The notes under the pieces: generated by a model
Database searches by the model: none
The model's input: the letters and a program-made list of their open reading frames with translations, nothing else
Told to the model about the DNA's origin: nothing
In this document: one piece after another, positions 1 to 64,000 of the stretch
Numbering within the stretch: position 1 is the first letter of the stretch
How the letters are laid out: each line of letters starts with the position of its first letter
Position numbers and translations under genes: made by a program
Assembly: GCA_026225555.1 (NCBI GenBank)
Contig: JAMFSY010000146.1
Location: 1 to 64,000, forward strand
DNA: 64,000 nucleotides
Direction of reading: 5' to 3'
Source: Methylacidiphilales bacterium
GTDB taxonomy: Bacteria > Verrucomicrobiota > Verrucomicrobiia > Methylacidiphilales > UBA1321

Positions 1-2
1 CC

Positions 3-92
3 CCGGCTTTGTCTCTGGATGAGATGAAGGAAATCCTCCGGCGTGGGCCTGGATTCGGATGGAGTGAGGGTCGTCTCCACGGGGAAGATTAA
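3..92 (+). CDS. C-terminal end of an unidentified protein (partial)
   Basis: An open frame enters from the left edge and ends at TAA (90-92). It gives 29 residues with a protein-like end that includes DEMKEILRRGPGFGW. The frame stays open over the whole visible stretch, and codon use looks like that of neighbouring genes. The fragment is too short to assign to a family. The next gene starts 26 bases downstream, so the two could be co-transcribed. Chance open frame is the alternative. Confidence 0.4.
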   Translation, partial: PALSLDEMKEILRRGPGFGWSEGRLHGED

Positions 93-118
93 AGGGTTAA
101 ATAACGGGAGGGTCAATC

Positions 119-748
119 GTGGGGGAAAAAGACAACGCGGCAAATGAGCTGCAAAAGCCCATGCGGCGAGTTATTGTTTCAGAAGTGAAAAAGGGCTCGA
201 ACATGAACATCGATCCGGCCTCTGAAATTCGCGCCGTTGTTTTGGCCCTGCGAGTTATCATTCTGGCCATCACGCTCGTGCTCGCCGGATTTAATGCTCT
301 ACTCGCTTTTTCCATTGAAGCTTTCCACCGGGTGATGATCGAGGCCATGCCGGGAAAACTCTTTTCCGACCTGACGGTTTTCGTCATCCAGGCGCAGTCG
401 GCATGGATGGTTGTTTCCGTGGTTTTGCCGGTCGGGGCTATCCTGGTGGCATTTTTCGCCCCCGAAGATCGGCGCGCGTTGCTCGCTCTTGCGATGCTCA
501 TGGTAGTCATCTTCATCCAGGCCATCTTCACGTTGATTGCCATGTTTTACGGTTTGTTTCCAGGGCCTCCTGGGGGAATGCAGTCTCACGACCAGGGCAG
601 CGCGTTTTATCAACTTCTGGAGGGCGACGGCTTGAGCACATGGATCGGTTATCTCCGTTTGACGCTCATCAGTTTGGCCGCTGGCATTTTAGTGTTTTTC
701 TTTTGGCGTTATGTGATGGGGAAAGATCGTCGGGAAATTTCAAATTAA
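119..748 (+). CDS. Four-helix membrane protein of unknown function
   Basis: This is a 209-residue protein I do not recognise. Hydrophobic segments lie at about residues 40-65, 95-118, 125-148 and 178-200, so an inner-membrane protein is likely. The GTG start is chosen because GGAGG lies 7 bases before it; the ATG 28 codons later (MNIDPASEIR) is an alternative that still keeps all helices. A strong hairpin terminator follows directly after the stop codon, so this gene ends its transcription unit. The adjacent kdp operon is convergent and probably unrelated. Confidence 0.75.
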   Translation: MGEKDNAANELQKPMRRVIVSEVKKGSNMNIDPASEIRAVVLALRVIILAITLVLAGFNALLAFSIEAFHRVMIEAMPGKLFSDLTVFVIQAQSAWMVVSVVLPVGAILVAFFAPEDRRALLALAMLMVVIFIQAIFTLIAMFYGLFPGPPGGMQSHDQGSAFYQLLEGDGLSTWIGYLRLTLISLAAGILVFFFWRYVMGKDRREISN

Positions 749-796
749 CGTCATCACCCCGGGCCGTTCCTCCGACCCGCCCGGGGTGACGTTTTT
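749..796. terminator. Bidirectional hairpin terminator
   Basis: Arms at 749-764 and 779-791 pair through a GC-rich stem (CACCCCGGGC with GCCCGGGGTG, extended by GTCA/GAC with one bulged base). Five T residues follow at 792-796 on the plus strand. It lies between two convergent genes and can end transcription from both, most clearly on the plus strand. Confidence 0.85.
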
Positions 797-810
797 CTCA
801 GACCGATGGC

Positions 811-1395
811 TTATTTATATTTTCCATCCAGGGCCAGGTTCAGTTTCACTACATTCACTCCGGGTTCGCCGAGAATGCCGAAGTCGCGGCCGTCGGTATA
901 AAGATCGACCAGCTTTTTGAGATCATCCTCGCTCAGGTTGCGCGCCTTGGCGACGCGCGGTAATTGGAGGGCCGCATTCTTCAGGCTGATGTGGGGATCG
1001 AGGCCGCTGCCGGAGGCTTCCACCGCGTCGGCGGGCACGGGCTGGGAATCGGAGAGGCCGTTGGCCTTGCGATAATCGGCCACGCGCTGCTGCACGGCGT
1101 CGTGCAGCGCCTGCGAGGTTGCGCCGTAGTTGCTGCCTGCCGAGCTCGTGGAATCATACCCCGTTCCCGCCGCCGAGGGGCGCGGGCTGAAGTATTTATC
1201 CGCCGTGAAGGCCTGGCCGAGCAGCGTGGAGGCGATCGGTTTGCCCGCGTCATCCAGAACCAGGCTTCCGTTCGCCTTCTGGGGGAAGAGGAGTTGTCCC
1301 GCGCCCCAGACCACCACCGGATAAAGGCCGCAGCAGATGGCGAGGAGGATAAGGGTGACGACGGCCGACGTTTTGATTTCTTTGAGGATATTCAT
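811..1395 (-). CDS. kdpC: Potassium-transporting ATPase subunit KdpC
   Basis: KdpC stabilises the high-affinity K+ pump KdpFABC and assists ATP binding by KdpB. The 194-residue length is normal. One membrane helix lies at about residues 10-32, followed by a periplasmic domain with the family blocks STLLGQAF, KYFSPRPSA and SAGSNYGATSQ, and near the end EASGSGLDPHIS. It is the last gene of the kdp operon, 11 bases after kdpB. Nothing essential appears to be missing. Confidence 0.97.
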   Translation of the reverse strand: MNILKEIKTSAVVTLILLAICCGLYPVVVWGAGQLLFPQKANGSLVLDDAGKPIASTLLGQAFTADKYFSPRPSAAGTGYDSTSSAGSNYGATSQALHDAVQQRVADYRKANGLSDSQPVPADAVEASGSGLDPHISLKNAALQLPRVAKARNLSEDDLKKLVDLYTDGRDFGILGEPGVNVVKLNLALDGKYK

Positions 1396-1406
1396 GGGAA
1401 TGAGGA

Positions 1407-3446
1407 TTAGATGAAGTGAAGGGACGTGATCACCAGATCGATGATCTTGATGCCGAAGAACGGTGCGATGACACCACCTACGCCATAGATCAGCAGGTTG
1501 CGCTGCAGGAGCGCCATGGCGGGCATCGGCCGGAATTGCACGCCGCGCAGGGCGAGCGGAATCAGGAAGATGATGACCAGCGCATTGAAGATCACCGCGC
1601 TGAGAATCGCGCTGTTCGGGCTGACGAGATGCATCACGTTCAACGGCGCGACCGCCGGGAACGTCACCATCAACATCGCGGGAATGATCGCGAAATATTT
1701 CGCGACATCGTTGGCGATGCTGAAGGTGGTCAGCGCACCGCGGGTCATGAGGAGCTGCTTTCCGATCTCGACGATCTCAATGAGCTTCGTCGGATTGGAA
1801 TCGAGATCGACCATGTTGCCCGCTTCCTTGGCGGCCTGGGTTCCGGTGTTCATCGCCACGCCGACATCGGCCTGCGCCAGCGCCGGGGCGTCGTTCGTGC
1901 CGTCACCAGTCATGGCGACGAGGCGGCCGCCCTGCTGTTCCTTGCGGATCAAGGCGAGCTTGTCTTCCGGCTTGGCCTCGGCGAGGAAGTCATCGACGCC
2001 GGCCTCCTTGGCAATCGCGGCGGCGGTGAGTTGGTTGTCGCCGGTGATCATCACCGTGCGGATGCCCATGGCGCGGAACCGCTCGAACCGGTCGGCGAGC
2101 CCGCCTTTGACGATGTCCTTTAGATAGATCACGCCGTAAACCGTCGGCGCACTGTCTTGGTGAGCTCCATCGCGGGCCGCGACGACCAGCGGCGTGCCGC
2201 CCGCTTTCGAAATCTCATCGATCCGGAAGTCGACTTCTTTCGGGAAGGTTCCCCCAACGTAAGCTTTCACCGATTGCGCGGCGCCCTTGCGATATTGCAC
2301 CGAGCCCAGGTCGACTCCGCTCATGCGCGTCTGCGCGGTGAAGGCGATAAACGTGGCCTCGGGCAAATCGTGAAGCTGCTGCACCCGCACGCCCTTGTCC
2401 TTGGCGAGGACGACGATGCTGCGGCCTTCCGGCGTCTCATCGGCAAGCGAGGAAAGCTGCGCGGCATCGAGCAGGTCCTTCATCGGCACGCCGGGAGCGG
2501 GAAAGAATTCCACGGCCTGGCGATTGCCGAGCGTGATGGTGCCCGTTTTATCGAGGAGAAGTACATCGACATCTCCGGCGGCTTCCACCGCGCGGCCGCT
2601 CATCGCGAGCACGTTCTTCTGCACGAGCCGGTCAATGCCCGCGATGCCGATGGCGCTCAACAAGCCGCCGATCGTGGTCGGGATCAGGCAGACCAACAAC
2701 GCCACCAGGACCGTGATCGAGAAGGCGACCTGCGAATAAATTCCATAAGGCAGCAGCGTCACGCATACGATCAGGAAGATCACCGTCAACGCCGCGAGCA
2801 GGATGGTGAGGGCGATCTCGTTCGGGGTCTTCTGGCGTTTTGCTCCTTCCACCAGACCGATCATCCGGTCGAGGAAGCTGTGGCCCGGATCGGCGGAAAT
2901 CCGCACCTTGATCTGGTCGGAAAGCACGCGCGTGCCGCCCGTCACCGAGCTGCGGTCGCCGCCCGCCTCGCGAATCACGGGGGCGGATTCACCGGTGATC
3001 GCCGACTCGTCCACGGTCGCCGCGCCTTCGATGACGTCGCCATCGCTGGCGATGATCTCACCCGCATCCACGACGATGACGTCACCCTGGCGCAGGGTTT
3101 CGGCTTCGACTTCATGGAGAGAGCCGTTGGAACCAAGCCGACGAGCGACCGTCTTGCTGCGCGATTGGCGCAGGGCATTCGCCTGCGCCTTGCCGCGGCC
3201 TTCGGCCATGGCTTCGGCGAAGTTCGCGAAGAGGACCGTGAACCAGAGCCAGATCGAAATCTGGATGGTGAAGGCCTTCGGTTCCTTCGAGATGAAGATT
3301 TCCGCCGTGGTCACGATCGCACCGACCATGGTGACGAACATGACTGGATTTTTGATCATCACCACGGGATTCAGTTTTTTGAAGGAGTCGGCCAGGGCCG
3401 GCATCACGATGGCGGGATCGAACAGGGAATGGGCTTTTGTGCTCAT
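1407..3446 (-). CDS. kdpB: Potassium-transporting P-type ATPase subunit KdpB
   Basis: KdpB is the P-type ATPase of the KdpFABC complex: it hydrolyses ATP to drive K+ through KdpA. The 679-residue protein is full length. The actuator motif TGES is at residues 151-154, the phosphorylation motif DKTGT places the acceptor Asp at 299, and the hinge motif [10 protein letters not shown] is present near residue 515. Hydrophobic helices occur at the N terminus, around 215-265 and near the C terminus. It lies between kdpA and kdpC in the same direction with short gaps. Confidence 0.98.
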
Positions 3447-3475
3447 AGAGATTTTTGGAATAGAGAGTCAGCTGA

Positions 3476-5278
3476 TTAGAATAATTTTCCGGACCACATC
3501 AGGAAGTGCTCCACCACGGGGCCGAGCGTGAGGGCCGGAAGGAAGTTGAGGGCGCCGACCAAAAGGACGGTGCCGATGAGAAGAAACGTGAACGTTCCTC
3601 CGGAGACAGGGAACGAGCCGGGCCCGGCGGGCACCAGTTTCTTCGCGGCCAGCGAGCCGGCGATGGCCATGATCGGGATGATCATGAGAAAGCGGCCGAT
3701 CAACATGCCGATGGCCAGCGTGGTGTCGTACCAGTAGGTGCTCGCGGTCAGGCCGGCGAAGGCGCTGCCGTTGTTGCCGGTGACAGAGCTGTAGGCATAG
3801 AGCATCTCGCTGAATCCGTGTGGTCCGTTGTTATTCAGGCCTGCCTTGCCCCAGTCGCTGACAGAAGCCCAGGCGGTGAAGCCGAGGATGTCCATGGCCA
3901 GCACCAGCAGGACGAGCATCGACATCTTGACCTCGAAGGACTGGATCTTCTTGCCGAGATATTCGGGTGTGCGGCCCACCATCAAACCGGCAATGAAGAC
4001 GGCGACGATGACGAATACCAGCATGCCATAGAGACCAGCACCGACGCCGCCGAAGACGACCTCGCCGAGTTCGATGTTGAAGAGGGGGATCAACCCGCCC
4101 AACGGCGTAAACGAGTCATGCATCGAGTTCACCGCGCCGCACGAGGCATCGGTCGTGACCGTGGCGAAGAGCGCGGAGTTGAAGACGCCGAAGCGGACTT
4201 CCTTCCCCTCCATGTTGCCATCGGCCGGATCGACACCCAATTGGGTCAGGATCGGATTACCCGCGGCTTCGTAATGCCAGCAGACGAGAAAGGCGCCGAC
4301 GAAAAGAATCGCCATGGCCGCCCAGACCGACCACCCGTGGCCGGAGCTTTTCACCATCCGTCCCAGGTAATAAGTCAGCGCGCTCGGGATCGCAAAAATC
4401 GAGAGCAACTGGATGAGATTTGAGAACGGAGTCGGATTCTCGAACGGATGCGCGGCGTTCGCGTTGGTGAAGCCGCCGCCGTTCGTCCCGAGCATCTTGA
4501 TCGCGACCTGTGAGGCCATCGGGCCCTCGGGAATCGTCTGGGTATCGACCACTTGCGAAACCATCACCGTGTTGCCCTTGGCGTCCTTAACCTGCGCGCC
4601 GCTGGCATCGGTTTTGGGCACCTGGACGGTCTCCTTTTCCGTCAATGCCGCTGCATCGTAGCCCTTGAAATTCTGGATCATCCCCTGTGAGATCAGGAAC
4701 ACCGCAAAGACGACGCAGATGGGCAGGAGCAGGTAGTAAATGGTGCGCACCAGATCGGTCCAGAAATTGCCGATGGTCTGGGCACTGTGCCGGGCAATGC
4801 CGCGTACGAGCGCTGCCGCGATCGCAATGCCCACCGCGGCGGAGAAGAAGTTCTGGCTCGCCAACGCCACCATCTGGGAGAGATAGGACATGGTCGATTC
4901 TCCGCTGTAACTCTGCCAGTTGGTGTTGGTCGTAAAACTCGCCGCCGTATTGAAGGCGAGGTGATCGGCCACGCTGGAAAATCCCTGCGGATTCAGCGGC
5001 AGCATGCCCTGCAGGCGAAGGAGCGTGTAGGTGACCAGCATTGTGAAGAGGCTGAAGATCAGCATCGAAACGGTGTATCCCTTCCACGATTGTTCCCGAT
5101 GCGGATCGACGCCGCAGAGCCGATAGGTCAGGCGTTCGATGGGACCGAGCAGTGGGTCGAGCCAAGTCCGGCCGCGGGAGTCGAGGACCTGGACGAGATA
5201 AAGTCCGAGGGGTTTGGTGATGAGCAGGACCAGGCCTAGAAAAAGGGCCAGTTGAATCCATCCAAGAGCAGCGTTCAT
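3476..5278 (-). CDS. kdpA: Potassium-transporting ATPase subunit KdpA
   Basis: KdpA is the K+-selective membrane channel subunit of KdpFABC, related to the SKT family. The protein has 600 residues and about ten hydrophobic segments. Family blocks include GTNGGGFTNANAAHPFENP, SALTYYLG and NNGPHGFSE, which belong to the repeated pore-loop regions. The ATG start agrees with the usual N terminus (AALGWIQLALFLGLVLLITKPLG). kdpB follows 29 bases downstream and kdpF precedes it by 34 bases. Confidence 0.98.
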   Translation of the reverse strand: MNAALGWIQLALFLGLVLLITKPLGLYLVQVLDSRGRTWLDPLLGPIERLTYRLCGVDPHREQSWKGYTVSMLIFSLFTMLVTYTLLRLQGMLPLNPQGFSSVADHLAFNTAASFTTNTNWQSYSGESTMSYLSQMVALASQNFFSAAVGIAIAAALVRGIARHSAQTIGNFWTDLVRTIYYLLLPICVVFAVFLISQGMIQNFKGYDAAALTEKETVQVPKTDASGAQVKDAKGNTVMVSQVVDTQTIPEGPMASQVAIKMLGTNGGGFTNANAAHPFENPTPFSNLIQLLSIFAIPSALTYYLGRMVKSSGHGWSVWAAMAILFVGAFLVCWHYEAAGNPILTQLGVDPADGNMEGKEVRFGVFNSALFATVTTDASCGAVNSMHDSFTPLGGLIPLFNIELGEVVFGGVGAGLYGMLVFVIVAVFIAGLMVGRTPEYLGKKIQSFEVKMSMLVLLVLAMDILGFTAWASVSDWGKAGLNNNGPHGFSEMLYAYSSVTGNNGSAFAGLTASTYWYDTTLAIGMLIGRFLMIIPIMAIAGSLAAKKLVPAGPGSFPVSGGTFTFLLIGTVLLVGALNFLPALTLGPVVEHFLMWSGKLF

Positions 5279-5312
5279 ATATAGTAAAAATTAGTTGGGA
5301 AAGACGGTGGCC

Positions 5313-5396
5313 TTAGAATTTCTCCGGCCAGATCATGGCGATGAAGAGATAGATCAAGAGGGCGAGTGAGATAAATCCGGTGATATAGATGTCCAT
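5313..5396 (-). CDS. kdpF: KdpF, 27-residue stabilising peptide of the Kdp pump
   Basis: Translation from the ATG at 5396 gives a 27-residue single-helix peptide starting MDIYITGFISLALLIYLFIA and ending in MIWPEKF. This matches KdpF in size, hydrophobicity and the closing P-E-K/R-F pattern (known for the family). It sits directly in front of kdpA, as in other bacteria. KdpF helps hold the KdpABC complex together in the membrane. Confidence 0.93.
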   Translation of the reverse strand: MDIYITGFISLALLIYLFIAMIWPEKF

Positions 5397-5409
5397 AATG
5401 AGTTTTGAG

Positions 5410-5562
5410 TTAAAGCCGGCTGCACCATTCGGCATAGGCGATGCAGATCAGGAAAAAGACGAGGGTGGCGACGACAAAAATGGCGTCGGTAGATTTCGTG
5501 GCGAACAGGCCGCCGATCAGAAGAAGGGTGACGAGACAGGCCGCGATGGTTCTTTCTTTCAT
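5410..5562 (-). CDS. 50-residue membrane protein of the kdp operon
   Basis: The ATG at 5562 opens a 50-residue ORF with two hydrophobic stretches (about residues 6-20 and 27-43) and the ending IAYAEWCSRL. Small ORFs ending in a similar A-Y-x3-C-x-R-L pattern occur between kdp genes in other phyla; that recollection is from memory and was not checked. The gene lies 13 bases before kdpF and 31 bases after the kinase gene, so it is very probably translated with the pump. Its function is unknown; an assembly or regulatory peptide is an inference. Confidence 0.8.
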   Translation of the reverse strand: MKERTIAACLVTLLLIGGLFATKSTDAIFVVATLVFFLICIAYAEWCSRL

Positions 5563-5593
5563 ATAGAGTTTTTTATTTTTTATGGGTTGAAAA

Positions 5594-7399
5594 TCAGCTC
5601 AGGACCGGAAGGGTGAAATAGAATTCGCTGCCACGGCCCCGGTCGGTGTCGACTCCGATGTTGCCGCCGTGGGCGAGGACGATTTCGCGGGCGATGCTGA
5701 GACCGAGGCCGACGCCCTCGTCCCCCGCTTCCGGCACCCGGAAGAACTTGTCGAAGACGCGGCGTGCCATCTCGCGCGGAATGCCCCGGCCCTCATCCTT
5801 CACGGAAAAACGCACGGCCTTCGCGCCCTCGCGCGCGGCGGAAAGCTTGATGGTTCCCCGGGCCGGGGAATGCCGGACCGCATTGGAAATAAAGTTCGCA
5901 AAGACCTGGTCGATGCGCGGGCGACTGACTGCGATGGCGGGCAGGTGAGGTTCCTCCGCCACTTCCAGATGCAGGCCGCGCGAGGAGACAAGTTCCTGCT
6001 CGCGCTTCACGACTTCCTCCAGCAACTCGTGGCTGGAGACCGGCTTTTTGTCGATCAGGCTCGCGCCGCCTTCAAAACGCGCGAGGTCGAGGAGGTCCTC
6101 GATCATTTCAAAAAGGCGATCCGAATTATGGCGCGCCGCGAGGAGGAGTTCCGTCTGCTTGGAATTGAGCGGGCCGACCTTTTCTTCCAGCAGGAGATAG
6201 ACCGCCATTTGCAGGCTGGTCAGCGGCGTCTTCAGTTCGTGGCTCACCGTGGCGATCAAGTCGGTTTTCACATCGTCGGCCACGCGGAAGCGGGTGACAT
6301 CCTGCAACGCGACCACCACGCCGAAGACCGCGCCGGTTTCCTTGCGCATGGCCAGAACGCGTGGGAGAAAGAATTTTTCTCCCTCATCGGAACTGACGAG
6401 CATGGCCTTGTCGAAACTGGTGGGTTGAAAATCGGGCGCGCCCTTCAGGCTTTGTTCGATATAGGCCGAGACCGGCGCGAGGGCGTCGAGGTGGCCGCCG
6501 ATTTGTTTGAGGAACCGTTCCGCCGCCACGTTCTGCAGTTGGATTTCCTTTTCCGGCGAGAGGACGATGATGGGATCGGGAAAAGCCTGCAACGCGTCGT
6601 GGGTCGTCTGCTGGGCCCGGAGAAGTTGCTCGGTCGTGCTCTGCCGATAGGCGCGGAGCCGGGCCGCCATTTTGTTGAAAGTCTCCGCCAGCCGTCCCAC
6701 TTCGTCATGGGAAACGACAGGGACATGTTGATCGAGATGGCCTTCGCCCAGTTGCTGCGCGGATTCAGTCAGGCTGACCAGCGGGCGAACGATCGACTGC
6801 GCGAGGAAATAGGAAATGATCGCCGCAGTGGCCAGACCGCCCAGGAGAATGAACACCATGAGTTGAGAGGAGGCACGGCTTTGCGCGCGTGCCTGATTAT
6901 TCGCCTCGACCATGTTCTTCTGGTTCAGGTCGAGGATTTCTCCGGCAGTGTTTTTGATGGAGGTGAACAACGGCAGGAGCTCGTCAAAATAGAGCGAACG
7001 CCGGGCCGGATCGTTGTTGGGAAGCGCAAAGAACTTCGCGGCGAGCTTCTGATAATCGGCGTGCTGCCGCTGAATTTTTGCCTCGAGCTCTCCTTCTCCC
7101 GGCAGTGTGATGTTCTTTGCTTCGGCATCGGAATTTTGCTCGAAGAGTGGGAGCGCTTGTTGATAGGAATCGCGCCCTTTTTGTTCCTCGCCGTTCAGGG
7201 CGAAGGCCAGGCCGGAATCCATCCGCTCCGCCGCCTCCTTCATGTTCTGGGAGGCGACGACGCTGGCGTAATTTTCCCGCATAATCACGTCGATCGCGCC
7301 GCCCAATTTCGAGAACAGATGGATGGCGTAGATCCCCACCGCCAACAAGATCAGCATCAGGGGGGCGGTGCCCAGAAGGAGACGGCGGTTCAACGTCAT
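5594..7399 (-). CDS. KinB-like membrane sensor histidine kinase of the kdp locus
   Basis: This 601-residue kinase has a helix at about residues 8-30, a periplasmic region of about 150 residues, a second helix near 180-200, a HAMP linker (VSLTESAQQLGEGHLDQHVP), a PAS-like region at about 265-370, a HisKA domain with VSHELKTPL (His387) and a HATPase domain with the N box (NFISNAVRH), DEGRGIP and GLGLSIARE. It lacks the Usp-type cytoplasmic sensor of KdpD. It opens the kdp operon, and AGAAGGA precedes the ATG. It probably phosphorylates the NtrC-like regulator at 7907-9241. The kinase at 52434-54281 is a paralogue. Confidence 0.92.
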   Translation of the reverse strand: MTLNRRLLLGTAPLMLILLAVGIYAIHLFSKLGGAIDVIMRENYASVVASQNMKEAAERMDSGLAFALNGEEQKGRDSYQQALPLFEQNSDAEAKNITLPGEGELEAKIQRQHADYQKLAAKFFALPNNDPARRSLYFDELLPLFTSIKNTAGEILDLNQKNMVEANNQARAQSRASSQLMVFILLGGLATAAIISYFLAQSIVRPLVSLTESAQQLGEGHLDQHVPVVSHDEVGRLAETFNKMAARLRAYRQSTTEQLLRAQQTTHDALQAFPDPIIVLSPEKEIQLQNVAAERFLKQIGGHLDALAPVSAYIEQSLKGAPDFQPTSFDKAMLVSSDEGEKFFLPRVLAMRKETGAVFGVVVALQDVTRFRVADDVKTDLIATVSHELKTPLTSLQMAVYLLLEEKVGPLNSKQTELLLAARHNSDRLFEMIEDLLDLARFEGGASLIDKKPVSSHELLEEVVKREQELVSSRGLHLEVAEEPHLPAIAVSRPRIDQVFANFISNAVRHSPARGTIKLSAAREGAKAVRFSVKDEGRGIPREMARRVFDKFFRVPEAGDEGVGLGLSIAREIVLAHGGNIGVDTDRGRGSEFYFTLPVLS

Positions 7400-7514
7400 G
7401 ATCCTTCTGATTAGCTGGCGTCATGCCACGCGCGGCGACGTCGATTCAACTCATTGAATTGGGGTTGCTTATGGATTTGCGGAACGACCGGAAGGCGCGA
7501 ATGCGCTTAAGCTC

Positions 7515-7562
7515 TGGGGTGAAATTCCCCACCCGATTATTTACCTGGGGAATTTTGCCCCA
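7515..7562 (-). promoter_or_regulatory. Tandem palindromic operator sites upstream of the kinase-kdp operon
   Basis: Two palindromes face the kinase-kdp operon: TGGGGTGAAATTCCCCA (7515-7531) and TGGGGAATTTTGCCCCA (7546-7562). Their centres are 31 bp apart, close to three helical turns, and lie about 125-155 bp upstream of the kinase start. This layout suits paired binding sites of an NtrC-family activator; the neighbouring regulator (7907-9241) is the obvious candidate. I found no convincing sigma-54 promoter between the sites and the gene, so the assignment is an inference. Confidence 0.5.
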
Positions 7563-7906
7563 CGTTCCCGTGCGCTAGGAGCTTGCTGAAAAAGGCAGTC
7601 ATCCAGGAAAAAAGAGCGACAATCAGTAAAGACTCCGGAGCAAGCTTCGAGGCATTCCGAGATAGCCATCGGACCCAGCGGTCAGCAGTAGTTGCGGCAG
7701 TCTACGCCTGCCGTCGAGCCCATGGTAGCCGCCGCACGCCGTGCGGTGGAGGAGAGAAGAAAAGCTCCGAGGTTCCTCGCCTCGTTCGAAAAGACACCAC
7801 CGCACGGCGTGCGGCGGCTACCACCCAAGGCGATATCACCCCAGCCGAAGCGAGCTTCGGGGAATTAGACCCAATGAGATTAAAAAAACCGTCTAATGAG
7901 AACGCC
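7563..7906. other. Intergenic region with repeat sequence, no gene seen
   Basis: With the operator pair it makes a gap of about 500 bases between the activator gene and the kinase gene. The left part (TAGGAGCTTGCTGAAAAAGG at 7576-7595, then GTCATCC and AAGAGCGACAATC) resembles flanks of the dispersed repeat at 31796 and 37324, so it looks like a decayed copy. The middle holds a long inverted repeat (7724-7822). Open frames here have no protein-like features. Confidence 0.5.
7724..7822. repeat. 26-bp perfect inverted repeat (REP/BIME-like)
   Basis: Arms at 7724-7749 and 7797-7822 are perfect reverse complements over 26 bases, separated by 47 bases. Each arm also contains the smaller palindrome-like core CGCACGCCGTGCG. 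High GC content, intergenic position and nested symmetry resemble REP-type elements. It could also fold into a long hairpin that ends transcription of the activator gene. Confidence 0.75.
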
Positions 7907-9241
7907 CTAAAGATTCAATTCCTTGCGCTTCCTCAGCAAGGTCTTGCGATCCATTTTAAGCAGATCCGCCGCTTCCTGGAGGCTCTCGGTTCGCGCCAGA
8001 ACGCGGCGGATGTGTTCGGCCTCGATTTCCTCCGCGGAGTATTCCCCGCCGAGAAAGGGGCTGCTCGGCAGGCCTTCGCTAATTGCCACAGGAAGCTGGG
8101 CCACGTCGACAAGCTCACCGACGGCAAGAATCGTGGCGCGTTCCACGACGTTGCGCAGTTCGCGGATATTTCCCGGCCAGGCGTAACGTTGCAAGGCGTG
8201 GCGCGCGGACTCGGTAAAGCCGGTGAGGACCTGGCCCGATTGGCGGGTGAGCTGCCGCAACTGATTTTCCGCCAGTGGCAGGATATCTCCCGGACGCTCG
8301 CGCAGGGCGGGCATGCGCAGGGACATGACATCGAGACGATAGAGAAGGTCCTCGCGAAATATGCCGGCGGCCACCGATTTTTTAAGATCGCGATTGGTCG
8401 CCGCGATGATGCGCACATCGGCCATGTGGATCTTTGCTTCGCCGACCCGCTCGTATTCCCGCTCCTGCAGCAGGCGCAATAACTTGGGCTGGATCTCCAG
8501 CGGGAGTTCGCCGATCTCATCGAGAAAAAGCGTCCCGCGATCGGCCGCGGCGACCTTGCCCCAGGTGCTGGCGATCGCGCCGGTGAAGGCGCCTTTGACA
8601 TGGCCGAAAAGTTCGCTTTCCAGGAGCTCGCGCGAAAGGCTCGGGCAACTCACGGTGATGAACGGTTCGCGCGCGCGCGCGCTCCAGCGATGAATCTGCC
8701 GCGCGAGGACACTCTTGCCTGTCCCGCTTTCCCCGGAGATGAGAATAGAGGCATTACTGGCCGCCGTTTTGGTTGCGATCTCCAGCAGCTGTTTCATGGC
8801 CGGATCGACCGTCGCCTGCATCTCGACTTCGCCGCCGGGCCTGATCAACTGGCCTTCGAGATCGGAGATGCGAACCTCCAGTTGCCGGGTCTTTGCCACC
8901 CGTTCCACAAGTTGCGCGATTTGGGCGGGCTTGAAAGGTTTGGGCAGGTAATCGAACGCCCCGCGCTGGATGGCGAGCACGGCGCTTTCGACCGAGGAAT
9001 AAGCGGTGATCACGATCACGGCGAGCCGTGGTGACAGCCGCAAAAGATCGGGCAAAAGATCGAGCCCGTTTTCCGCACCCAGGCGAATATCGAGAAAGGC
9101 GACCTCGAAGCTCTCCTGCCGCAATCTCTTTTCCGCCGCAGCGCGATTCACCGCCGTGCTGACCGAGTGGCCCAGCGTGGTCAGGGCCATGCCCAGCGTC
9201 TCACGAATGCCGAGGTCATCGTCAATAATGAGAACGTTCAT
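7907..9241 (-). CDS. NtrC-family sigma-54-dependent response regulator
   Basis: This 444-residue activator has a receiver domain (acidic residues 7-9, phospho-acceptor Asp51, Lys101), an AAA+ domain with Walker A GESGTGKS (170-177), the sigma-54 contact motif GAFTGA (217-222) and Walker [11 protein letters not shown], and a Fis-type helix-turn-helix at the C terminus ([20 protein letters not shown]). The start MNVLIIDDD is preferred over an upstream frame because GAGGAG lies 6 bases before it. It precedes the kinase-kdp operon in the same direction and probably replaces KdpE there. The regulator at 51003-52400 is a paralogue. Confidence 0.95.
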
Positions 9242-9357
9242 CGCATCTCCTCTATATCTTTTTCCGCCCGGCAAGTCACGCGGCAGACGATTTGGGGCGG
9301 GGCCGCATTTCTATGGAAGTTCGCGTCGTCCTCCGACAAACTCCCTCCCGACCGACC

Positions 9358-10638
9358 ATGAACTTCTTCGATATCGCCGCCATTCTCGTCACGTTGACGG
9401 CGCTCTTCGGCTACGTGAATCACCGGCTTCTCCGCCTGCCTTCGAGCATCGGGATTCTGGCGCTGGCGCTCGGCAGTTCGCTTCTGCTGGAGGGGGTGAA
9501 TGCGGTGAGTCCCGGCTGGCATTTGCGGGAGCATGTCGCCGCTTTTCTGGCGCAGATTGATTTCACGACGGCACTTTTGCACGGCATGCTCTGCTTTCTT
9601 CTCTTCGCCGGTGCGTTGCATGTCGATCTGGAAAGCCTGCGCGATAATCGGTGGACGATCGTCCTGCTGGCGACGGTGGGCACGCTGATTTCCACGTTGG
9701 TCGTGGGCCTGCTCGGCTATGCCCTCTTCGCGTGGTTGGGGCTGGAGGTGCCGCTGCTCGTCTGCCTCGTGCTTGGCGCGCTGATCTCGCCGACCGATCC
9801 CATCGCGGTCATCGGCATGTTGAAATATCTCCACGCCCCGCGCGACGTCGAGGTGCAGATCGCGGGGGAATCGCTCTTCAACGATGGCGTCGGGGTCGTC
9901 GTTTTCTTCGCCTTTCTTTCGCTGGCGGGATTGAGCGGCGAGACGGGGCCCGCGCATGTCACCCTTCAACTCGGCAGCCTGGCCTTCTTCTTTTTATGGC
10001 AGGTGGGCGGCGGGGTGCTGCTTGGGCTGCTCTTTGGGTGGCTCGCCTACGTTGGTCTGAAGGGCATCGATTACCATCCGCTGGAATTGCTCATCACGCT
10101 CGCGATGGTCATGGCCATGTACTCGCTCTCCTTCGCCATTGAAGTTTCGGGCCCCATCGCGGTCGTCGTGGCGGGGATTTTTATCGGCAGCTACGGGCGC
10201 CGGTTCGCCATGAGCGAAAACTCGGCGGAACATATCGACGCCGTCTGGAGCATGCTGGATGAGATTCTGAATTCGACCCTCTTTCTCCTGCTCGGGCTCG
10301 AAGTCCTGACCATGCGATGGACGGCGCCGATCTTCTGGGCGGGCGTTCTCGCGATTCCCGTCGTCCTCCTCGCGCGTGGAATTTCGGTGGGCCTGCCCAT
10401 CGCCCTTTTGCAATTGGGGCGGAAATTTCATCGGGGGATTGTTCCCATTCTCACCTGGGGCGGATTGCGCGGGGGGCTTTCGGTGGCGATGGTCCTCTCA
10501 TTGCCGAATTTTTCCTCACGGGACCTGCTGGTGAGCTGCACCTATCTCGTCATGCTGTTTTCCATTTTGGTCCAGGGAATGACCATGAAGCGGCTCCTGA
10601 TTTTTTACGGCGTGGGCCAGAGTCCCATCCTTAAATGA
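9358..10638 (+). CDS. Na+/H+ antiporter, CPA1 (NhaP-like) family
   Basis: This 426-residue inner-membrane protein has about twelve hydrophobic segments and the CPA1 signatures ISPTDPIAVIGML and GESLFNDGVGVVVFF. Such antiporters exchange cytoplasmic Na+ or K+ for protons. The ATG at 9358 is chosen because the following residues (MNFFDIAAILVTLTALFG) begin the first helix; an earlier in-frame ATG would add a polar tail of 22 residues. It is divergent from the kdp regulator, and both loci deal with monovalent cations, so a shared ion-homeostasis role is plausible. Confidence 0.92.
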   Translation: MNFFDIAAILVTLTALFGYVNHRLLRLPSSIGILALALGSSLLLEGVNAVSPGWHLREHVAAFLAQIDFTTALLHGMLCFLLFAGALHVDLESLRDNRWTIVLLATVGTLISTLVVGLLGYALFAWLGLEVPLLVCLVLGALISPTDPIAVIGMLKYLHAPRDVEVQIAGESLFNDGVGVVVFFAFLSLAGLSGETGPAHVTLQLGSLAFFFLWQVGGGVLLGLLFGWLAYVGLKGIDYHPLELLITLAMVMAMYSLSFAIEVSGPIAVVVAGIFIGSYGRRFAMSENSAEHIDAVWSMLDEILNSTLFLLLGLEVLTMRWTAPIFWAGVLAIPVVLLARGISVGLPIALLQLGRKFHRGIVPILTWGGLRGGLSVAMVLSLPNFSSRDLLVSCTYLVMLFSILVQGMTMKRLLIFYGVGQSPILK

Positions 10639-10710
10639 AGAGAAGATTACATCCCGGAAACCTGCCGAAAAATTGAAACTCGGAGTAGGTGAGGGCGTCT
10701 ATACCTCATC

Positions 10711-11115
10711 ATGATGAAGCGCCCCTGGTTCCTCCTCGCCATTCCCCTTTTACTGGCCGCCTGTGCCCCAACCGATCAACAGAAGGCCGATTACGGCGCT
10801 GTCGAGTCGAGCGGAGTTTCGCCCGCCGTTTACGATAAAATGTTGCACGACGATGCGCTTAGCGTTTCCGATGTCGCCGCGTTGCGACAGGCTCGGGTCA
10901 ACGATGGCATCGTTATCCGCTACATTCGCGATCACCACACCGTCTATGTGCTCTCGCCCGGCGAGACCGATTATCTTCAGAAGAACGGCGTCTCGCCCAG
11001 CGTGATCGACTTCATGGTGCAGACCGGTCAAGGTGGCGGCCCCGGTTATTTTGGACCCTATGGTCCGCCCGTTTCCATTGGGATCGGGGTGGGCGGCGGC
11101 GGGCGCTGGCGGTAA
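10711..11115 (+). CDS. Small lipoprotein with glycine-rich tail
   Basis: This 134-residue protein begins with a lipoprotein signal peptide and lipobox LLAAC, so it should be acylated at Cys18 and attached to a membrane. The middle contains two similar short segments (VSPAVYDKMLHDDALSVSDV and GVSPSVIDFMVQTG), suggesting a helical repeat. The C terminus is rich in Gly and Pro (GGGPGYFGPYGPP). It has its own intergenic region on both sides. I cannot assign a function. Confidence 0.8.
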   Translation: MMKRPWFLLAIPLLLAACAPTDQQKADYGAVESSGVSPAVYDKMLHDDALSVSDVAALRQARVNDGIVIRYIRDHHTVYVLSPGETDYLQKNGVSPSVIDFMVQTGQGGGPGYFGPYGPPVSIGIGVGGGGRWR

Positions 11116-11221
11116 GCAACCGCGACCGTTGCCCATGGCCACCGGCAAGACCTGAGGCTCCGTTCAGTTTCGGGGCCGACTTGCCAGAAGATTACAATCG
11201 GGTTAGGATGCGGCCCGATCC

Positions 11222-12130
11222 ATGACTCTTCTCGCTTATTCCAAATGGGATATCGTGCCCGTACTCTGTGGGCTCGCGCACTTGGCGTTTGTCCTGACCT
11301 TTTTTGCGATCTTCCCCATCGCCCCGTGGTGGGTGCTGATCGCGATGGGCTTCACCTATTCCGTCAGCATCTCGTGGAATATCAACGGGATCTCCCATAA
11401 TTTCCTCCACAATCCCTATTTCAAATCGCACCTCCTGAACCGTATTTTCAGCTTGGTGGAATCACTTTCCATGGGCTTCTCCCAGACCTTCTACGAGTAC
11501 GTTCACCAGCGTCACCACATGGGAAACAGCGACCGCCCGGACGAAAAAGGCGAAACAATCGACTGGCTTTCCATTTACCGGCATGGCCACGAGGGCGAGG
11601 CGGAAAATATATGGAGCTACGTGTTCCTCAGCTATTTTCGCGATGATCCCAAGGTCATTTACCGCGAGATTGCGCGCCGGAATCCGTCTGACGCTTTTTG
11701 GGGCGTCTTCGAGATCGTGGCTTTTCTCAGCACCTTTGTCCTCGGCTTCTTCCTGAACTACAAGTTCATGCTCTTTTTCCTGCCCTTTTATTATCTCGGG
11801 CACTGTTTCTCCTATCTGAACGGCTATTATCTCCATTACGGCGGCAATCCTGACAAGCCAATTGCCTGGGGGGTAAGTAGTTACCACAAATTCTACAACT
11901 GGCTCTGGTTCAACAACGGCTACCATGCCGAGCATCATTTCCGCCCCAAGATGCATTGGACCAAGATGGATGAGTTCCATCGCCAGATCGCGGATCAACA
12001 ACGGCGGGAAGGCGTGCGCGTCATTCAGCCGCCTCATGCGCTCGGATTTCTCGATCCGAACCTGCCGGAAAAGAGCCGCCCTCTCGTGGTGGGGATGGAA
12101 GCCAACTCGAGCCCGGTGGCGGCCGAATAA
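11222..12130 (+). CDS. Fatty acid desaturase-family membrane enzyme (first of two)
   Basis: This 302-residue diiron membrane enzyme has the three histidine boxes of the family: SHNFLHN near residue 60, VHQRHHMGN near 95 and NGYHAEHHF near 240, with hydrophobic segments between. Members insert double bonds into, or hydroxylate, acyl chains of membrane lipids. It is clearly paralogous to 14623-15582 (shared blocks FNNGYHAEHHFRPKMHWTKM and PWWVLI.MGFTYS). It opens a run of same-direction genes that looks like a lipid-modification cluster. The substrate cannot be told from the sequence. Confidence 0.88.
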   Translation: MTLLAYSKWDIVPVLCGLAHLAFVLTFFAIFPIAPWWVLIAMGFTYSVSISWNINGISHNFLHNPYFKSHLLNRIFSLVESLSMGFSQTFYEYVHQRHHMGNSDRPDEKGETIDWLSIYRHGHEGEAENIWSYVFLSYFRDDPKVIYREIARRNPSDAFWGVFEIVAFLSTFVLGFFLNYKFMLFFLPFYYLGHCFSYLNGYYLHYGGNPDKPIAWGVSSYHKFYNWLWFNNGYHAEHHFRPKMHWTKMDEFHRQIADQQRREGVRVIQPPHALGFLDPNLPEKSRPLVVGMEANSSPVAAE

Positions 12131-12283
12131 CTTGAGACAACGGGGAATCATGGATGCTTTCAAGACCAGCCCGAAGCTTGTTGCCTTGGCTCAAACCTTT
12201 GCCCTGTTCAAATCGTAACGTCCTGAATTATCATGCTCGAAATCTCCTGTCGAAATAAGTAACGAGCTTTTCCCTTTCTACCC

Positions 12284-13543
12284 ATGCACAAGGAAATTTA
12301 CCTGCCTCCTTCCGCAACCTATTCCGACATTGGGCTTCAGCTTGATGCCGGTGCGCAGAAGGTTGCGGAGAGTGCGGCGCCCATCTCGGTGGCGACCTCC
12401 TTTGGCCGGGCCATCGTGGTGGAGCGGATTTCCGAAGCCGATGCGGAAGCCTGGGCCGCCGGCCTCCAGCATGAAGCCAACGATCATCGCTATTACGAGC
12501 TGACCCACGACTCGCTCGGGCACCAGTTCGATCATCGCTATCTGATCCTCAAGGACCAGACCGGGACGACCCGCGCGATCCAGCCCTTTCTCGTCGTGAA
12601 GCAGGATCTGGTCACCGGCATGCCCGAACCAGTGCGCCGCCTCCTCACCCGCATCCGCCAGCGTTTCCCCTCCGCGCTGGTCATGCGCATGCTCATGATT
12701 GGCTGCTCGGCGGGCGAGGGACATCTCGTCCGGGACCGCACCACAGGCGGTGTGGAATGGGTCGCCCAAGCCCTGCGCGAGGCACTTCATCCGGTGGCCA
12801 ATGCCCTCGGCGCCCGCATGGTCGTGTTCAAGGATTTCCCCCGGAGCTATCGCACGCCGCTGCGGCATCTGCTCAAGGCCGGTTACGCCCGCGTGCCCAG
12901 CATGCCCGGCTCAAAGCTCGAGCTCGATTTCCAGGATTTTGAGGAATACCTCACGAAAAAGCTCAGCCACAAGACGCGTAAGAATCTTCGCCAGAAATAC
13001 CGCAAGGCTGCGGCCGGAGCGGAGCTGAAGATGGAAGTCGTTTCCGACATCGCCCCGTACATCGACGAGGTTTTCCCACTTTACCAGCAGGTGCTCGAGC
13101 GCTCGCGCTACAAGTTCGAGGAGCTGACCAAATCCTACTTCGTGCATCTCGGCCGGCGCATGAACGACCGCGCCATCTTCTTCATCTGGCGCGAGAACGG
13201 CCGCGCCGTGGCGTTCAGCTCCTGCGTCTGTCACGAGGGCATCCTGCGCGATCATTATATCGGTCTCGACTACGGCGTGGCCCTCGAGCATCACCTCTAT
13301 TTTGTCACCTTCCGGGACATCGTGGCCTGGGCGCTCGCGAACGGATTCAAGAACTACTACAGCGCGCCGCTCAACTACGAGCCGAAGTACCACCTGCGGC
13401 ACGACCTCGCGCCGCTCGATCTTTACGTCCGCACCACCTGGCGCTGGCTCAACCCGCTCTTCCGCGTCATCGTCCCCTACCTCGAGCCGACCCGCTACGA
13501 CCCGATGATCCGCCGCTTCGCCAATGCCCACGAGTTGTGGTAA
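12284..13543 (+). CDS. FemAB/GNAT-like N-acyltransferase
   Basis: This 419-residue soluble protein resembles the GNAT 'BioF2-like/FemAB' group in its second half: a basic segment (KLSHKTRKNLRQKYRKA, about 225-241), then LYQQVLERSRYKFEEL, RRMNDRAIFFIWRENGRAVAF and the closing HYIGLDYG... NYYSAPLNYEPK. Members transfer acyl or aminoacyl groups to amines. It lies between the first desaturase and the arginase-fold gene. In this context, N-acylation of a lipid or amino-acid headgroup is a reasonable inference, but unproven. Confidence 0.75.
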   Translation: MHKEIYLPPSATYSDIGLQLDAGAQKVAESAAPISVATSFGRAIVVERISEADAEAWAAGLQHEANDHRYYELTHDSLGHQFDHRYLILKDQTGTTRAIQPFLVVKQDLVTGMPEPVRRLLTRIRQRFPSALVMRMLMIGCSAGEGHLVRDRTTGGVEWVAQALREALHPVANALGARMVVFKDFPRSYRTPLRHLLKAGYARVPSMPGSKLELDFQDFEEYLTKKLSHKTRKNLRQKYRKAAAGAELKMEVVSDIAPYIDEVFPLYQQVLERSRYKFEELTKSYFVHLGRRMNDRAIFFIWRENGRAVAFSSCVCHEGILRDHYIGLDYGVALEHHLYFVTFRDIVAWALANGFKNYYSAPLNYEPKYHLRHDLAPLDLYVRTTWRWLNPLFRVIVPYLEPTRYDPMIRRFANAHELW

Positions 13544-13582
13544 GGCGCGGCTTGATCTCGCTCATCCGGGGTTTTAATCATT

Positions 13583-13687
13583 CCGTCATCCTGAGCTTGT
13601 CGAAGGATCAGCTTCCGGAAAATAGACACTTTCAGGCAACGTGTGCGCCTACCGGGTGCTGATCCTTCGACAAGCTCAGGATGACGG
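13583..13687. repeat. Dispersed palindromic repeat, copy 1
   Basis: Perfect 30-base inverted arms at 13583-13612 and 13658-13687 with a 45-base centre. The arm core is GTCATCCTGAGCTTGTCGAA, found again at 29971, 31838, 37324 and 46664. The right arm ends only 9 bases before the next start codon, so the hairpin could influence translation or transcription of that gene. Confidence 0.9.
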
Positions 13688-13696
13688 AGAAAAGCC

Positions 13697-14587
13697 ATGA
13701 GCCATGATTCCCACGCCCAAGTCTGGTTCCAGACCGATGACGCCTGGGATTTTTTGTCCAGCGAGCAGCGGCGCGGCCTGACGCCCATCGATGTCCGTGA
13801 ACTGGCGCGGACGTTGCGCTTCATCACTTCGGCCCGCCGGATCGAGAGATTTGCCGCGCGGTATGCGGCGCAATTCCGGCTCTTCACCCTTTTTGGTTCC
13901 GGCGATTTCCATCATCTTAGCGGCGTCTGGACGCGCCAGTTCACGGAGCCGTTTGTCATTCTTTCCTTCGACAATCATCCCGATTGGGACGTCCGTCCGC
14001 CGCGCTGGTCATGCGGCGCATGGATCAATCGCGCGCTGGAAAACCCGCACGTTCAGGGCGTTAGCATCTGGGGCTGCGGCAATTTCGAATGCACCTTTCC
14101 GGCCAATCTCACCGGCAATCGCACCGCCGCGCGCGAAGGCCGACTCCTCGTCCACCCCTGGGTGCAACCGGGAAAAAAGTTTCCCGCCTGGCTCTGTCCC
14201 CTGACAATGGAAACATGGAGGTCCCAATTTCTCGGCTGGCTGGAAAGCATCCAAACGCGAAAAATCTACGTCACGATCGACATGGATTGCCTCCGCTCCG
14301 ACCAGGCCCTCACCAATTGGGAAAGTGGCCGCTTCACGGTCGACGATCTCGTTTGGGCGTTGGGCCGGGTGCGGGAAAAAGCGGAGATTTTAGGCGGCGA
14401 TCTTTGTGGCGCGTGGTCCCAACCTGAATACGCCTCCACCTTCCAAAAGCTCGCCGGTTGGTTCGATCATCCGACGGCGAAGTCTTTCCCGCCGAGCGAA
14501 TTAGCCGATAAAAATGGGGCCGTCTTCGAGCAACTTTGGCCCGCCCTAACCGGACGCCCCTTTGGGGGAGGTGGAATAGGGCTTTGA
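13697..14587 (+). CDS. Arginase/deacetylase-fold metal hydrolase (UPF0489-like)
   Basis: This 296-residue protein carries spaced metal-ligand motifs like those of the arginase superfamily: GSGDFHH (about residue 74), SFDNHPDWD (about 92) in place of DAHxD, and TIDMDCL (about 194) in place of SxDxD. The arginase motifs are diverged, so the substrate may not be arginine. Its position among desaturases and a GNAT-like transferase suggests a role in making an amine-containing lipid, for example by supplying or trimming an amino-acid headgroup; this is inference. GAGAAAAG lies just before the ATG. Confidence 0.7.
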   Translation: MSHDSHAQVWFQTDDAWDFLSSEQRRGLTPIDVRELARTLRFITSARRIERFAARYAAQFRLFTLFGSGDFHHLSGVWTRQFTEPFVILSFDNHPDWDVRPPRWSCGAWINRALENPHVQGVSIWGCGNFECTFPANLTGNRTAAREGRLLVHPWVQPGKKFPAWLCPLTMETWRSQFLGWLESIQTRKIYVTIDMDCLRSDQALTNWESGRFTVDDLVWALGRVREKAEILGGDLCGAWSQPEYASTFQKLAGWFDHPTAKSFPPSELADKNGAVFEQLWPALTGRPFGGGGIGL

Positions 14588-14622
14588 TTTTCCGCCCATC
14601 GTCATCTAATATTTCTCTGACC

Positions 14623-15582
14623 ATGCAGCCCATCAGCAAGAAAAAATCGAACGGTTTCTTTGCCTACACCGCTTGGGACGCGCTTCCCGCACTCGGCGGC
14701 CTGCTCAACTGTCTCTTCGTCATTCTTTTTTACGTCGCCTTCGCCTACTGGCGCGCGCCGTGGTGGGTGCTCATCTGCATGGGCTTCACCTATTCCTTCA
14801 GCATCGGGTGGAACATCAATAGTGTCTGCCATAATTTCGTCCACAATCCGTTCTTCCGCTGGCCGTTGCTCAACCGGCTTTTTTCGCTGATGCAATCGCT
14901 CGCGCTCGGGTTCTCGCAAGTCTGTTATGACGCCGTCCATTCCCGGCATCATCGCGGCAACAGCGACCGCATCGGCGAGGATGGCGACACCATTGATTGG
15001 GCGTCGATTTACCGACACGGCCATGACGACGATGCCGAGAGTCCCTGGAGCTACACCTTCCTCAGCTACCTGCGCGATGATCCCTTCGCGATCATCCGCG
15101 AACTCAAGACGCGCGACGCCTCCGAAGCGCGTTGGGGTGTGATTGAGATCGTCGGGTTCATGAGCTTCTACATCGCCATGTTTTTCGTGAACTGGAAGTT
15201 CATGCTCTTTTTCATCCCGTTCTATTATTTCGGCCACTGCCTCTCCTATCTCGTTGGCTACTACTTGCACTACGGCGCCGATACCGAGCAGCCGATCGCC
15301 TGGGGCGTGAGCAGCTACAACAAGCTCTACAACTGGGTCTGGTTCAATAACGGCTACCACGCCGAGCATCATTTCCGCCCCAAGATGCATTGGACGAAGA
15401 TGAAGGAATTCCAGCGCCAGATCGCCGCCGACCAGGAGACCGCCGGGGTCCGCGTGATCAAGCCGCCGCACATCCTCGGTTTCCTCGATCCCAGCCTTCC
15501 CGAGACCAGCCGGTCCATCATGGCCGAACGCGCGATCAAGATCGCCAAGGCGCTCGAAGCGCAGGAACTGCAAAAGGCCTGA
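14623..15582 (+). CDS. Fatty acid desaturase-family membrane enzyme (second of two)
   Basis: This 319-residue paralogue of 11222-12130 has the same three His boxes: CHNFVHN, VHSRHHRGN and NGYHAEHHF, and the same hydrophobic pattern. The first box keeps HxxxH, the second HxxHH and the third HxxHH, so the diiron site should be intact. The ATG at 14623 is chosen because the next residues match the paralogue's N-terminal region; an upstream frame extension overlaps nothing meaningful. Two similar but distinct desaturases in one cluster suggest two positions or two acyl chains. Confidence 0.88.
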   Translation: MQPISKKKSNGFFAYTAWDALPALGGLLNCLFVILFYVAFAYWRAPWWVLICMGFTYSFSIGWNINSVCHNFVHNPFFRWPLLNRLFSLMQSLALGFSQVCYDAVHSRHHRGNSDRIGEDGDTIDWASIYRHGHDDDAESPWSYTFLSYLRDDPFAIIRELKTRDASEARWGVIEIVGFMSFYIAMFFVNWKFMLFFIPFYYFGHCLSYLVGYYLHYGADTEQPIAWGVSSYNKLYNWVWFNNGYHAEHHFRPKMHWTKMKEFQRQIAADQETAGVRVIKPPHILGFLDPSLPETSRSIMAERAIKIAKALEAQELQKA

Positions 15583-15682
15583 GTTCCCGGGCGGGTAGGG
15601 CGGACGACGTGGGATATCCTCGTTGCTTCGGGGAAAGCATTCTCTCTCGTCACCTCCGGTGAGTCGTGTAGACTGGTACCTT

Positions 15683-16117
15683 ATGCATGATCGGATTCCC
15701 GCCCCCGCCCTGCCCAAACCGGCACCGGGTCTTTTCTGGAATCCGTATCTCCAGATCTTTCTCACGGTGCTCCTGACCGCCGCCGCGCAGATCCTGCTCA
15801 AGATGGGCGCGGACGGCAGCGCGGCGGATGATTCGGTCGGCAGCTGGCTCGGCATCCGCGAACTCGGCTCGGGCTGGACGTGGCTGGGCATCCTGGCTTT
15901 CGTGGCCAGCTTCGGGGGCTGGCTCTACGCCCTGCGCTTCCTGCCGCTGGGGCTCGCCTTTGCGCTGACCAACGGCGTTCACATCTTCGTTCCGATTGGC
16001 TCCTGGCTTTTTCTCCACGAGAAGATCAGCCTCCTGCGCGGCAGCGGCATCCTGGTCATCATCGCGGGCATTCTCCTCCTCGCGCAATCGGTCGCGAAAG
16101 CGGAGGAACGGGTATGA
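15683..16117 (+). CDS. SMR/EmrE-like half-transporter, partner 1
   Basis: This 144-residue protein has four hydrophobic helices after a proline-rich N terminus, with LTAAAQILLKMG in the first helix, the block typical of SMR/DMT half-transporters such as ArnE/ArnF. LYALRFLPLGLAFALTNGVHIFVPIGS is also typical. Its stop overlaps the start of the next gene (ATGA), implying coupled translation and a heterodimer. ArnE/ArnF-type pairs flip lipid-linked sugars, which fits a lipid-modification cluster, but drug or metabolite export is possible. Confidence 0.82.
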   Translation: MHDRIPAPALPKPAPGLFWNPYLQIFLTVLLTAAAQILLKMGADGSAADDSVGSWLGIRELGSGWTWLGILAFVASFGGWLYALRFLPLGLAFALTNGVHIFVPIGSWLFLHEKISLLRGSGILVIIAGILLLAQSVAKAEERV

Positions 16118-16458
16118 ACCTCACGGCCTGGGGCCTGGTCTTCATTTCCCAACTGGCGCTGGTCGCCGGACAGATCTTTCTCAAGCGGGCCATGTCCCGC
16201 CGCGAACTCGGGGAGGAAAAAGCGCGGGGCTGGATCGAGCAGCTCATCATCGGTATCGCGGCCATGACCATCTGGTTCCTTCTCTGGCTCGGGGCCATGC
16301 ACCAGGTCGAGCTCAGCAAGCTCATGCCGCTGGAGGGAATCAGCCCCCTGCTCATCGTGCTCGGCGCGGCGGCCTTTCTGGGTGAACGCCTGAACGGGCG
16401 CGGCTGGGCCGGGGTCGGGCTCACCTGCCTGGGCGTCCTGCTCGTCTCGGTCAGTTAA
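16114..16458 (+). CDS. SMR/EmrE-like half-transporter, partner 2
   Basis: This 114-residue protein has four hydrophobic helices; the first has the ALVAGQIFLKRAMSR block of the same family as partner 1. The start ATG overlaps the partner's TGA by four bases. Paired small half-transporters usually work as antiparallel or heteromeric dimers. The helix with LSKLMPLEGISPLLIVLGA corresponds to the substrate-binding half. It is the last gene of the run beginning at 11222. Confidence 0.82.
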   Translation: MNLTAWGLVFISQLALVAGQIFLKRAMSRRELGEEKARGWIEQLIIGIAAMTIWFLLWLGAMHQVELSKLMPLEGISPLLIVLGAAAFLGERLNGRGWAGVGLTCLGVLLVSVS

Positions 16459-16503
16459 AAAAAGCGCAACTTGCTCTACGCTGGCGAGTTTAAGGCTGAT
16501 CCT

Positions 16504-18216
16504 ATGAATCTCCCCAAACTCGGTTCGCTCCTCGCGGCCATTCCTTTCCTCGTGGCGGCGACGTCTCTTTAGGCTGAGGTCAAACTTCCCGCCATCTTCG
16601 GCGATCACATGGTCCTCCAGGAAGACAAGAAGCTTCCCGTCTGGGGCACGGCTGACCCGAGTGAAGCTGTTACCGTCACGGTGGGCAAGGAATCGGCCAA
16701 GGCCACAGCGGATGCCGCCGGTAAATGGCGGGTCGATCTCGCGCCCTTGCCCACGAACGCGACTCCGGTCGTCGTGACTGTGGCGGGAAAAACCAATACG
16801 GTGACGTTCAACGATGTTCTCATCGGCGACGTCTGGATCTGTTCCGGTCAGTCGAACATGGAATTCGGTCTCGGCGGCGGGAAGTTCGGTTTCGGCGGCG
16901 CGCACAATGCGGCGACGGTTCTTCCCCAGGCCAACGATCCGCAGTTAAGGCTCTTTCTCGTGGCCCGGAAGACCTCGCTCGATCCGGTGGATGATGTGGT
17001 TGGACAATGGCAGCTTTGCACACCGGAGACCGTCGGAAAGTTTTCCGCTGTCGGCTATTTCTTCGGACGCGATTTGCGGCAGGAGTTGAAGAAGCCAATT
17101 GGCCTGATCGGCACCTACTGGGGTGGCACGCCCGCCCAAGCCTGGACCAGCCTTTCCGGGTTGCAAAAGGAACCGACGTTGAAGAACTACGTCGATGCCT
17201 ACGATAAAACCAAAGCCGCTTTCCCTAAGCTCTCCGCCGACTACCCGGCCAAATTGGCCGCTTACAAAGCCGCCGCTCCCGCGTGGGAACAGGGAGAAGG
17301 CGTGGCTTACAAGGCTGCCGTTTCCGAATGGGAAGCCGCCTCCAAGAAAGCGCTGACCGCCGGCCTGCAGCCGCCTCCGCGTCCACCTGCCCCCAAGTCG
17401 ATGCCGCACCTGCCTCCGTCTCCGGACGGCGGCCCGAACGCGCCGACCACTTTGTACAACGGAATGATTGCGCCCCTTGTCCCCTTCGCGGTGAAGGGCG
17501 CCATCTGGTACCAAGGTGAAAGCAACTCGGGCCATGCGGCGGAATACCGGACTCTGTTCCCCGCCATGATCAGCGATTGGCGCGAGAAATGGGGCCAAGG
17601 CAATTTCCCCTTTCTCTACGTGCAACTGGCCAGCTTCAATTCCGGCAAGGAACAGAACTGGCCTTTCCTCCGTGAAGCGCAGCTCAAGACCCTCTCGTTG
17701 CCAGCGACCGGCATGGCCACCGCAATCGATATCGGCGTGCCGAATAATATCCATCCTCAGGACAAGGAGGACGTCGGGCATCGTCTCGCCCTCGCGGCGC
17801 GGCACGTTGCCTACAGCGAGAAGCTGGTCTATTCCGGCCCCATCTACGACGCGATGAAGGTCGAGGGAAGTGCCATCAGCCTCACGTTTACCCACAATGG
17901 CTCGGGCCTGATTATCGGCAAGGCTCCCTGGGTTGCCACCGGTTTCCCGGCCTTGCCCGGCGATAAACTGGTCGGGTTCGCGGTGGCCGGGGCGGATAAA
18001 AATTGGATCCCCGCCGAAGCCAAAATCATGGGCGATAAGGTCGTCGTCTCGAGTGCTCAAGTGGCGAGTCCCGTCGCTGTGCGCTATGGTTGGGCCAATA
18101 ACGCGGGAGGAAACCTCTACAACAAGGAAGGCCTGCCCGCTTCTTCGTTCCGCACCGACGATTGGTCCGATCCCGTGGCGGAAGGGCTCGTTCCCCCGCC
18201 GCCGCCGAAGAAATAA
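16504..18216 (+). pseudogene. Sialate O-acetylesterase-like SGNH hydrolase interrupted by amber codon
   Basis: Reading from the ATG at 16504 gives a signal peptide (MNLPKLGSLLAAIPFLVAA) that meets an in-frame TAG at 16570-16572, exactly where the mature protein would begin (AEVKLPAIFGDHMVLQ). Beyond it the frame is open to 18216. The mature part has the SGNH blocks ICSGQSNMEF, GAIWYQGESN and NNIHPQDK, so the enzyme itself looks intact. Such proteins deacetylate sugars outside the cell. TAG differs from CAG by one base. If the stop is real, the protein is not exported unless read through; an ATG at 16609 could give a cytoplasmic form. Confidence 0.8.
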
Positions 18217-18220
18217 GTCC

Positions 18221-21200
18221 TTATTTCGCGTAGCTCGCGCTCGGTTCGTCCGAGCGCGGGTCCTCCAATGGGGGAGGTGAGGCGAGGCCATCGTCATCGT
18301 CATCCTCGCGCTCGCCTTCCCAGCGGGCGAAGAGGCTGTAGGCGCAAGGCACGACGAAAAGCGTGAAGCAGGTGGAAACGAAAATACCGCCGATGACCGC
18401 CGTGGCCATCGGCATGCGCGTCTCCGAGCCCGGCCCGAAACCGAGCGCGGAAGGAATCGCCGACGAGATCGTCGCGAGCGACGTCATCAGGATGGGGCGC
18501 AACCGGATCGGGCATGCATCGAGCAGCGCGGCGCGGAGCGGACGTTTGTCTTCCGTGCGAACATGGTTGGTGAATTCAACCAGCAGGATCGAGTTTTTCT
18601 TCGCGATGCCCATCAGCAGGATGATGCCGATCATGCTGAACATATTGAGCGACTCGTTCGTCGCCCATAGCGCCAGCAGCGCGCCGGTCAGGCTGAACGG
18701 CAGCGCCAGCAGCACCGAGATCGGCTGGAGGAAGCTGTCGAATTGGGTCGCCAGGATCATGTACGCCACCGCGATGCCGAGGATCAGCGCGAACCAAAGA
18801 CTGTTGAACGCTCCCTTGTAGCCCGAGGCGCCGCCCTCGAGGAAAAAGTCGTAACCGGGCGGCAACAGCGGGCGGGCGATCTTCTCCGCCAGGGCCAGCA
18901 CCGCGGCTTGGGATGCGCCGGGCGCAAGATTGCCCGTGACGGAAATGGCGCGTTGCCGATCGATGCGGGCCACGGTTTGCAGGGTGGGCCGCACTTGGAT
19001 TTTTGTGACATCGGAGAGGGGAATCAACTCGCCGTATTCATTGCGGACGTCGAGCTTCTGAATGTCGCTCGGCAGGCCGCGTTCCAGGCCTTGCAGCCGC
19101 ATGTTCACATCGTAGCGATGCCCGCCACTGGTGAACTTCCCGTCCTGCATGCCGCCGATGGCGACGTTGACCGTCTGCGCGATGGCATCCACCGAAACAC
19201 CGCGCTCACCCGCCGCCACGCGATCGGGCGTGATCTGTGCCTCCGGCATGCCCGACCGGTAATTGGTGTTCAAATCGGTCACGAGCCCGGTGGCGTTGAG
19301 CTGATTCACCACCTGGTCCACGATGGAGCTCAGTTTGTCGTAATCGGTGCCGCGGATATTGAATGCGATCGGTGAGGGCTGGCCCGAGGAAAGGCCGCGT
19401 CCGGAAAGATCCCCGAACCAGATGTGGACCATGTCCTTCAACTCGGGCATGGCCGTCAGGTCCTGGCGGAACTGGAGGATCATGTCGGCCTGGCTGATTT
19501 TACGCTTCGATTTATCGACGAGCACCACGTCGAAGTTTCCAATGTTGGCGCGGCTCCCGTCACCGGTGCTGGAAACCTCGTGGGCCACTTCCGGGTGGGA
19601 ACGGATATATTGTTCGACCACGCGGACCCGCTGATCCATCGCGTAGATGGAGGTGCCCATCGGCGCTTCGATCCCGATGTGGAAGAAGTTCTGGTCCTGC
19701 GGCGGAACAAATTCCTGCCGCAAAAAGGAAACGGCGAAAAGCGAAAGCGCAAACAGCGCGGTCGAACCGGTCAGCACCAACAAGCGCCGGTCGAGCGCCC
19801 AGTCGAGCGCGGAGCGATAGGCGCCGGTCAGCTTGCGGAAGAGCTGGTCTGAATGCCGGGTCAGAAAGCCGGTTTTGTTGGCTCGGCTCAGCATCTTTGA
19901 GCAGCGCATCGGCGTCAGCGTGATCGACTCGAGCAGCGAGAAGAGCACCGCCACGGTCATCGTCACCGAAAACTGGAAGAAGAAGCGGCCGATCACCCCT
20001 TCCATGAAGGCCACGGGAATAAAGATCGCCACCACGGCGAGGGTCGCCGCAATGGCCGCGAAAGTAATTTCGCGCGCGCCATCCCGCGCCGCTTTCTTCC
20101 GGTTCTTGCCCATGTCGAAGTGCCGGACAATGTTTTCCAGCACCATGATGGCATCGTCCACCACGATGCCGATGGCCAGCGCCAGCGCGAGCAGCGTGAA
20201 CAGGTTCAGCGTGAAGTGCAGGAAGTAGAGCGCCATGAACGCGCCGATGACCGAGGTGGGAATCGCGATCAGCACGTTCAGCGCGGAGCTCCACGTGCCG
20301 AGGAAAAGAAAGCAGATCACCGAGGTGAGCAGGCCGGCCATGAGCAATTCATGCAGCGTCTGGGCAATCGCCTGCCGCGTGAAGCGGGTGTAGTCGACCA
20401 CGACCTGCGCCTTCATGCCCTTTGGCAGCGCGCCGGTCAGGCTCGCCACTTTGGCCAGCACGTTGTCCGCGACCTGGACTTCGTTGAAGCCGCGCTCCTT
20501 CTTGATGTTGACGACGACCGCCGGTTGATCGTCCGCGCGGACGATGGAGCGCTGGTCGCTCAGGTCGTCCACCACCCGGGCCACGTCGCGGATGTGAATG
20601 TGGGAGTCGTAAATGGAGGAACCGCCGCGGGTCAGGATCAATTCGTCCCCGACCTGCGCGGCGGTCATGCCTTCGCCCATGGTGCGGACGTTGATCTCGT
20701 TCCGCGAATTTTCGAGGTAGCCGCCCGGCGCTTCCTGGTGCTGGTTCTGGATCGCCTGCTCCACGTCGAGCACGGTGAGCTGCCACTTCTTGAGCTTGTC
20801 GTTGTCGATCCAGATGCGGAGCTGGCGGCTGCCGAAGCCGCCGATGCCCACGTCGCCGACGCCCTCCACCGTTTGCAGGGAAGTCTGGAGATATTTATCG
20901 ACGTAATCGGCCATCTCGCGCAAGGGCTGGTCACCGTAAACGACCACGCGGATGATCGGGTCATCCTCGAGGTTATGCTTGTAGATGACGGGCGGAGTGA
21001 CGTCGATGGGGAGGCGGACCTGCTGCACATCGGCCTGCACTTCCTGCAAGGCGGAATCGATGTTTCGGTCGATATCGAAATCGAGCGCGATATTGGCCGA
21101 GCCTTCGCCGACGCTCGACCGCACCTCGCGGACGCCCTCGACCGCGACGACACGCCGCTCGATCGGATCGACCAGTTCACTTTCCAGGACCTCCGGGGCC

Positions 21201-21361
21201 GCGCCGGGCCAGACGACCGAAATGCTCAGGGTCGGGTAGTCGATGTCGGGCATGTAACTGACGCCGAGACGCTGATAGCAGATCAACCCAAAAAGGATGA
21301 TGCCGATCATCAGCATCCAGGCGAAAACAGGCCTTTTGATCGAGAGATCGGCGAGCGTCAT
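18221..21361 (-). CDS. RND efflux transporter, HAE1-like (orphan)
   Basis: This 1046-residue inner-membrane pump has the RND plan: first helix, large periplasmic loop, helices with the charged block GIVVDDAIMVLEN, a second loop and final helices. It is of normal length and ends in an acidic tail (EDDDDDG). No membrane-fusion or outer-membrane partner lies beside it; the fusion protein at 24290-25534 belongs to the other pump. It may share that adaptor or use one elsewhere. Its 3' end nearly abuts the convergent esterase gene (4 bases). Confidence 0.93.
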   Translation of the reverse strand: MTLADLSIKRPVFAWMLMIGIILFGLICYQRLGVSYMPDIDYPTLSISVVWPGAAPEVLESELVDPIERRVVAVEGVREVRSSVGEGSANIALDFDIDRNIDSALQEVQADVQQVRLPIDVTPPVIYKHNLEDDPIIRVVVYGDQPLREMADYVDKYLQTSLQTVEGVGDVGIGGFGSRQLRIWIDNDKLKKWQLTVLDVEQAIQNQHQEAPGGYLENSRNEINVRTMGEGMTAAQVGDELILTRGGSSIYDSHIHIRDVARVVDDLSDQRSIVRADDQPAVVVNIKKERGFNEVQVADNVLAKVASLTGALPKGMKAQVVVDYTRFTRQAIAQTLHELLMAGLLTSVICFLFLGTWSSALNVLIAIPTSVIGAFMALYFLHFTLNLFTLLALALAIGIVVDDAIMVLENIVRHFDMGKNRKKAARDGAREITFAAIAATLAVVAIFIPVAFMEGVIGRFFFQFSVTMTVAVLFSLLESITLTPMRCSKMLSRANKTGFLTRHSDQLFRKLTGAYRSALDWALDRRLLVLTGSTALFALSLFAVSFLRQEFVPPQDQNFFHIGIEAPMGTSIYAMDQRVRVVEQYIRSHPEVAHEVSSTGDGSRANIGNFDVVLVDKSKRKISQADMILQFRQDLTAMPELKDMVHIWFGDLSGRGLSSGQPSPIAFNIRGTDYDKLSSIVDQVVNQLNATGLVTDLNTNYRSGMPEAQITPDRVAAGERGVSVDAIAQTVNVAIGGMQDGKFTSGGHRYDVNMRLQGLERGLPSDIQKLDVRNEYGELIPLSDVTKIQVRPTLQTVARIDRQRAISVTGNLAPGASQAAVLALAEKIARPLLPPGYDFFLEGGASGYKGAFNSLWFALILGIAVAYMILATQFDSFLQPISVLLALPFSLTGALLALWATNESLNMFSMIGIILLMGIAKKNSILLVEFTNHVRTEDKRPLRAALLDACPIRLRPILMTSLATISSAIPSALGFGPGSETRMPMATAVIGGIFVSTCFTLFVVPCAYSLFARWEGEREDDDDDGLASPPPLEDPRSDEPSASYAK

Positions 21362-21530
21362 AGAAACAGGTTTTTGACCCTAGCAGAGGACGGGGAGTCC
21401 CGCCATGGCAATGGTCACTCCCATCAAACCCTCAAAAGGGGATTTGGTTGTGCCTTTTTGCGACAATAGGGCACCAACGTTTCATTTATTTCACGTCCTT
21501 AACTATCTGAGATTTCCCTTTTAAGAGAAA

Positions 21531-21566
21531 ACCCAAGATCGACGCCAGAGCGCCGACCTTGGGTTA
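21531..21566 (-). terminator. Rho-independent terminator of the DEAD-box gene
   Basis: AACCCAAG (21531-21538) pairs with CTTGGGTT (21559-21566), with further pairing inside the loop. On the minus strand TTTTCTCTT follows. A second small hairpin (CTCACCC at 21575-21581 with GGGGTGAG at 21587-21594) lies between it and the helicase stop. The rest of 21362-21530 shows no feature. Confidence 0.8.
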
Positions 21567-21612
21567 TTCAATCCTCACCCTTTGCGGGGTGAGTTCTTGA
21601 GGACGTGGGAGA

Positions 21613-23013
21613 TTAGTACCGCGAACGTCCGCCGCGCCCGAAGGCGGGACGGGCATTCGAGTGGCCTTCGCCCGCCGGGCGCGAGCCCGAGCGGCCGGTT
21701 CCAACGAAGGAACCCGAGCGGATGCCCGAGCCGAGGCGCGGTCCCGAACGATGCGACTGGGTGCGATGTCCGCCAACCTGGGACGGCTCGTTTTCGTGGC
21801 GATGCAAAGCCGTGGTCGAGGCCTCGTGGGGATGACCTTTCAGCACCGGGATCGGGCGGCGAATGAGCCGTTCGATCGAGCGGAGAAGATTGCGTTCCGT
21901 GCTATCGCAGAAGGCGATGGCCTTGCCTTCGAGACCGGCGCGCGCGGTGCGGCCGATGCGATGGACGTAGGACTCGGGCTCTTCCGGCAGATCATGGTTG
22001 ATGACCAGCGTGATGCCCTTGACGTCGATGCCGCGGGCGGCGATGTCGGTCGCGACCAGGACGCGGCGGCGGCCACTGCGGAAATTTTCCAGCGCGCGTT
22101 CACGGGCGCCCTGGGATTTGTTGCCGTGGATGGCGTCCGCAAGAATGCCGTCCTTCGCCAGCTGTTCCACGATCTTGTTCGCCATATGCTTCATGCGCAC
22201 GAAGACGAGAACGAGGCCGGTGGGGTGCTGGTTGATCGTGTGGGCGAGCAGCTTGCTCTTGTTCATCTTGTCGACGAAGCAGAGGTGCTGATCGATCCGT
22301 TCCGCCGTCGAGGAGACGGGGGTCACTTCGACGCGCGCCGGGTTGCGGACGATAGTCGAGGCGAGTTCCTGGATCGCAAGCGGCATGGTCGCGGAGAAGA
22401 GGAGCGACTGGCGGTGCGGAGGCAGCTTGGTGATGATGCGCTTGATCTCATGCACAAAGCCGAGATCGAGCATGCGATCGGCTTCATCGAGGACGAAGAT
22501 TTCGACCTTATCGAGGAAGACGTGCTTCTGGCGCTCGAGATCCTGCAGGCGGCCCGGCGTGGCGATGAGGATATCGACGCCGCGCTGCAAGGTGCGGATC
22601 TGGGGCGAGGCGCTGACTCCACCGAAGACGACGGAGTAGGAAAGCTTCAGGAATTGGCCGTAGGCGCCGAAGCTCTGCGCGATCTGCGCGGCGAGTTCGC
22701 GGGTCGGGGCGAGGATGAGGGCGCGGGGGCGGCGGGGCGTGACTGGCGTGGGATTGGCCGAGAGGCGTTGCAGGATGGGCAGCGCGAAAGCGGCCGTCTT
22801 GCCGGTGCCGGTCTGCGCGACGCCGATGAGGTCGCGGCCCTGCAGCAGGTAGGGAATGGCCTGCGCCTGGATGGGCGAGGGCTCGGTGTAATTCTTCTCG
22901 CCGAGGGCGCGCAGAAGGGGCTCCGCCAGCGCGAGGCTGGAGAAAGTCGTGGTGCCCGTCACGGGAATCGTGGCGGGATGGGATGCGGGTATAGGAGTAC
23001 TGTTCGTTGTCAT
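21613..23013 (-). CDS. DEAD-box ATP-dependent RNA helicase (RhlE-like)
   Basis: This 466-residue helicase has the full motif set: Q motif region (YTEPSPIQAQAIPYLLQG), Walker A AQTGTGKT, PTRELAAQI, DEAD in VLDEADRMLDLGF, SAT, and HRIGRTARAG in the second RecA domain. The last 80 residues are basic, rich in Arg, Gly and Ser, and probably bind RNA. Such helicases remodel RNA in ribosome assembly and in the cold. The long leader before the ATG (start at 23013) could hold a cold-responsive element, but I saw no specific motif. Confidence 0.95.
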   Translation of the reverse strand: MTTNSTPIPASHPATIPVTGTTTFSSLALAEPLLRALGEKNYTEPSPIQAQAIPYLLQGRDLIGVAQTGTGKTAAFALPILQRLSANPTPVTPRRPRALILAPTRELAAQIAQSFGAYGQFLKLSYSVVFGGVSASPQIRTLQRGVDILIATPGRLQDLERQKHVFLDKVEIFVLDEADRMLDLGFVHEIKRIITKLPPHRQSLLFSATMPLAIQELASTIVRNPARVEVTPVSSTAERIDQHLCFVDKMNKSKLLAHTINQHPTGLVLVFVRMKHMANKIVEQLAKDGILADAIHGNKSQGARERALENFRSGRRRVLVATDIAARGIDVKGITLVINHDLPEEPESYVHRIGRTARAGLEGKAIAFCDSTERNLLRSIERLIRRPIPVLKGHPHEASTTALHRHENEPSQVGGHRTQSHRSGPRLGSGIRSGSFVGTGRSGSRPAGEGHSNARPAFGRGGRSRY

Positions 23014-23302
23014 AGGAAGGCTAAAAACTGGGCCCTGCGGTCGACGAATAATCGCCGGCGCGAAGCCGCAATTTCAATGTTGGTCGATGAGATGGGTGGG
23101 CCCTGAACGATCTCTCATCGAAAGACAACTAGGGGGCGATTTGGGCCGCATGGCCCGATAAACCGATGAGCTTATGCTCACTAAACCGGTGTCAGGCTAC
23201 CCGAATGCGGACGGGTTGCAAGGAGAAAGATCGGGCCGGGAGACGCGGGCTCTTCACGCATCCTGCTCGCTCTCTTCCCTGGCACCTGCCTAGTCTGGCA
23301 GG

Positions 23303-23725
23303 ATGAACTGGCTCGGCTGGGCTCTTCTCTCCGCCTTTTTCGCCGCCCTCACAGCGATCCTCGCGAAGGTGGGGGTCGCGGAGATCAATCCGAATCTGGC
23401 CACGGCGATTCGCACTATGGTCATCCTCATCTTGACGTGGACCCTGGCCTTCGCAACCACGGGCAAAGCGGATTGGGCGGCAGCTTCGCCGAAGACCTGG
23501 TTTTTCCTCGTGGCGTCGGGCCTGGCGACCGGTCTCTCGTGGCTCTGTTACTTTCGCGCGCTGAAACTGGGCGACGTGGCCAAGGTCGCACCAGTGGACA
23601 AGTTGAGCGTGGCCATGGCCATCATCCTCGCGGTTATTTTTCTTGGGGAGCGCATCCGCACGCAGGAGGCAATCGGCGCCGGATTGATCGTCCTCGGCGT
23701 GATCGTGATGGTGATCAAGCTGTAG
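23303..23725 (+). CDS. EamA-type small membrane transporter (DMT superfamily)
   Basis: This 140-residue protein has five hydrophobic segments and one EamA domain: NWLGWALLSAFFAALTAILAKVG at the start, WLCYFRALKLGDVAKVAPVDKLSVAM in the middle and FLGERIRTQEAIGAGLIVLGVI at the end. Single-domain members act as dimers and export small metabolites; the substrate is unknown. GGCAGG lies just before the ATG. It is convergent with the periplasmic protein gene at 23786-24181. Confidence 0.88.
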   Translation: MNWLGWALLSAFFAALTAILAKVGVAEINPNLATAIRTMVILILTWTLAFATTGKADWAAASPKTWFFLVASGLATGLSWLCYFRALKLGDVAKVAPVDKLSVAMAIILAVIFLGERIRTQEAIGAGLIVLGVIVMVIKL

Positions 23726-23730
23726 GCGCA

Positions 23731-23761
23731 AAAAAAACCGGAGGCACGAATGCCTCCGGTT
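23731..23761 (-). terminator. Strong hairpin terminator between convergent genes
   Basis: AACCGGAGGCA (23736-23746) pairs perfectly with TGCCTCCGGTT (23751-23761) around a four-base loop. On the minus strand the stem is followed by a run of eight T, so it ends the gene at 23786-24181. On the plus strand it lacks a T run but may still slow polymerase. Confidence 0.92.
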
Positions 23762-23785
23762 AAGATGAGGTGGTAAAAGGTGGGG

Positions 23786-24181
23786 TTATTGAGCGGAAGC
23801 CTTGGCTTTGTGGGCGGCGGCCAGTTTGTCGAAGATCGGGGCCGCGGACGGATCGATCTTCAGGACGGCGGCCTTCACTTTTTCCCGATGGGCATGCATC
23901 TTGGCGGACAAGGCTTTCTTGTCATCGGCGGAGGCGTCGCTGCCCAAGGCGTCGTGTTCCTTTTTGAGGGCGTCCTCTTCCGTCTTGAGATCGGGATCGG
24001 CGGCCAATACCTGGTCCGTGTCCTTTTTCAATTGGGCTTTTTCGTCGGCGGTGAGGGCGGACGCATGTTTGGAGGTGGCCGAAGCCGTGGCGGTTTGATC
24101 CTGGGCGAAGCTCGTGGTGAGGCCGGCGGCGGTGAGCGCGCCGATCAGCAGAGCCAGGCGGAGAAGGGAGAGTGTTTTCAT
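23786..24181 (-). CDS. Small secreted helical protein
   Basis: This 131-residue protein begins with a signal peptide (about residues 1-26, ending near TTSFAQ). The mature part is almost all charged helix with many Lys, Asp and Ala, including LTADEKAQLKKDTDQVL, and it looks like a periplasmic chaperone-size protein. I found no family signature beyond a loose resemblance to Spy-type proteins. It lies upstream of a terminator and downstream of the RND adaptor gene, but a terminator separates it from that operon. Confidence 0.75.
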   Translation of the reverse strand: MKTLSLLRLALLIGALTAAGLTTSFAQDQTATASATSKHASALTADEKAQLKKDTDQVLAADPDLKTEEDALKKEHDALGSDASADDKKALSAKMHAHREKVKAAVLKIDPSAAPIFDKLAAAHKAKASAQ

Positions 24182-24230
24182 CGTATGATTTAAGACGCCG
24201 CGCGTAGGAAAGTTGCCATTACAATTAAGA

Positions 24231-24256
24231 AAGACCGATCATTAGCGCCCGGTCTT
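24231..24256 (-). terminator. Probable terminator of the RND operon
   Basis: AAGACCG (24231-24237) pairs with CGGTCTT (24250-24256) around a 12-base loop. On the minus strand TTCTTAATT follows. It lies 34 bases after the adaptor gene stop, so it probably ends the pump-adaptor transcript. Confidence 0.6.
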
Positions 24257-24289
24257 AATAAGATAATCGTAGCCGGGCCCATCGATAAG

Positions 24290-25534
24290 TTACGGTGCCT
24301 TCGGCTGATTGCTGGTGTCGATTTTGACCTTCTGCCCGTCGCCGAGGGAATCCGAGGGATTCAGGATCACGCTGTCATTGGCGTCGATGCCGCTGACCAC
24401 TTCGATCTTCGTGCCGAAATCGCGGCCGATTTTGATGTCCTTCAAATGCACCGTATTATCGGAGTCGACCACGCCCACCTGGGTTCCCTGCGCGCGGAAG
24501 ATCAGCGTGTTGCCCGGCAAAACGAGCGGAGGATGCACCAGGGTCACATCGAAGCGCACCTGGGCATAACCGCCGGGGAAAAGCTTCCCGTCCTTGTTGT
24601 CCACATCGACTTCGACCAGGAGGGTCAGCGACGCCGGATCGATCGCCTGGGAAGTTCGCACCAGCGTGCCGGAAACGGCCTGGCCGGGATTGGACGCCAT
24701 TTCGAGCTTAGTGGAAAGGCCGGGCGTCATCTCGGCGCTATACATTTCGGGCACGCGCACATAGACGCGTAGCGTGCTGGTCTGGGAGATCTGGAAGAGG
24801 GCCTGCGAAGTCGAACCGGTGCCCGCATTGACGAGGTCGCCTACATCGACCCGCCGCTGGGTGAGGATCCCGTCGAAAGGGGCATAGACTTCCTTGAAGG
24901 CCTCGGTCTTTTGCAGCCGGCCCACGTTCGCCTTCGCCGCGTTGAGATTGGCTTCAGCCACGGCAAGATCGCCGTTCTTCTCATCGACATCCTGCTGGGC
25001 GACGGCGTTGGTATGAAGCAAGGTGTTGTAACGATCCGCCGTGATGCGGGAGAGGTCGGTGGTGGCCTGGTTCTGCACCTGGGCGGCCTGGGCGGCGGCC
25101 AACTGCTGGTCAATTTCCGGCGTCTCGATCTCGGCCAGGAGCTGACCCTGCTTCACGGGCGTGCCGATATCGACCAGCCACCTTTTCAGATAGCCGGTCA
25201 CTTGCGCGTACACCGTGCTTTGGATGTAGGGTTGCACGGTGCCGGGCAGTACGAGATGCACATCCGGCGAGCCTTGTTCGGGACGGACGACCAGCACGGT
25301 GGGCGTCGCCATCTGTTGCGTCACGTTCTTCAACTGGGACTGAGCGTGAAGCCGCCCGATCACCACGAAGGTGACGACAACGACCAGGACCACGACGAAG
25401 ATCACGGCGATCAGCCAGAGCCAGCTGTTCGATTGCTTCTTTTTCCGGGGGGAGGGAGAAGGACGGGGAGGGGGGTTCTCGACCATGGTCGTGCGTTGGG
25501 GTGGGTGAGAGGAATATCCGTTGGTCGGCGTCAT
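24290..25534 (-). CDS. RND membrane-fusion (adaptor) protein, HlyD/AcrA family
   Basis: This 414-residue periplasmic adaptor has a proline-rich cytoplasmic start, one membrane anchor at about residues 40-62 (WLWLIAVIFVVVLVVVVTFV), then the lipoyl/barrel core and paired helices (VQNQATTDLSRITADRYNTLL) and the conserved block VYAPFDGILTQRRVDVGDLVNAG. It links an RND pump with an outer-membrane channel. It follows the pump at 25541-28936 with a 6-base gap. No outer-membrane channel gene is in the window. Confidence 0.94.
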   Translation of the reverse strand: MTPTNGYSSHPPQRTTMVENPPPRPSPSPRKKKQSNSWLWLIAVIFVVVLVVVVTFVVIGRLHAQSQLKNVTQQMATPTVLVVRPEQGSPDVHLVLPGTVQPYIQSTVYAQVTGYLKRWLVDIGTPVKQGQLLAEIETPEIDQQLAAAQAAQVQNQATTDLSRITADRYNTLLHTNAVAQQDVDEKNGDLAVAEANLNAAKANVGRLQKTEAFKEVYAPFDGILTQRRVDVGDLVNAGTGSTSQALFQISQTSTLRVYVRVPEMYSAEMTPGLSTKLEMASNPGQAVSGTLVRTSQAIDPASLTLLVEVDVDNKDGKLFPGGYAQVRFDVTLVHPPLVLPGNTLIFRAQGTQVGVVDSDNTVHLKDIKIGRDFGTKIEVVSGIDANDSVILNPSDSLGDGQKVKIDTSNQPKAP

Positions 25535-25540
25535 GAAATT

Positions 25541-28500
25541 TTAGTGGGTCTGGTAGGCCGGTTGGGGCTCGTTGATTTCGGTGGAATCGTCGCTTTCTTC
25601 TTCATCTTCGCCTTCGTCGCGCCGGCCGCGAACGATGCTGTACACCACCGGTACGAAGAAGAGGGTCGCAACCGTCGCGACCAAAAGTCCGCCGATGACG
25701 GCGCGTCCCAGCGGCGCGTTTTGTTCGCCGCCTTCGCCCAGGCCGAGGGCCATGGGCACCATGCCGATGATCATGGCCAGGGCGGTCATGATGACGGGCC
25801 GCAACCGGGTCGTGCCGGCTTCATGCACCGCCTTGCGCGCGTTCTTCAGTTCGGCAAAGCGTTCCTTGGCGAAGGAGATGACCAGAATGCTGTTCGCGGT
25901 GGCCACGCCGATGCACATGATGGCTCCCATCAATGCGGGCACGCTCAGGGACGTTCCCGTCAGGAAGAGCATCCAGACGATCCCGGCCAGCGCGCCGGGC
26001 AACGCCATGATGATGATGAACGGCTCACTCCACGACTGGAAGTTCACAACCATGAGCAGATAGACCAGCGCGACCGCGCCGATCAGGCCGAGGCCGAGGC
26101 CCTGGAACGACTGGTTCATCGTCAATACCTGGCCGCGCACATTGAGCTCGGTTCCCTTGGGGAGATCCTTCTGGATGCCCGCCGTGATTTTATTCACCTG
26201 TCCGGAGACGGAACCGAGGTCGGTGTCCTGCACGTTCGCATAAATGTCGATCACGGGACGGATGTCGTAGTGGTAGATCGTCCCCGGCTCGGAGTTGCGT
26301 GTGATGCTGGCGAGATTCGCCAGGATCTGCGAGGAGTTGACGCCTTGCACGGGCACGTTTTCCAGGTCCTGCAGCGAGCCGATCGCATACTGGGGCGATT
26401 GGACCGCGACGTTGTAAGTCACGTTGTTCTTCGGATCGAGCCAGAAGGTGGGCGAGGTCTGGAAGCTGCCGCTGAGCGCGACGAGCACGCTGTTGGAAAT
26501 ATCCTTGGCCGTGATGCCGAGCTGGTTCGCCTGCGAGCGGTCCATCTTGATCGCGAACTGGGGTTCGTCATAGGTCTGCTGCACGTGCACGTCCACCGCG
26601 CCGGGAACTTGATTGAGCTGGCTGACGATCTTTCCGGCCACGGCGAGATTTCCACCCACGTTGTTGCCGACCAGTTGAATGTCGATGGGCGCGGGCAGGC
26701 CGAAGTTCAGGATCTGGCTGACGATATCCGCGGGCTGGAACATGAACATCGTGCCCGGGAATTGCTGGGGCAGATCGATGCGCAGCTTGCGTTGATATTC
26801 GGCGGTCGGATGCTTCCGGTTCAAGGAAACCTGGATGTCGCCGTCGGAGGTACCGATCACACCGGAATTCGAGTAGGAGAGATTGATACCGCTGTAAGGC
26901 AGGCCGAGATTATCGAGAATGCCGTTGATATCGTCGGCGGGAATGTCCTTGCGGATGGTCGCTTCAATCTGGTCCGCCAGCTTCGCGGTTTCCTCGATGC
27001 GCGTACCCGTCTTGGCGCGGAAATGGAGTTTGAACTGTCCGGCATCCACCGTCGGGAAGAAGTCCTGCCCGAGAAAGGGAATCAAGGTCAGGCTGCCCAG
27101 GCAAAGGGTCAGGAAGATGATGACAAAGATCCAGCGTAGCGCCAGCGCCTGGTCGAGCAGATTGCCGTAACCGGCGCGCATACGCTCGAAGCCCTCTTCG
27201 AATTTATGCTGGAAGCGACCGAAGAAGCCCTTGGGCTCCTTCTTGTGGGGACCGTGCGGCTGCTCGGGAATAGTGATGGGCAGCGCCCGCTGCTCGGGTT
27301 GGCCGAGTTCCAGTTGACGCGCGGCGGGCGGCCGGTTGGCCATGGCGGGATGGCCCTGCGCCTGTCCGTCAGCTTTCTGATCATGATCGGGGTGCTGGCT
27401 GGGGTCGTCTCCGTGTTCGGCGGGATGCGCCCCGGCCGGATGGCCCGCGTGCTCGCTCTTCATCAGGTACATCGCGAGCGTGGGAATCAGCGTGCGCGAG
27501 AGAACGTAAGAGGCCATGACCGCGAACACCACCGACTCCGCCAGTGGCACGAAGAGATACTTGGCCACGCCGGAAAGCAGGAACATCGGCACGAACACGA
27601 TACAAATACAAATCGACGAAACGAAGGCCGGTACCGCGATCTGGCTGGCGCCGTCGAGAATGCCCTGGTGCAGATCCTTGCCCTTGCTGAGGTGATTATC
27701 GATATTTTCGATCGTGACAGTGGCGTCATCCACCAGGATGCCGACCGCCAGGGCGAGACCGCCCAGCGTCATGATGTTGATCGTCTCACCCAGCATGTCG
27801 AGAATCAGGATGGAACTCAGCACGGAGAGCGGGATGGAGACGGCGATGATCAGCGTGCTGCGCCAGTCGCCGAGGAAGAGCAGGATCATGAGCGCCGTCA
27901 GGCACGCCGCGATTCCGCCTTCCTTCACGACACCCCAGATCGCCGCGCGGACGAAGATCGATTGGTCAAAAAGCGCGCGGACATCGAGATCGGGAGGCAG
28001 GGAAGGCTTGATGCGGGGGAGCATCGCCTCAACGTCCGAAACAATGTTGAGAGTGGAGACATTACCATTCTTGAGGATGGAGAGCAGGGTCGAGCGCACG
28101 CCGTCCTGGCGCACGATGTTCGTCTGGGGTGAAAAGCCGTCGCGGACATGGGCGACGTCCCGGATATAAATGATCGACCCATTCACCGCCTTGATCGGCA
28201 GGTTGTTCAAGTCATCGGCGGTTTGGGGGCTGCCGTTCAGGGCGATATCATATTCGAGCTGGCCGATCTTCGCCGTGCCCGAAGGCAGGATCAGATTCTG
28301 GTTTCCCATCGCGGTGACGACATCGTTGGGCGTGAGGCCGCGCGCCTGCAATTTTGGAATATCGATATCGACCTGGATCTGCCGCTGTTTACCGCCGTAG
28401 GGATAGGGAATGGCGGCGCCCTGAACCGTGGTCAACCGGGGCCGAATGGTGTTGAGCGACAGATCGTTCAAGGTCTGTTCGGAAAGGGTCTTGCTGCTCA

Positions 28501-28936
28501 GGCTGAGCTGCAGGATCGGCACGCTCGAGGCGCTGTATTGCAGGATCAGCGGCGGCGTCGTGCCCGCCGGAAGCTGGCGCAACTGTGTCTGGGAAATCGC
28601 GGTCACCTGCGCCACGGCCATGTCGATTTTGACCGACGGATGGAAGTAAACTTTTACAACCGCGATGCCGTTCAGCGATTGCGATTCGATATGGTCGATG
28701 TCGTTGACCGTCGTGGTCAGCGCGCGTTCCGTGATGGTGACGATGTGTTGCTCCATCGCCTGGGGAGAAAAGCCGGTGTAGTTCCAAATGATACTGACTA
28801 CCGGAATATTAATATTGGGGAAAATATCCACCGGCATCTTCAGCACAAAAAGCGCCACGGGGCTAAGCAATAGAATAAGAAGCGCGGCCACCAAAAAGGT
28901 GTACGGGCGGTTAAGGGCTAATTTGACAATCCACAT
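25541..28936 (-). CDS. RND efflux transporter with His-rich insertion
   Basis: This 1131-residue pump has the RND plan and the charged block GILVDDATVTIEN. It is about 80 residues longer than usual because of a polar segment at about residues 493-568, between helix 6 and the amphipathic helix, rich in His, Pro and Gly (HAGHPAGAHPAEHGDDPSQH). That places it in the cytoplasm. Nine His residues in this stretch suggest metal binding, but this is inference. The adaptor gene follows 6 bases downstream. The orphan pump at 18221-21361 lacks the insertion. Confidence 0.93.
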   Translation of the reverse strand: MWIVKLALNRPYTFLVAALLILLLSPVALFVLKMPVDIFPNINIPVVSIIWNYTGFSPQAMEQHIVTITERALTTTVNDIDHIESQSLNGIAVVKVYFHPSVKIDMAVAQVTAISQTQLRQLPAGTTPPLILQYSASSVPILQLSLSSKTLSEQTLNDLSLNTIRPRLTTVQGAAIPYPYGGKQRQIQVDIDIPKLQARGLTPNDVVTAMGNQNLILPSGTAKIGQLEYDIALNGSPQTADDLNNLPIKAVNGSIIYIRDVAHVRDGFSPQTNIVRQDGVRSTLLSILKNGNVSTLNIVSDVEAMLPRIKPSLPPDLDVRALFDQSIFVRAAIWGVVKEGGIAACLTALMILLFLGDWRSTLIIAVSIPLSVLSSILILDMLGETINIMTLGGLALAVGILVDDATVTIENIDNHLSKGKDLHQGILDGASQIAVPAFVSSICICIVFVPMFLLSGVAKYLFVPLAESVVFAVMASYVLSRTLIPTLAMYLMKSEHAGHPAGAHPAEHGDDPSQHPDHDQKADGQAQGHPAMANRPPAARQLELGQPEQRALPITIPEQPHGPHKKEPKGFFGRFQHKFEEGFERMRAGYGNLLDQALALRWIFVIIFLTLCLGSLTLIPFLGQDFFPTVDAGQFKLHFRAKTGTRIEETAKLADQIEATIRKDIPADDINGILDNLGLPYSGINLSYSNSGVIGTSDGDIQVSLNRKHPTAEYQRKLRIDLPQQFPGTMFMFQPADIVSQILNFGLPAPIDIQLVGNNVGGNLAVAGKIVSQLNQVPGAVDVHVQQTYDEPQFAIKMDRSQANQLGITAKDISNSVLVALSGSFQTSPTFWLDPKNNVTYNVAVQSPQYAIGSLQDLENVPVQGVNSSQILANLASITRNSEPGTIYHYDIRPVIDIYANVQDTDLGSVSGQVNKITAGIQKDLPKGTELNVRGQVLTMNQSFQGLGLGLIGAVALVYLLMVVNFQSWSEPFIIIMALPGALAGIVWMLFLTGTSLSVPALMGAIMCIGVATANSILVISFAKERFAELKNARKAVHEAGTTRLRPVIMTALAMIIGMVPMALGLGEGGEQNAPLGRAVIGGLLVATVATLFFVPVVYSIVRGRRDEGEDEEESDDSTEINEPQPAYQTH

Positions 28937-29322
28937 GGCGTATTGATATCTCTCCGACTAAGAGACGCTTATAGTTGACGAAAAGGTTAACAAAAAAGTT
29001 GGGAAGATGAGAAACATTCTCAAGGAACCTGTATTTATGGAAAATGCAAGAGGGGGGAAATTCCCCGGCCCACGCTTCCTTGCCGCCTTGTAACCCTGTT
29101 TTAAGAAACATCGCGGTGTGGACCGGGTCTAACGACATATGCACCTACCGCCTCATCAGAAAAAACAGAAGGCAAAAAATGGACCCAAGGTACGGCCTTT
29201 TCTCAGTCAGCCGATTGCCGTCGTGACGCGGAATCTCGACCGGCTGGCATTTGACCTCGCCCAGGAATGGAGCGAAGATTGCCGCTCAACCAATCTTTAA
29301 ACGCCGAAATCCCCCTCTCCCT
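28937..29322. other. Divergent intergenic region with one palindrome
   Basis: This gap separates the RND operon (minus) and the redoxin gene (plus). GGGGAAATTCCCC at 29054-29066 is a perfect palindrome resembling the two sites at 7515-7562. It lies about 120 bp before the pump start and 260 bp before the redoxin start. I see no convincing gene in the small open frames. Confidence 0.5.
29054..29066. promoter_or_regulatory. Palindromic operator-like site
   Basis: The 13-base sequence GGGGAAATTCCCC is symmetric apart from the central base and sits between two divergent genes. Similar sites occur at 7515-7531, 7546-7562 and 30109-30120. It may bind the same regulator as those, possibly the activator encoded at 7907-9241. 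Confidence 0.4.
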
Positions 29323-29949
29323 ATGAATATGCGTCCCCTCATCGTTTCTCTTTTCTGCGGAGCCCTCTTCGGCCTCACCGCCTTCTCCGCCCAGGCTGCG
29401 ACCGCATCCATTGGTAAGAAGGCCCCCGACTTCACCCTCACCGGGGCCGATGGAAAGTCCCACTCGCTTTCCGATTTTTCCGGCAAGTTTATCGTGCTGG
29501 AATGGACCAATCCGCAATGTCCCTTCGTCAAAAAGTTTTACGGGTCCGATACCATGCAGACCTTGCAGAAGGAAGAGACTGCGAAGGGCGTCGCATGGCT
29601 GCGCATTAATTCAGGCGCGCCTGGCCACGATGGCTACCAGACCCCGGCAGAGCTCGCCTCCTACGTCTCCGACAACCACGTCGCGGCGACGCAAAGCCTG
29701 ATCGATCCGACCGGCAAGGTGGGGCATACCTATGGCGCGCGGAATACGCCGCAGATGTTCGTCATCGATGCCAAGGGCACGCTGATCTATGCGGGCGGGA
29801 TCGACAACAAGCCCTCCGCCGATCCGGCCGATATCGCGACTTCGACGAACTACGTGAAAGCCGCGCTCGATCAGGCCATGGCGGGCAAGCCCGTCGCCAC
29901 GCCCACGGCCCCTCCCTACGGCTGCTCGGTCAAGTACGCCAGCAACTAG
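29323..29949 (+). CDS. Secreted thioredoxin-fold redoxin (AhpC/TSA type)
   Basis: This 208-residue protein has a signal peptide (about 1-23, ending SAQA), a redoxin core GKKAPDFTLTGADGKSHSLSDF, the NPQCPFVKKFY active-site segment with a single peroxidatic-type Cys, and a C-terminal PYGCSVKY block. These features mark a widespread periplasmic redoxin group, often annotated as thioredoxin family, probably reducing peroxides or disulfides outside the cytoplasm. The start is chosen for the signal peptide; an earlier ATG adds a non-conserved tail. Its TAG stop coincides with the edge of a repeat element. Confidence 0.85.
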   Translation: MNMRPLIVSLFCGALFGLTAFSAQAATASIGKKAPDFTLTGADGKSHSLSDFSGKFIVLEWTNPQCPFVKKFYGSDTMQTLQKEETAKGVAWLRINSGAPGHDGYQTPAELASYVSDNHVAATQSLIDPTGKVGHTYGARNTPQMFVIDAKGTLIYAGGIDNKPSADPADIATSTNYVKAALDQAMAGKPVATPTAPPYGCSVKYASN

Positions 29950-30080
29950 AGCGATCTCGCGTTAAAATTCGGTCATCCTGAGCTTGTCGCACACACGTGT
30001 GGCAGGATCAGGTAGGTGGCCTCTTGCTTTTACCGAGGCAGAACTGATCTTTAGACAAGCTCAGGATGACCGAATTTTTT
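29947..30080. repeat. Dispersed palindromic repeat, copy 2
   Basis: Inverted arms at 29965-29988 and 30054-30077 match over 24 bases and include GTCATCCTGAGCTTGTC. The edge, TAGAGCGATCTCGCG, includes the stop codon of the redoxin gene. Next to the left arm is the variant CGCACACACGTGTGGCAGGA, seen again in copy 5. Six T follow the right arm, so the element may also terminate transcription. Confidence 0.8.
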
Positions 30081-30108
30081 GAGCGTGAGTCTCTTTCAGC
30101 GCCTCCCA

Positions 30109-30120
30109 GGGAAATTCCCC
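30109..30120. promoter_or_regulatory. Palindromic operator-like site upstream of rhaB
   Basis: GGGAAATTCCCC is near-identical to the sites at 29054-29066 and 7515-7562. It lies about 170 bp before the rhamnulokinase start. The rest of 30121-30286 holds no feature I can name. Confidence 0.35.
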
Positions 30121-30286
30121 AAAGCTTTCGCGGTTGACGCGATAGGGTGTTGCCAGTACGCTGTAGCTTAGAAAATTGCAACAGCATTGATGACGTCTCT
30201 CATCACTTGTTATTTTCGAGGTCACCTAACCACCCCCACCCAGAAAGCGGCTTCGTAGACTCCTGGCTCATCTTTTTCCTTTAAAC

Positions 30287-31777
30287 ATGAACACCACTTA
30301 TTATCTCGCCTGTGATCTTGGATCGGAGTCCGGCCGCATCGTGTTGGGAGTTTTAAACAAAGGGCAGCTTAGCCTCGAAGAAATTCACACTTTCCCGAAT
30401 CAGACCGAACGGACCAACGGCCATCTCTGTTGGAATCTGGAGGCGCTGGAAAAGGAAATTTTCATCGGAATCGAGAAGGCCGCGCGGCTCGAATTTCCCA
30501 TCTCCGGCCTGAGCGCGAATTCTTCCGGCTGCGACTACGTCCTGCTCGACCGGAACAATCGCCCGCTGCAACCGCCGGCCTGCGGCGGCAACGGCTACGA
30601 TGCGGACGGCACCGCGCGCCTGCTCGAAAAGCTGCCCCTCGCCACCATTTATGCGGAGACGGGCATCCCGCTTATGCCGCTGCATACGCTTTTTCAGCTC
30701 GAGGCCGATCAGCAGGCCGACCCGGCGATGTTCCTGCGCGCGGAACGTTTTCTGCCCATGGCCGATTATCTCAACTCCCGTTTTTCCGGTGTGGCCGCGT
30801 GTGAGGAATCGCTGGCCAGCACGACGCAGATGTACAACCCGCAGACCCATGCCTGGTCACCCAAGCTCGTCGCGGCGCTCAATTTGCGCGGCTCGATGCT
30901 GCCCCGGCTGGTGCCGAGCGGCACGGCGTTTGGCCCGGTCATCGACCAGTTGCGTAAATATCCGGCGATGCTCACCACGCGGGTGGTCGCCAGTTGCTCG
31001 CACGATACCGCCGCCGCCGTCGCCGCCGTGCCCGCGCGCAGCGAACAGCGTTGGGCTTATCTTCATTCCGACGCGCGGTCCCAGTTTGGCGTGGAGCTCA
31101 ATGCGCCGATCATGAACAGCCTCGCGCGGGAAAGCGGCTTCACCAACGAGGTGGGCTTGGGCGGCTCCATCCGGTTCCTGAAATGTGGCGCGGGCCTGGC
31201 GCTCGTGCAGGCGTGCCGCCGGAGTTGGGAGGCAGCCGGCCAAAGTTATTCCGATGATGAACTTGTTCTTCTGGCCACGGAGAGCGGTTCGGCGAAAGCT
31301 CACATCGCGCCGGAGGACCCGCGCTTTCACGAGCCGGGCGATTTGCCCAAGCGGATCGCCTCCTTTTGCCGCGAGACGGATCAGCCTGTACCGTCCACGC
31401 CGGGGGAAGTCATCCGCACCGTGCTGGAAAGCCTCGCCCTGGCGCATGGCGAAACGTTGCGCCAACTCGAGGCGATTACCGGTCGCGAGCTGGAGGTGCT
31501 GCACGTCGTCGGGCGCGGCGCGCGCCATGAGTTGCTCAACCAATTGACGGCGGATGTCACCGGCCTGCCGGTGGTGGTCGGCCCGGTCGACGCCACGGCC
31601 ATTGGCAATATCCTCGTCCAGGCGCTTGCGCTCTGGCATCTCAAATCGCCGGACCACTTGCGGAGCCTCGTCGCTTCCTCGTTTCCGACCCGCATCCTCA
31701 AGCCGGGCCGCGGCTTCGATAAAAAGATTCGCGAGCGTTTTGCGGCGCTGACGGATCTGCGCCACGCGGTGGTCTGA
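30287..31777 (+). CDS. rhaB: Rhamnulokinase
   Basis: Rhamnulokinase phosphorylates L-rhamnulose to rhamnulose 1-phosphate in rhamnose breakdown. The 496-residue protein has the FGGY-kinase plan: N-terminal phosphate loop (ACDLGSESGRIVLG), SGLSANSSGCDYVLLD, ASCSHDTAAAVAAVP in the middle and the nucleotide-binding HVVGRGARHELLNQLTADVTGLPVV near residues 405-430. RhaB-type features favour rhamnulokinase over xylulokinase, though no other rha gene lies beside it. Several U/A-rich bases and repeat copy 3 follow its stop codon. Confidence 0.88.
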   Translation: MNTTYYLACDLGSESGRIVLGVLNKGQLSLEEIHTFPNQTERTNGHLCWNLEALEKEIFIGIEKAARLEFPISGLSANSSGCDYVLLDRNNRPLQPPACGGNGYDADGTARLLEKLPLATIYAETGIPLMPLHTLFQLEADQQADPAMFLRAERFLPMADYLNSRFSGVAACEESLASTTQMYNPQTHAWSPKLVAALNLRGSMLPRLVPSGTAFGPVIDQLRKYPAMLTTRVVASCSHDTAAAVAAVPARSEQRWAYLHSDARSQFGVELNAPIMNSLARESGFTNEVGLGGSIRFLKCGAGLALVQACRRSWEAAGQSYSDDELVLLATESGSAKAHIAPEDPRFHEPGDLPKRIASFCRETDQPVPSTPGEVIRTVLESLALAHGETLRQLEAITGRELEVLHVVGRGARHELLNQLTADVTGLPVVVGPVDATAIGNILVQALALWHLKSPDHLRSLVASSFPTRILKPGRGFDKKIRERFAALTDLRHAVV

Positions 31778-31795
31778 GGGGGACGGGATGACGGG

Positions 31796-31944
31796 ATGGG
31801 ATAGGAGCTTGAAAAAGGCTCATTCTCCAAAAATCCGGTCATCCTGAGCTTGTCGAAGGATCAGTTCAGTTGCCCTTTTACCGAGGCAAAACTGATCCTT
31901 CGACGAGCTCAGGATGACAGATTATTTAACTGGAAATTGTTCTA
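31796..31944. repeat. Dispersed palindromic repeat, copy 3
   Basis: Arms at 31838-31866 and 31890-31918 are 29 bases with one mismatch. The outer right end, read on the minus strand, is CTAGAACAATTTCCAGTTAA and begins inside the TAG stop codon (31942-31944) of the convergent kinase gene. The left outer part (ATAGGAGCTTGAAAAAGG) resembles the segment at 7576-7595. The centre is the reverse complement of the centre of copy 5. Confidence 0.85.
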
Positions 31945-33660
31945 GTGGCCCCGCGTCTCGTCGGGATCGTTGACCGGAAAGAGCAGCTTGAACTTCGTGC
32001 CTTGGCCGACCTTGGATTCCACCTGCACCTTGGCCTGGTGATTCTCCATGATCTTCTGCACGATCGCCAGGCCGATGCCGGTGCCGGAGTCCTTGGTGGT
32101 CAGGAACGGGGCGAAGAGCGCCTCCACCTGCTTCGCCGACATGCCCGAGCCATTGTCGCGGATCGCCAGGGCGATATAGGGCACGCGGTCGATCTCCTCC
32201 AGCGTGGCGCTCAGGCGCAACATGCCGCCGGAAGGCATGGCCTGCGCCGCGTTCAAAATCAGGTTCAACAGCACCTGCTCGATCTGCGAACGGTCGGCGC
32301 GCAAGGGAGGGAGGCCGTCGGCCACCACGCTTCGCACCTCGATTCCCTGCTGCTGCAATTTGTGGCGCGTCAGCAGGAAAACATCGTCGATCAATTGGGT
32401 CGCGTACACGGGTTGTTTGATCGGCTCCGAGGACCGCGCAAAGCTGAGCACCTGGTCGAGAATGCGGTTCATCTGCCGCATCTTTTCGCCGATCAATTCG
32501 GCATCGCGCTTGGAGGTCTCGTCCATTTCCAGTGTTTCGACCAGCGCGTGGAAAAGCATCTGCACGACCGTGAGGGGATTACGGATCTCGTGCGCGATTT
32601 CCGCCGCGAGCAGGCCGAGGGCGGAAAGCCGTTCGCTCGCACGGAGCTTTTCCTCCATGTCGACCACCCGCGCGAGCAGTCGTCCTTTTTCAATCGCGAC
32701 AGCGGAGAGATCGGCCAGTGTGCTCAGCAGCTTGATTTCGTCGTTGGAAAAGCGGTGGCGCTGCTGGGTGTAGATGGCGAGCACGCCGATGGTCTTCTCG
32801 CCGAAAGTCAGCGGCACCGCGAGCATCGAGACGAGGCTTTCCTTGCGCGCGATGTCGGACTGGACGTAGCGCTTCTCCTCGCCGACATCGACCACGGCGA
32901 TCGGCTTCCCGCGCTTGACCACGCTGCCGAGCAGGGAGTCCTCCGTGCTCAGGTTGGGCTTCTCGCGGTAGAGCTTCGTCCCGCCATGGCAGGCGCGGAG
33001 AATCAGTTCCGTGCCGTCCTCATTGAGCAGGAAGACGGAAGAGACCCGGGTCTTCATCAGCCGGAAGGTCTGCACGTTGATCTGCTCCAGGATCTCGTCG
33101 AGATTCGTCTCGGAAATGATCATCTGCGCGATGTTAACCAGGCTGGCGAGTTGCCTTCCCTTCAGGCGCAACTGGTCGATTTCCCAGGCGAGCTCCAGCC
33201 ATTTCGCGGCTTCGGAGGCCATGTCCACGAGCCGCGCCTCGTCGGTCTCGCTGAAGGCATCGACCTTGGTCGAATCGACGTTGAGCAACCCCACGACCTG
33301 ACCGCGCATTTCCACCGGCACGGCCATCTCGGAGCGCACCTTGGCGCTGATCGCGACATAGCGCTTTTCCTGCCGCACGTCTCCGGTGCGCAACGGTTTC
33401 CCGGTCGTGGCCACCCAGCCGGTGATGCCTTGTCCGGGGCGCAGCTTCACCCGCTTGGCGCGTTCGCTGAGTCCGTGGCTTGCCTCGATATCGAGATAGC
33501 CCGAGTTCGGGTTGATCAGGATGAACGATCCGCAATCGGCGCGGGTCGAGCGCACGGCGGCGGTGAGGATCCGGTCGATCGCCTTCTGCGGATGGAGCAG
33601 CGTGCGCAAATCGCGCCGCCCCAATTCCGAGAAAAGCGTGGGCCGGGTCTTCGTTTTCAT
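31942..33660 (-). CDS. Soluble GAF-domain sensor histidine kinase
   Basis: This 572-residue kinase has two GAF domains (about 20-175 and 190-335), a HisKA domain with the phospho-acceptor His357 in AEIAHEIRNPLT, and a HATPase domain (NLILNAAQAM, DNGSGM, GTGIGLAIVQK). It has no membrane helix, so it should sense a cytoplasmic small molecule. Its ATG overlaps the glnD stop (ATGA), implying coupled translation, which hints at a nitrogen-status signal. No response regulator lies beside it. The TAG stop falls inside repeat copy 3. Confidence 0.92.
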   Translation of the reverse strand: MKTKTRPTLFSELGRRDLRTLLHPQKAIDRILTAAVRSTRADCGSFILINPNSGYLDIEASHGLSERAKRVKLRPGQGITGWVATTGKPLRTGDVRQEKRYVAISAKVRSEMAVPVEMRGQVVGLLNVDSTKVDAFSETDEARLVDMASEAAKWLELAWEIDQLRLKGRQLASLVNIAQMIISETNLDEILEQINVQTFRLMKTRVSSVFLLNEDGTELILRACHGGTKLYREKPNLSTEDSLLGSVVKRGKPIAVVDVGEEKRYVQSDIARKESLVSMLAVPLTFGEKTIGVLAIYTQQRHRFSNDEIKLLSTLADLSAVAIEKGRLLARVVDMEEKLRASERLSALGLLAAEIAHEIRNPLTVVQMLFHALVETLEMDETSKRDAELIGEKMRQMNRILDQVLSFARSSEPIKQPVYATQLIDDVFLLTRHKLQQQGIEVRSVVADGLPPLRADRSQIEQVLLNLILNAAQAMPSGGMLRLSATLEEIDRVPYIALAIRDNGSGMSAKQVEALFAPFLTTKDSGTGIGLAIVQKIMENHQAKVQVESKVGQGTKFKLLFPVNDPDETRGH

Positions 33661-36398
33661 GGCTTGATGTGCGCGTGCACTTTCTGCGTGAGCGCGGTGA
33701 GGACTTCCTCGGATTCGATTTTATTGCCCTCTTTATCCGTGAGGTAAAAGGTGTCGAGCGCGGCGCCCTTCTCGGTCGTGATGCGGGCCGAGACGATGTT
33801 CAGGCCCGTTTCCACCAGCGCGTAGGCGATCCGATAGAGCAGGCCGGGGTAATCGGCGGTCTGCACGTCGAGCAGCGTGTAAGCGCTTGAGGCGCTTTGA
33901 TCGACTGAGACCTGCGTCGTCATTTGCGAGGGATCGTAAGCGGGGATGCGCGGCTTCGTCTTCCGCGCGAACGCCTTGTCGAAGTCGAACTGCTCCATGC
34001 TCATCGCCTGCACCAGGATTTTCTCGAAGGCGGCGCGATCACGCGGATCGGTCACCGCTTCCACCTTGTCGGTCGCGACGAAGAAGGTCTCGATGGCGAT
34101 ATCATCCGCGCGCGTGAAGATGTCGGCCTTCAAGATCGTGAGGCTGCAAGCCGCGAAGGACCCGGTGACCCGCGCGAAAATATGGTCGCGGTCCCACGTC
34201 ACCACCGTCACCTCGGAATGGCCCTGCTCGGGAAAGTGCCGCCAGTGGATCATCGGATGCAGCGACGCGTCGTCATGCGAGATCTGGTACTTGAGGAAGC
34301 CGTGCACGATGCTGATGTGCTCGCGGATCAGGTCCTCGGACATCACCTCGAAATAGCTCGGCGGCAGATTCTCGAAATGGGCGGCGATCTCGCCCGGATC
34401 GAACTGGCGGTCGAGATTCTTCAGCAGCCGCTGCTGCGTCTCGAGTCGCGCCTGTTCGGCGAACGCGACAAACTCCGTGATGCCGCTGAGCGCGCGCGAG
34501 GTGCGATGGTAAAGCTGCCAGAGCAGGAGGTCCTTCCAGTCCGAATAGGTGCGGCCCGAGCCGGTGCCCTGCGTATCGGCGAAGGTCAGCAGCATCAGCA
34601 TGTCCAGTCGTTCCTGCGTTTGCACGATGCGCGCGAATTCGATGATGGTTTCCTCGTTATCGAGGTTCTTGCGCCGCGCGATTTCCGACATGGTCAGGTG
34701 ATGGTCCACCAGGAAAACGAGGGTGGAGAGATCCGTGCCCTTGATGCGCATCCGCCGGGCCACGCGCACGGCGTTGACCGCGCTCGCCTCTGCGTGCCGT
34801 TTGCTGTTCTCGGACTTGCCCGAGTCGTGCAGCAGCATCGCGAGGTAAAGAATGTGCGGCTTGGAGATTTGCTGAAGCAGCGGCTTGTATTTGGAGAGAG
34901 GCGGCTCGCTCGCGTCGATGATCTTGTCGAGGACCTCGATGCAGACGAGGGTGTGCTCATCGGCGGTGTAGCGATGGAAAAACTCGTGCTGCACGAGACA
35001 CGTCAGCGGACGGAATTCCGGAAAGAACCGCCCCAGAAAACCCATCTCGTGCATCGTCCGCAACGTGCGCCCGACCTGGCCCTTGCGCGAGACGATGGCC
35101 AGCAGGGTTTCGCGCACCGCCGTCTGGTAAATGAAATGGCGGTCCACCAGGTAGAGCCGTCGCCGCAGGCGCAGCTTCAGCTCCGCGCCCAACTCGGCGT
35201 CGTGCTGTTGGGCGATCAGGAAAACGCGGGCCAGCCGCAAGGGCTCGTCCGAGAAGGTGGTGGTCGACTCGGCCTCCAGCTCGCCATTCTCCAGGATGAA
35301 GCCGTCGATCTCCTGTCGCTGCTTCGCGCGAAAGGGCAGGAAGGCCCAGCGCGCCCGCGCCGGTTTGATCTCGCCGCCGCAGATCCGCTGACAGAGCGTG
35401 TTGCCGAGGTTGAAGAGCATCGACGTGTTCTCGTAGTAATCGCGCATGAAGGCCTCCATCCGGCGCAGGATGGTGCGGTGCTGGTAACGGAAGCTGTCGG
35501 CGATTTCGCCCTGAAGACGAAGAGTGAGAATATCACCCGCGCGCTTCTGCAGGTAATGCAGCTCGGTGCGAACACGCAGCAAAAAGTCGTAGGCGCGGTC
35601 GAGTTGCTTGCGTTCGGTCGGAGTGATCAGTTTGGCATCGACGTAGTGCTGGGTGTTTTCCAGCCCCTTCTTCACCTTGCCGATCCAGAGAAGATTCTGA
35701 TAATCGCGCAGTCCGCCGCAGCCGTTCTTCACGTTCGGCTCCTGCAGGAAGACGGTGTTGCCCGCTTTCTCGTGCCGATCCTTTTGGTCGGCGACGCGCC
35801 AGGAGAGAAATTCCTTTTCGTGCCCGTGCAGGCAGCGCCGTTCAAAGGTCTTTCCGAATTCCGTGAAGAGGGGTTCGTCGCCGCAAAGGAAGCGCGCCTC
35901 GAGCAGCGAGGTCTTCGTTCGCAAATCCCCGTTCGCCTGGCTGACCAGCTCGGGCATGGTGCGCGTGGCATGGCCGACCTGGAAGCCGATGTCCCACAGC
36001 ATATAGAGAATGTGCTGAACGATGTCGTTTACCTGCACGGCGGTCTTCTCGCTCGCGTAGAGAAAGAGGATGTCGATGTCGCTGTAGGGATTGAGTTCCC
36101 CGCGACCGAAGCCGCCCACGGCGAGCAACGCAATGCGCGGCGGCTGGTCGAGGTGCGCCTTTTGATGCGTCTCCCATGCCCCGGCCCAGATGTGACGGAG
36201 CATCACGGTGATTACATCCGCGCGGCGTTGCACGAGCTCGCGCCCGCCTTCGCCGTGCATGTGTTCGAGCTTGAGCCGGTGTTCCTCCAGCTTGAGAAAG
36301 CGGCGATAGATATCGAGCAAATCGGTCGGCCGCAGGTGAGCACTGTTCACCAATTCGCGCTCCGCGTGGCGGAGGACCTTTTCCAGATAGACCGGCAT
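33657..36398 (-). CDS. glnD: PII uridylyltransferase/uridylyl-removing enzyme
   Basis: GlnD modifies and demodifies PII proteins in response to glutamine. This 913-residue protein has the nucleotidyltransferase motif VGGFGRGELNPYSDIDILFLY (about residues 95-115), an HD domain (AMLLHDSGKS, LVDHHLTMS) and two C-terminal ACT-like domains, with YTLLDVQTADYPGLLYRIAYALVETGLNIVSARI in the last. The ATG at 36398 is preferred over a TTG 12 codons upstream. The downstream kinase gene overlaps by four bases. No PII gene is in the window. Confidence 0.95.
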   Translation of the reverse strand: MPVYLEKVLRHAERELVNSAHLRPTDLLDIYRRFLKLEEHRLKLEHMHGEGGRELVQRRADVITVMLRHIWAGAWETHQKAHLDQPPRIALLAVGGFGRGELNPYSDIDILFLYASEKTAVQVNDIVQHILYMLWDIGFQVGHATRTMPELVSQANGDLRTKTSLLEARFLCGDEPLFTEFGKTFERRCLHGHEKEFLSWRVADQKDRHEKAGNTVFLQEPNVKNGCGGLRDYQNLLWIGKVKKGLENTQHYVDAKLITPTERKQLDRAYDFLLRVRTELHYLQKRAGDILTLRLQGEIADSFRYQHRTILRRMEAFMRDYYENTSMLFNLGNTLCQRICGGEIKPARARWAFLPFRAKQRQEIDGFILENGELEAESTTTFSDEPLRLARVFLIAQQHDAELGAELKLRLRRRLYLVDRHFIYQTAVRETLLAIVSRKGQVGRTLRTMHEMGFLGRFFPEFRPLTCLVQHEFFHRYTADEHTLVCIEVLDKIIDASEPPLSKYKPLLQQISKPHILYLAMLLHDSGKSENSKRHAEASAVNAVRVARRMRIKGTDLSTLVFLVDHHLTMSEIARRKNLDNEETIIEFARIVQTQERLDMLMLLTFADTQGTGSGRTYSDWKDLLLWQLYHRTSRALSGITEFVAFAEQARLETQQRLLKNLDRQFDPGEIAAHFENLPPSYFEVMSEDLIREHISIVHGFLKYQISHDDASLHPMIHWRHFPEQGHSEVTVVTWDRDHIFARVTGSFAACSLTILKADIFTRADDIAIETFFVATDKVEAVTDPRDRAAFEKILVQAMSMEQFDFDKAFARKTKPRIPAYDPSQMTTQVSVDQSASSAYTLLDVQTADYPGLLYRIAYALVETGLNIVSARITTEKGAALDTFYLTDKEGNKIESEEVLTALTQKVHAHIKP

Positions 36399-36524
36399 CC
36401 GATGAAAGTTAGGCAGGGCGCAAGGGTAATTCAATGGGTAAACGAACTTAAGCTGGGACGGCGTCCCCGCCGGGAGAGGAGCTCTTGGCTTGTCCTCGAA
36501 ACACCGACGCGTCTACTCTGGTGA

Positions 36525-37289
36525 ATGCCTACCCTTGGATTGAACATCGATCACGTGGCCACGCTCCGGCAGGCCCGTTACCGCGATTGGAAGCAGGGGC
36601 TTCCCCCCGAGCCCAACGTGCTCGACGCCGCCCGCGCGGCCGAGCAGGCCGGGGTCGATTCCATCACCGTTCACTTGCGCGAGGATCGCCGCCACATCCA
36701 GGACGCCGACGTGCGCGAACTGGCCAACGCCATTCTCATTCCGCTCAACCTCGAAATGGCCGCGACGCCCGCGATGACCGCCCATGCCATCGAGATCGGG
36801 CCGGAGGAAGTCTGCCTCGTGCCGGAAAATCGCGAGGAGGTCACGACCGAGGGCGGCCTCGATCTCCTGGCCGATCTTCCCCGCCTCAAGGCCGTGGTCC
36901 GCGAACTCAACGCGGGCAAGATCGATGTCAGCGCCTTCATCGACGCCGACCTGGAGCAAATCGAGGCGGCCCATCGCATCGGCGCGCAAAGCGTTGAGCT
37001 CCATACCGGCGTCTACGCCAACGCCACGAGCCTGCGCGCCCGGCAAAAGGAACTCGCGCGCCACGGCCGTGCCGCCGCCCGCGCCCACGATCTCGGGATG
37101 CGCGTCAATGCCGGTCACGGCCTGCATTATTCCAACGTTCGTGAATACATCGAGGATGTGCCGCATCTCTATACGCTCAACATCGGCCATGCCATTATTT
37201 CCCGCGCCATTTTCGTGGGACTCGACAAGGCGGTGACCGAAATGATGACTCTCCTCCGCAGCCGCGAATACGTGCCAAACGCGGATTAG
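36525..37289 (+). CDS. pdxJ: Pyridoxine 5'-phosphate synthase
   Basis: PdxJ condenses 1-deoxyxylulose 5-phosphate with 3-amino-2-oxopropyl phosphate to give pyridoxine 5'-phosphate. The 254-residue protein has the family blocks LGLNIDHVATLRQAR, ITVHLREDRRHIQDADV, EICLVPE-like region EEVCLVPENREEVTTEGGLD, SVELHTGVYAN and VNAGHGLHYSN. Length is close to that of E. coli PdxJ (243). The gene is divergent from glnD, with about 125 bp between. Its TAG stop lies at the edge of repeat copy 4. Confidence 0.97.
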   Translation: MPTLGLNIDHVATLRQARYRDWKQGLPPEPNVLDAARAAEQAGVDSITVHLREDRRHIQDADVRELANAILIPLNLEMAATPAMTAHAIEIGPEEVCLVPENREEVTTEGGLDLLADLPRLKAVVRELNAGKIDVSAFIDADLEQIEAAHRIGAQSVELHTGVYANATSLRARQKELARHGRAAARAHDLGMRVNAGHGLHYSNVREYIEDVPHLYTLNIGHAIISRAIFVGLDKAVTEMMTLLRSREYVPNAD

Positions 37290-37378
37290 ACCACTTTCCA
37301 ATTAAAGGGTCGCGTCAAAATTGCCGTCATCCTTCGACAAGCTCAGGATGACGGGGAAAAAAAGAGCGACAATCGCAT
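37287..37378. repeat. Dispersed palindromic repeat, copy 4 (short form)
   Basis: The edge TAGACCACTTTCCAATTAAA contains the pdxJ stop codon. Then comes a collapsed palindrome at 37324-37354 (CCGTCATCC ... GGATGACGG with a 13-base centre), and AAAAAAGAGCGACAATCG at 37361-37378. It appears to be a deleted form in which the centre and one half-arm were lost. Confidence 0.75.
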
Positions 37379-37850
37379 TTCGTGAAGGCAAAAGGCCTGC
37401 CGCAAATGCCGGAGCCGGATGCTTCTTCAGGAGATGACTCTCCTCAGATTAGTCAGCAGCTCGCCCATGATACGAAGCAGGGGCGACATCATCAGCGCCG
37501 GGCCGATGCCGGGTGTGGCCAGGGCATTCAAGGTCGTTACGACTCCGACCCAATGCGAAGCATTAACCGGTGGTTTCATGCCTGCGGACTTCGCAGGGGA
37601 TGTGCCAAGAAATGGCGAGCGGCCTCAAGCGACTCCGGATCAGGAGGTTGAAATTTCTGCAGCGTCTTCGAAACTATCCGGCGGGTTTTCTTTTCTCGCA
37701 AATGGGCCCCGGTCCCGTGAAGCGCATCCGGCAGAATGCAATTCCAAGGCAACACGCTTCATCGTCGAGGCCTCATTCCGATAAATAAATGACGCACAGT
37801 TTTGCCGCGCGCGGGCAAATGTGTAAGGTTGACGGGGATATGGAGAAATT
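37379..37850. other. Gap of about 470 bases with no recognisable gene
   Basis: Open frames on both strands occur here, up to 121 codons, but their predicted proteins show no conserved pattern, no signal and no clean ribosome site. A decayed gene is possible. The last 30 bases hold the leader of the next gene (GGAGAAATT before ATG). Confidence 0.4.
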
Positions 37851-38960
37851 ATGAATCGTGGCATACGCAAGGAATTGGCCCTGCTCGCGGGGATCGCATC
37901 GGTGGGATGTTGGCTCGCCCGCGAGAAACGTTGGGCCAGGGGACTCGCCCTCGGCGCCGCGGCGCTGCAGTTTTGGCCGACCCTGGGTTACACGTTCCGC
38001 AATCGTTCGGTGGTGATCACCGGCAGTTCACGCGGCCTCGGGCTTGCGCTGGCGGAACAATTTCTTCGCGAGGGCGCGCGCGTGGCGCTGATCGCCCGTG
38101 ACTCCGATGAGCTCGACCGCGCCCAGGCTCTGCTCCAGCAGCGCGTCAGCGGCCAGGTCTTCACCATCAGCTGCGACATGACCCAGCCGGCGGAAGTGAA
38201 GCGCACCTTCGAGTTGATCGAGGGCGTTTTTGGCCGGATCGATATTCTCGTCAACAACGCCGGCGCGATCGTCATCGGGCCGATTGAATCGATGGAGCGC
38301 GCCGATTTCGAATCGCTCCTCGATCTCCAGGTGCATGCCATCGTTCACGCGACGCAGACCGTGCTGCCGATCTTCCGCGAGTATGGCGGCGGACGCGTCG
38401 TCAATATCTGCTCCATCGGCGGCAAGGTCGCCGTGCCCCACATGAGCGCCTATTGCGCGGCGAAGTTCGCGCTGGCCGGTCTCTCCGCCGTGATGGCGGC
38501 GGAACTGGCGGCCGATAACGTGACCGTGACGACCGTCTTCCCCGGCATGATGCGCGTCGGTTCGCCCATCAAGGCGGTGATCAAGGGCGACCACGAAAAG
38601 GAATTTGCCTGGTTCGCCATGGGCGACGTCCTGCCCGGCTTCTCAGTCTCCGCGCGCAACGCCGCGCGCACCATCCTCTCGGCGGTTCGCGCGGGCGATG
38701 CCCAGGTCATTTTCCCGAGCACCGCCAAACTCGCAGTCATGGCGCAAAGTAATTTCCCCGAGATCTCCGCCTTCGTCATGCGAACGGCCGCCCGCTTTTT
38801 CCCGAAGGGCCAATCCTTCGAGCGCAAGACCGGCGCGGAAAGCCGCGATTGGCTGGAGCGGCAGAGCTGGTATCCCTTCTTCCAACCCGCGATCGAAGCG
38901 GCCGAGGAGGAGAACAACCAGAAGCCGGACGCCGAGCCCCGCTTTAACCTCGAGCTTTGA
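37851..38960 (+). CDS. Short-chain dehydrogenase with membrane anchor
   Basis: This 369-residue protein has a hydrophobic N-terminal region (residues 8-45) followed by an SDR domain: the NAD(P) motif TGSSRGLG at 57-64, NNAG, and the catalytic YCAAK with Ser upstream (ICSIGG). The C-terminal tail (residues about 300-369) is polar. SDRs of this size and anchoring act on lipids or ketones, but the substrate is unknown. GGAG precedes the ATG by 5 bases. The methyltransferase gene follows after 10 bases, so the two probably form an operon. Confidence 0.85.
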   Translation: MNRGIRKELALLAGIASVGCWLAREKRWARGLALGAAALQFWPTLGYTFRNRSVVITGSSRGLGLALAEQFLREGARVALIARDSDELDRAQALLQQRVSGQVFTISCDMTQPAEVKRTFELIEGVFGRIDILVNNAGAIVIGPIESMERADFESLLDLQVHAIVHATQTVLPIFREYGGGRVVNICSIGGKVAVPHMSAYCAAKFALAGLSAVMAAELAADNVTVTTVFPGMMRVGSPIKAVIKGDHEKEFAWFAMGDVLPGFSVSARNAARTILSAVRAGDAQVIFPSTAKLAVMAQSNFPEISAFVMRTAARFFPKGQSFERKTGAESRDWLERQSWYPFFQPAIEAAEEENNQKPDAEPRFNLEL

Positions 38961-38970
38961 TCGGCGCGCG

Positions 38971-39924
38971 ATGAATGGGGAGGCGATCATCGACCTGGCC
39001 CCCGCGGCGGTTCAGGAAGATACTTCACAGATAAGACGCGAGGCATTGCGCTCGAATCGGATCGATCCAGGCTTTCTCTATGTCACGCCCCGCCAGGCGG
39101 AGCTTTGGCGGGAGGTTTCCCTACGGCACGCACCGGTCCATCGTGATCCGGAATTTCGCCGCATTTATGAGGACGCTTTTGCGCGTCTGACCGCTGAGGA
39201 AAAAGAGACAGAGGAAATCGCGCTCATCGGCCTCGGATGCGGCACCGGCCAAAAGGAAGCGCAACTTTACGCGCATCTGCGGCGCGAGGGGCGGGAGATC
39301 TCCTTTTCCGCCATCGACGTCAGCCGGGATCTGGTACGGGAAGCGACCGGCCGCCTCGCTGATTCCGGGGCGCCCGATCATCGCGGTCTCGTTTGCGATC
39401 TGGGCCGTACGGATGTTTGGCGCGCCTGGTTGGATGATTCGCGCCGCACGGGCCGACGCATCGTGACGTTCTTCGGCTTGGTGCCGAACTTTCGACCCTC
39501 CCAATTAGGCGATATCTGGCGCGCGGCCTTGCGCCCCGGAGACCTTCTCCTGGCCAGTGTTCATCTGGCTCCGGTGCAGGAAAAAGACGGCGGCGATCTT
39601 GCCGCCGCGTTGAAAGTCGTCCTCCCGCAATATGACAATTCCGAGACGCTCGCGTGGTTGCAAGCGGGGCTCGAAGTTCTGGACGTGGCCACTCTCGTTC
39701 ATTCGCCCGCAATCACCATGGGCGAGGTCGAAGGAATCCCCGCCTTCGTCGGTTCGGCCCAATGGAAAGAGGCGGCTCGACCGGAGCCGCTCCGGCTTTT
39801 TTCCAGTCTCCGCTACACGCCCGAACTTTTTGCCGCGCTCCTTCGCCGGGAGGGGCTTGCGGGTGAATGCCGGGCCATCACGGTATGTCGTCAGGAGGCA
39901 ATCTGGTGTATCCAGCGCGCGTGA
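38971..39924 (+). CDS. EgtD-like SAM-dependent methyltransferase
   Basis: This 317-residue protein has a Rossmann methyltransferase core with the SAM motif LIGLGCGTGQKEA (about residue 86-98), then SAIDVSRDLVREA and FFGLVPNFRPSQLGDIWRAAL, a pattern seen in EgtD-like proteins (histidine methyltransferase family). The specific substrate cannot be read from the sequence. It lies 10 bases after the SDR gene and shares 47 bases of its 3' end with the opposing SDR gene. Confidence 0.8.
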   Translation: MNGEAIIDLAPAAVQEDTSQIRREALRSNRIDPGFLYVTPRQAELWREVSLRHAPVHRDPEFRRIYEDAFARLTAEEKETEEIALIGLGCGTGQKEAQLYAHLRREGREISFSAIDVSRDLVREATGRLADSGAPDHRGLVCDLGRTDVWRAWLDDSRRTGRRIVTFFGLVPNFRPSQLGDIWRAALRPGDLLLASVHLAPVQEKDGGDLAAALKVVLPQYDNSETLAWLQAGLEVLDVATLVHSPAITMGEVEGIPAFVGSAQWKEAARPEPLRLFSSLRYTPELFAALLRREGLAGECRAITVCRQEAIWCIQRA

Positions 39925-40666
39925 GTACACTGGAGAAAAGCGGCGCGACATTCCATCCGCCCGCGATGTGAAGATTTGAGCCGCTTACTGCCTCGGAACC
40001 GGGCGCGAGCAAAAAGCGGATGGCGTGCAGGACATCGTCCGTGGTCGTGTAACGGCCGCTCGGCATTTCCTCCAGCGGCGTCTGGCAGATGCTCTCTTCC
40101 ATCACGCCGGGTGAAACCATGTTCACCGTCATCCCATGGGGCGCCTCGGTGTGGGCCAGGGTCTGGGTCATCATCCAGACGCCGGTCTTGCCGATGTAAT
40201 AACTCATCGCCGGTTCGGCGAAGCCGGGGCGGTCGCTCAGCGCATCGCCGATATTAATGATCCGTCCCCGTTGGCTGGCGCGGAGATGCGGCAACGCCCC
40301 GCGCGTGGCATGGAAAGCCGCGCTGGCGGTACTGGCGAAACCGGTGTCCCAATCCGCCTGCGTCAGTTCCTCAAATTTCTTTGAGTTGAACACTCCGGCG
40401 TTATTGACCAGCGTATCGAGTCCTCCGAAATAACCGGCGACTGCCCGCACCAGTTGTTCACCATCGGCTAGCGTTGCGAGCGGGCTTTGGAAGATCGCGG
40501 CGATGCCTGAAGCGTCGGCGATGGCCCGCCGGACTTCCTCAGCTTCATCGCGCGAAGTCCGGAAATGGATGGCCACGCGATGTCCATCGTTGGCGAGACC
40601 GCGGGCCAAGGCGCCGCCGAGTCGCCTGGACGAGCCGGTGATCAAGATCGTACGGGGCTTGGACAT
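39878..40666 (-). CDS. Short-chain dehydrogenase, pteridine reductase-like
   Basis: This 262-residue SDR has the N-terminal motif TGSSRRLG, which fits the TGxxxRxG form of pteridine reductases and FolM rather than the common TGxxxGxG. It also has NNAG and the catalytic YYIGK (YxxxK). A dihydropteridine or dihydrofolate-reducing role is therefore plausible; a QueD-like pterin enzyme lies elsewhere at 63534, but the two are not linked. The ATG at 40666 is chosen; a TTG start upstream would add 12 residues. Its end overlaps the convergent methyltransferase. Confidence 0.82.
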   Translation of the reverse strand: MSKPRTILITGSSRRLGGALARGLANDGHRVAIHFRTSRDEAEEVRRAIADASGIAAIFQSPLATLADGEQLVRAVAGYFGGLDTLVNNAGVFNSKKFEELTQADWDTGFASTASAAFHATRGALPHLRASQRGRIINIGDALSDRPGFAEPAMSYYIGKTGVWMMTQTLAHTEAPHGMTVNMVSPGVMEESICQTPLEEMPSGRYTTTDDVLHAIRFLLAPGSEAVSGSNLHIAGGWNVAPLFSSVLTRAGYTRLPPDDIP

Positions 40667-40695
40667 GCCGGTCAGCTTAAGGCGAAGAATCCGTT

Positions 40696-40706
40696 TGCAC
40701 AACGCA
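40696..40706. promoter_or_regulatory. Candidate upstream activator site 1
   Basis: TGCACAACGCA is a version of the palindrome TGCGTNACGCA (on the other strand TGCGTTGTGCA). Its centre lies 117 bp before the -24 GG of the promoter at 40816-40834. Similar sequences precede three of the other four sigma-54 promoters. Confidence 0.5.
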
Positions 40707-40815
40707 TGAGCCTCTTCCGGTGTTTCCGCAAAAGGCGGTGTGAATCCTAGGTAAGCCCAAAGCCCTTTTCTTCATAAGCTATGACGGTCAACTAGTTAGG
40801 AAAAGAGGCGTGGGC

Positions 40816-40834
40816 TTGGCACAGCCAGTGCATC
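40816..40834 (+). promoter_or_regulatory. Sigma-54 promoter of the YflT-DUF883-CsbD operon
   Basis: TTGGCACAGCCAGTGCAT matches TGGCAC-N5-TTGCA with one change. GG (40818-40819) and GC (40830-40831) are separated by exactly ten bases, as sigma-54 requires. Transcription would start near 40843, 32 bases before the ATG at 40875. No other plausible promoter is as close. Confidence 0.85.
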
Positions 40835-40874
40835 ACTGGAGATGTAGGAATACCAACCCTAACCGATACCTCCC

Positions 40875-41399
40875 ATGAAATCCGCCGTCTTTGCCATCGT
40901 TTCGAATGCCGTCCAAGCCGAAGCCGTCGTTGATGACCTTCGCCTCGCCGGATTCTCCAATAGCGATGTTTCCGTGCTCTTCCCGGATGTGGAAGGCACG
41001 CAGGAATTCGCCCACGCCAAATCAACCAAGGCCCCGGAAGGCGCCGTCATCGGTGCCAGTGCGGGCGGAATCATCGGCGGATTTGCCGGCTGGCTTCTCG
41101 GCCTGGGCGCGCTGGCCCTTCCGGGGGTCGGACCTTTGATCGCAGCCGGACCTATTTTTGCCGCCCTGAGCGGAGTCGCTCTGGGCGGCGCGGCGGGCGG
41201 CCTCAGTGGCGCGCTCGCCGGACTCGGTTTCCCGGAATACGAAGCCAGGCTCTACGCGGGCAAGCTTCAGGACGGCAATATCCTCATCGCGGCCCACACC
41301 GAAAACGTCCACGAGAGAAAAGTAGCCCGCCAGATTTTCGAGCGGGCGAACGCCCATGACATTGGCGTCAATTCTGAAGCAGCCGTCCCCACCACTTAA
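40875..41399 (+). CDS. YflT-like general stress membrane protein
   Basis: This 174-residue protein begins with a small alpha/beta domain (SAVFAIVSNAVQAEAVVDDLRLAGF, then SVLFPD), typical of the heat-induced YflT/general-stress 17M family, followed by a long glycine- and alanine-rich hydrophobic region (about 60-115) that can form two membrane helices, and a short soluble tail. Its molecular function is unknown; relatives accumulate under stress. It is the first gene behind a sigma-54 promoter and is followed by DUF883 and CsbD genes. Confidence 0.82.
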   Translation: MKSAVFAIVSNAVQAEAVVDDLRLAGFSNSDVSVLFPDVEGTQEFAHAKSTKAPEGAVIGASAGGIIGGFAGWLLGLGALALPGVGPLIAAGPIFAALSGVALGGAAGGLSGALAGLGFPEYEARLYAGKLQDGNILIAAHTENVHERKVARQIFERANAHDIGVNSEAAVPTT

Positions 41400-41423
41400 C
41401 TATCAGACCAACGAAAAATAAAT

Positions 41424-41732
41424 ATGAACACCGAAGAACTCACCACCCCCAGCCCCGAACTTAAACAGCATGCCCAGGAACTGAAGGACCATGCCGTCGA
41501 GGGCGCGAAGAATCTCCACCGGGACGTCCGCAATGTCGCCCAGGACGTTAAGGAACATGCCAATCGCGGCGTGGCCGCGGTTCGCGAAGAAGCGAGCGCC
41601 CGCTTCGATGAGGCCCGCAGCAAGACCAATGACCTTTTCGAAACGGCGAAAAACTACGCTGCCGATCATCCCCTTCATGCCGTCGGATTCGGCATCCTGG
41701 TGGGCATGTTCCTGGCACGTCGCCGCAGGTAA
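41424..41732 (+). CDS. DUF883-family (ElaB/YqjD-like) membrane protein
   Basis: This 102-residue protein has a long amphipathic helix with many Glu, Lys and Ala, then one C-terminal membrane helix (AADHPLHAVGFGILVGMFLARRRR) that ends in Arg residues, as in ElaB and YqjD. Those proteins bind ribosomes at the membrane in stationary phase. It lies 24 bases after the YflT-like gene and 67 bases before the CsbD gene, so the three probably share one transcript. Confidence 0.9.
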   Translation: MNTEELTTPSPELKQHAQELKDHAVEGAKNLHRDVRNVAQDVKEHANRGVAAVREEASARFDEARSKTNDLFETAKNYAADHPLHAVGFGILVGMFLARRRR

Positions 41733-41799
41733 ACAATTCGAACGCCCCGCCGGGGAGAATACCTTTCCGGCGCGGGCGTTCCCAAGAAAGAACATCACT

Positions 41800-42006
41800 A
41801 TGAACGAAACAGAAACCAAACTCAGTCTGAAGGGCAACTGGAACGTGATCAAAGGAAAGCTCAAGCAATCCTACGGTCAGCTCACCGATGACGATCTGGC
41901 CTATACCGATGGCCAGGAAGACGAATTAGTCGGCCGGTTGCAGAAGAAACTCGGCTCCACCTCGGCGGATATCCGCCATCTGTTGGAAAAGTTCAACCGA
42001 CCCTAA
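41800..42006 (+). CDS. CsbD-family stress protein
   Basis: This 68-residue protein has the CsbD fold signature: LKGNWNVIKGKLKQSYGQLTDDDL and a helical end (DELVGRLQKKLG). CsbD proteins are small, stress-induced and of unknown activity. The ATG at 41800 is the first in frame that fits the family start. A hairpin terminator follows 20 bases after the stop codon, closing the three-gene operon that begins at 40875. Confidence 0.92.
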   Translation: MNETETKLSLKGNWNVIKGKLKQSYGQLTDDDLAYTDGQEDELVGRLQKKLGSTSADIRHLLEKFNRP

Positions 42007-42026
42007 AAGAGTCCGTTGTCTAAAGG

Positions 42027-42066
42027 ACCCGAATGGGGCGCGTGAGCGTCCGTTCGGGTTTTTTTT
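42027..42066 (+). terminator. Rho-independent terminator of the stress operon
   Basis: ACCCGAA (42027-42033) pairs with TTCGGGT (42053-42059), with more pairing inside (GGCGC/GCGT). A run of eight T ends at 42066. It terminates the 40875-42006 operon; the monooxygenase gene starts 27 bases later with its own ribosome site. Confidence 0.92.
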
Positions 42067-42092
42067 GTCCGTCAATCAACCTGGAGAAAAAT

Positions 42093-42392
42093 ATGGTTAC
42101 ACTAGGATTGTGGGTACAATTGGAAGCCAAGCCAGGCAAGGAAGAGGAAGTTGAAAAATTTCTTCTTACCGGCCGGGACTTGGTCGAGGAAGAATTGGGC
42201 ACAGTGGCATGGTTTGCCCTGCGCCTCGGTCCTTCCACATTTGGTATCTTTGACGCCTTTGCCAGCGAAGAGGGCCGGCAGGCGCATCTTAACGGCAAAG
42301 TGGCTGCGGCCTTGATGGCCAAGGCTCCCGACCTCTTTGCCGCACCGCTAAGGATCGATAAAAACGCGGTGATCTCGGCGAAGTTGCCCTAA
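42093..42392 (+). CDS. ABM-domain (YgiN-like) monooxygenase
   Basis: This 99-residue protein fits the antibiotic-biosynthesis monooxygenase fold: VTLGLWVQLEAKPGKEEEVEKFLL at the start, ALRLGPSTFGIFDAF in the middle and AHLNGKVAAALMAKAPDLFA at the end. Homologues oxidise or protect quinols, or act on aldehydes and small aromatics. GGAG precedes the ATG. It is separated by a terminator from the upstream operon, so it needs its own promoter or read-through. A long hairpin follows. Confidence 0.88.
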   Translation: MVTLGLWVQLEAKPGKEEEVEKFLLTGRDLVEEELGTVAWFALRLGPSTFGIFDAFASEEGRQAHLNGKVAAALMAKAPDLFAAPLRIDKNAVISAKLP

Positions 42393-42413
42393 GGGTCGCG
42401 TCAAGGACTTCGT

Positions 42414-42452
42414 AACTCCTGAATGAAGGCATGAAGCCTTCATTCAGGAGTT
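42414..42452. terminator. 17-bp perfect hairpin after the ABM gene
   Basis: Arms at 42414-42430 and 42436-42452 pair perfectly over 17 bases around a five-base loop. Only three T follow, so termination may be weak; it may instead protect the 3' end of the message. Confidence 0.7.
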
Positions 42453-42511
42453 TGTCGTATGGAGGGTTTGCCCCTCCTTGCTTCGACCTACCTGAAGATA
42501 AACGGCGATAG

Positions 42512-42522
42512 CGCGTTACGTT
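42512..42522. promoter_or_regulatory. Candidate upstream activator site 2
   Basis: CGCGTTACGTT shares the GCGTNACG core of the palindrome TGCGTNACGCA. Its centre lies 129 bp before the -24 GG of the promoter at 42645-42661. The match is weaker than at sites 1, 3 and 4. The rest of 42453-42640 shows no other feature. Confidence 0.35.
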
Positions 42523-42644
42523 TACCGTCCTTTGCACCTTCTTTCTTCCCATAAAGGCAATATGCATGAAGGCTTTGAATTCGCCAAATATGGCTCTAAA
42601 GATAAGCCATTCATAATGAGTCGCTTAATGATTGTTTTCGATCT

Positions 42645-42661
42645 TGGCACAGTTTGAGCGA
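42645..42661 (+). promoter_or_regulatory. Sigma-54 promoter of DUF1328-GH15-treZ
   Basis: TTGGCACAGTTTGAGC keeps a perfect -24 element and the -12 GC, with GG (42646-42647) and GC (42658-42659) separated by ten bases. The start would be near 42671, 32 bases before the ATG at 42703. The -12 side is weaker (GAGC for TTGC). Confidence 0.75.
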
Positions 42662-42702
42662 CCCAAGGAGGCATAGTCGGTCAACCTATAAAAAGGAAAT
42701 AT

Positions 42703-42867
42703 ATGCTGAGTTACGCCATTACATTCTTAATCATCGCCCTGGTTGCGGGGCTGCTGGGATTCATTGTCATCGCGGGGCTGGCAGCTGAAATCGCCCGGGT
42801 GTTGTTCTTTGTCTTCCTGGTGCTGTTCCTTGTCTCGCTGATTGCGGGACGTCGTCCTCCGGTCTAA
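42703..42867 (+). CDS. DUF1328-family small membrane protein, copy 1
   Basis: This 54-residue peptide starts [20 protein letters not shown] and has two hydrophobic helices and a short basic tail (AGRRPPV), the pattern of YtjA/DUF1328 proteins. These are linked with envelope stress, but the molecular role is unknown. AAGGAAA precedes the ATG. It opens the transcript with GH15 and treZ. The copy at 46983-47147 has the same length and nearly the same start. Confidence 0.92.
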
Positions 42868-42994
42868 CCGGTTTCAGACGGCTCCTGTCCCATGGACAGG
42901 GGGCAACGGGTGCCTTAATGTTCCCCAGCCGCGGCTCTCAAGGCCCGGCTCGGGAACGTGCGGCGAATTGACAGTAGACCGGGGGTCCGTCGGG

Positions 42995-44800
42995 ATGAAA
43001 CTGGAAGACTACGGCTTTATTGGGGACACTTATACCGGGGCGCTAGTCGGTATCAATGGCTCGATCGATTGGCTTTGCACGCCTCGCTTCGATTCCGATG
43101 CCTGTTTTACGGCGCTGCTCGGCACCGAGAAAAACGGGCACTGGCAGATCAGCCCGCGCGAGCCCGTGCAACATGTGAGGCATGCCTATCGCGATGATAC
43201 GCTGGTCTTGGAGACCCTCTTTGAGACCGCGAATGGCACCGTCCGTCTGATCGATCTCATGCCGCCCCGCGGCAAATATCGTGACGTGGTGCGGATCGTC
43301 GAAGGCGTCAAGGGTCTCGTGGAGATGGAGATGAAGTTGGTCATCCGCTTCGATTATGGCCAGACCATCCCGTGGGTGAAGCAATCCGAGGACGGTCTGA
43401 TTGCCATTGCCGGTCCCAACGCGCTGGTGCTCCGCTCGGATGTTCCGACCTTTGGTGAAGATCTTTCCACCATGGCCCGCTTCAGCATTGGCAAGGGCGA
43501 ACGGAAATCCTTCGTCCTCACCTGGCACCCTTCCCACGAGGCGCCGCCGAAGGCGATCGATGCCCTCCATTCGCTGCAGGAAACCGAGAAATATTGGAGC
43601 GAATGGGCGGCCCGGTGTACCTACAAAGGCGAGTACCGCCAGGCCGTCATCCGCTCGCTCATGACCTTGAAGGCGCTGACCTATGTGCCCACGGGCGGAA
43701 TCGTCGCGGCGCTGACCACCTCGCTGCCGGAAAAGCTGGGCGGGGTGCGCAACTGGGACTATCGCTTTTGCTGGCTGCGCGATGCCACGTTCACGCTCTA
43801 CTCGTTCATGCAGGCCGGTTACACGGAGGAAGCGGCGGCGTGGAGCCAATGGCTGCTGCGCGCGGTCGCGGGCGATCCGGCGCAATTGCAAATCATGTAC
43901 GGCGCGGCGGGCGAGCGGCGGCTGACCGAAGTGCAACTGGCGCATCTGGTCGGTTACGAGAGTTCCACGCCCGTGCGCATTGGCAATGCGGCCTCCGAGC
44001 AGTTGCAGCTCGACGTCTACGGTGAGGTGATGGACGCGATGTATCTCGCTCGCCAGATGAAGATCGAATTCGAGCTCGATTCGTGGCATCTGGAACGTCA
44101 CCTGGTCGATTTCGTGGAAAGGAACTGGAACAAGCCGGACGAAGGCATCTGGGAAATCCGCGGCCCACGGCGGGATTTCACCCACTCGAAAGTGATGGCC
44201 TGGGTCGCCGTCGATCGCGCGGTGCGCGGCATCGAGGAATTCGGGCTCGAAGGTCCTCTGGAACATTGGCGGGAGCTGCGCGATACGATCCACCGGGAAG
44301 TCTGCGAAAAGGGATTCCACGCCGAACGGAAAGCCTTCACCCAATTTTACGGCTCGGACAAACTCGACGCCGCGCTGCTGATGATGCCGCTCGTCGGTTT
44401 CCTGCCGCCCACGGATGACCGGGTCCGTTCCACGGTGGAGCTCATTGAAAAGGAGCTCGTGGTGGACGGCTTCGTGCAGCGTTATCATCCGGACGAATCG
44501 GCTTCGGTCGATGGTCTGCCGCCCGGCGAAGGCTCGTTTCTGCCCTGCTCATTTTGGCTGGTCGATTGCCTGCACCTCATGGGCCGCGAGCGCGAGGCGC
44601 GCGAGATGTTCCAGCGACTGCTCGACGTGCGGACGAGCCTCGGCCTGATTTCCGAGGAATACGATACGGCGCGGCATCGGCTCATCGGTAATTTTCCACA
44701 GGCCTTCACCCACGTGGGCCTGATCAATACGGCGCGGAATCTTTCGCCCAAGCTCGGGCCGGCGGAACATCGCAGCGCCCTCGGTCACGATGGAGTTTAA
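42995..44800 (+). CDS. GH15 glucoamylase/trehalase-family glycosidase
   Basis: This 601-residue glycosidase has an N-terminal beta domain (GFIGDTYTGALVGINGSIDWLCTPRFD) and an (alpha/alpha)6 domain with the family blocks NWDYRFCWLRDATFTLYSF, PDEGIWEIRG (general acid) and GEGSFLPCSFW (general base region). It releases glucose from alpha-glucans, or splits trehalose in some bacteria. The ATG at 42995 is chosen because homologues start near here; upstream codons overlap the DUF1328 gene. It lies between the DUF1328 gene and treZ under one promoter. Confidence 0.9.
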   Translation: MKLEDYGFIGDTYTGALVGINGSIDWLCTPRFDSDACFTALLGTEKNGHWQISPREPVQHVRHAYRDDTLVLETLFETANGTVRLIDLMPPRGKYRDVVRIVEGVKGLVEMEMKLVIRFDYGQTIPWVKQSEDGLIAIAGPNALVLRSDVPTFGEDLSTMARFSIGKGERKSFVLTWHPSHEAPPKAIDALHSLQETEKYWSEWAARCTYKGEYRQAVIRSLMTLKALTYVPTGGIVAALTTSLPEKLGGVRNWDYRFCWLRDATFTLYSFMQAGYTEEAAAWSQWLLRAVAGDPAQLQIMYGAAGERRLTEVQLAHLVGYESSTPVRIGNAASEQLQLDVYGEVMDAMYLARQMKIEFELDSWHLERHLVDFVERNWNKPDEGIWEIRGPRRDFTHSKVMAWVAVDRAVRGIEEFGLEGPLEHWRELRDTIHREVCEKGFHAERKAFTQFYGSDKLDAALLMMPLVGFLPPTDDRVRSTVELIEKELVVDGFVQRYHPDESASVDGLPPGEGSFLPCSFWLVDCLHLMGREREAREMFQRLLDVRTSLGLISEEYDTARHRLIGNFPQAFTHVGLINTARNLSPKLGPAEHRSALGHDGV

Positions 44801-44817
44801 AGAGGTTGCCCCGATTT

Positions 44818-46650
44818 ATGACCACCGCCCAAACCTCTTCGCAGCCTCTCACGCAAAACCCCGAATGGCGGTCGCTCGGGCCGGGTCTCCATGACCACGG
44901 GGTGACCTATCGCGTGTGGGCGCTGGGGCATCAATCGGTTGTCGCCCACTTCGAGAGACGCCAGGGCAAGATCGAAACGCTCGAGCTAACCCCGGGACCG
45001 GAGCCGGGTTATTTTTCCGGCACGGACCCGAAAGGAAGAGCGGGCGACCTCTATAAATTCTCCATCGACGGGGGCACGCCGGTGCCCGATTTCATGTCGC
45101 ACTACCAACCGCGCGGCGTGATGGGGCCCTCGCTGGTAGTCGATGCCACTCGTTATGCCTGGCGGGTGAAGGATTGGCAGCGGCCCAAGTGGAACGGGCA
45201 GGTGGTTTACGAATGTCACATCGGCACGTTTACGCCCGGAGGCACCTACCGCTCGATGATCGAAAGACTCGATTATCTGCGAGATCTTGGCGTCACGGCG
45301 GTCGAGTTCATGCCCATCACGCAGGCGGCAGGAGATCGCGGCTGGGGCTACGATGGCGTGATGCCGTTCGCGCCCTTCCACGCTTATGGGACGCCCGATG
45401 ATTTTCGCGCGCTGGTCGATGCCTGCCACGAGCGCGGGCTGGCGGCGATTTTGGATGTCGTCTTCAATCATCTCGGGCCGGAGGGCAATTTCAGCCACGC
45501 CTATTCCGATTTTTATTTTCACCTCGGGAAGGACAATCCCTGGGGCCAGAACTTCAATCTCGACGGCGAGAATTCCGCGCCCGTGCGCGCGATGCTGCTC
45601 CAGAATATCTGTTACTGGCTGGATGAATTTCGCATCGATGGTTTTCGCATGGACGCGACGCATACCGTGCACGATCCCTCGCCGGTCCATCTGCTCGCGG
45701 AAGCGGCCACGCTGGCGCACGAACGCGGCGCCTTCATGATCGCGGAGGACGATCGCAACAGCCGTGAAGTCCTGGAGCCGCGCGAAAAAGGGGGCTGGAA
45801 CTTCGACGGCGTCTGGTCGGACGATTTCCACCACGTCATGCGCGTGAGCCAGACTCACGAGCAGCAATATTTCTACAGCATGGTCAAGGGCACGATCGAC
45901 GAAATGGTGGCCGTCCTGCGGCAGGGCTTTCTCTACACCGGGCAGGTCAGCCCGTTTCATAAGGCGCCGCGCGGGATGCCGTGCGACGACTTTGCGCCCC
46001 AGCGATTCGTCTTTCATATCTCGAACCACGACCAGGCTGGCAATCGCCTGCTCGGTGACCGCTTTCATCATGGGATCGATGTGGAAAATTACCGGGCGCT
46101 CTCGCTTTTTCTCTGCCTCATTCCCTACACGCCGATGCTGTTCATGGGCCAGGAATGGGGTGCGACCGCGCCGTTTCTCTACTTTACCGACATGTCGGAA
46201 GAACTCGGACTCCTGATCGCCGAAGGACGGCGCAAGGAGTTCCTCGCGTCCAATTTTGCCCGGGATGAGGAAGAGCTGGCGCGGATGTCGCACCCGCAGG
46301 AACCCCAGACGTTCCTGCGTTCCAGGCTCGATTGGGCGGAGATCGAGAAGACGGAACATCGGCGGCTGCTTGATCTCTACCGCGACGGCCTGAAGTGGAG
46401 GCGCGAACTTTTTGGCGCGTCCAATCCCACTCGGGAGCAGTGGACCGTGGAGCGGGAGGAGAACGGCGTGGTGATCCATTATCGGTTGCCCGGACGGAAC
46501 GTCTCCGTTCATCTCAATCTATTGGGCCGGGAATGGCCCATGCCCGCCGGTGCGAAGATTTTGATCCGCTCAAATGAGGAAAAATATTCGGGCGGAAATT
46601 CGACCCAGGGAATCGAAACATTAGTCCTAGAGCAATTTCCAGTTAGATAG
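44818..46650 (+). CDS. treZ: Maltooligosyl trehalose trehalohydrolase
   Basis: TreZ releases trehalose from maltooligosyl-trehalose made by TreY. This GH13 protein of about 610 residues has an N-terminal beta domain, then YECHIGTFTPGGTYRSMIERL, the nucleophile Asp in GFRMDATH, the acid Glu in FMIAEDDRN and the third Asp in ISNHDQ. It lies 17 bases after the GH15 gene. Its last seven codons and TAG stop are encoded by the end of a repeat element (46627-46796), so the natural C terminus may be altered. treY lies 13 kb away. Confidence 0.93.
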   Translation: MTTAQTSSQPLTQNPEWRSLGPGLHDHGVTYRVWALGHQSVVAHFERRQGKIETLELTPGPEPGYFSGTDPKGRAGDLYKFSIDGGTPVPDFMSHYQPRGVMGPSLVVDATRYAWRVKDWQRPKWNGQVVYECHIGTFTPGGTYRSMIERLDYLRDLGVTAVEFMPITQAAGDRGWGYDGVMPFAPFHAYGTPDDFRALVDACHERGLAAILDVVFNHLGPEGNFSHAYSDFYFHLGKDNPWGQNFNLDGENSAPVRAMLLQNICYWLDEFRIDGFRMDATHTVHDPSPVHLLAEAATLAHERGAFMIAEDDRNSREVLEPREKGGWNFDGVWSDDFHHVMRVSQTHEQQYFYSMVKGTIDEMVAVLRQGFLYTGQVSPFHKAPRGMPCDDFAPQRFVFHISNHDQAGNRLLGDRFHHGIDVENYRALSLFLCLIPYTPMLFMGQEWGATAPFLYFTDMSEELGLLIAEGRRKEFLASNFARDEEELARMSHPQEPQTFLRSRLDWAEIEKTEHRRLLDLYRDGLKWRRELFGASNPTREQWTVEREENGVVIHYRLPGRNVSVHLNLLGREWPMPAGAKILIRSNEEKYSGGNSTQGIETLVLEQFPVR

Positions 46651-46796
46651 TCGCTAAAATGGGGCATCCTGAGCTTATTGAAGGATCCGTTTCGCTTCGG
46701 TAAAAGGCAACTGAACTGATCCTGCCACACGTGTGTGCGACAAGCTCGGGATGACAGAGAAAAGAGAGCGACAGGCTCATTTAAAAAACGGTCTAG
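46627..46796. repeat. Dispersed palindromic repeat, copy 5 (MITE-like)
   Basis: The outer ends are CTAGAGCAATTTCCAGTTAG (46627-46646) and, on the other strand, CTAGACCGTTTTTTAAATGA (46796-46777). Inner arms follow at 46664-46687 and 46716-46755. About 50 bases of imperfect terminal inverted repeat enclose a 170-bp element, like a non-coding mobile element. The CTAG at both edges suggests insertion into TA or CTAG. The right half carries the CACACGTGTG variant of copy 2. Confidence 0.75.
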
Positions 46797-46830
46797 GGAA
46801 TTCGAACCTCGCCTAGTCCACCTGACTAAT

Positions 46831-46878
46831 CGCACGGTGGAAATGGCCTTTTGCAGTCGGCGACCGTGCGTTTTTTTT
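46831..46878 (+). terminator. Rho-independent terminator of the treZ operon
   Basis: CGCACGGT (46831-46838) pairs with ACCGTGCG (46863-46870), followed by eight T (46871-46878). The loop is long (24 bases), but the T run is strong. It ends the transcript that begins at the 42645 promoter. Confidence 0.8.
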
Positions 46879-46928
46879 GACCTCTTTCCTAAGTCCTTAT
46901 CCGCGAGATGGCATGAAGACATCTCTCT

Positions 46929-46946
46929 CTGGCACGCCCCCTGCAA
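46929..46946 (+). promoter_or_regulatory. Sigma-54 promoter of the second DUF1328 gene
   Basis: TCTGGCACGCCCCCTGCAA fits TGGCACG-N4-TTGCA. GG (46931-46932) and GC (46943-46944) are ten bases apart. The predicted start is near 46956, 27 bases before the ATG at 46983. I found only a half-site (TGCGT at 46867-46871) of the shared palindrome upstream. Confidence 0.82.
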
Positions 46947-46982
46947 ATAGGAAAGGGTAGCCAATATCTCCAAAGGAAAAAT

Positions 46983-47147
46983 ATGCTTAGTTATGCCATT
47001 ACATTCTTCATTATCGCGCTTCTCGCCGGCATTTTCGGCTTCTGGGGCGTGGCCGGTCTCGCGGCGGGAATCGCGAAGGTTCTTTGCGTCGTGTTTATTG
47101 TCCTGATGATCGTTTCGCTCTTCAGCGGACGCAGTCGCCGTCTCTAA
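46983..47147 (+). CDS. DUF1328-family small membrane protein, copy 2
   Basis: This 54-residue peptide starts [20 protein letters not shown] and ends GRSRRL, with two hydrophobic helices. It is a close paralogue of 42703-42867, with the same spacing between a sigma-54 promoter and the ATG. It stands alone; the convergent gene begins 48 bases downstream. Function is unknown beyond its association with envelope stress. Confidence 0.92.
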
Positions 47148-47195
47148 ATCTTTTAGCCCGGTCTCTGACGCCTTCCGGGCGAGGAGGTCGGGCTT

Positions 47196-48515
47196 CTAGA
47201 GTTCGTTAAAGAAAAGTTTCACCGCCACGAGCGGCGATTTGGAGAGCTCCTTCATCACACGGGCCGATAAATCCTGCGACGGCTTGGCGGATGTGCCCGA
47301 AACCTGGACGGTCGTGGTGTGATAATCCCCATCGGTGCGGGTAAAGATCGCGGTCTCCGCCGTGGGCAGCCATTTGAGGTAAGGGTGGGTTACTCCCAAT
47401 TGCAGCTGCCCGCTTAAGGCTTTGTCCTTCGACATCGAAACGGTCCCCTCCAATTTGAAAACGCCGGGACATTCGATCTTCAAATTTTCCGCCGTCACTG
47501 CTCCCTTGTCGTAATGCACATTCGTCTGGCAGACCTGCAAATGAAGGTCGCCGGGATCGGGACTGCCGGTGAGTTTGACGTACTGCTGCATCGCGGGAAG
47601 GTCATGGAGGATGGCATCGGCGACGTTGATGGTTCCCTGCGCCTCGCCCGATTCAAGTCCCGTCCCCGTACTGTGATAATCGAGTTGGCCATTCACGTGA
47701 CCGAGGACATTCGCCCGTAATTTCTCCGGCAGCCAAGGCGCCACCCGTAGCGACTTGATCGCGACCTGCACGTGCATCGAGCGGTCATCCTGCAACCCGG
47801 CATCGCCCGTCACTTCCATCCGCTCCTCAGGATGCGTGGGATCGTCCCCGAGCACGAAGACCGGGCAGTAAAGTCGAGGCTTGCGGATGAGCAGATGCAC
47901 ATGCTCCAGGTTAAGCTCCGGCGTCATCGGCGTCTTGAAGGTGCCACCCTTGCCGTCGTACTCGAAATCGCGGCCATTCGGTGTGATCTCGAGGAAGGTG
48001 TGATAAATGCCAGACTCCTTTTCCTGGAGCTTGAAAAGCACGTCGGCGTCGTCGCACTTCACGTCCTCGAGCTCGACATGATAGGGCCAGAAAATCGCCC
48101 ACCATGGAATGGGAGGAACGCCCTTTGGCTCGCCCGGCTTGGCCTCGGTTTTCTGGATCCAGACCGTGCCGCTCTGCATGTGAAGCGCGTGGATTTCCCA
48201 TTGCCGCAGGCCGACTCCCAGGGGATTGAACCAGCCGCTGATTTCGTGCGCATCGATGGAGACGATCGTCTTCACTCCCTTGTTGCCGTGGAAATCCTCC
48301 GTGTGCATTCCCAGCAAGCCGACCCGCTCGAATGGTCGATAGTGGCCCTCGAACTTCATCCCTTTCGAAGTTTCCTGGTCGAGCAAATCCCGGAACTTGT
48401 CACTGGCGATCCAGCTAGTGACGCGGTCATTCAGGACGATCAATAATGCCCCCACGGCGACAATTCCCAAGCCTGCCGCGATCCAAGTAAGGGTCCAACG
48501 CGGCGGAAGACTCAT
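47196..48515 (-). CDS. AsmA-like envelope protein of unknown function
   Basis: This 439-residue protein has an N-terminal membrane anchor (about 9-28) and a long beta-rich periplasmic part with repeating patterns such as VWIQKTEAKP, LEDVKCDDADVLF and LGHVNGQLDYHSTGTGLESGEAQGTINVADAI, as in AsmA/YhdP-type proteins that bridge or organise the envelope. Assignment is by pattern only. It is divergent from the small membrane gene at 48783 and might be transcribed from a weak TTGGCACG-like sequence near 48535. Confidence 0.65.
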   Translation of the reverse strand: MSLPPRWTLTWIAAGLGIVAVGALLIVLNDRVTSWIASDKFRDLLDQETSKGMKFEGHYRPFERVGLLGMHTEDFHGNKGVKTIVSIDAHEISGWFNPLGVGLRQWEIHALHMQSGTVWIQKTEAKPGEPKGVPPIPWWAIFWPYHVELEDVKCDDADVLFKLQEKESGIYHTFLEITPNGRDFEYDGKGGTFKTPMTPELNLEHVHLLIRKPRLYCPVFVLGDDPTHPEERMEVTGDAGLQDDRSMHVQVAIKSLRVAPWLPEKLRANVLGHVNGQLDYHSTGTGLESGEAQGTINVADAILHDLPAMQQYVKLTGSPDPGDLHLQVCQTNVHYDKGAVTAENLKIECPGVFKLEGTVSMSKDKALSGQLQLGVTHPYLKWLPTAETAIFTRTDGDYHTTTVQVSGTSAKPSQDLSARVMKELSKSPLVAVKLFFNEL

Positions 48516-48610
48516 AGGCGAGGACTATACGTGCCAAATCGTTCGTACCAAAAAGTTTCTCTCGATTTATTAAGCATGCTTGCATTATGCGGGTAAGATT
48601 GGTCTATCCA

Positions 48611-48621
48611 TGCGTAACGCA
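48611..48621. promoter_or_regulatory. Candidate upstream activator site 3
   Basis: TGCGTAACGCA is a perfect palindrome (5-1-5). Its centre is 87 bp before the -24 GG of the promoter at 48702-48718. It also lies about 80 bp from the weak element in front of the divergent gene, so it could serve both. Confidence 0.6.
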
Positions 48622-48701
48622 ACCAAAATGGGGCGAGCTATCCCGGTGGATAAAAAGCTAACCACCTTCCAAGAAGACGGTTACGCGACGGTTAATTGTG
48701 G

Positions 48702-48718
48702 CGGCATTAAAAATGCGA
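48702..48718 (+). promoter_or_regulatory. Weaker sigma-54 promoter upstream of the 71-aa membrane gene
   Basis: CGGCATTAAAAATGCGA has GG (48703-48704) and GC (48715-48716) ten bases apart; the -24 element reads CGGCAT for TGGCAC. Transcription would begin near 48728, 55 bases before the ATG at 48783. It is the weakest of the five, but it has the best palindrome upstream. Confidence 0.55.
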
Positions 48719-48782
48719 CCGGTGGTCTGCCCCTGAAGCCGAATGTTTCGCTTCGGGCAGTCAAAAATTCAAAAGGAACCCC

Positions 48783-48998
48783 ATGAAACTCGCAGGCATC
48801 ATTCTCATCGTCATTGGCATCATCGCTTTGGTTTACGAAGGCTTCAGCTACAGCGCACCGCACAAGGACGCCCAAATCGGCTCGCTAGTCATCCAGCATG
48901 ATGAGACACACAGCGTTTACATTCCCCCGATCGTTGGTGGCGTCTTCATCGTCGCCGGCGTTGCCGCCCTGGCTTTAAGCGGTCGCAGCAAAATGTAA
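48783..48998 (+). CDS. 71-residue membrane protein (DUF3185-like)
   Basis: This small protein has two helices (residues 2-19 and 48-66) separated by a polar loop (SYSAPHKDAQIGSLVIQHDE), and ends in a basic GRSKM. The overall look is that of DUF3185-type membrane proteins, whose function is unknown. It appears to open a transcript with the GH13 enzyme, a 58-aa ORF, the activator and the kinase. AAAGGAACC before ATG can act as a ribosome site. Confidence 0.85.
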   Translation: MKLAGIILIVIGIIALVYEGFSYSAPHKDAQIGSLVIQHDETHSVYIPPIVGGVFIVAGVAALALSGRSKM

Positions 48999-50855
48999 TT
49001 GGCTCCGCCACGCGTGCAGACCTTCATCCACAATCCGCGCCGCATGGGCGCCCTTCCCTTGGAAGGGACGACCCAGTTTCGCGTCTGGGCTCCGAACGCG
49101 AGCGCGGTGTCGGTCGTGGGTGAGTTCAACGCCTGGAATCCCCAGGCCGACCCGCTCACACGGGAGGACGGCGGACTATGGGCGCGGGAGGTCGAAGGCG
49201 CGAAGGCCGGCCAGCAGTACCAGTTTTACCTGGAGAACGGCGAGCAGAAGCTGACGAAGAACGATCCCTACGCACGCGAAATCCACGGCCAGACGGCCAA
49301 GGGCGTTATCTACAATGATAACTTCGAGTGGAAATCTCCGGCCAACGTTCTGCCCTCCTGGAACGAGCTCGTGATGTACGAGCTCCACGTCGGGACCTTC
49401 TCCGAGGGCCCGCGTCACAGCGCCGGGACTTTCGACCAGGTCATCGAGCGCCTGCCTTACCTGAAAAATCTCGGCGTCAATGCGCTCGAGCTGATGCCGG
49501 TGATGGCGTTTCCCTCCAAGACCTCGTGGGGTTACAGCCTGACGAATCCCTTCGCGGTTGAATCTTCCTACGGCGGGCCGGATGGTTTCAAACGCCTCAT
49601 CGATGCCGCGCATGCCGAGGGCATCGCGATCATTCTCGATATCGTGATCAATCATTTCGGACCGGATAATCTCGATCTCTGGCAGTTTGACGGCTGGAGC
49701 GAGAACGGCAAGGGCGGCATCTATTTTTACAACGACCAACGCGCCTGGACGCCTTGGGGCGAGAACCGGCCCGACTTCGGTCGCGGCGAGGTGCGGCAAT
49801 ACCTGCGGGACAGCTGCCTTCTCTGGCTGGAGGAATTCCATGTCGATGGCCTGCGCGTGGACGCGACGCTTTTCATCCGCAATACCCGCGGCGAGAACAA
49901 CAAACGGGAGAGCGACATCCCCGAGGGCTGGACGTTGATGCAATGGATCAACGACGAGGCGAAGCATTTCTTTCCGAAGACCATCCTCATTGCGGAAGAC
50001 CTGCAACAGAACGGCTGGGTCACCAAGCCCACGCGCGATGGCGGTCTCGGCTTCGACACGCAATGGGATAGCGCCTTCATCCACCCGATTCGGGGCAGCG
50101 TGGTCGCGGTGGACGACAAGGATCGCTCGCTCAAGGATGTCGCGCGCGCGATCCTTTTCCGCTACAATATGGACGCGATCCAACGCGTGATTTACAGCGA
50201 GTCGCACGACAGCGTGGCCAATGGGCAGGCGCGCATTCCGCAGGAGATCGACGCCGGTGACACCGCCGGTTACTACGCCCGCAAGCGCTCGATGCTCGCC
50301 GCGGGACTCACCCTCACCACGCCCGGCATCCCGATGCTTTTCGAGGGCCAGGAATTTTTGGAGGCCGGTTGGTTCCGGGACACGGTGGCGATCGATTGGA
50401 AGAAGCTCGAATCGTTCAAAAAGGTCAACCGGCTTTACCGCGACCTGATTCATCTTCGCCGCAATGCCTTCGGCAATACCAAGGGACTGGTTGGCCCGTA
50501 TGCGGAGATCTATCATTTCAACGATCGGGACAAGGTGCTCGCTTACCATCGCTGGATGGAGCATGGGCCGAAGGACGATGTCATCGTCGTGGCCTCGTTC
50601 ACCAATCAAGCATTCGAGAGCGGCTATCGTCTGGGCTTGCCCAGCGGGGGCAAGTGGACCGTCCGCTTTAATTCGGATTGGAAGGGCTACGGCTCCGACT
50701 TCGACGATGTCGGCCTTGCTGAGACTGTTATCACGGCGGAGCCAGAGGCGCGGGATGGCTATGCCTTCACCGGCGAGGTGAACCTGTCGTCCTATGGATT
50801 TTTGATTTTGAGCCAGGAAGAGGGGGATGTTTGGCGCATTGAAAAACCCACATGA
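48999..50855 (+). CDS. GH13 alpha-glucan enzyme, branching-enzyme-like
   Basis: This protein of up to 618 residues begins with a beta domain (FRVWAPNASAVSVVGEFNAWN), then a GH13 barrel: VINHFGPDNLDL, nucleophile Asp in GLRVDATLFI, acid Glu in ILIAEDLQ and third Asp in YSESHDS. It is closest in look to glycogen branching enzymes and TreZ-like enzymes; I cannot decide between them. The TTG start directly follows the previous stop; a GTG at 49014 is another choice. It probably works on the same glucan as GH15, TreZ and TreY. Confidence 0.85.
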   Translation: MAPPRVQTFIHNPRRMGALPLEGTTQFRVWAPNASAVSVVGEFNAWNPQADPLTREDGGLWAREVEGAKAGQQYQFYLENGEQKLTKNDPYAREIHGQTAKGVIYNDNFEWKSPANVLPSWNELVMYELHVGTFSEGPRHSAGTFDQVIERLPYLKNLGVNALELMPVMAFPSKTSWGYSLTNPFAVESSYGGPDGFKRLIDAAHAEGIAIILDIVINHFGPDNLDLWQFDGWSENGKGGIYFYNDQRAWTPWGENRPDFGRGEVRQYLRDSCLLWLEEFHVDGLRVDATLFIRNTRGENNKRESDIPEGWTLMQWINDEAKHFFPKTILIAEDLQQNGWVTKPTRDGGLGFDTQWDSAFIHPIRGSVVAVDDKDRSLKDVARAILFRYNMDAIQRVIYSESHDSVANGQARIPQEIDAGDTAGYYARKRSMLAAGLTLTTPGIPMLFEGQEFLEAGWFRDTVAIDWKKLESFKKVNRLYRDLIHLRRNAFGNTKGLVGPYAEIYHFNDRDKVLAYHRWMEHGPKDDVIVVASFTNQAFESGYRLGLPSGGKWTVRFNSDWKGYGSDFDDVGLAETVITAEPEARDGYAFTGEVNLSSYGFLILSQEEGDVWRIEKPT

Positions 50856-51028
50856 AAAGAACCACTCAATCCATCAGAACCCTGCCGCCCGCGCCGAGCC
50901 GCCACATCAGCGTCCATCACGCGGGTAAACCTGTGATCGCCATGCGCGCGGTGACGCTCGATCCCTTTAAATTGGTCCGCCATTCGCGGATTCGGACGTT
51001 GCATGACGAAAAGAAAAACTATGATTGA
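50852..51028 (+). CDS. 58-residue ORF between the GH13 and activator genes
   Basis: The ATG at 50852 overlaps the GH13 stop (ATGA), and the ORF runs to TGA at 51026-51028, past the start of the activator frame. The peptide is basic (SRHISVHHAGKPVIAM, RHSRIRTLHDEKKNYD) without hydrophobic helices. Overlapping both neighbours, it could couple translation along the operon. It may also be a chance frame; no family is recognised. Confidence 0.4.
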   Translation: MKRTTQSIRTLPPAPSRHISVHHAGKPVIAMRAVTLDPFKLVRHSRIRTLHDEKKNYD

Positions 51029-52400
51029 TATGCGTATTTTGGTGGTCGACGACGAGGTCCATATTCGGAAGACGACCACGGTAACTCTCGACGCCCTCGG
51101 TCATGAAACCGCCCAGGCCTCCAATAGCGCGGAGGCGCTGGCCCATCTGCAAAAGGGCAGTTTCGACGCGGCCTTCCTCGATCTCCGCCTCGGTGACGAG
51201 AACGGACTGGACTTGATTCCGAAGATGCTGGCCCTCGAACCGAAGCTCAACGTCATCGTCTTTACCGCCTACTCCTCCATCGACACGGCGGTCGAGGCGA
51301 TGCGGCGCGGCGCGGTCGACTACATCGCGAAGCCCTTCACGCCCGACCAGATCCGGCAATCGCTCTCGCGCATCGAGAACGCGCGGCGGCTCGAGAACCG
51401 GGTGGTGGAATTGGAATCCATGCTTTCGACCAACGAAACGCTGGCCGACTTCAACACCGAGGAGCCGCTGGTGCAAAAGCTGTTCGAGACGGCGACCAAG
51501 GCCGCCGCGTCGGTTGCGACCATCCTGCTCATCGGGGAAAGCGGCACCGGCAAGAGCGTCCTTGCCCGGGCGCTGCACAAAAACAGCCCGCGCCGGGACA
51601 ATGCCTTTGTGACCGTCGCGTGCCCGAGCCTTTCGCGCGAGCTTTTGGAGAGCGAGCTTTTCGGCCACGTGCGTGGCGCCTTCACCGGCGCGGTCGGCGA
51701 GACCTGGGGCAAGATCAAGGCGGCTGAAGGTGGCACGCTCTTCCTCGATGAAATCGGCGAGTTGCCCATGGAAATCCAGCCCAAGCTGCTGCGGCTTTTG
51801 CAGGAGCGCGAGTATGAGCGGGTGGGCGATCCCAAGCCGCGCAAGGCCAACGTGCGGGTCGTTGCCGCGACAAACCGCCGACTGGAGGACCTGGTCAAGG
51901 AAGGCAAGTTCCGCGAGGACCTCTATTACCGGCTCAACGTCATCACGATCGAAATGCCGCCGTTGCGAAGCCGTCCCCTCGACCTACCGTCGCTCGCCCA
52001 CCAGCATCTCAAGATGTTCGCCCGGCAGAGTGGTCGCGCGATCAAGGACTTCACGCCCGCCGCAGTTTCCGCCATGGCGCGCTATCCCTGGCCGGGAAAT
52101 CTGCGCGAGCTGCGCAACGTCATCGAGCGGGCGGTCATTCTCACGCCCGGCGACAAAATCGACCTGAACGATTTCCCCGATTCGCTGCGCGGTTCGCAGC
52201 CGAGCGGCGCGGTCATCGGCAACCGGGTCAGCCTCGAGGAGCTGGAACGCGAGCACATCATGCGCATCATCGAGATCGCCGGCAGCATGGACGAAGCCGC
52301 GCAGATTCTCGGCATCGATCCCGCCACCCTTTACCGCAAGCGCAAGCGTTATGCGGAACTCGCCGATCCCAAAGCCCCCGCACCCACTCCCGCTTCCTAG
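51003..52400 (+). CDS. NtrC-family sigma-54-dependent response regulator (second)
   Basis: This 465-residue activator has a receiver domain (DDE near residue 16, phospho-acceptor Asp60), an AAA+ domain with [14 protein letters not shown] and [10 protein letters not shown], and a Fis-type helix-turn-helix (SMDEAAQILGIDPATLYRKRKR). It is a paralogue of 7907-9241. Several in-frame ATGs exist (51003, 51021, 51030), and none has a clear ribosome site. The kinase gene follows 33 bases later. It is the best candidate for binding the palindromes upstream of the five sigma-54 promoters. Confidence 0.94.
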   Translation: MTKRKTMIDMRILVVDDEVHIRKTTTVTLDALGHETAQASNSAEALAHLQKGSFDAAFLDLRLGDENGLDLIPKMLALEPKLNVIVFTAYSSIDTAVEAMRRGAVDYIAKPFTPDQIRQSLSRIENARRLENRVVELESMLSTNETLADFNTEEPLVQKLFETATKAAASVATILLIGESGTGKSVLARALHKNSPRRDNAFVTVACPSLSRELLESELFGHVRGAFTGAVGETWGKIKAAEGGTLFLDEIGELPMEIQPKLLRLLQEREYERVGDPKPRKANVRVVAATNRRLEDLVKEGKFREDLYYRLNVITIEMPPLRSRPLDLPSLAHQHLKMFARQSGRAIKDFTPAAVSAMARYPWPGNLRELRNVIERAVILTPGDKIDLNDFPDSLRGSQPSGAVIGNRVSLEELEREHIMRIIEIAGSMDEAAQILGIDPATLYRKRKRYAELADPKAPAPTPAS

Positions 52401-52433
52401 CCAAAGGCGTCCCGCCCCTCATCCGACCCGATC

Positions 52434-54281
52434 ATGCTTCGTACCCGCCTCATGCTCGGCTTGATGCTGCTGTTGATCATGCTCCTCTCCATGGGGCTTT
52501 ACTCGATCGACAAGTGCAGCGAGTTGGGGAAGCGAATCGAGAAAATCAGCCGGGATGCCGACGCCGCGGGGCGCAGCATCCAGCAGATGAAGCACGGTTG
52601 CTCCGTCATGACCGGCGCGCTTCTTGGACGCCTGACCGGCGACGGTCCCAGCGTGAAAAATTTCTCGATGGCCGGTGACGGCTTCGGCAAGGCGCTGGAA
52701 GAGGAGCAGTCGCGCCAGGACAAAAGCGCCGACGAAAAGGCCCTGGTCAAAAAGATCGCGGGTGCTTATCAGGGCTATCGGGAAAAAGTCAGTGCCTTTC
52801 TCATCGGCGCCGACCAGCCCGGTCCGGCCATGCGCGCGACCGCGGGGCAACTGGGTGCCAGCACGGGGCAACTGCTCGAGCTCGTCGATCAGTTGAACGT
52901 CGCCCACGAACAGGCGCTCACCGCCCAGGGGCACGACAGCGCGGGCGATATCAATAACTCCGTCCGCATTCTGGAGCTCATCATGATCCTCGCGTTGTGC
53001 GCTTTCGCCATCGCCTCGCTCGGCATCAATCGCGGCCTGCTCCTTCCATTGCGCTCACTGACTCTCTCGATCCGGGAAGTCGGGGAGGGGAATCTTGACC
53101 AGAAGGTGCCCGTCCTGGATAACGACGAACTCGGCACGCTCGCGCGTTCCTTCAATCAGATGGCCGAGCAACTTAAGGTCTATCGCGCCAACACCTCGGA
53201 AGAGTTGATGCGCCTGAACCTGACCATTCGCGCCACGCTCGCCTCGTTTCCCGATCCGATCTTTGTGCTCAATTCCCAGGGCGCGGTCGAGTTCCGCAAT
53301 CCCGAGGCCGATGAACTCGCGGTGAAGCTTCTCTTCTCCGGCGTGATGCGCCTGCCCAAAAAAGTGGATGACCAGGTGGAAAAAGTCCGCGCCAGCGGCG
53401 AGGATTACCTGCCCACGCTCTTCAAGGATGCGATCAAGTTCCACCTCGGCGGGCAGGACCGTTATTTCCTTCCGCGCATCGTTCTCCTGCGCGATGAAAA
53501 CAAGCTGACTTTCGGCGTCGCCGTGATTCTGGAGGACGTCACCCGCATGCTTCTGCTCGACGACGTGAAGAGCAACCTGATCTCCACCGTCAGCCACGAA
53601 CTCAAGACGCCGCTGACCAGCGTCCGCATGGCGCTCTATCTTCTCTTTGAAAAGACGGTCGGCTCGCTCAACGACAAGCAAATGGATCTGGTCATGACCG
53701 CGCGGGAAGATGCCGACCGGCTGCTCCGCACCCTGAACGATCTGCTCGACCTGGCGAAGCTCGAGCAGGGACCCTCGCAACTGGAGTGCACAGAACTTTC
53801 GCCGGAACAATTGATTCAGGCTGCGGTCCACGACGCGCGCGAAGTGGCCACCGCCGCGGGTATCGAGATCAAGACCGAAATCGCCCCGGACCTGCCCCAC
53901 GTCGAAGTCGACCGCCAAAGGATCGCCTATGTCTTTTCCAATCTCATCACCAACGCGATCAAGTATGCGCCGGATGGAAAGGTCATCCTGCTCCGGTCGG
54001 AAATCGGCCGGAACCGCGCGGGAAAATCGAACGTTCGCTTTTCCGTGCGGGATAATGGGCCGGGGATTTCTCCGGAACATCAGGAACATATTTTCGAGCG
54101 CTTTTACCGGATCGCGGGCACAAAAAAAAGCGGCGCCGGCCTCGGCCTTTCCATCGCGCGCGAGATTGTCGTGGCGCATGAAGGGGAGATCGGCGTCATC
54201 AGCGCAGCGGGCACCGGGACCGAGTTTTTCTTCGTCCTTCCGCTGATACCGGGGGAGGAGCCAGAGGCGTCCCATGCGTAG
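52434..54281 (+). CDS. KinB-like membrane sensor histidine kinase (second)
   Basis: This 615-residue kinase has a helix at 5-24, a periplasmic sensor region of about 160 residues, a helix near 182-202, a HAMP linker (LTLSIREVGEGNLDQKVP), a PAS-like region at about 265-370, and HisKA (VSHELKTPLTSVRM) plus HATPase (NLITNAIKYAPDGK, DNGPGI, GAGLGLSIARE). Its architecture equals that of the kdp-locus kinase, while the periplasmic part differs, so the signals probably differ. The stop codon lies inside the palindrome at 54275-54285. Confidence 0.94.
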   Translation: MLRTRLMLGLMLLLIMLLSMGLYSIDKCSELGKRIEKISRDADAAGRSIQQMKHGCSVMTGALLGRLTGDGPSVKNFSMAGDGFGKALEEEQSRQDKSADEKALVKKIAGAYQGYREKVSAFLIGADQPGPAMRATAGQLGASTGQLLELVDQLNVAHEQALTAQGHDSAGDINNSVRILELIMILALCAFAIASLGINRGLLLPLRSLTLSIREVGEGNLDQKVPVLDNDELGTLARSFNQMAEQLKVYRANTSEELMRLNLTIRATLASFPDPIFVLNSQGAVEFRNPEADELAVKLLFSGVMRLPKKVDDQVEKVRASGEDYLPTLFKDAIKFHLGGQDRYFLPRIVLLRDENKLTFGVAVILEDVTRMLLLDDVKSNLISTVSHELKTPLTSVRMALYLLFEKTVGSLNDKQMDLVMTAREDADRLLRTLNDLLDLAKLEQGPSQLECTELSPEQLIQAAVHDAREVATAAGIEIKTEIAPDLPHVEVDRQRIAYVFSNLITNAIKYAPDGKVILLRSEIGRNRAGKSNVRFSVRDNGPGISPEHQEHIFERFYRIAGTKKSGAGLGLSIAREIVVAHEGEIGVISAAGTGTEFFFVLPLIPGEEPEASHA

Positions 54282-54285
54282 CGCA
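54275..54285. promoter_or_regulatory. Candidate upstream activator site 4
   Basis: TGCGTAGCGCA is the shared palindrome with one mismatch. It includes the TAG stop codon of the kinase gene. Its centre lies 114 bp before the -24 GG of the promoter at 54393-54409. Confidence 0.55.
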
Positions 54286-54392
54286 ATTGGGGTTTTATTC
54301 CGCCTTGCAAAAAGCTCGATCAATTAAATGAGACAGCTCTATTATTCTCTATAAACCTTTATGGATGCGCGGGTTGTTCTTCCAAAGAAGGT

Positions 54393-54409
54393 TGGCACAA
54401 CGCGTGCAA
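54393..54409 (+). promoter_or_regulatory. Sigma-54 promoter of the BamE-like lipoprotein gene
   Basis: TTGGCACAACGCGTGCAAA fits TGGCAC-N5-TTGCA with one change. GG (54394-54395) and GC (54406-54407) are ten bases apart. Transcription would start near 54419, leaving a 57-base leader. Confidence 0.88.
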
Positions 54410-54475
54410 AGGAAAGAGGACGGAAGTGCCGTTCGAAATAAACAACAGGGTATCAAACAAAAGAAAGGCTGGGTT

Positions 54476-54751
54476 ATGAGATATGTTTTATGTGCGGCGT
54501 TATCGCTGCTGCTGCTGGGTTGCGGAAGTGCGTTGACGTTGAATCAACAGAATTTGGACAAGGTTCAAACCGACATGTCGCAAAATGATGTGCGGGCGAT
54601 CCTGGGTGCTCCGACCGAATCGAAGACCGATCCGATTCCCATCGTGGGCGGCACGCAGACGACCTACACCTATCGCAATGACCACAGCGAAGTCGTGATC
54701 GTCTTCAAGAACGACCAGGTCAAGGAGAAGCACGGCAACTTCGGCCAATAA
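54476..54751 (+). CDS. BamE/SmpA-like small lipoprotein
   Basis: This 91-residue protein has a lipoprotein signal and lipobox LLLGC, then LDKVQTDMSQNDVRAILGAPTESK, the pattern of the SmpA/OmlA (BamE) fold, and a beta-rich end (QTTYTYRNDHSEVVIVFKNDQV). It is probably anchored in the outer membrane. True BamE helps assemble barrel proteins; many short relatives have other envelope roles. It stands directly behind the kinase gene and has its own sigma-54 promoter. Confidence 0.88.
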   Translation: MRYVLCAALSLLLLGCGSALTLNQQNLDKVQTDMSQNDVRAILGAPTESKTDPIPIVGGTQTTYTYRNDHSEVVIVFKNDQVKEKHGNFGQ

Positions 54752-54769
54752 AGCGACGGGTCTTTTTTA

Positions 54770-54806
54770 AAAGCGTACCGGGTTGAAATTCAGCCCGGTA
54801 CGCTTT
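54770..54806 (+). terminator. Hairpin terminator after the lipoprotein gene
   Basis: AAAGCGTACCGGG (54770-54782) pairs perfectly with CCCGGTACGCTTT (54794-54806). The T content after it is modest (ACTTATTGTTT). It separates the lipoprotein from the next kinase gene. Confidence 0.85.
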
Positions 54807-54903
54807 ACTTATTGTTTACCGGGGCTTCCGGGTGGACAATCGGGCCTCGGGGACAAAGTCCGCTAATGCCTTCCCTGGAAACTTGCCGGACGGGAGTAAA
54901 AGA

Positions 54904-56742
54904 GTGATCACTGCATCGGATTCGGCGGGATTTTCCCGCGCGCTCAGGTCGGCCATCCTGTGGCCGGTTTGCGTCATCTTGTTCACGGCGCTCCTCATGC
55001 TGCTGATGATCATCATCCTGCTCAAGGTGGTCAAATGGTCGGAACATTCCTACGAGGTCATCGCGGACACCCGTAATTGCGAAAAACTGATCATCGACAC
55101 GCAGAACGAAGTGCGAGGCTATCTGCTGACTGGGAATAAAGGTTTTCAATCCGCCTTCGCCGGCGAGCGCGGACAGGTGGACAAGGCCTTCGACGAACTC
55201 AAGAAGCTGGTCAAAACCGATCCCCAGCAGAGTCTCCGCGTCGATAGCCTGATCCGCACCAAGGGCATCTGGTTCGACCATGCGGCGACGAGTGTCGATC
55301 AACGCGCGCAGGGTGTGGCCGTCAGCGGGGATTGGATGAAAATGAGCGACGTGCTGATGGAGGACCTCCGCGCGCAATTCCAGGAATTCACCCAGAAAGA
55401 GGAGAACCTCCACGACGAGCGGTTGCTCCGGGTCCAAAACGCCAAGGAGGCGATCTTATTTGCGGGCGGGGCCCTGGCCATCGTCCTCGCCATGACCGTG
55501 GGCCAATTGGTGCGGCGGCAATTCATGGAACTCGCCACCGTCTACACCTCGGCGCTGGGCACGATCGAGCAGCGGCACGCCGCCCTCGCCCGCTCCGAAG
55601 CGGACCTCGAGCAACAGAAGGAATGGTTCCGCGTGACCCTCACTTCCATTGGGGACGGCGTGATCGTGACCGATCCGGAAGGGCGCGTCGTCTTCGTCAA
55701 TCACGAGGCGGAACGCCTGACCGGCTGGAACAGTGTCGAAGCGCTGCTGAAGCCGCTGCCCACCATCTTCCGCGTGATCAACGAGAGCACTCGCGCCAAA
55801 ATGGAAGATCCCGTCACGAGGGCCTTTCGCGAAAAGAAGGTCATCGCAATGACGAACTCGACCGTGCTGGTTTCCCGCGTCGGCGAGGAATGGCCGATCG
55901 AGGACAGCGCCGCCCCCATCTACGATAACCAAGGCAAACTGCTCGGTGTCGTGCTTGTTTTCCATGACGCCAAGGACGTGCGCCAGGCGCAAAATGTGAT
56001 GCGCATCCATTCCGAGGAATTGGAAAAACGGGTCGCCGAGCGGACTATCGCCCTCCGGCAGACCGTCTCGGAACTCGAGGCTTTTTCCTACACCGTTTCG
56101 CACGATCTGCGTTCACCCCTGCGCGCGATGCAGGGCTATGCCCAGGCGGTCCTCGAGGACTACGGCGATAAGATCGACGATCAGGGGAAAAACTATCTGG
56201 ACCGGATCAAGAACGCCGCCCAGCGCCTCGACCGCCTGATCCAGGATCTCCTTTCCTATACGCGAATTTCGCGGCTGGAAGCGCCGATGGTTTCGCTCGA
56301 CGTGGACAAGCTCCTGCGCGATCTCATCCAGAATTATCCCAACCTGCATCCACCCGCCGCCGAGGTGGAAATCGAGGGGAAGCTTCCCCGCATCCTCGGG
56401 CAGGAAGCCGCGCTCACGCAGGTGCTTTCCAATCTGGTCGGCAACGCCGCCAAGTTCGTCGCGCCGGAGATCACGCCCCACATTCGCGTTTGGAGTGAGG
56501 ACCTCGGCGCGCGCGTCCGGCTCTGGATCGAGGACAACGGCATCGGACTTTTGCCTGCCGATCGCGAACGAATTTTTCAGATGTTTGTCCAAGTCAACGA
56601 ATCTCACCTTTACGGCGGAACCGGGGTAGGCTTAGCTATTGTGAAGAAGGCAGTCGAAGCGATGCACGGACAAGTTGGGGTGGAATCGGCCGAGGGAGGC
56701 GGAAGTAAATTTTGGGTGGAACTTGAAAAAGCATCTGGATGA
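54904..56742 (+). CDS. CHASE3-PAS sensor histidine kinase
   Basis: This 612-residue kinase has a helix at about 15-40, a CHASE3 sensor (EVIADTRNCEKLIIDTQNEVRGYLLTGNKGF), a second helix near 200, a PAS domain (IGDGVIVTDPEGRVVFVNHEAERLTGWN), and HisKA (YTVSHDLRSPLRAMQGYAQAV) plus HATPase (NLVGNAAKFV, DNGIGL, GVGLAIVKKA). The GTG at 54904 is chosen for the GGGAG 7 bases before it; a longer GTG frame starts at 54832. The single-domain regulator follows 59 bases downstream, so the two probably form a phosphorelay. Confidence 0.92.
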   Translation: MITASDSAGFSRALRSAILWPVCVILFTALLMLLMIIILLKVVKWSEHSYEVIADTRNCEKLIIDTQNEVRGYLLTGNKGFQSAFAGERGQVDKAFDELKKLVKTDPQQSLRVDSLIRTKGIWFDHAATSVDQRAQGVAVSGDWMKMSDVLMEDLRAQFQEFTQKEENLHDERLLRVQNAKEAILFAGGALAIVLAMTVGQLVRRQFMELATVYTSALGTIEQRHAALARSEADLEQQKEWFRVTLTSIGDGVIVTDPEGRVVFVNHEAERLTGWNSVEALLKPLPTIFRVINESTRAKMEDPVTRAFREKKVIAMTNSTVLVSRVGEEWPIEDSAAPIYDNQGKLLGVVLVFHDAKDVRQAQNVMRIHSEELEKRVAERTIALRQTVSELEAFSYTVSHDLRSPLRAMQGYAQAVLEDYGDKIDDQGKNYLDRIKNAAQRLDRLIQDLLSYTRISRLEAPMVSLDVDKLLRDLIQNYPNLHPPAAEVEIEGKLPRILGQEAALTQVLSNLVGNAAKFVAPEITPHIRVWSEDLGARVRLWIEDNGIGLLPADRERIFQMFVQVNESHLYGGTGVGLAIVKKAVEAMHGQVGVESAEGGGSKFWVELEKASG

Positions 56743-56801
56743 ATATATTTCCCATATCTCAGGGAAGCATCATCGATTGACACCATGTTTTTAAGGGACC
56801 G

Positions 56802-57284
56802 ATGGAAACCTACGTCACTATGGATAGGACCGATAAGAATTCAACCGACACGTCTGTGCGTGTGCTCGTGGTCGAGGACAATCCGGACGACCGGGACCTT
56901 CTGCTGCGCCAACTGCGCAAGAGCGGCATGGACAGCCACGTCAAATTTATTTCCAACGGCCAGGAGGCGCTCGAATTTCTCACGCATCCCCGTGCCGTTT
57001 CGCAGACCGAGGAATTGATCGCCATTTTTCTCGACCTGAAACTCCCCTCGCTGAGCGGACTGGAGCTCCTGCGCCGGTTGCGTGTTCATGACGAATTGCA
57101 GGACATCCCGGTCATCGTCATGACCTCCTCCAATGATCCGAACGATCTCGAGGAATGCCGTCGCCTGAAGGTGACGAATTATGTTTCCAAGCCGGTGACG
57201 TTCACCTCGTTCTCCAAGGCCGTGGCGGATGTCTTTCATCTCCCGCGCCTGGGCTCCTCGACCGAGCCAGTTGAAGAGATTTAA
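56802..57284 (+). CDS. Single-domain response regulator, Rcp1-like
   Basis: This 160-residue protein is one receiver domain: VLVVEDNPDDRDLLLRQL, the phospho-acceptor Asp in IFLDLKLPSLSGLELLRRLR, MTSSNDPNDLEECRRL and the Lys in VSKPVTF. It has no DNA-binding part, as in Rcp1, the partner of bacterial phytochromes. It follows the CHASE3 kinase gene, whose HisKA type commonly pairs with such regulators. The output is unknown; it may pass the phosphate on or bind a target protein. Confidence 0.92.
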   Translation: METYVTMDRTDKNSTDTSVRVLVVEDNPDDRDLLLRQLRKSGMDSHVKFISNGQEALEFLTHPRAVSQTEELIAIFLDLKLPSLSGLELLRRLRVHDELQDIPVIVMTSSNDPNDLEECRRLKVTNYVSKPVTFTSFSKAVADVFHLPRLGSSTEPVEEI

Positions 57285-57386
57285 GACCGGACGATTCATC
57301 CGGTAGCCGGCGCGGGCCATGCTGTCGGAGGAAAGAAGAAGCGGCGCGCGGAAACTTCCGGCGCTCGCTTCTGTTCGCCGAAAAAA

Positions 57387-58379
57387 TCACTCTTTGTAGA
57401 CCAGCGGCTCCTTCGTGCTCCAATTGACACAACCGCCATTACCGCTCTCGCGGATGTAGGCGGAGGCCAAATTTTCGTAACCGCGCTCCGCGTAGGGATC
57501 TTCGCCCGCCACCATGATGATGTCGCGATAGTCGGTCAGAGCCATGCTCGTTTTCTCCTGGTAACGCCAGGGAAGAAGCGAGTTGGCGTTCATGTAGTGG
57601 TTCACCAGCGACCGGCGAAAACCCGCCTTCGCACCGTTCGGCAGGGAACGATGCAGCGTGTAGCCGTTGAAGAAGACGATCGATCCCTTTTTTACCTCGA
57701 CGGGATGCTCATCCTTTTCTGTATAAGGAAAGTTTTGGGAGGAGAGCGCGCAATCGAAACGCCTGTCGCCGTGCCACTCCATTTTCCACAAGATGCCCGG
57801 CTTGTGCGAACCGGGGATGATCCACAGGCAGCCGTTTTCCACCGTCGCGTCGTCCAGGGCGATCCATGCGCCGAGCAGCGAGCGGTCCCGCGTGGGAATG
57901 AAATCCTCGTCCTGGTGCCAGGCCTGGCCCGGCTTGCCCGCGGCCTTGACGAAAAGCATCGATTGCATGCACTTCACGTTCGGACCGATCACGGTCGTCA
58001 GGGCCTGCACCACGGCCGGGTGATGGAGCGCCTGGCTCATGACCTCGGACAACTTGTGGGGAAAGTGGATGCAGAGAATGCGGCGCAAGACCTCCTCATC
58101 CGCCAGGGCGGGGTCGGCCGGGAGAATGCCCTGGATCCCACCGTCGATATTGCGGCATAGGCGCGTGGTGTCCGCAACCAGCGCATCGACTTCCTTTTCG
58201 CTGAAGGCACGATCCAAAACGAAGTAGCCATTGTCCTCGTAAAATTTTTTTCCGACCGGATCGAGCGGCCCTTGAAAATATCCCTCAGGAGGCTGCCCAT
58301 TCTTCCAGCTCGCAAAAGGAGCTGGATTTGAAGATTCTAGCGGGGAGGTTTTTACCTCAGCATCGGAAACAGTGGTCAT
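57387..58379 (-). CDS. PhyH-family Fe(II)/2-oxoglutarate dioxygenase
   Basis: This 330-residue enzyme has the phytanoyl-CoA dioxygenase plan: GYFVLDRAFSEKEVDALV near residue 50, the iron ligands HxD in AWHQDEDFIPTRDR, and the distal His with Arg near NGYTLHRSLPN. It probably hydroxylates a small metabolite. It is divergent from the AraC regulator, with 33 bases between starts. In this phylum such AraC-PhyH pairs seem common (from memory), so the regulator probably controls the enzyme. Confidence 0.9.
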   Translation of the reverse strand: MTTVSDAEVKTSPLESSNPAPFASWKNGQPPEGYFQGPLDPVGKKFYEDNGYFVLDRAFSEKEVDALVADTTRLCRNIDGGIQGILPADPALADEEVLRRILCIHFPHKLSEVMSQALHHPAVVQALTTVIGPNVKCMQSMLFVKAAGKPGQAWHQDEDFIPTRDRSLLGAWIALDDATVENGCLWIIPGSHKPGILWKMEWHGDRRFDCALSSQNFPYTEKDEHPVEVKKGSIVFFNGYTLHRSLPNGAKAGFRRSLVNHYMNANSLLPWRYQEKTSMALTDYRDIIMVAGEDPYAERGYENLASAYIRESGNGGCVNWSTKEPLVYKE

Positions 58380-58412
58380 AAGATTAACCTAAAGGATTTT
58401 CCCCCCACGAGA

Positions 58413-59237
58413 ATGTCTGCGATTCGCAAAAAGATATCTGCCGTTCACCACTTCAGGCCCTCGGGCCCGCTGGGTTTCGGGATCGTCACCTATCGTCCCG
58501 GCGGAACTTACGGCCCTGTCCAGCAGGCGGACCATCAGTTGGTCGTCATTCATTCCGGCTCCTGCGTCCTGGAGACAGAGGGCCGGAAGCATCCGGTTCG
58601 CCGGGGTCAGGGCATTCTGCTGGAGTCGGGGCACGAGGAGTTTTTCCAGTTCAGTAAAAGCCGGGAAACAACCCATAGCTGGTGCCGGTTTCCGTTGGAG
58701 CTGGCCTTGCCCTCCTTCGCTTTTTCCTCCGCGGTGATCCATCGTCCCGCCGCCTGCAGTCCCTGGCTGCTTGATCAGATGCGGCGGGGCTGGAAGTTGT
58801 CCCATGAAACGGAAACTCCCGCGGGCCGTCGCATGATGCTCGGAATGGTCCTCGCCGCGATGTGGGATTTTTGCCGCGCCTTCGCGAAGGTGAACGAAAT
58901 CGGAAGGCCCGCCCCGCCCGCTCTCCTCAAGGCGCAACGGATCATGGAAACGGGATTGGCCGAGCGGCTGTCTCTGGGCGAACTGGCCACCCGAGCCGCA
59001 GTAAGCAAGGGCGGCCTGATCAAGCTCGCTCACGATCATTGGGGCACGACTCCAATGGAAAAATTATGGCAGATGCGCCTGGAGGAGGCGGCGCGTCTGC
59101 TGCGCGAAACGGGGCTTGGCATCGCCGAGGTGGCGTACCGGACCGGTTTCGCCAATCCCTACCATTTCTCCCGTCGCTTCCGATCGCGGTTCGGACTTCA
59201 TCCGCGCGGCTGGCGGAACAGCGTCTGGCGCCAATAG
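58413..59237 (+). CDS. AraC-family transcription regulator
   Basis: This 274-residue regulator has a cupin-like N-terminal ligand domain (VIHSGSCVLETEGRKHPVRRGQG) and a C-terminal pair of helix-turn-helix units (LSLGELATRAAVSKGGLIKLAHD and GLGIAEVAYRTGFANPYHFSRRF). It should bind in the short gap to the divergent PhyH gene. The ligand is unknown and may be the substrate or product of that enzyme. The acetyltransferase gene is convergent, 4 bases after its stop. Confidence 0.92.
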   Translation: MSAIRKKISAVHHFRPSGPLGFGIVTYRPGGTYGPVQQADHQLVVIHSGSCVLETEGRKHPVRRGQGILLESGHEEFFQFSKSRETTHSWCRFPLELALPSFAFSSAVIHRPAACSPWLLDQMRRGWKLSHETETPAGRRMMLGMVLAAMWDFCRAFAKVNEIGRPAPPALLKAQRIMETGLAERLSLGELATRAAVSKGGLIKLAHDHWGTTPMEKLWQMRLEEAARLLRETGLGIAEVAYRTGFANPYHFSRRFRSRFGLHPRGWRNSVWRQ

Positions 59238-59241
59238 CACC

Positions 59242-59799
59242 TCAGTCGCCAATCGAACGAATAATTCGCGCAGGATTTCCTCCGACAAGAGTATTTGGGG
59301 GAACATCCTTCGTGACCACAGAACCTGCCGCGACGACCGAATTCTCACCCACGGTTACCCCGCCGATGATGGTCGCGCCGGCTGCGATCCATACGTTTCT
59401 CCCAATCACGATAGGCCTTCCGATGGTGGTGGTGCGCCGCTGCGAAGGTTCAAGGGCATGGCCCGCCGTGATGATGCTCACGTTCGGCCCGATCAGCACA
59501 TCATCCGCGATATCGAGGCCGCCCAGGTCATAGAAGGTGCAGTTCTGATTGATGAAGACATTACGTCCGACGCGGATTTCATCTCCACCGGCCGTATAAA
59601 AGGGAGGGATTAGTAAAAAGCTTTCATCCACCTTTTTACCGATAAGTTCGCTGAACAAGGTCCGAACCTCGGCCGCATCGTTGAAAGTCAAAAGGTTCAG
59701 TTTGGCGGTGAGCGTCATCGCTCGTTTGACGGTTGCCCTCATGGCCGCTGACTCCGGCGTTTTGCTGTAAATGATTCTGGTGCGATCGTCATTCGGCAT
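59242..59799 (-). CDS. Sugar O-acetyltransferase (maltose/galactoside type)
   Basis: This 185-residue protein has an N-terminal cap (MRATVKRAMTLTAKLNLL) and left-handed beta-helix hexapeptide repeats (IRVGRNVFINQNCTFYDLGGLDIADDVLIGPNVSI), the catalytic His in TAGHAL, and VWIAAGATIIGGVTVGENSVVAAGSVVTKDVPPN. It acetylates a sugar hydroxyl with acetyl-CoA. Length is that of LacA/Maa. Its 3' end faces the AraC gene. The 180 bases between it and treY hold no feature. Confidence 0.92.
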   Translation of the reverse strand: MPNDDRTRIIYSKTPESAAMRATVKRAMTLTAKLNLLTFNDAAEVRTLFSELIGKKVDESFLLIPPFYTAGGDEIRVGRNVFINQNCTFYDLGGLDIADDVLIGPNVSIITAGHALEPSQRRTTTIGRPIVIGRNVWIAAGATIIGGVTVGENSVVAAGSVVTKDVPPNTLVGGNPARIIRSIGD

Positions 59800-59976
59800 T
59801 CGTTATTTTCCTTGGGCTAAAATTGAGCGGGCGTTTCGACGCACGAAGGCCGCGGCAATCTTCTCCGAAGTGTAGCCACAAAACGGAAGGGCCGACCAGA
59901 GCGGCCATGCAAAAGGACCCTCGACTGGTGGCAGCGTCAGGGTGACAGATGATGGTTGAGCTCCTAAGATGGTAGG

Positions 59977-62793
59977 ATGATAAAGCCGCCCTTTCGCATC
60001 CCGCGCGCTACCTATCGCCTGCAGATGCGCGCGGAATTTACCTTCGCGCACCTTGCGGACATCGTGGCCTACCTCGATGATCTCGGCATCTCCGACGTCT
60101 ACACTTCGCCGATCTTTCGCGCCTCGCCCGGCAGTTCGCATGGCTACGACGTTTGCGACCATAACGAGATCAGCCCCGAGCTCGGCGGCATCGACGGCTT
60201 GATGAAAGTCAGCGGTCTGCTCCAGGGACGCAACATGGGGCTGCTGGTCGATTTCGTGCCGAACCATATGGGCATCGAGGGGCCCTTCAACTGGCGCTGG
60301 ATCGATGTGCTCGAGCACGGGCACGAATCGCGCTTCGCCTCGTTCTTCGACATCCAGTGGAACCCGCGCCATGCCGTCTGGCAGGACCGCATTCTCGTGC
60401 CGATGCTGCATGATTTTTACGGCCGCGTGCTGGAGGAAGGCGAGATCCAGCTCAAGTATTTCGAGTCGGCCTTCTGGGTCTGTTATCGCACGCTCCGCTT
60501 TCCGCTAAGGCCGGAATCGTACGGCGCAATTCTCGAACGGCTCGCCTGGTTCAAGAATCCCGGCACGCCCCTCGCGCAAAAGCTGGAGCAGCTTTCCCTG
60601 CAATTCCGCACGCTGCCCAAGGCGGACGCGACCGAAAGCCTCGAGGCGGCACAGCTGCGCAACCGGCAGCGCGACACCCTGCGCAACGAACTCGCACAAT
60701 TGATCGAAACGGAAAATATCGCGGCGGACTTGGAGCAGGTGCTGAACGCGCTCAATGGCCAGAAAGGACACCCCGCGTCCTTCGATCACCTGCACGAAAT
60801 TCTCGAGGAGCAAAACTACCGGCTCGCCTTCTGGAAAAGCGGCACGCACGAAATCAATTACCGCCGCTTCTTCACCATCGACACGCTGGTCGGTTTGCAC
60901 ATGGAACGGCAGGACGTCTTCGACGATACCCACCGCCTGCTCCAGTACCTCCTCGAAAAAGGAGTCGTGACCGGCGTGCGCATCGACCATATCGACGGGC
61001 TCTGGGACCCGGCGCATTATCTTCAACGCCTCTCCAATCTCGGCCGGAAGGAGGAGGCCCCCACCTACATTTTGGTCGAAAAGATCCTGACCACGGGGGA
61101 GCAGCTTCCGGAAAACTGGGCCGTGCACGGCACGACCGGTTACGAGTTCGCCGGTAGCCTGATCGACCTGCTCATCGACGCGGAAGCGGAGCGCGTCTTC
61201 ACCCAAATCTATCGCGATTTCGCCGGCATGACGCTGGATCCGCACGAGCAGGCCTACCAGCTCAAGCTCTTCGTCATGGAGGAGCTCTTCCCCAACGCGA
61301 TCGATAACCTCGCCCTCGATCTTGAATCGCAGGTGAAGTCGGACCGCCGCTGGCGCGACTGGACGATCAACGACCTGCGCCTCGCGATCTCGCGCATCAT
61401 CGCCTGTCTCTCCGTCTACCGCACGTATCGGCGCGCCGGGCACAAGATCGGCCTCGCCGATATCTCCGTGGTGGAGCGCGCCGTGGCGGCCACGCTGCGC
61501 CGCAATCACGCCTCGGACCCGACGCCGTTTCTCTTTTTGCAGAGCCTTTGGGTCGGAGGTTATCCCGATACGAATCTCACGCCCGAGTCGAAGGATTGGG
61601 CGGATCGCTGGGTCTCCAAGTTGCAGCAGTACACCGGCGCGATCATGGCCAAGTCGATCGAGGACACTTTTTTCTACCGCTACGTCCGCCTGTTCGCCAC
61701 GAACGAGGTGGGACATCATCCCTCTGAATTCGGGCGTCCGGTCTCCTTCTTCCATGAGGCGAATCTCTACCGGGCCGAGCATTGGCCGGGCTGCATGCTT
61801 TCGACCTCCACGCACGACACCAAGGTGGCCGAGGACGTGCGCGCGCGATTGCTCGCCCTTTCGGAATTGCCCGAGCGCTGGGCGCAGGCGCTTCGGCGCT
61901 GGAGCGCGTCCAACCGCGATTTCAAGACGCCGGTGGACGGCGTCTCCGCGCCGGATGCGAATGAAGAATATCTGCTGTATCAAATCCTGCTCGGCGCCTG
62001 GCCGTTCGAGGAGAGCGAGGTCGGTGAGGTTTTCCGCGAACGGATCAAGGCTTACATGAAGAAGGCGCTCTCGGAATCGAAGGCGAATACCAATTGGGCC
62101 GCGCCCAACGAACCCTGGCTGAAGGCTTGCGATGATTTTATCGAAGGGCTCCTGGATCGTCAACGCGCCGCGGCTTTCTGGAAAGACTTCGTTCCCTTCG
62201 CGGAAGAGATTGCCTGGCGCGGAATGAATTTCTCACTCGTGCAGGTCGCGCTCAAGGCGACGGTTCCCGGCGTGCCCGATTTTTACCAGGGCACGGAATT
62301 ATGGGACTTCAGCCTGGTCGATCCCGACAACCGCCGCCCGGTCGATTACGCCTTGCGGCGCGAACAGCTCAAGACCCTGGAAGCAACGCCGCTCGCGGAC
62401 CTGCAGACCACGTGGAAGGATGGCCGGATCAAGATGCATATCATCCGCTCGATCCTGCTCTGTCGCCGGGAATTTCCCGCGCTCTTTGCGCGCGGCTCCT
62501 ACACGCCGATCACGATCACGGGCGCGCAGGCGGACCGATTTGTCGCCTTTCTCCGGCAGGACGGAAGCGAGGCGCTGCTCGTCGTCGCGCTGCGCCATCT
62601 CGGTACGGAAGAGACGCGCGATTTCAAGCGAATCTGCGGAGATGCCACGCTGGAAATGTCCGCCACGCCCACCGCTTGGCAGGATCTGTTTTCGCCCCGT
62701 CAGGTCGCAGGTCGGGCCAGCCAGATTCCGGTGGAGTTGCTTTTGAACGGCCTGCCGGTGGGCGTTTTCCGGGCCTTGCCGGAGACCAACTAG
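59977..62793 (+). CDS. treY: Maltooligosyl trehalose synthase
   Basis: TreY isomerises the reducing end of an alpha-1,4-glucan to trehalose; TreZ then frees the trehalose. The 938-residue GH13 protein starts PRATYRLQMRAEFTFAHLADIVAYLDDLGISDVYTSP, with nucleophile Asp in GVRIDHIDGLWDP, acid Glu in ILVEKIL and third Asp in STSTHDTK. Length is at the upper end of the family. GGTAGG precedes the ATG. It lies alone, 13 kb from treZ, and I found no sigma-54 promoter in front of it. Confidence 0.95.
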   Translation: MIKPPFRIPRATYRLQMRAEFTFAHLADIVAYLDDLGISDVYTSPIFRASPGSSHGYDVCDHNEISPELGGIDGLMKVSGLLQGRNMGLLVDFVPNHMGIEGPFNWRWIDVLEHGHESRFASFFDIQWNPRHAVWQDRILVPMLHDFYGRVLEEGEIQLKYFESAFWVCYRTLRFPLRPESYGAILERLAWFKNPGTPLAQKLEQLSLQFRTLPKADATESLEAAQLRNRQRDTLRNELAQLIETENIAADLEQVLNALNGQKGHPASFDHLHEILEEQNYRLAFWKSGTHEINYRRFFTIDTLVGLHMERQDVFDDTHRLLQYLLEKGVVTGVRIDHIDGLWDPAHYLQRLSNLGRKEEAPTYILVEKILTTGEQLPENWAVHGTTGYEFAGSLIDLLIDAEAERVFTQIYRDFAGMTLDPHEQAYQLKLFVMEELFPNAIDNLALDLESQVKSDRRWRDWTINDLRLAISRIIACLSVYRTYRRAGHKIGLADISVVERAVAATLRRNHASDPTPFLFLQSLWVGGYPDTNLTPESKDWADRWVSKLQQYTGAIMAKSIEDTFFYRYVRLFATNEVGHHPSEFGRPVSFFHEANLYRAEHWPGCMLSTSTHDTKVAEDVRARLLALSELPERWAQALRRWSASNRDFKTPVDGVSAPDANEEYLLYQILLGAWPFEESEVGEVFRERIKAYMKKALSESKANTNWAAPNEPWLKACDDFIEGLLDRQRAAAFWKDFVPFAEEIAWRGMNFSLVQVALKATVPGVPDFYQGTELWDFSLVDPDNRRPVDYALRREQLKTLEATPLADLQTTWKDGRIKMHIIRSILLCRREFPALFARGSYTPITITGAQADRFVAFLRQDGSEALLVVALRHLGTEETRDFKRICGDATLEMSATPTAWQDLFSPRQVAGRASQIPVELLLNGLPVGVFRALPETN

Positions 62794-62817
62794 TCGGGGC
62801 GGGAAGTGCCCCGCCCG

Positions 62818-63396
62818 CTATTGCGGCGGAGCCGGCGTGGACGAAGCCGCCTGGCGCAGTTGTTCCTGGTAGCGGACCGTCGCTTCGTCCAACGCGCTGG
62901 CGTGGTTCGGATCATACCCGAAGCGCCGTTGCATCTCCGGTGGCAGGTAAGCGAAGAGAACTTTGATGATGCCTTGTGAGTGGCTGATGACGATGCCATC
63001 GGCCTGCACCTTCAGAAGCTTACAATTCTGGTAGGTCTTCCCGATGATGGTCGAGATCGTCCCAAGATCGAGGGCGGACGAAGCGGAAGCGGACGTCGGC
63101 GCTGACGAAGTCGCCGCCATCGGGGTCGGGGAGGAAGGGCCATGGCTTTCCGCCGCCTGGGCGTCCTGCAATTGCCGGCTCAAAAGCTGATCCTGCGCCT
63201 GTGCCATGCCCAGGCTATGCGTGATATCGGCGCCTTGCGCTTTCAGTTTCTTATTTTTCGCTTCGAGCGCATCGACCTTTGCCTGCCACTCACCCAACTG
63301 ATGGGCGGTGCCGGTGCCGAGCCGTTTCTCCGTCGTATATTCGAAATAGGCACCTTCCCCTGCGACGATCAGGATGAGAAACAAAAAGAGTTTCAT
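62818..63396 (-). CDS. Anchored coiled-coil protein with conserved C-terminal domain
   Basis: This 192-residue protein has a signal anchor (MKLFLFLILIVAGEGAYFEY), a coiled coil (about 30-75, with KVDALEAKNKKLKAQG), a Ser/Ala/Pro-rich linker, and a conserved C-terminal domain (IGKTYQNCKLLKVQADGIVI, then HSQGIIKVLFAYLPPEMQRRFGYDP). I recall this domain from Verrucomicrobiota proteins, where it is usually of unknown function. The ATG at 63396 fits the signal anchor; longer frames add a non-conserved leader. Confidence 0.8.
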   Translation of the reverse strand: MKLFLFLILIVAGEGAYFEYTTEKRLGTGTAHQLGEWQAKVDALEAKNKKLKAQGADITHSLGMAQAQDQLLSRQLQDAQAAESHGPSSPTPMAATSSAPTSASASSALDLGTISTIIGKTYQNCKLLKVQADGIVISHSQGIIKVLFAYLPPEMQRRFGYDPNHASALDEATVRYQEQLRQAASSTPAPPQ

Positions 63397-63533
63397 GAAA
63401 GGTTCCCGGTGGCTTGAAGGTATATAAGATCGCAGAATATTTTGGAAGGCCAATCCGATTGCGCCTCGAGACGGTTCTTTTGACAGCCGGGATGACAATC
63501 GGCGCGCCCCGCTCTATGCTTCAGCCTGTTACC

Positions 63534-63896
63534 ATGATCATCATCATCTCCAAAGATTTCGATTTCGAATCGGCCCAGGCGCTCCCGCAATTCCCCGAAG
63601 GACATAAATGCCGCAAGATGCATGGGCATAGTTTCAAGGTCACGATTTCCGTGCGGGGACCGGTGGATGAGGCGACCGGGATCTTTTACGATCATGCGGC
63701 GATTTCCGATGCGATGCGCCCCATTGTCGATCAGCTCGACCACGCCTACCTCAACGACATTCCGGGGCTGGAAAATCCCACGATCGAGTTGATGGCCCGC
63801 TGGCTTTGGGAAAAACTCGCGCCGCAACTGGCCGGGCTCTACGAGATCGTCCTGCATGAGACGCCCCGCGCCCGCTGCGTTTATCGGGGGGAATGA
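63534..63896 (+). CDS. queD: QueD-like 6-pyruvoyl-tetrahydropterin synthase homologue
   Basis: This 120-residue protein matches QueD closely: PEGHKCRKMHGHSFKV, LDHAYLNDIPGLENPTIE, and the ending ARCVYRGE. QueD makes 6-carboxytetrahydropterin for queuosine. The first zinc His, normally in AAH near residue 16, is replaced by Gln (SAQALPQF), while HGH and Cys (HKC) remain. That may affect zinc binding or be a known variant. Assignment to the fold is firm; the reaction is less sure. A hairpin follows 24 bases after the stop. Confidence 0.88.
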   Translation: MIIIISKDFDFESAQALPQFPEGHKCRKMHGHSFKVTISVRGPVDEATGIFYDHAAISDAMRPIVDQLDHAYLNDIPGLENPTIELMARWLWEKLAPQLAGLYEIVLHETPRARCVYRGE

Positions 63897-63920
63897 ATTC
63901 GCTCTCCGGCCCTAAAAAGC

Positions 63921-63956
63921 GATCAGGCGATTACTCGCGAGAGCAACCGCCTGATC
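63921..63956. terminator. Hairpin after the QueD-like gene
   Basis: GATCAGGCG (63921-63929) pairs with CGCCTGATC (63948-63956) around an 18-base loop. No T run follows; instead comes AGGAGGAGA and ATG of a seven-codon frame that ends at TAA before the window edge. It may be a weak terminator or part of a leader. Confidence 0.5.
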
Positions 63957-64000
63957 TAGGAGGAGAATGAATGAAACTTACATAGAGTAAGACCCTTGGG

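Follow-up and report, generated by a model that had tools for sequence, protein, structure and literature searches.

What product would require, in one run of same-direction genes, two desaturases, a GNAT-type transferase, an arginase-fold protein and a pair of small half-transporters? The locus that raises this question occupies positions 11222-16458 of a 64,000-nt stretch of DNA (hereafter, the window) from contig JAMFSY010000146.1 of a Methylacidiphilales bacterium (GCA_026225555.1). An earlier note proposed that its six genes could make, desaturate and flip an amine-containing lipid. Modification and flipping fit genes that are conserved together, but assembly of the lipid by these six genes probably does not hold: the amine lipid is probably made by SHC, HpnH, HpnG and HpnO-like genes located elsewhere in the genome. 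We consider it roughly 60% probable that the cluster as a whole tailors and translocates an aminohopanoid, hopanoids being the sterol-like lipids of bacteria.

All six genes exist at the positions given and run in the same direction, as had been claimed; they lie on the forward strand. Their order, read from the sequence and its open reading frames, is D1, T, A, D2, E, F. The only overlapping pair is E/F (4 bases), and the remaining intergenic gaps are 35-153 bp long. Direct reading of the sequence reveals a REP-like inverted repeat (cgtcatcctgagcttgtcgaaggatcag ... ctgatccttcgacaagctcaggatgacg) in the gap between T and A (13575-13690, no strand assigned). Because of this repeat and the size of the gaps, transcription of D1 to F as one operon can be called only likely. 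An RNA family search gave no match in the window. Downstream of F, our reading of the translations identifies a sialate O-acetylesterase-like protein (16609-18216) and an RND efflux pump (18221-21361), neither of which shows any sign of belonging to the module.

A protein search of genome contigs found 120 relatives of A, and synteny was counted in the 42 loci where A is flanked by 3 kb or more of sequence on either side. Both T and E/F are found beside A in 34 of these loci, E/F alone in three, and A stands alone in five. Given these numbers, the association of the genes is not due to chance, and the conserved core, which is spread over Verrucomicrobiota, Nitrosomonadaceae and Phycisphaerales, consists of T, A, E and F. 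The outcome that, according to the earlier note, would speak against its proposal, namely genes that are not conserved together, is thus not what other genomes present. The unit of six that it put forward has to be narrowed, as T, A and E/F stay together and the desaturases are accessory. The commonest layout elsewhere is an A gene facing a T-E-F operon, and the window shows one of several gene orders. Literature searches found no paper on this gene set; the earlier note knew of no described pathway with it. In one contig, recorded as Bacteroidetes bacterium BOG_genome_mining.178, T and A nest inside the clade of the window's genus, which makes a misassigned record name probable.

The likely lipid is indicated by the company that the module keeps. 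A class III aminotransferase adjoins D1 relatives in Verrucomicrobia, Phycisphaerales and Proteobacteria-labelled contigs. Among 388 Verrucomicrobiota genomes, SHC is present in 19, the aminotransferase in 17 and a strong match to A in five (a sixth genome, with a weak and distant match, was left out), and these sets are nested: all five A carriers fall within the 17 aminotransferase genomes, all of which fall within the 19 with SHC. The chance of finding all five carriers inside 17 of 388 genomes is 9e-8 for a random draw that ignores kinship, the five genomes spanning four families. The aminotransferase is present in 22 of 27 A-bearing genomes, and those of the misses whose completeness is known are 65-83% complete. 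Every A-bearing genome that was tested for SHC has it, one of them by a weak match only. Most SHC genomes, however, are without A (14 of the 19 in the Verrucomicrobiota sample), and the module is therefore a tailoring option and not a part of core hopanoid synthesis.

The strongest evidence for the hopanoid connection is physical linkage between the module and hpn genes, which occurs in three phyla. One Phycisphaerales contig has the order D-A-F-E-T-SHC-aminotransferase-HpnN, and a contig of a second genome additionally contains HpnC, an HpnD-like gene and HpnE. In two Nitrosomonadaceae genomes the four core genes lie directly upstream of SHC and HpnG (A-F-E-T-SHC-HpnG and T-E-F-A-SHC-HpnG), a Spartobacteria contig has the order HpnH-SHC-A-F-E, and Humisphaera has SHC-D-aminotransferase-HpnN. 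The best profile match of the companion aminotransferase is PigE, and there is no HpnO model among its NCBIfam matches. Because of its co-occurrence with SHC and its linkage to hpn genes, the aminotransferase is nevertheless probably HpnO, and a generic fatty-amine route suggested by its likeness to PigE was dropped in favor of this reading. HpnO converts ribosylhopane to 35-aminobacteriohopanetriol (PMC12583986). In the window genome, the link between the module and hopanoids is one of co-occurrence: there are no hpn genes among the six, and they are present elsewhere, with SHC on contig C18 (698.6 bits against a cut-off of 431.1) followed by an HpnG-like gene (a weak match, below cut-off), HpnH on contig C39 (62% identity to Nitrosovibrio HpnH) and an aminotransferase of this kind on contig C27 (49% identity). 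We are reasonably confident that the substrate of the module is an aminohopanoid.

In the pathway that we propose, the SHC, HpnH, HpnG and HpnO-like genes located elsewhere would supply aminobacteriohopanetriol, and T would attach to its C-35 amine either an acyl group or an aminoacyl group taken from aminoacyl-tRNA. A, as a metal hydrolase, would trim or remove a substituent of the head group, D1 and D2 would desaturate or oxidise either the hopanoid itself or the acyl group that it carries, and E and F, as a heterodimer of the ArnE/ArnF type, would flip the product across to the outer face. The earlier description of T (419 aa, 12284-13543, forward strand) as a FemAB/GNAT-like transferase is borne out by its scores, which exceed the cut-offs for both PF04339 FemAB_like (38.6 bits, cut-off 27) and PF13480 Acetyltransf_6 (38.8 bits, cut-off 22), and by its AlphaFold model (pLDDT 90), which has the tandem GNAT fold of FemX/MprF-type aminoacyltransferases. 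In a Foldseek search the best solved-structure matches of this model were FemX (7z6a, E = 2e-12), followed by an A-PGS of the MprF type (4v34, E = 1.5e-10); N-myristoyltransferase and Eis-type enzymes ranked lower. It is because of this predicted fold that T may be regarded as an (amino)acyltransferase of aminobacteriohopanetriol, and whether it is indeed an N-(amino)acyltransferase acting on the aminohopanoid amine seems to us to fall just short of an even bet. That the transferred group is a tRNA-borne aminoacyl rather than an acyl is doubtful. Lipids of both kinds are known: N-tryptophanyl, N-ornithinyl and N-phenylalanyl aminotriols on the one hand (PMC12583986) and N-acylaminotriols, including N-palmitoyl and N-palmitoleoyl aminotriols, on the other (PMC8537080). 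In the literature searched, we found no gene or enzyme assigned to either kind, and for N-substitution of aminotriol a transferase with a predicted FemX/MprF-like fold, encoded next to SHC and the probable HpnO, suggests itself as a candidate. Five Udaeobacter-like contigs (L026, L027, L030, L031 and L054) carry two tandem T paralogues upstream of E/F, with about 42% and 50% identity to T of the window, an arrangement that suggests successive additions or two donors.

The two desaturases, D1 (302 aa, 11222-12130) and D2 (14623-15582, with its ATG at 14623), both on the forward strand, match PF00487 FA_desaturase with 99.4 and 97.7 bits (cut-off 29.7), both have the three His boxes of the fatty acid desaturase/hydroxylase superfamily, and they are 65% identical to each other, so that they are paralogues, as had been noticed. 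The His boxes of D1 (H59..H63, H95..H99 and H235..H239) are invariant in 14 relatives. D2 looks like a recent, genus-level duplicate, since only close relatives of the window genome have it. Relatives of D1 with 57-86% identity occur in 15 of 20 tested A-bearing genomes, and a desaturase is located close to A in seven of the 42 loci. The genes for unsaturated hopanoids have been stated to be unknown (PMC12583986).

It could be that T is an N-acyltransferase dependent on acyl-CoA or acyl-ACP, which makes an N-fatty-acyl aminotriol whose amide-bound fatty acid is desaturated by D1 and D2. The existence of the palmitoyl and palmitoleoyl amides, the occurrence of N-myristoyltransferase, another tandem GNAT protein, among the fold matches of T, and the very presence of desaturases in the cluster are consistent with this view. 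However, the top fold matches of T are aminoacyl-tRNA transferases, the cluster contains no desaturase in Nitrosospira, in Nitrosovibrio or at two other loci, and five of the 20 A-bearing genomes have no D1 relative anywhere. N-acylaminotriols have been reported from Nitrosomonas europaea, but T is present in just five of 125 Nitrosomonadaceae genomes, and it is therefore unlikely that T explains the Nitrosomonas lipids. Taken as a whole, this alternative appears unlikely.

It is also conceivable that the module serves cationic lipids in general, acting on a glycerolipid or on lipid A, and that its proximity to hpn genes reflects a shared lifestyle or neighbourhood chance. A homologous set does exist in Agrobacterium, Rhizobium, Roseomonas, Azospirillum and other Pseudomonadota. 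In the alphaproteobacterial clusters, which have the composition HAD-aminotransferase-arginase-EamA-desaturase-hydrolase-GNAT-EamA, the homologues of A, T, E/F and the desaturase show 30, 25, 37 and 57% identity, respectively, and the Agrobacterium/Rhizobium plasmid sets are accompanied by two-component genes, MipA and, once, EptA and DgkA. SHC was found in none of the 23 genomes with a distant T. The close homologues, in contrast, are nested in genomes with SHC and the aminotransferase and, in three phyla, are physically linked to hpn genes, and the companions of the distant branch (a different aminotransferase, a HAD phosphatase and an alpha/beta hydrolase, besides the two-component genes) set it apart, the phosphatase and the hydrolase being absent from the window cluster. 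The two branches also separate in trees: the hopanoid-linked T proteins form one clade (100/99), and so do the hopanoid-linked A proteins (100/100). Of these trees we use clade supports only and no counts of label changes, since the short loci L218-L235, labelled there as SHC branch, are copies from genomes without SHC. A general cationic-lipid role of the window cluster is thus improbable, and the idea that the alphaproteobacterial clusters represent the same pathway was rejected because the 23 genomes are without SHC. Since the homologues from SHC-less genomes form a branch of their own, we infer that the module type is older or broader than its use with hopanoids, to which it is not intrinsically tied, and that the lipid differs by branch.

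Two variants of the distant set deserve a separate description. On Agrobacterium fabrum plasmid pAt2788a (L122:4638-17873), and also in L120, L121 and L124, a related non-hopanoid cluster comprises a two-component pair and genes for a HAD phosphatase, a class III aminotransferase, an arginase-fold protein, an EamA protein, a desaturase, an alpha/beta hydrolase, a GNAT protein and a second EamA protein; in L122 it is followed by CFA synthase, MipA, phosphoethanolamine-lipid A transferase and diacylglycerol kinase, a gene context that suggests a role in envelope stress or in the response to cationic peptides. A third variant, found in other Pseudomonadota (L249, L250, L251, L252 and L255), has the composition HAD-aminotransferase-GNAT-arginase-EamA plus a DegT aminotransferase with about 52% identity to that of Roseomonas.

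A (296 aa, 13697-14587, forward strand) had been described as an arginase-fold hydrolase. The structure prediction proposed then as a check was run, and the fold stands: the AlphaFold model (pLDDT 89) matches ureohydrolases (agmatinases, arginases and guanidinases) with a Foldseek probability of 1.00 and a TM-score of about 0.5, and all six Mn ligands of these enzymes are kept (H72, D92, H94, D96, D195 and D197, each at least 99% conserved among A relatives). The canonical arginase catalytic residues do not: in a motif alignment whose register is set by sequence only, the positions of the catalytic His141 and of Glu277, which binds the guanidinium of the substrate, are occupied by invariant W109 and G238, and the score against Pfam Arginase (17.2 bits) is below the cut-off of 22. 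As these residues are replaced, arginase activity should not be assumed; with the ligands retained, A is probably a metal hydrolase that acts on another substrate. The fold, the metal ligands and the existence of N-ornithinyl aminotriol (PMC12583986) notwithstanding, it is therefore very improbable that A is a true arginase or agmatinase that supplies ornithine or putrescine for T to couple to a lipid in the style of ornithine lipids, a pathway that was rejected since no cluster protein has a Pfam or NCBIfam match to an OlsB-type acetyltransferase domain. In about 24 Chthoniobacterales loci (L082:6033-7973 and relatives) the neighbour of A encodes a membrane protein roughly 645 aa long.

Returning to aminohopanoid tailoring, A could act after T. 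A tRNA-borne amino acid, once added by T to the amine of aminobacteriohopanetriol, might be remodelled on the lipid by A before flipping by E/F; a conversion of arginyl to ornithinyl would be one example, as ornithine has no tRNA. Such a tRNA-dependent addition followed by remodelling is a long shot; if true, aminoacyl hopanoids would be made in two steps on the lipid itself.

The half-transporters E (144 aa, 15683-16117) and F (114 aa, 16114-16458), both on the forward strand, contain EamA domains (30.9 and 51.1 bits, cut-off 28.2), and the start of F overlaps the stop of E, as is characteristic of paired SMR/EamA half-transporters. Their ArnE/ArnF look, pointed out previously, is a resemblance that does not reach equivalog level, as E scores 36.1 bits against the ArnF model (cut-off 99) and F scores 27.4 bits against the ArnE model (cut-off 92). 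ArnE/ArnF flip the Ara4N-lipid and the membrane domain of MprF flips lysyl-PG; by analogy, the odds that E/F flip the product of T seem to us even.

Bacteriohopanepolyols serve widely as molecular fossils, and aminoacyl-aminotriols, whose known producers are Rhodomicrobium vannielii and Variibacter gotjawalensis, have been on record since 1985. If the tailoring reading is true, it would point to the enzymes for lipids that have since remained without genes, and a gene marker for modified aminohopanoids would follow. Because culturable bacteria such as Nitrosospira multiformis, Nitrosovibrio tenuis Nv1 and Chthoniobacter flavus carry this conserved, hpn-linked set of candidate genes, the question of which enzymes modify aminotriol can be put to a direct test, and A represents a family of putative metal hydrolases with an arginase fold and a different active site.

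Several known systems share parts with the module. In relatives of the window genome it is joined to SHC, HpnG, HpnH, HpnN, HpnC/D/E and the HpnO-like aminotransferase, i.e. to the HpnO branch of hopanoid biosynthesis, but the hpn genes discussed in PMC12583986 do not include T, A, E/F or D. The Ara4N pathway likewise has two small overlapping SMR/EamA half-transporters; the likeness is limited to E/F, since the cluster is without ArnA, B, C, D and T, and an Arn pathway was rejected. Ureohydrolases share their fold and six metal ligands with A but not the catalytic His and the substrate Glu. The FemX/FemAB non-ribosomal aminoacyltransferases provide the best fold matches of T, along with its FemAB_like Pfam match, but T is just 14% identical to them and is found among lipid genes rather than peptidoglycan genes. 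MprF, whose soluble synthase domain has the fold predicted for T, pairs the synthesis of a cationic lipid with its flipping, as we propose for T and E/F. The module differs from MprF in that its flippase would be a separate SMR pair without the MprF membrane domain, the lipid concerned is probably an aminohopanoid, and nothing in MprF corresponds to A or D; what the module may offer is the logic of MprF split into a synthase and a separate flippase and applied to a sterol-like lipid.
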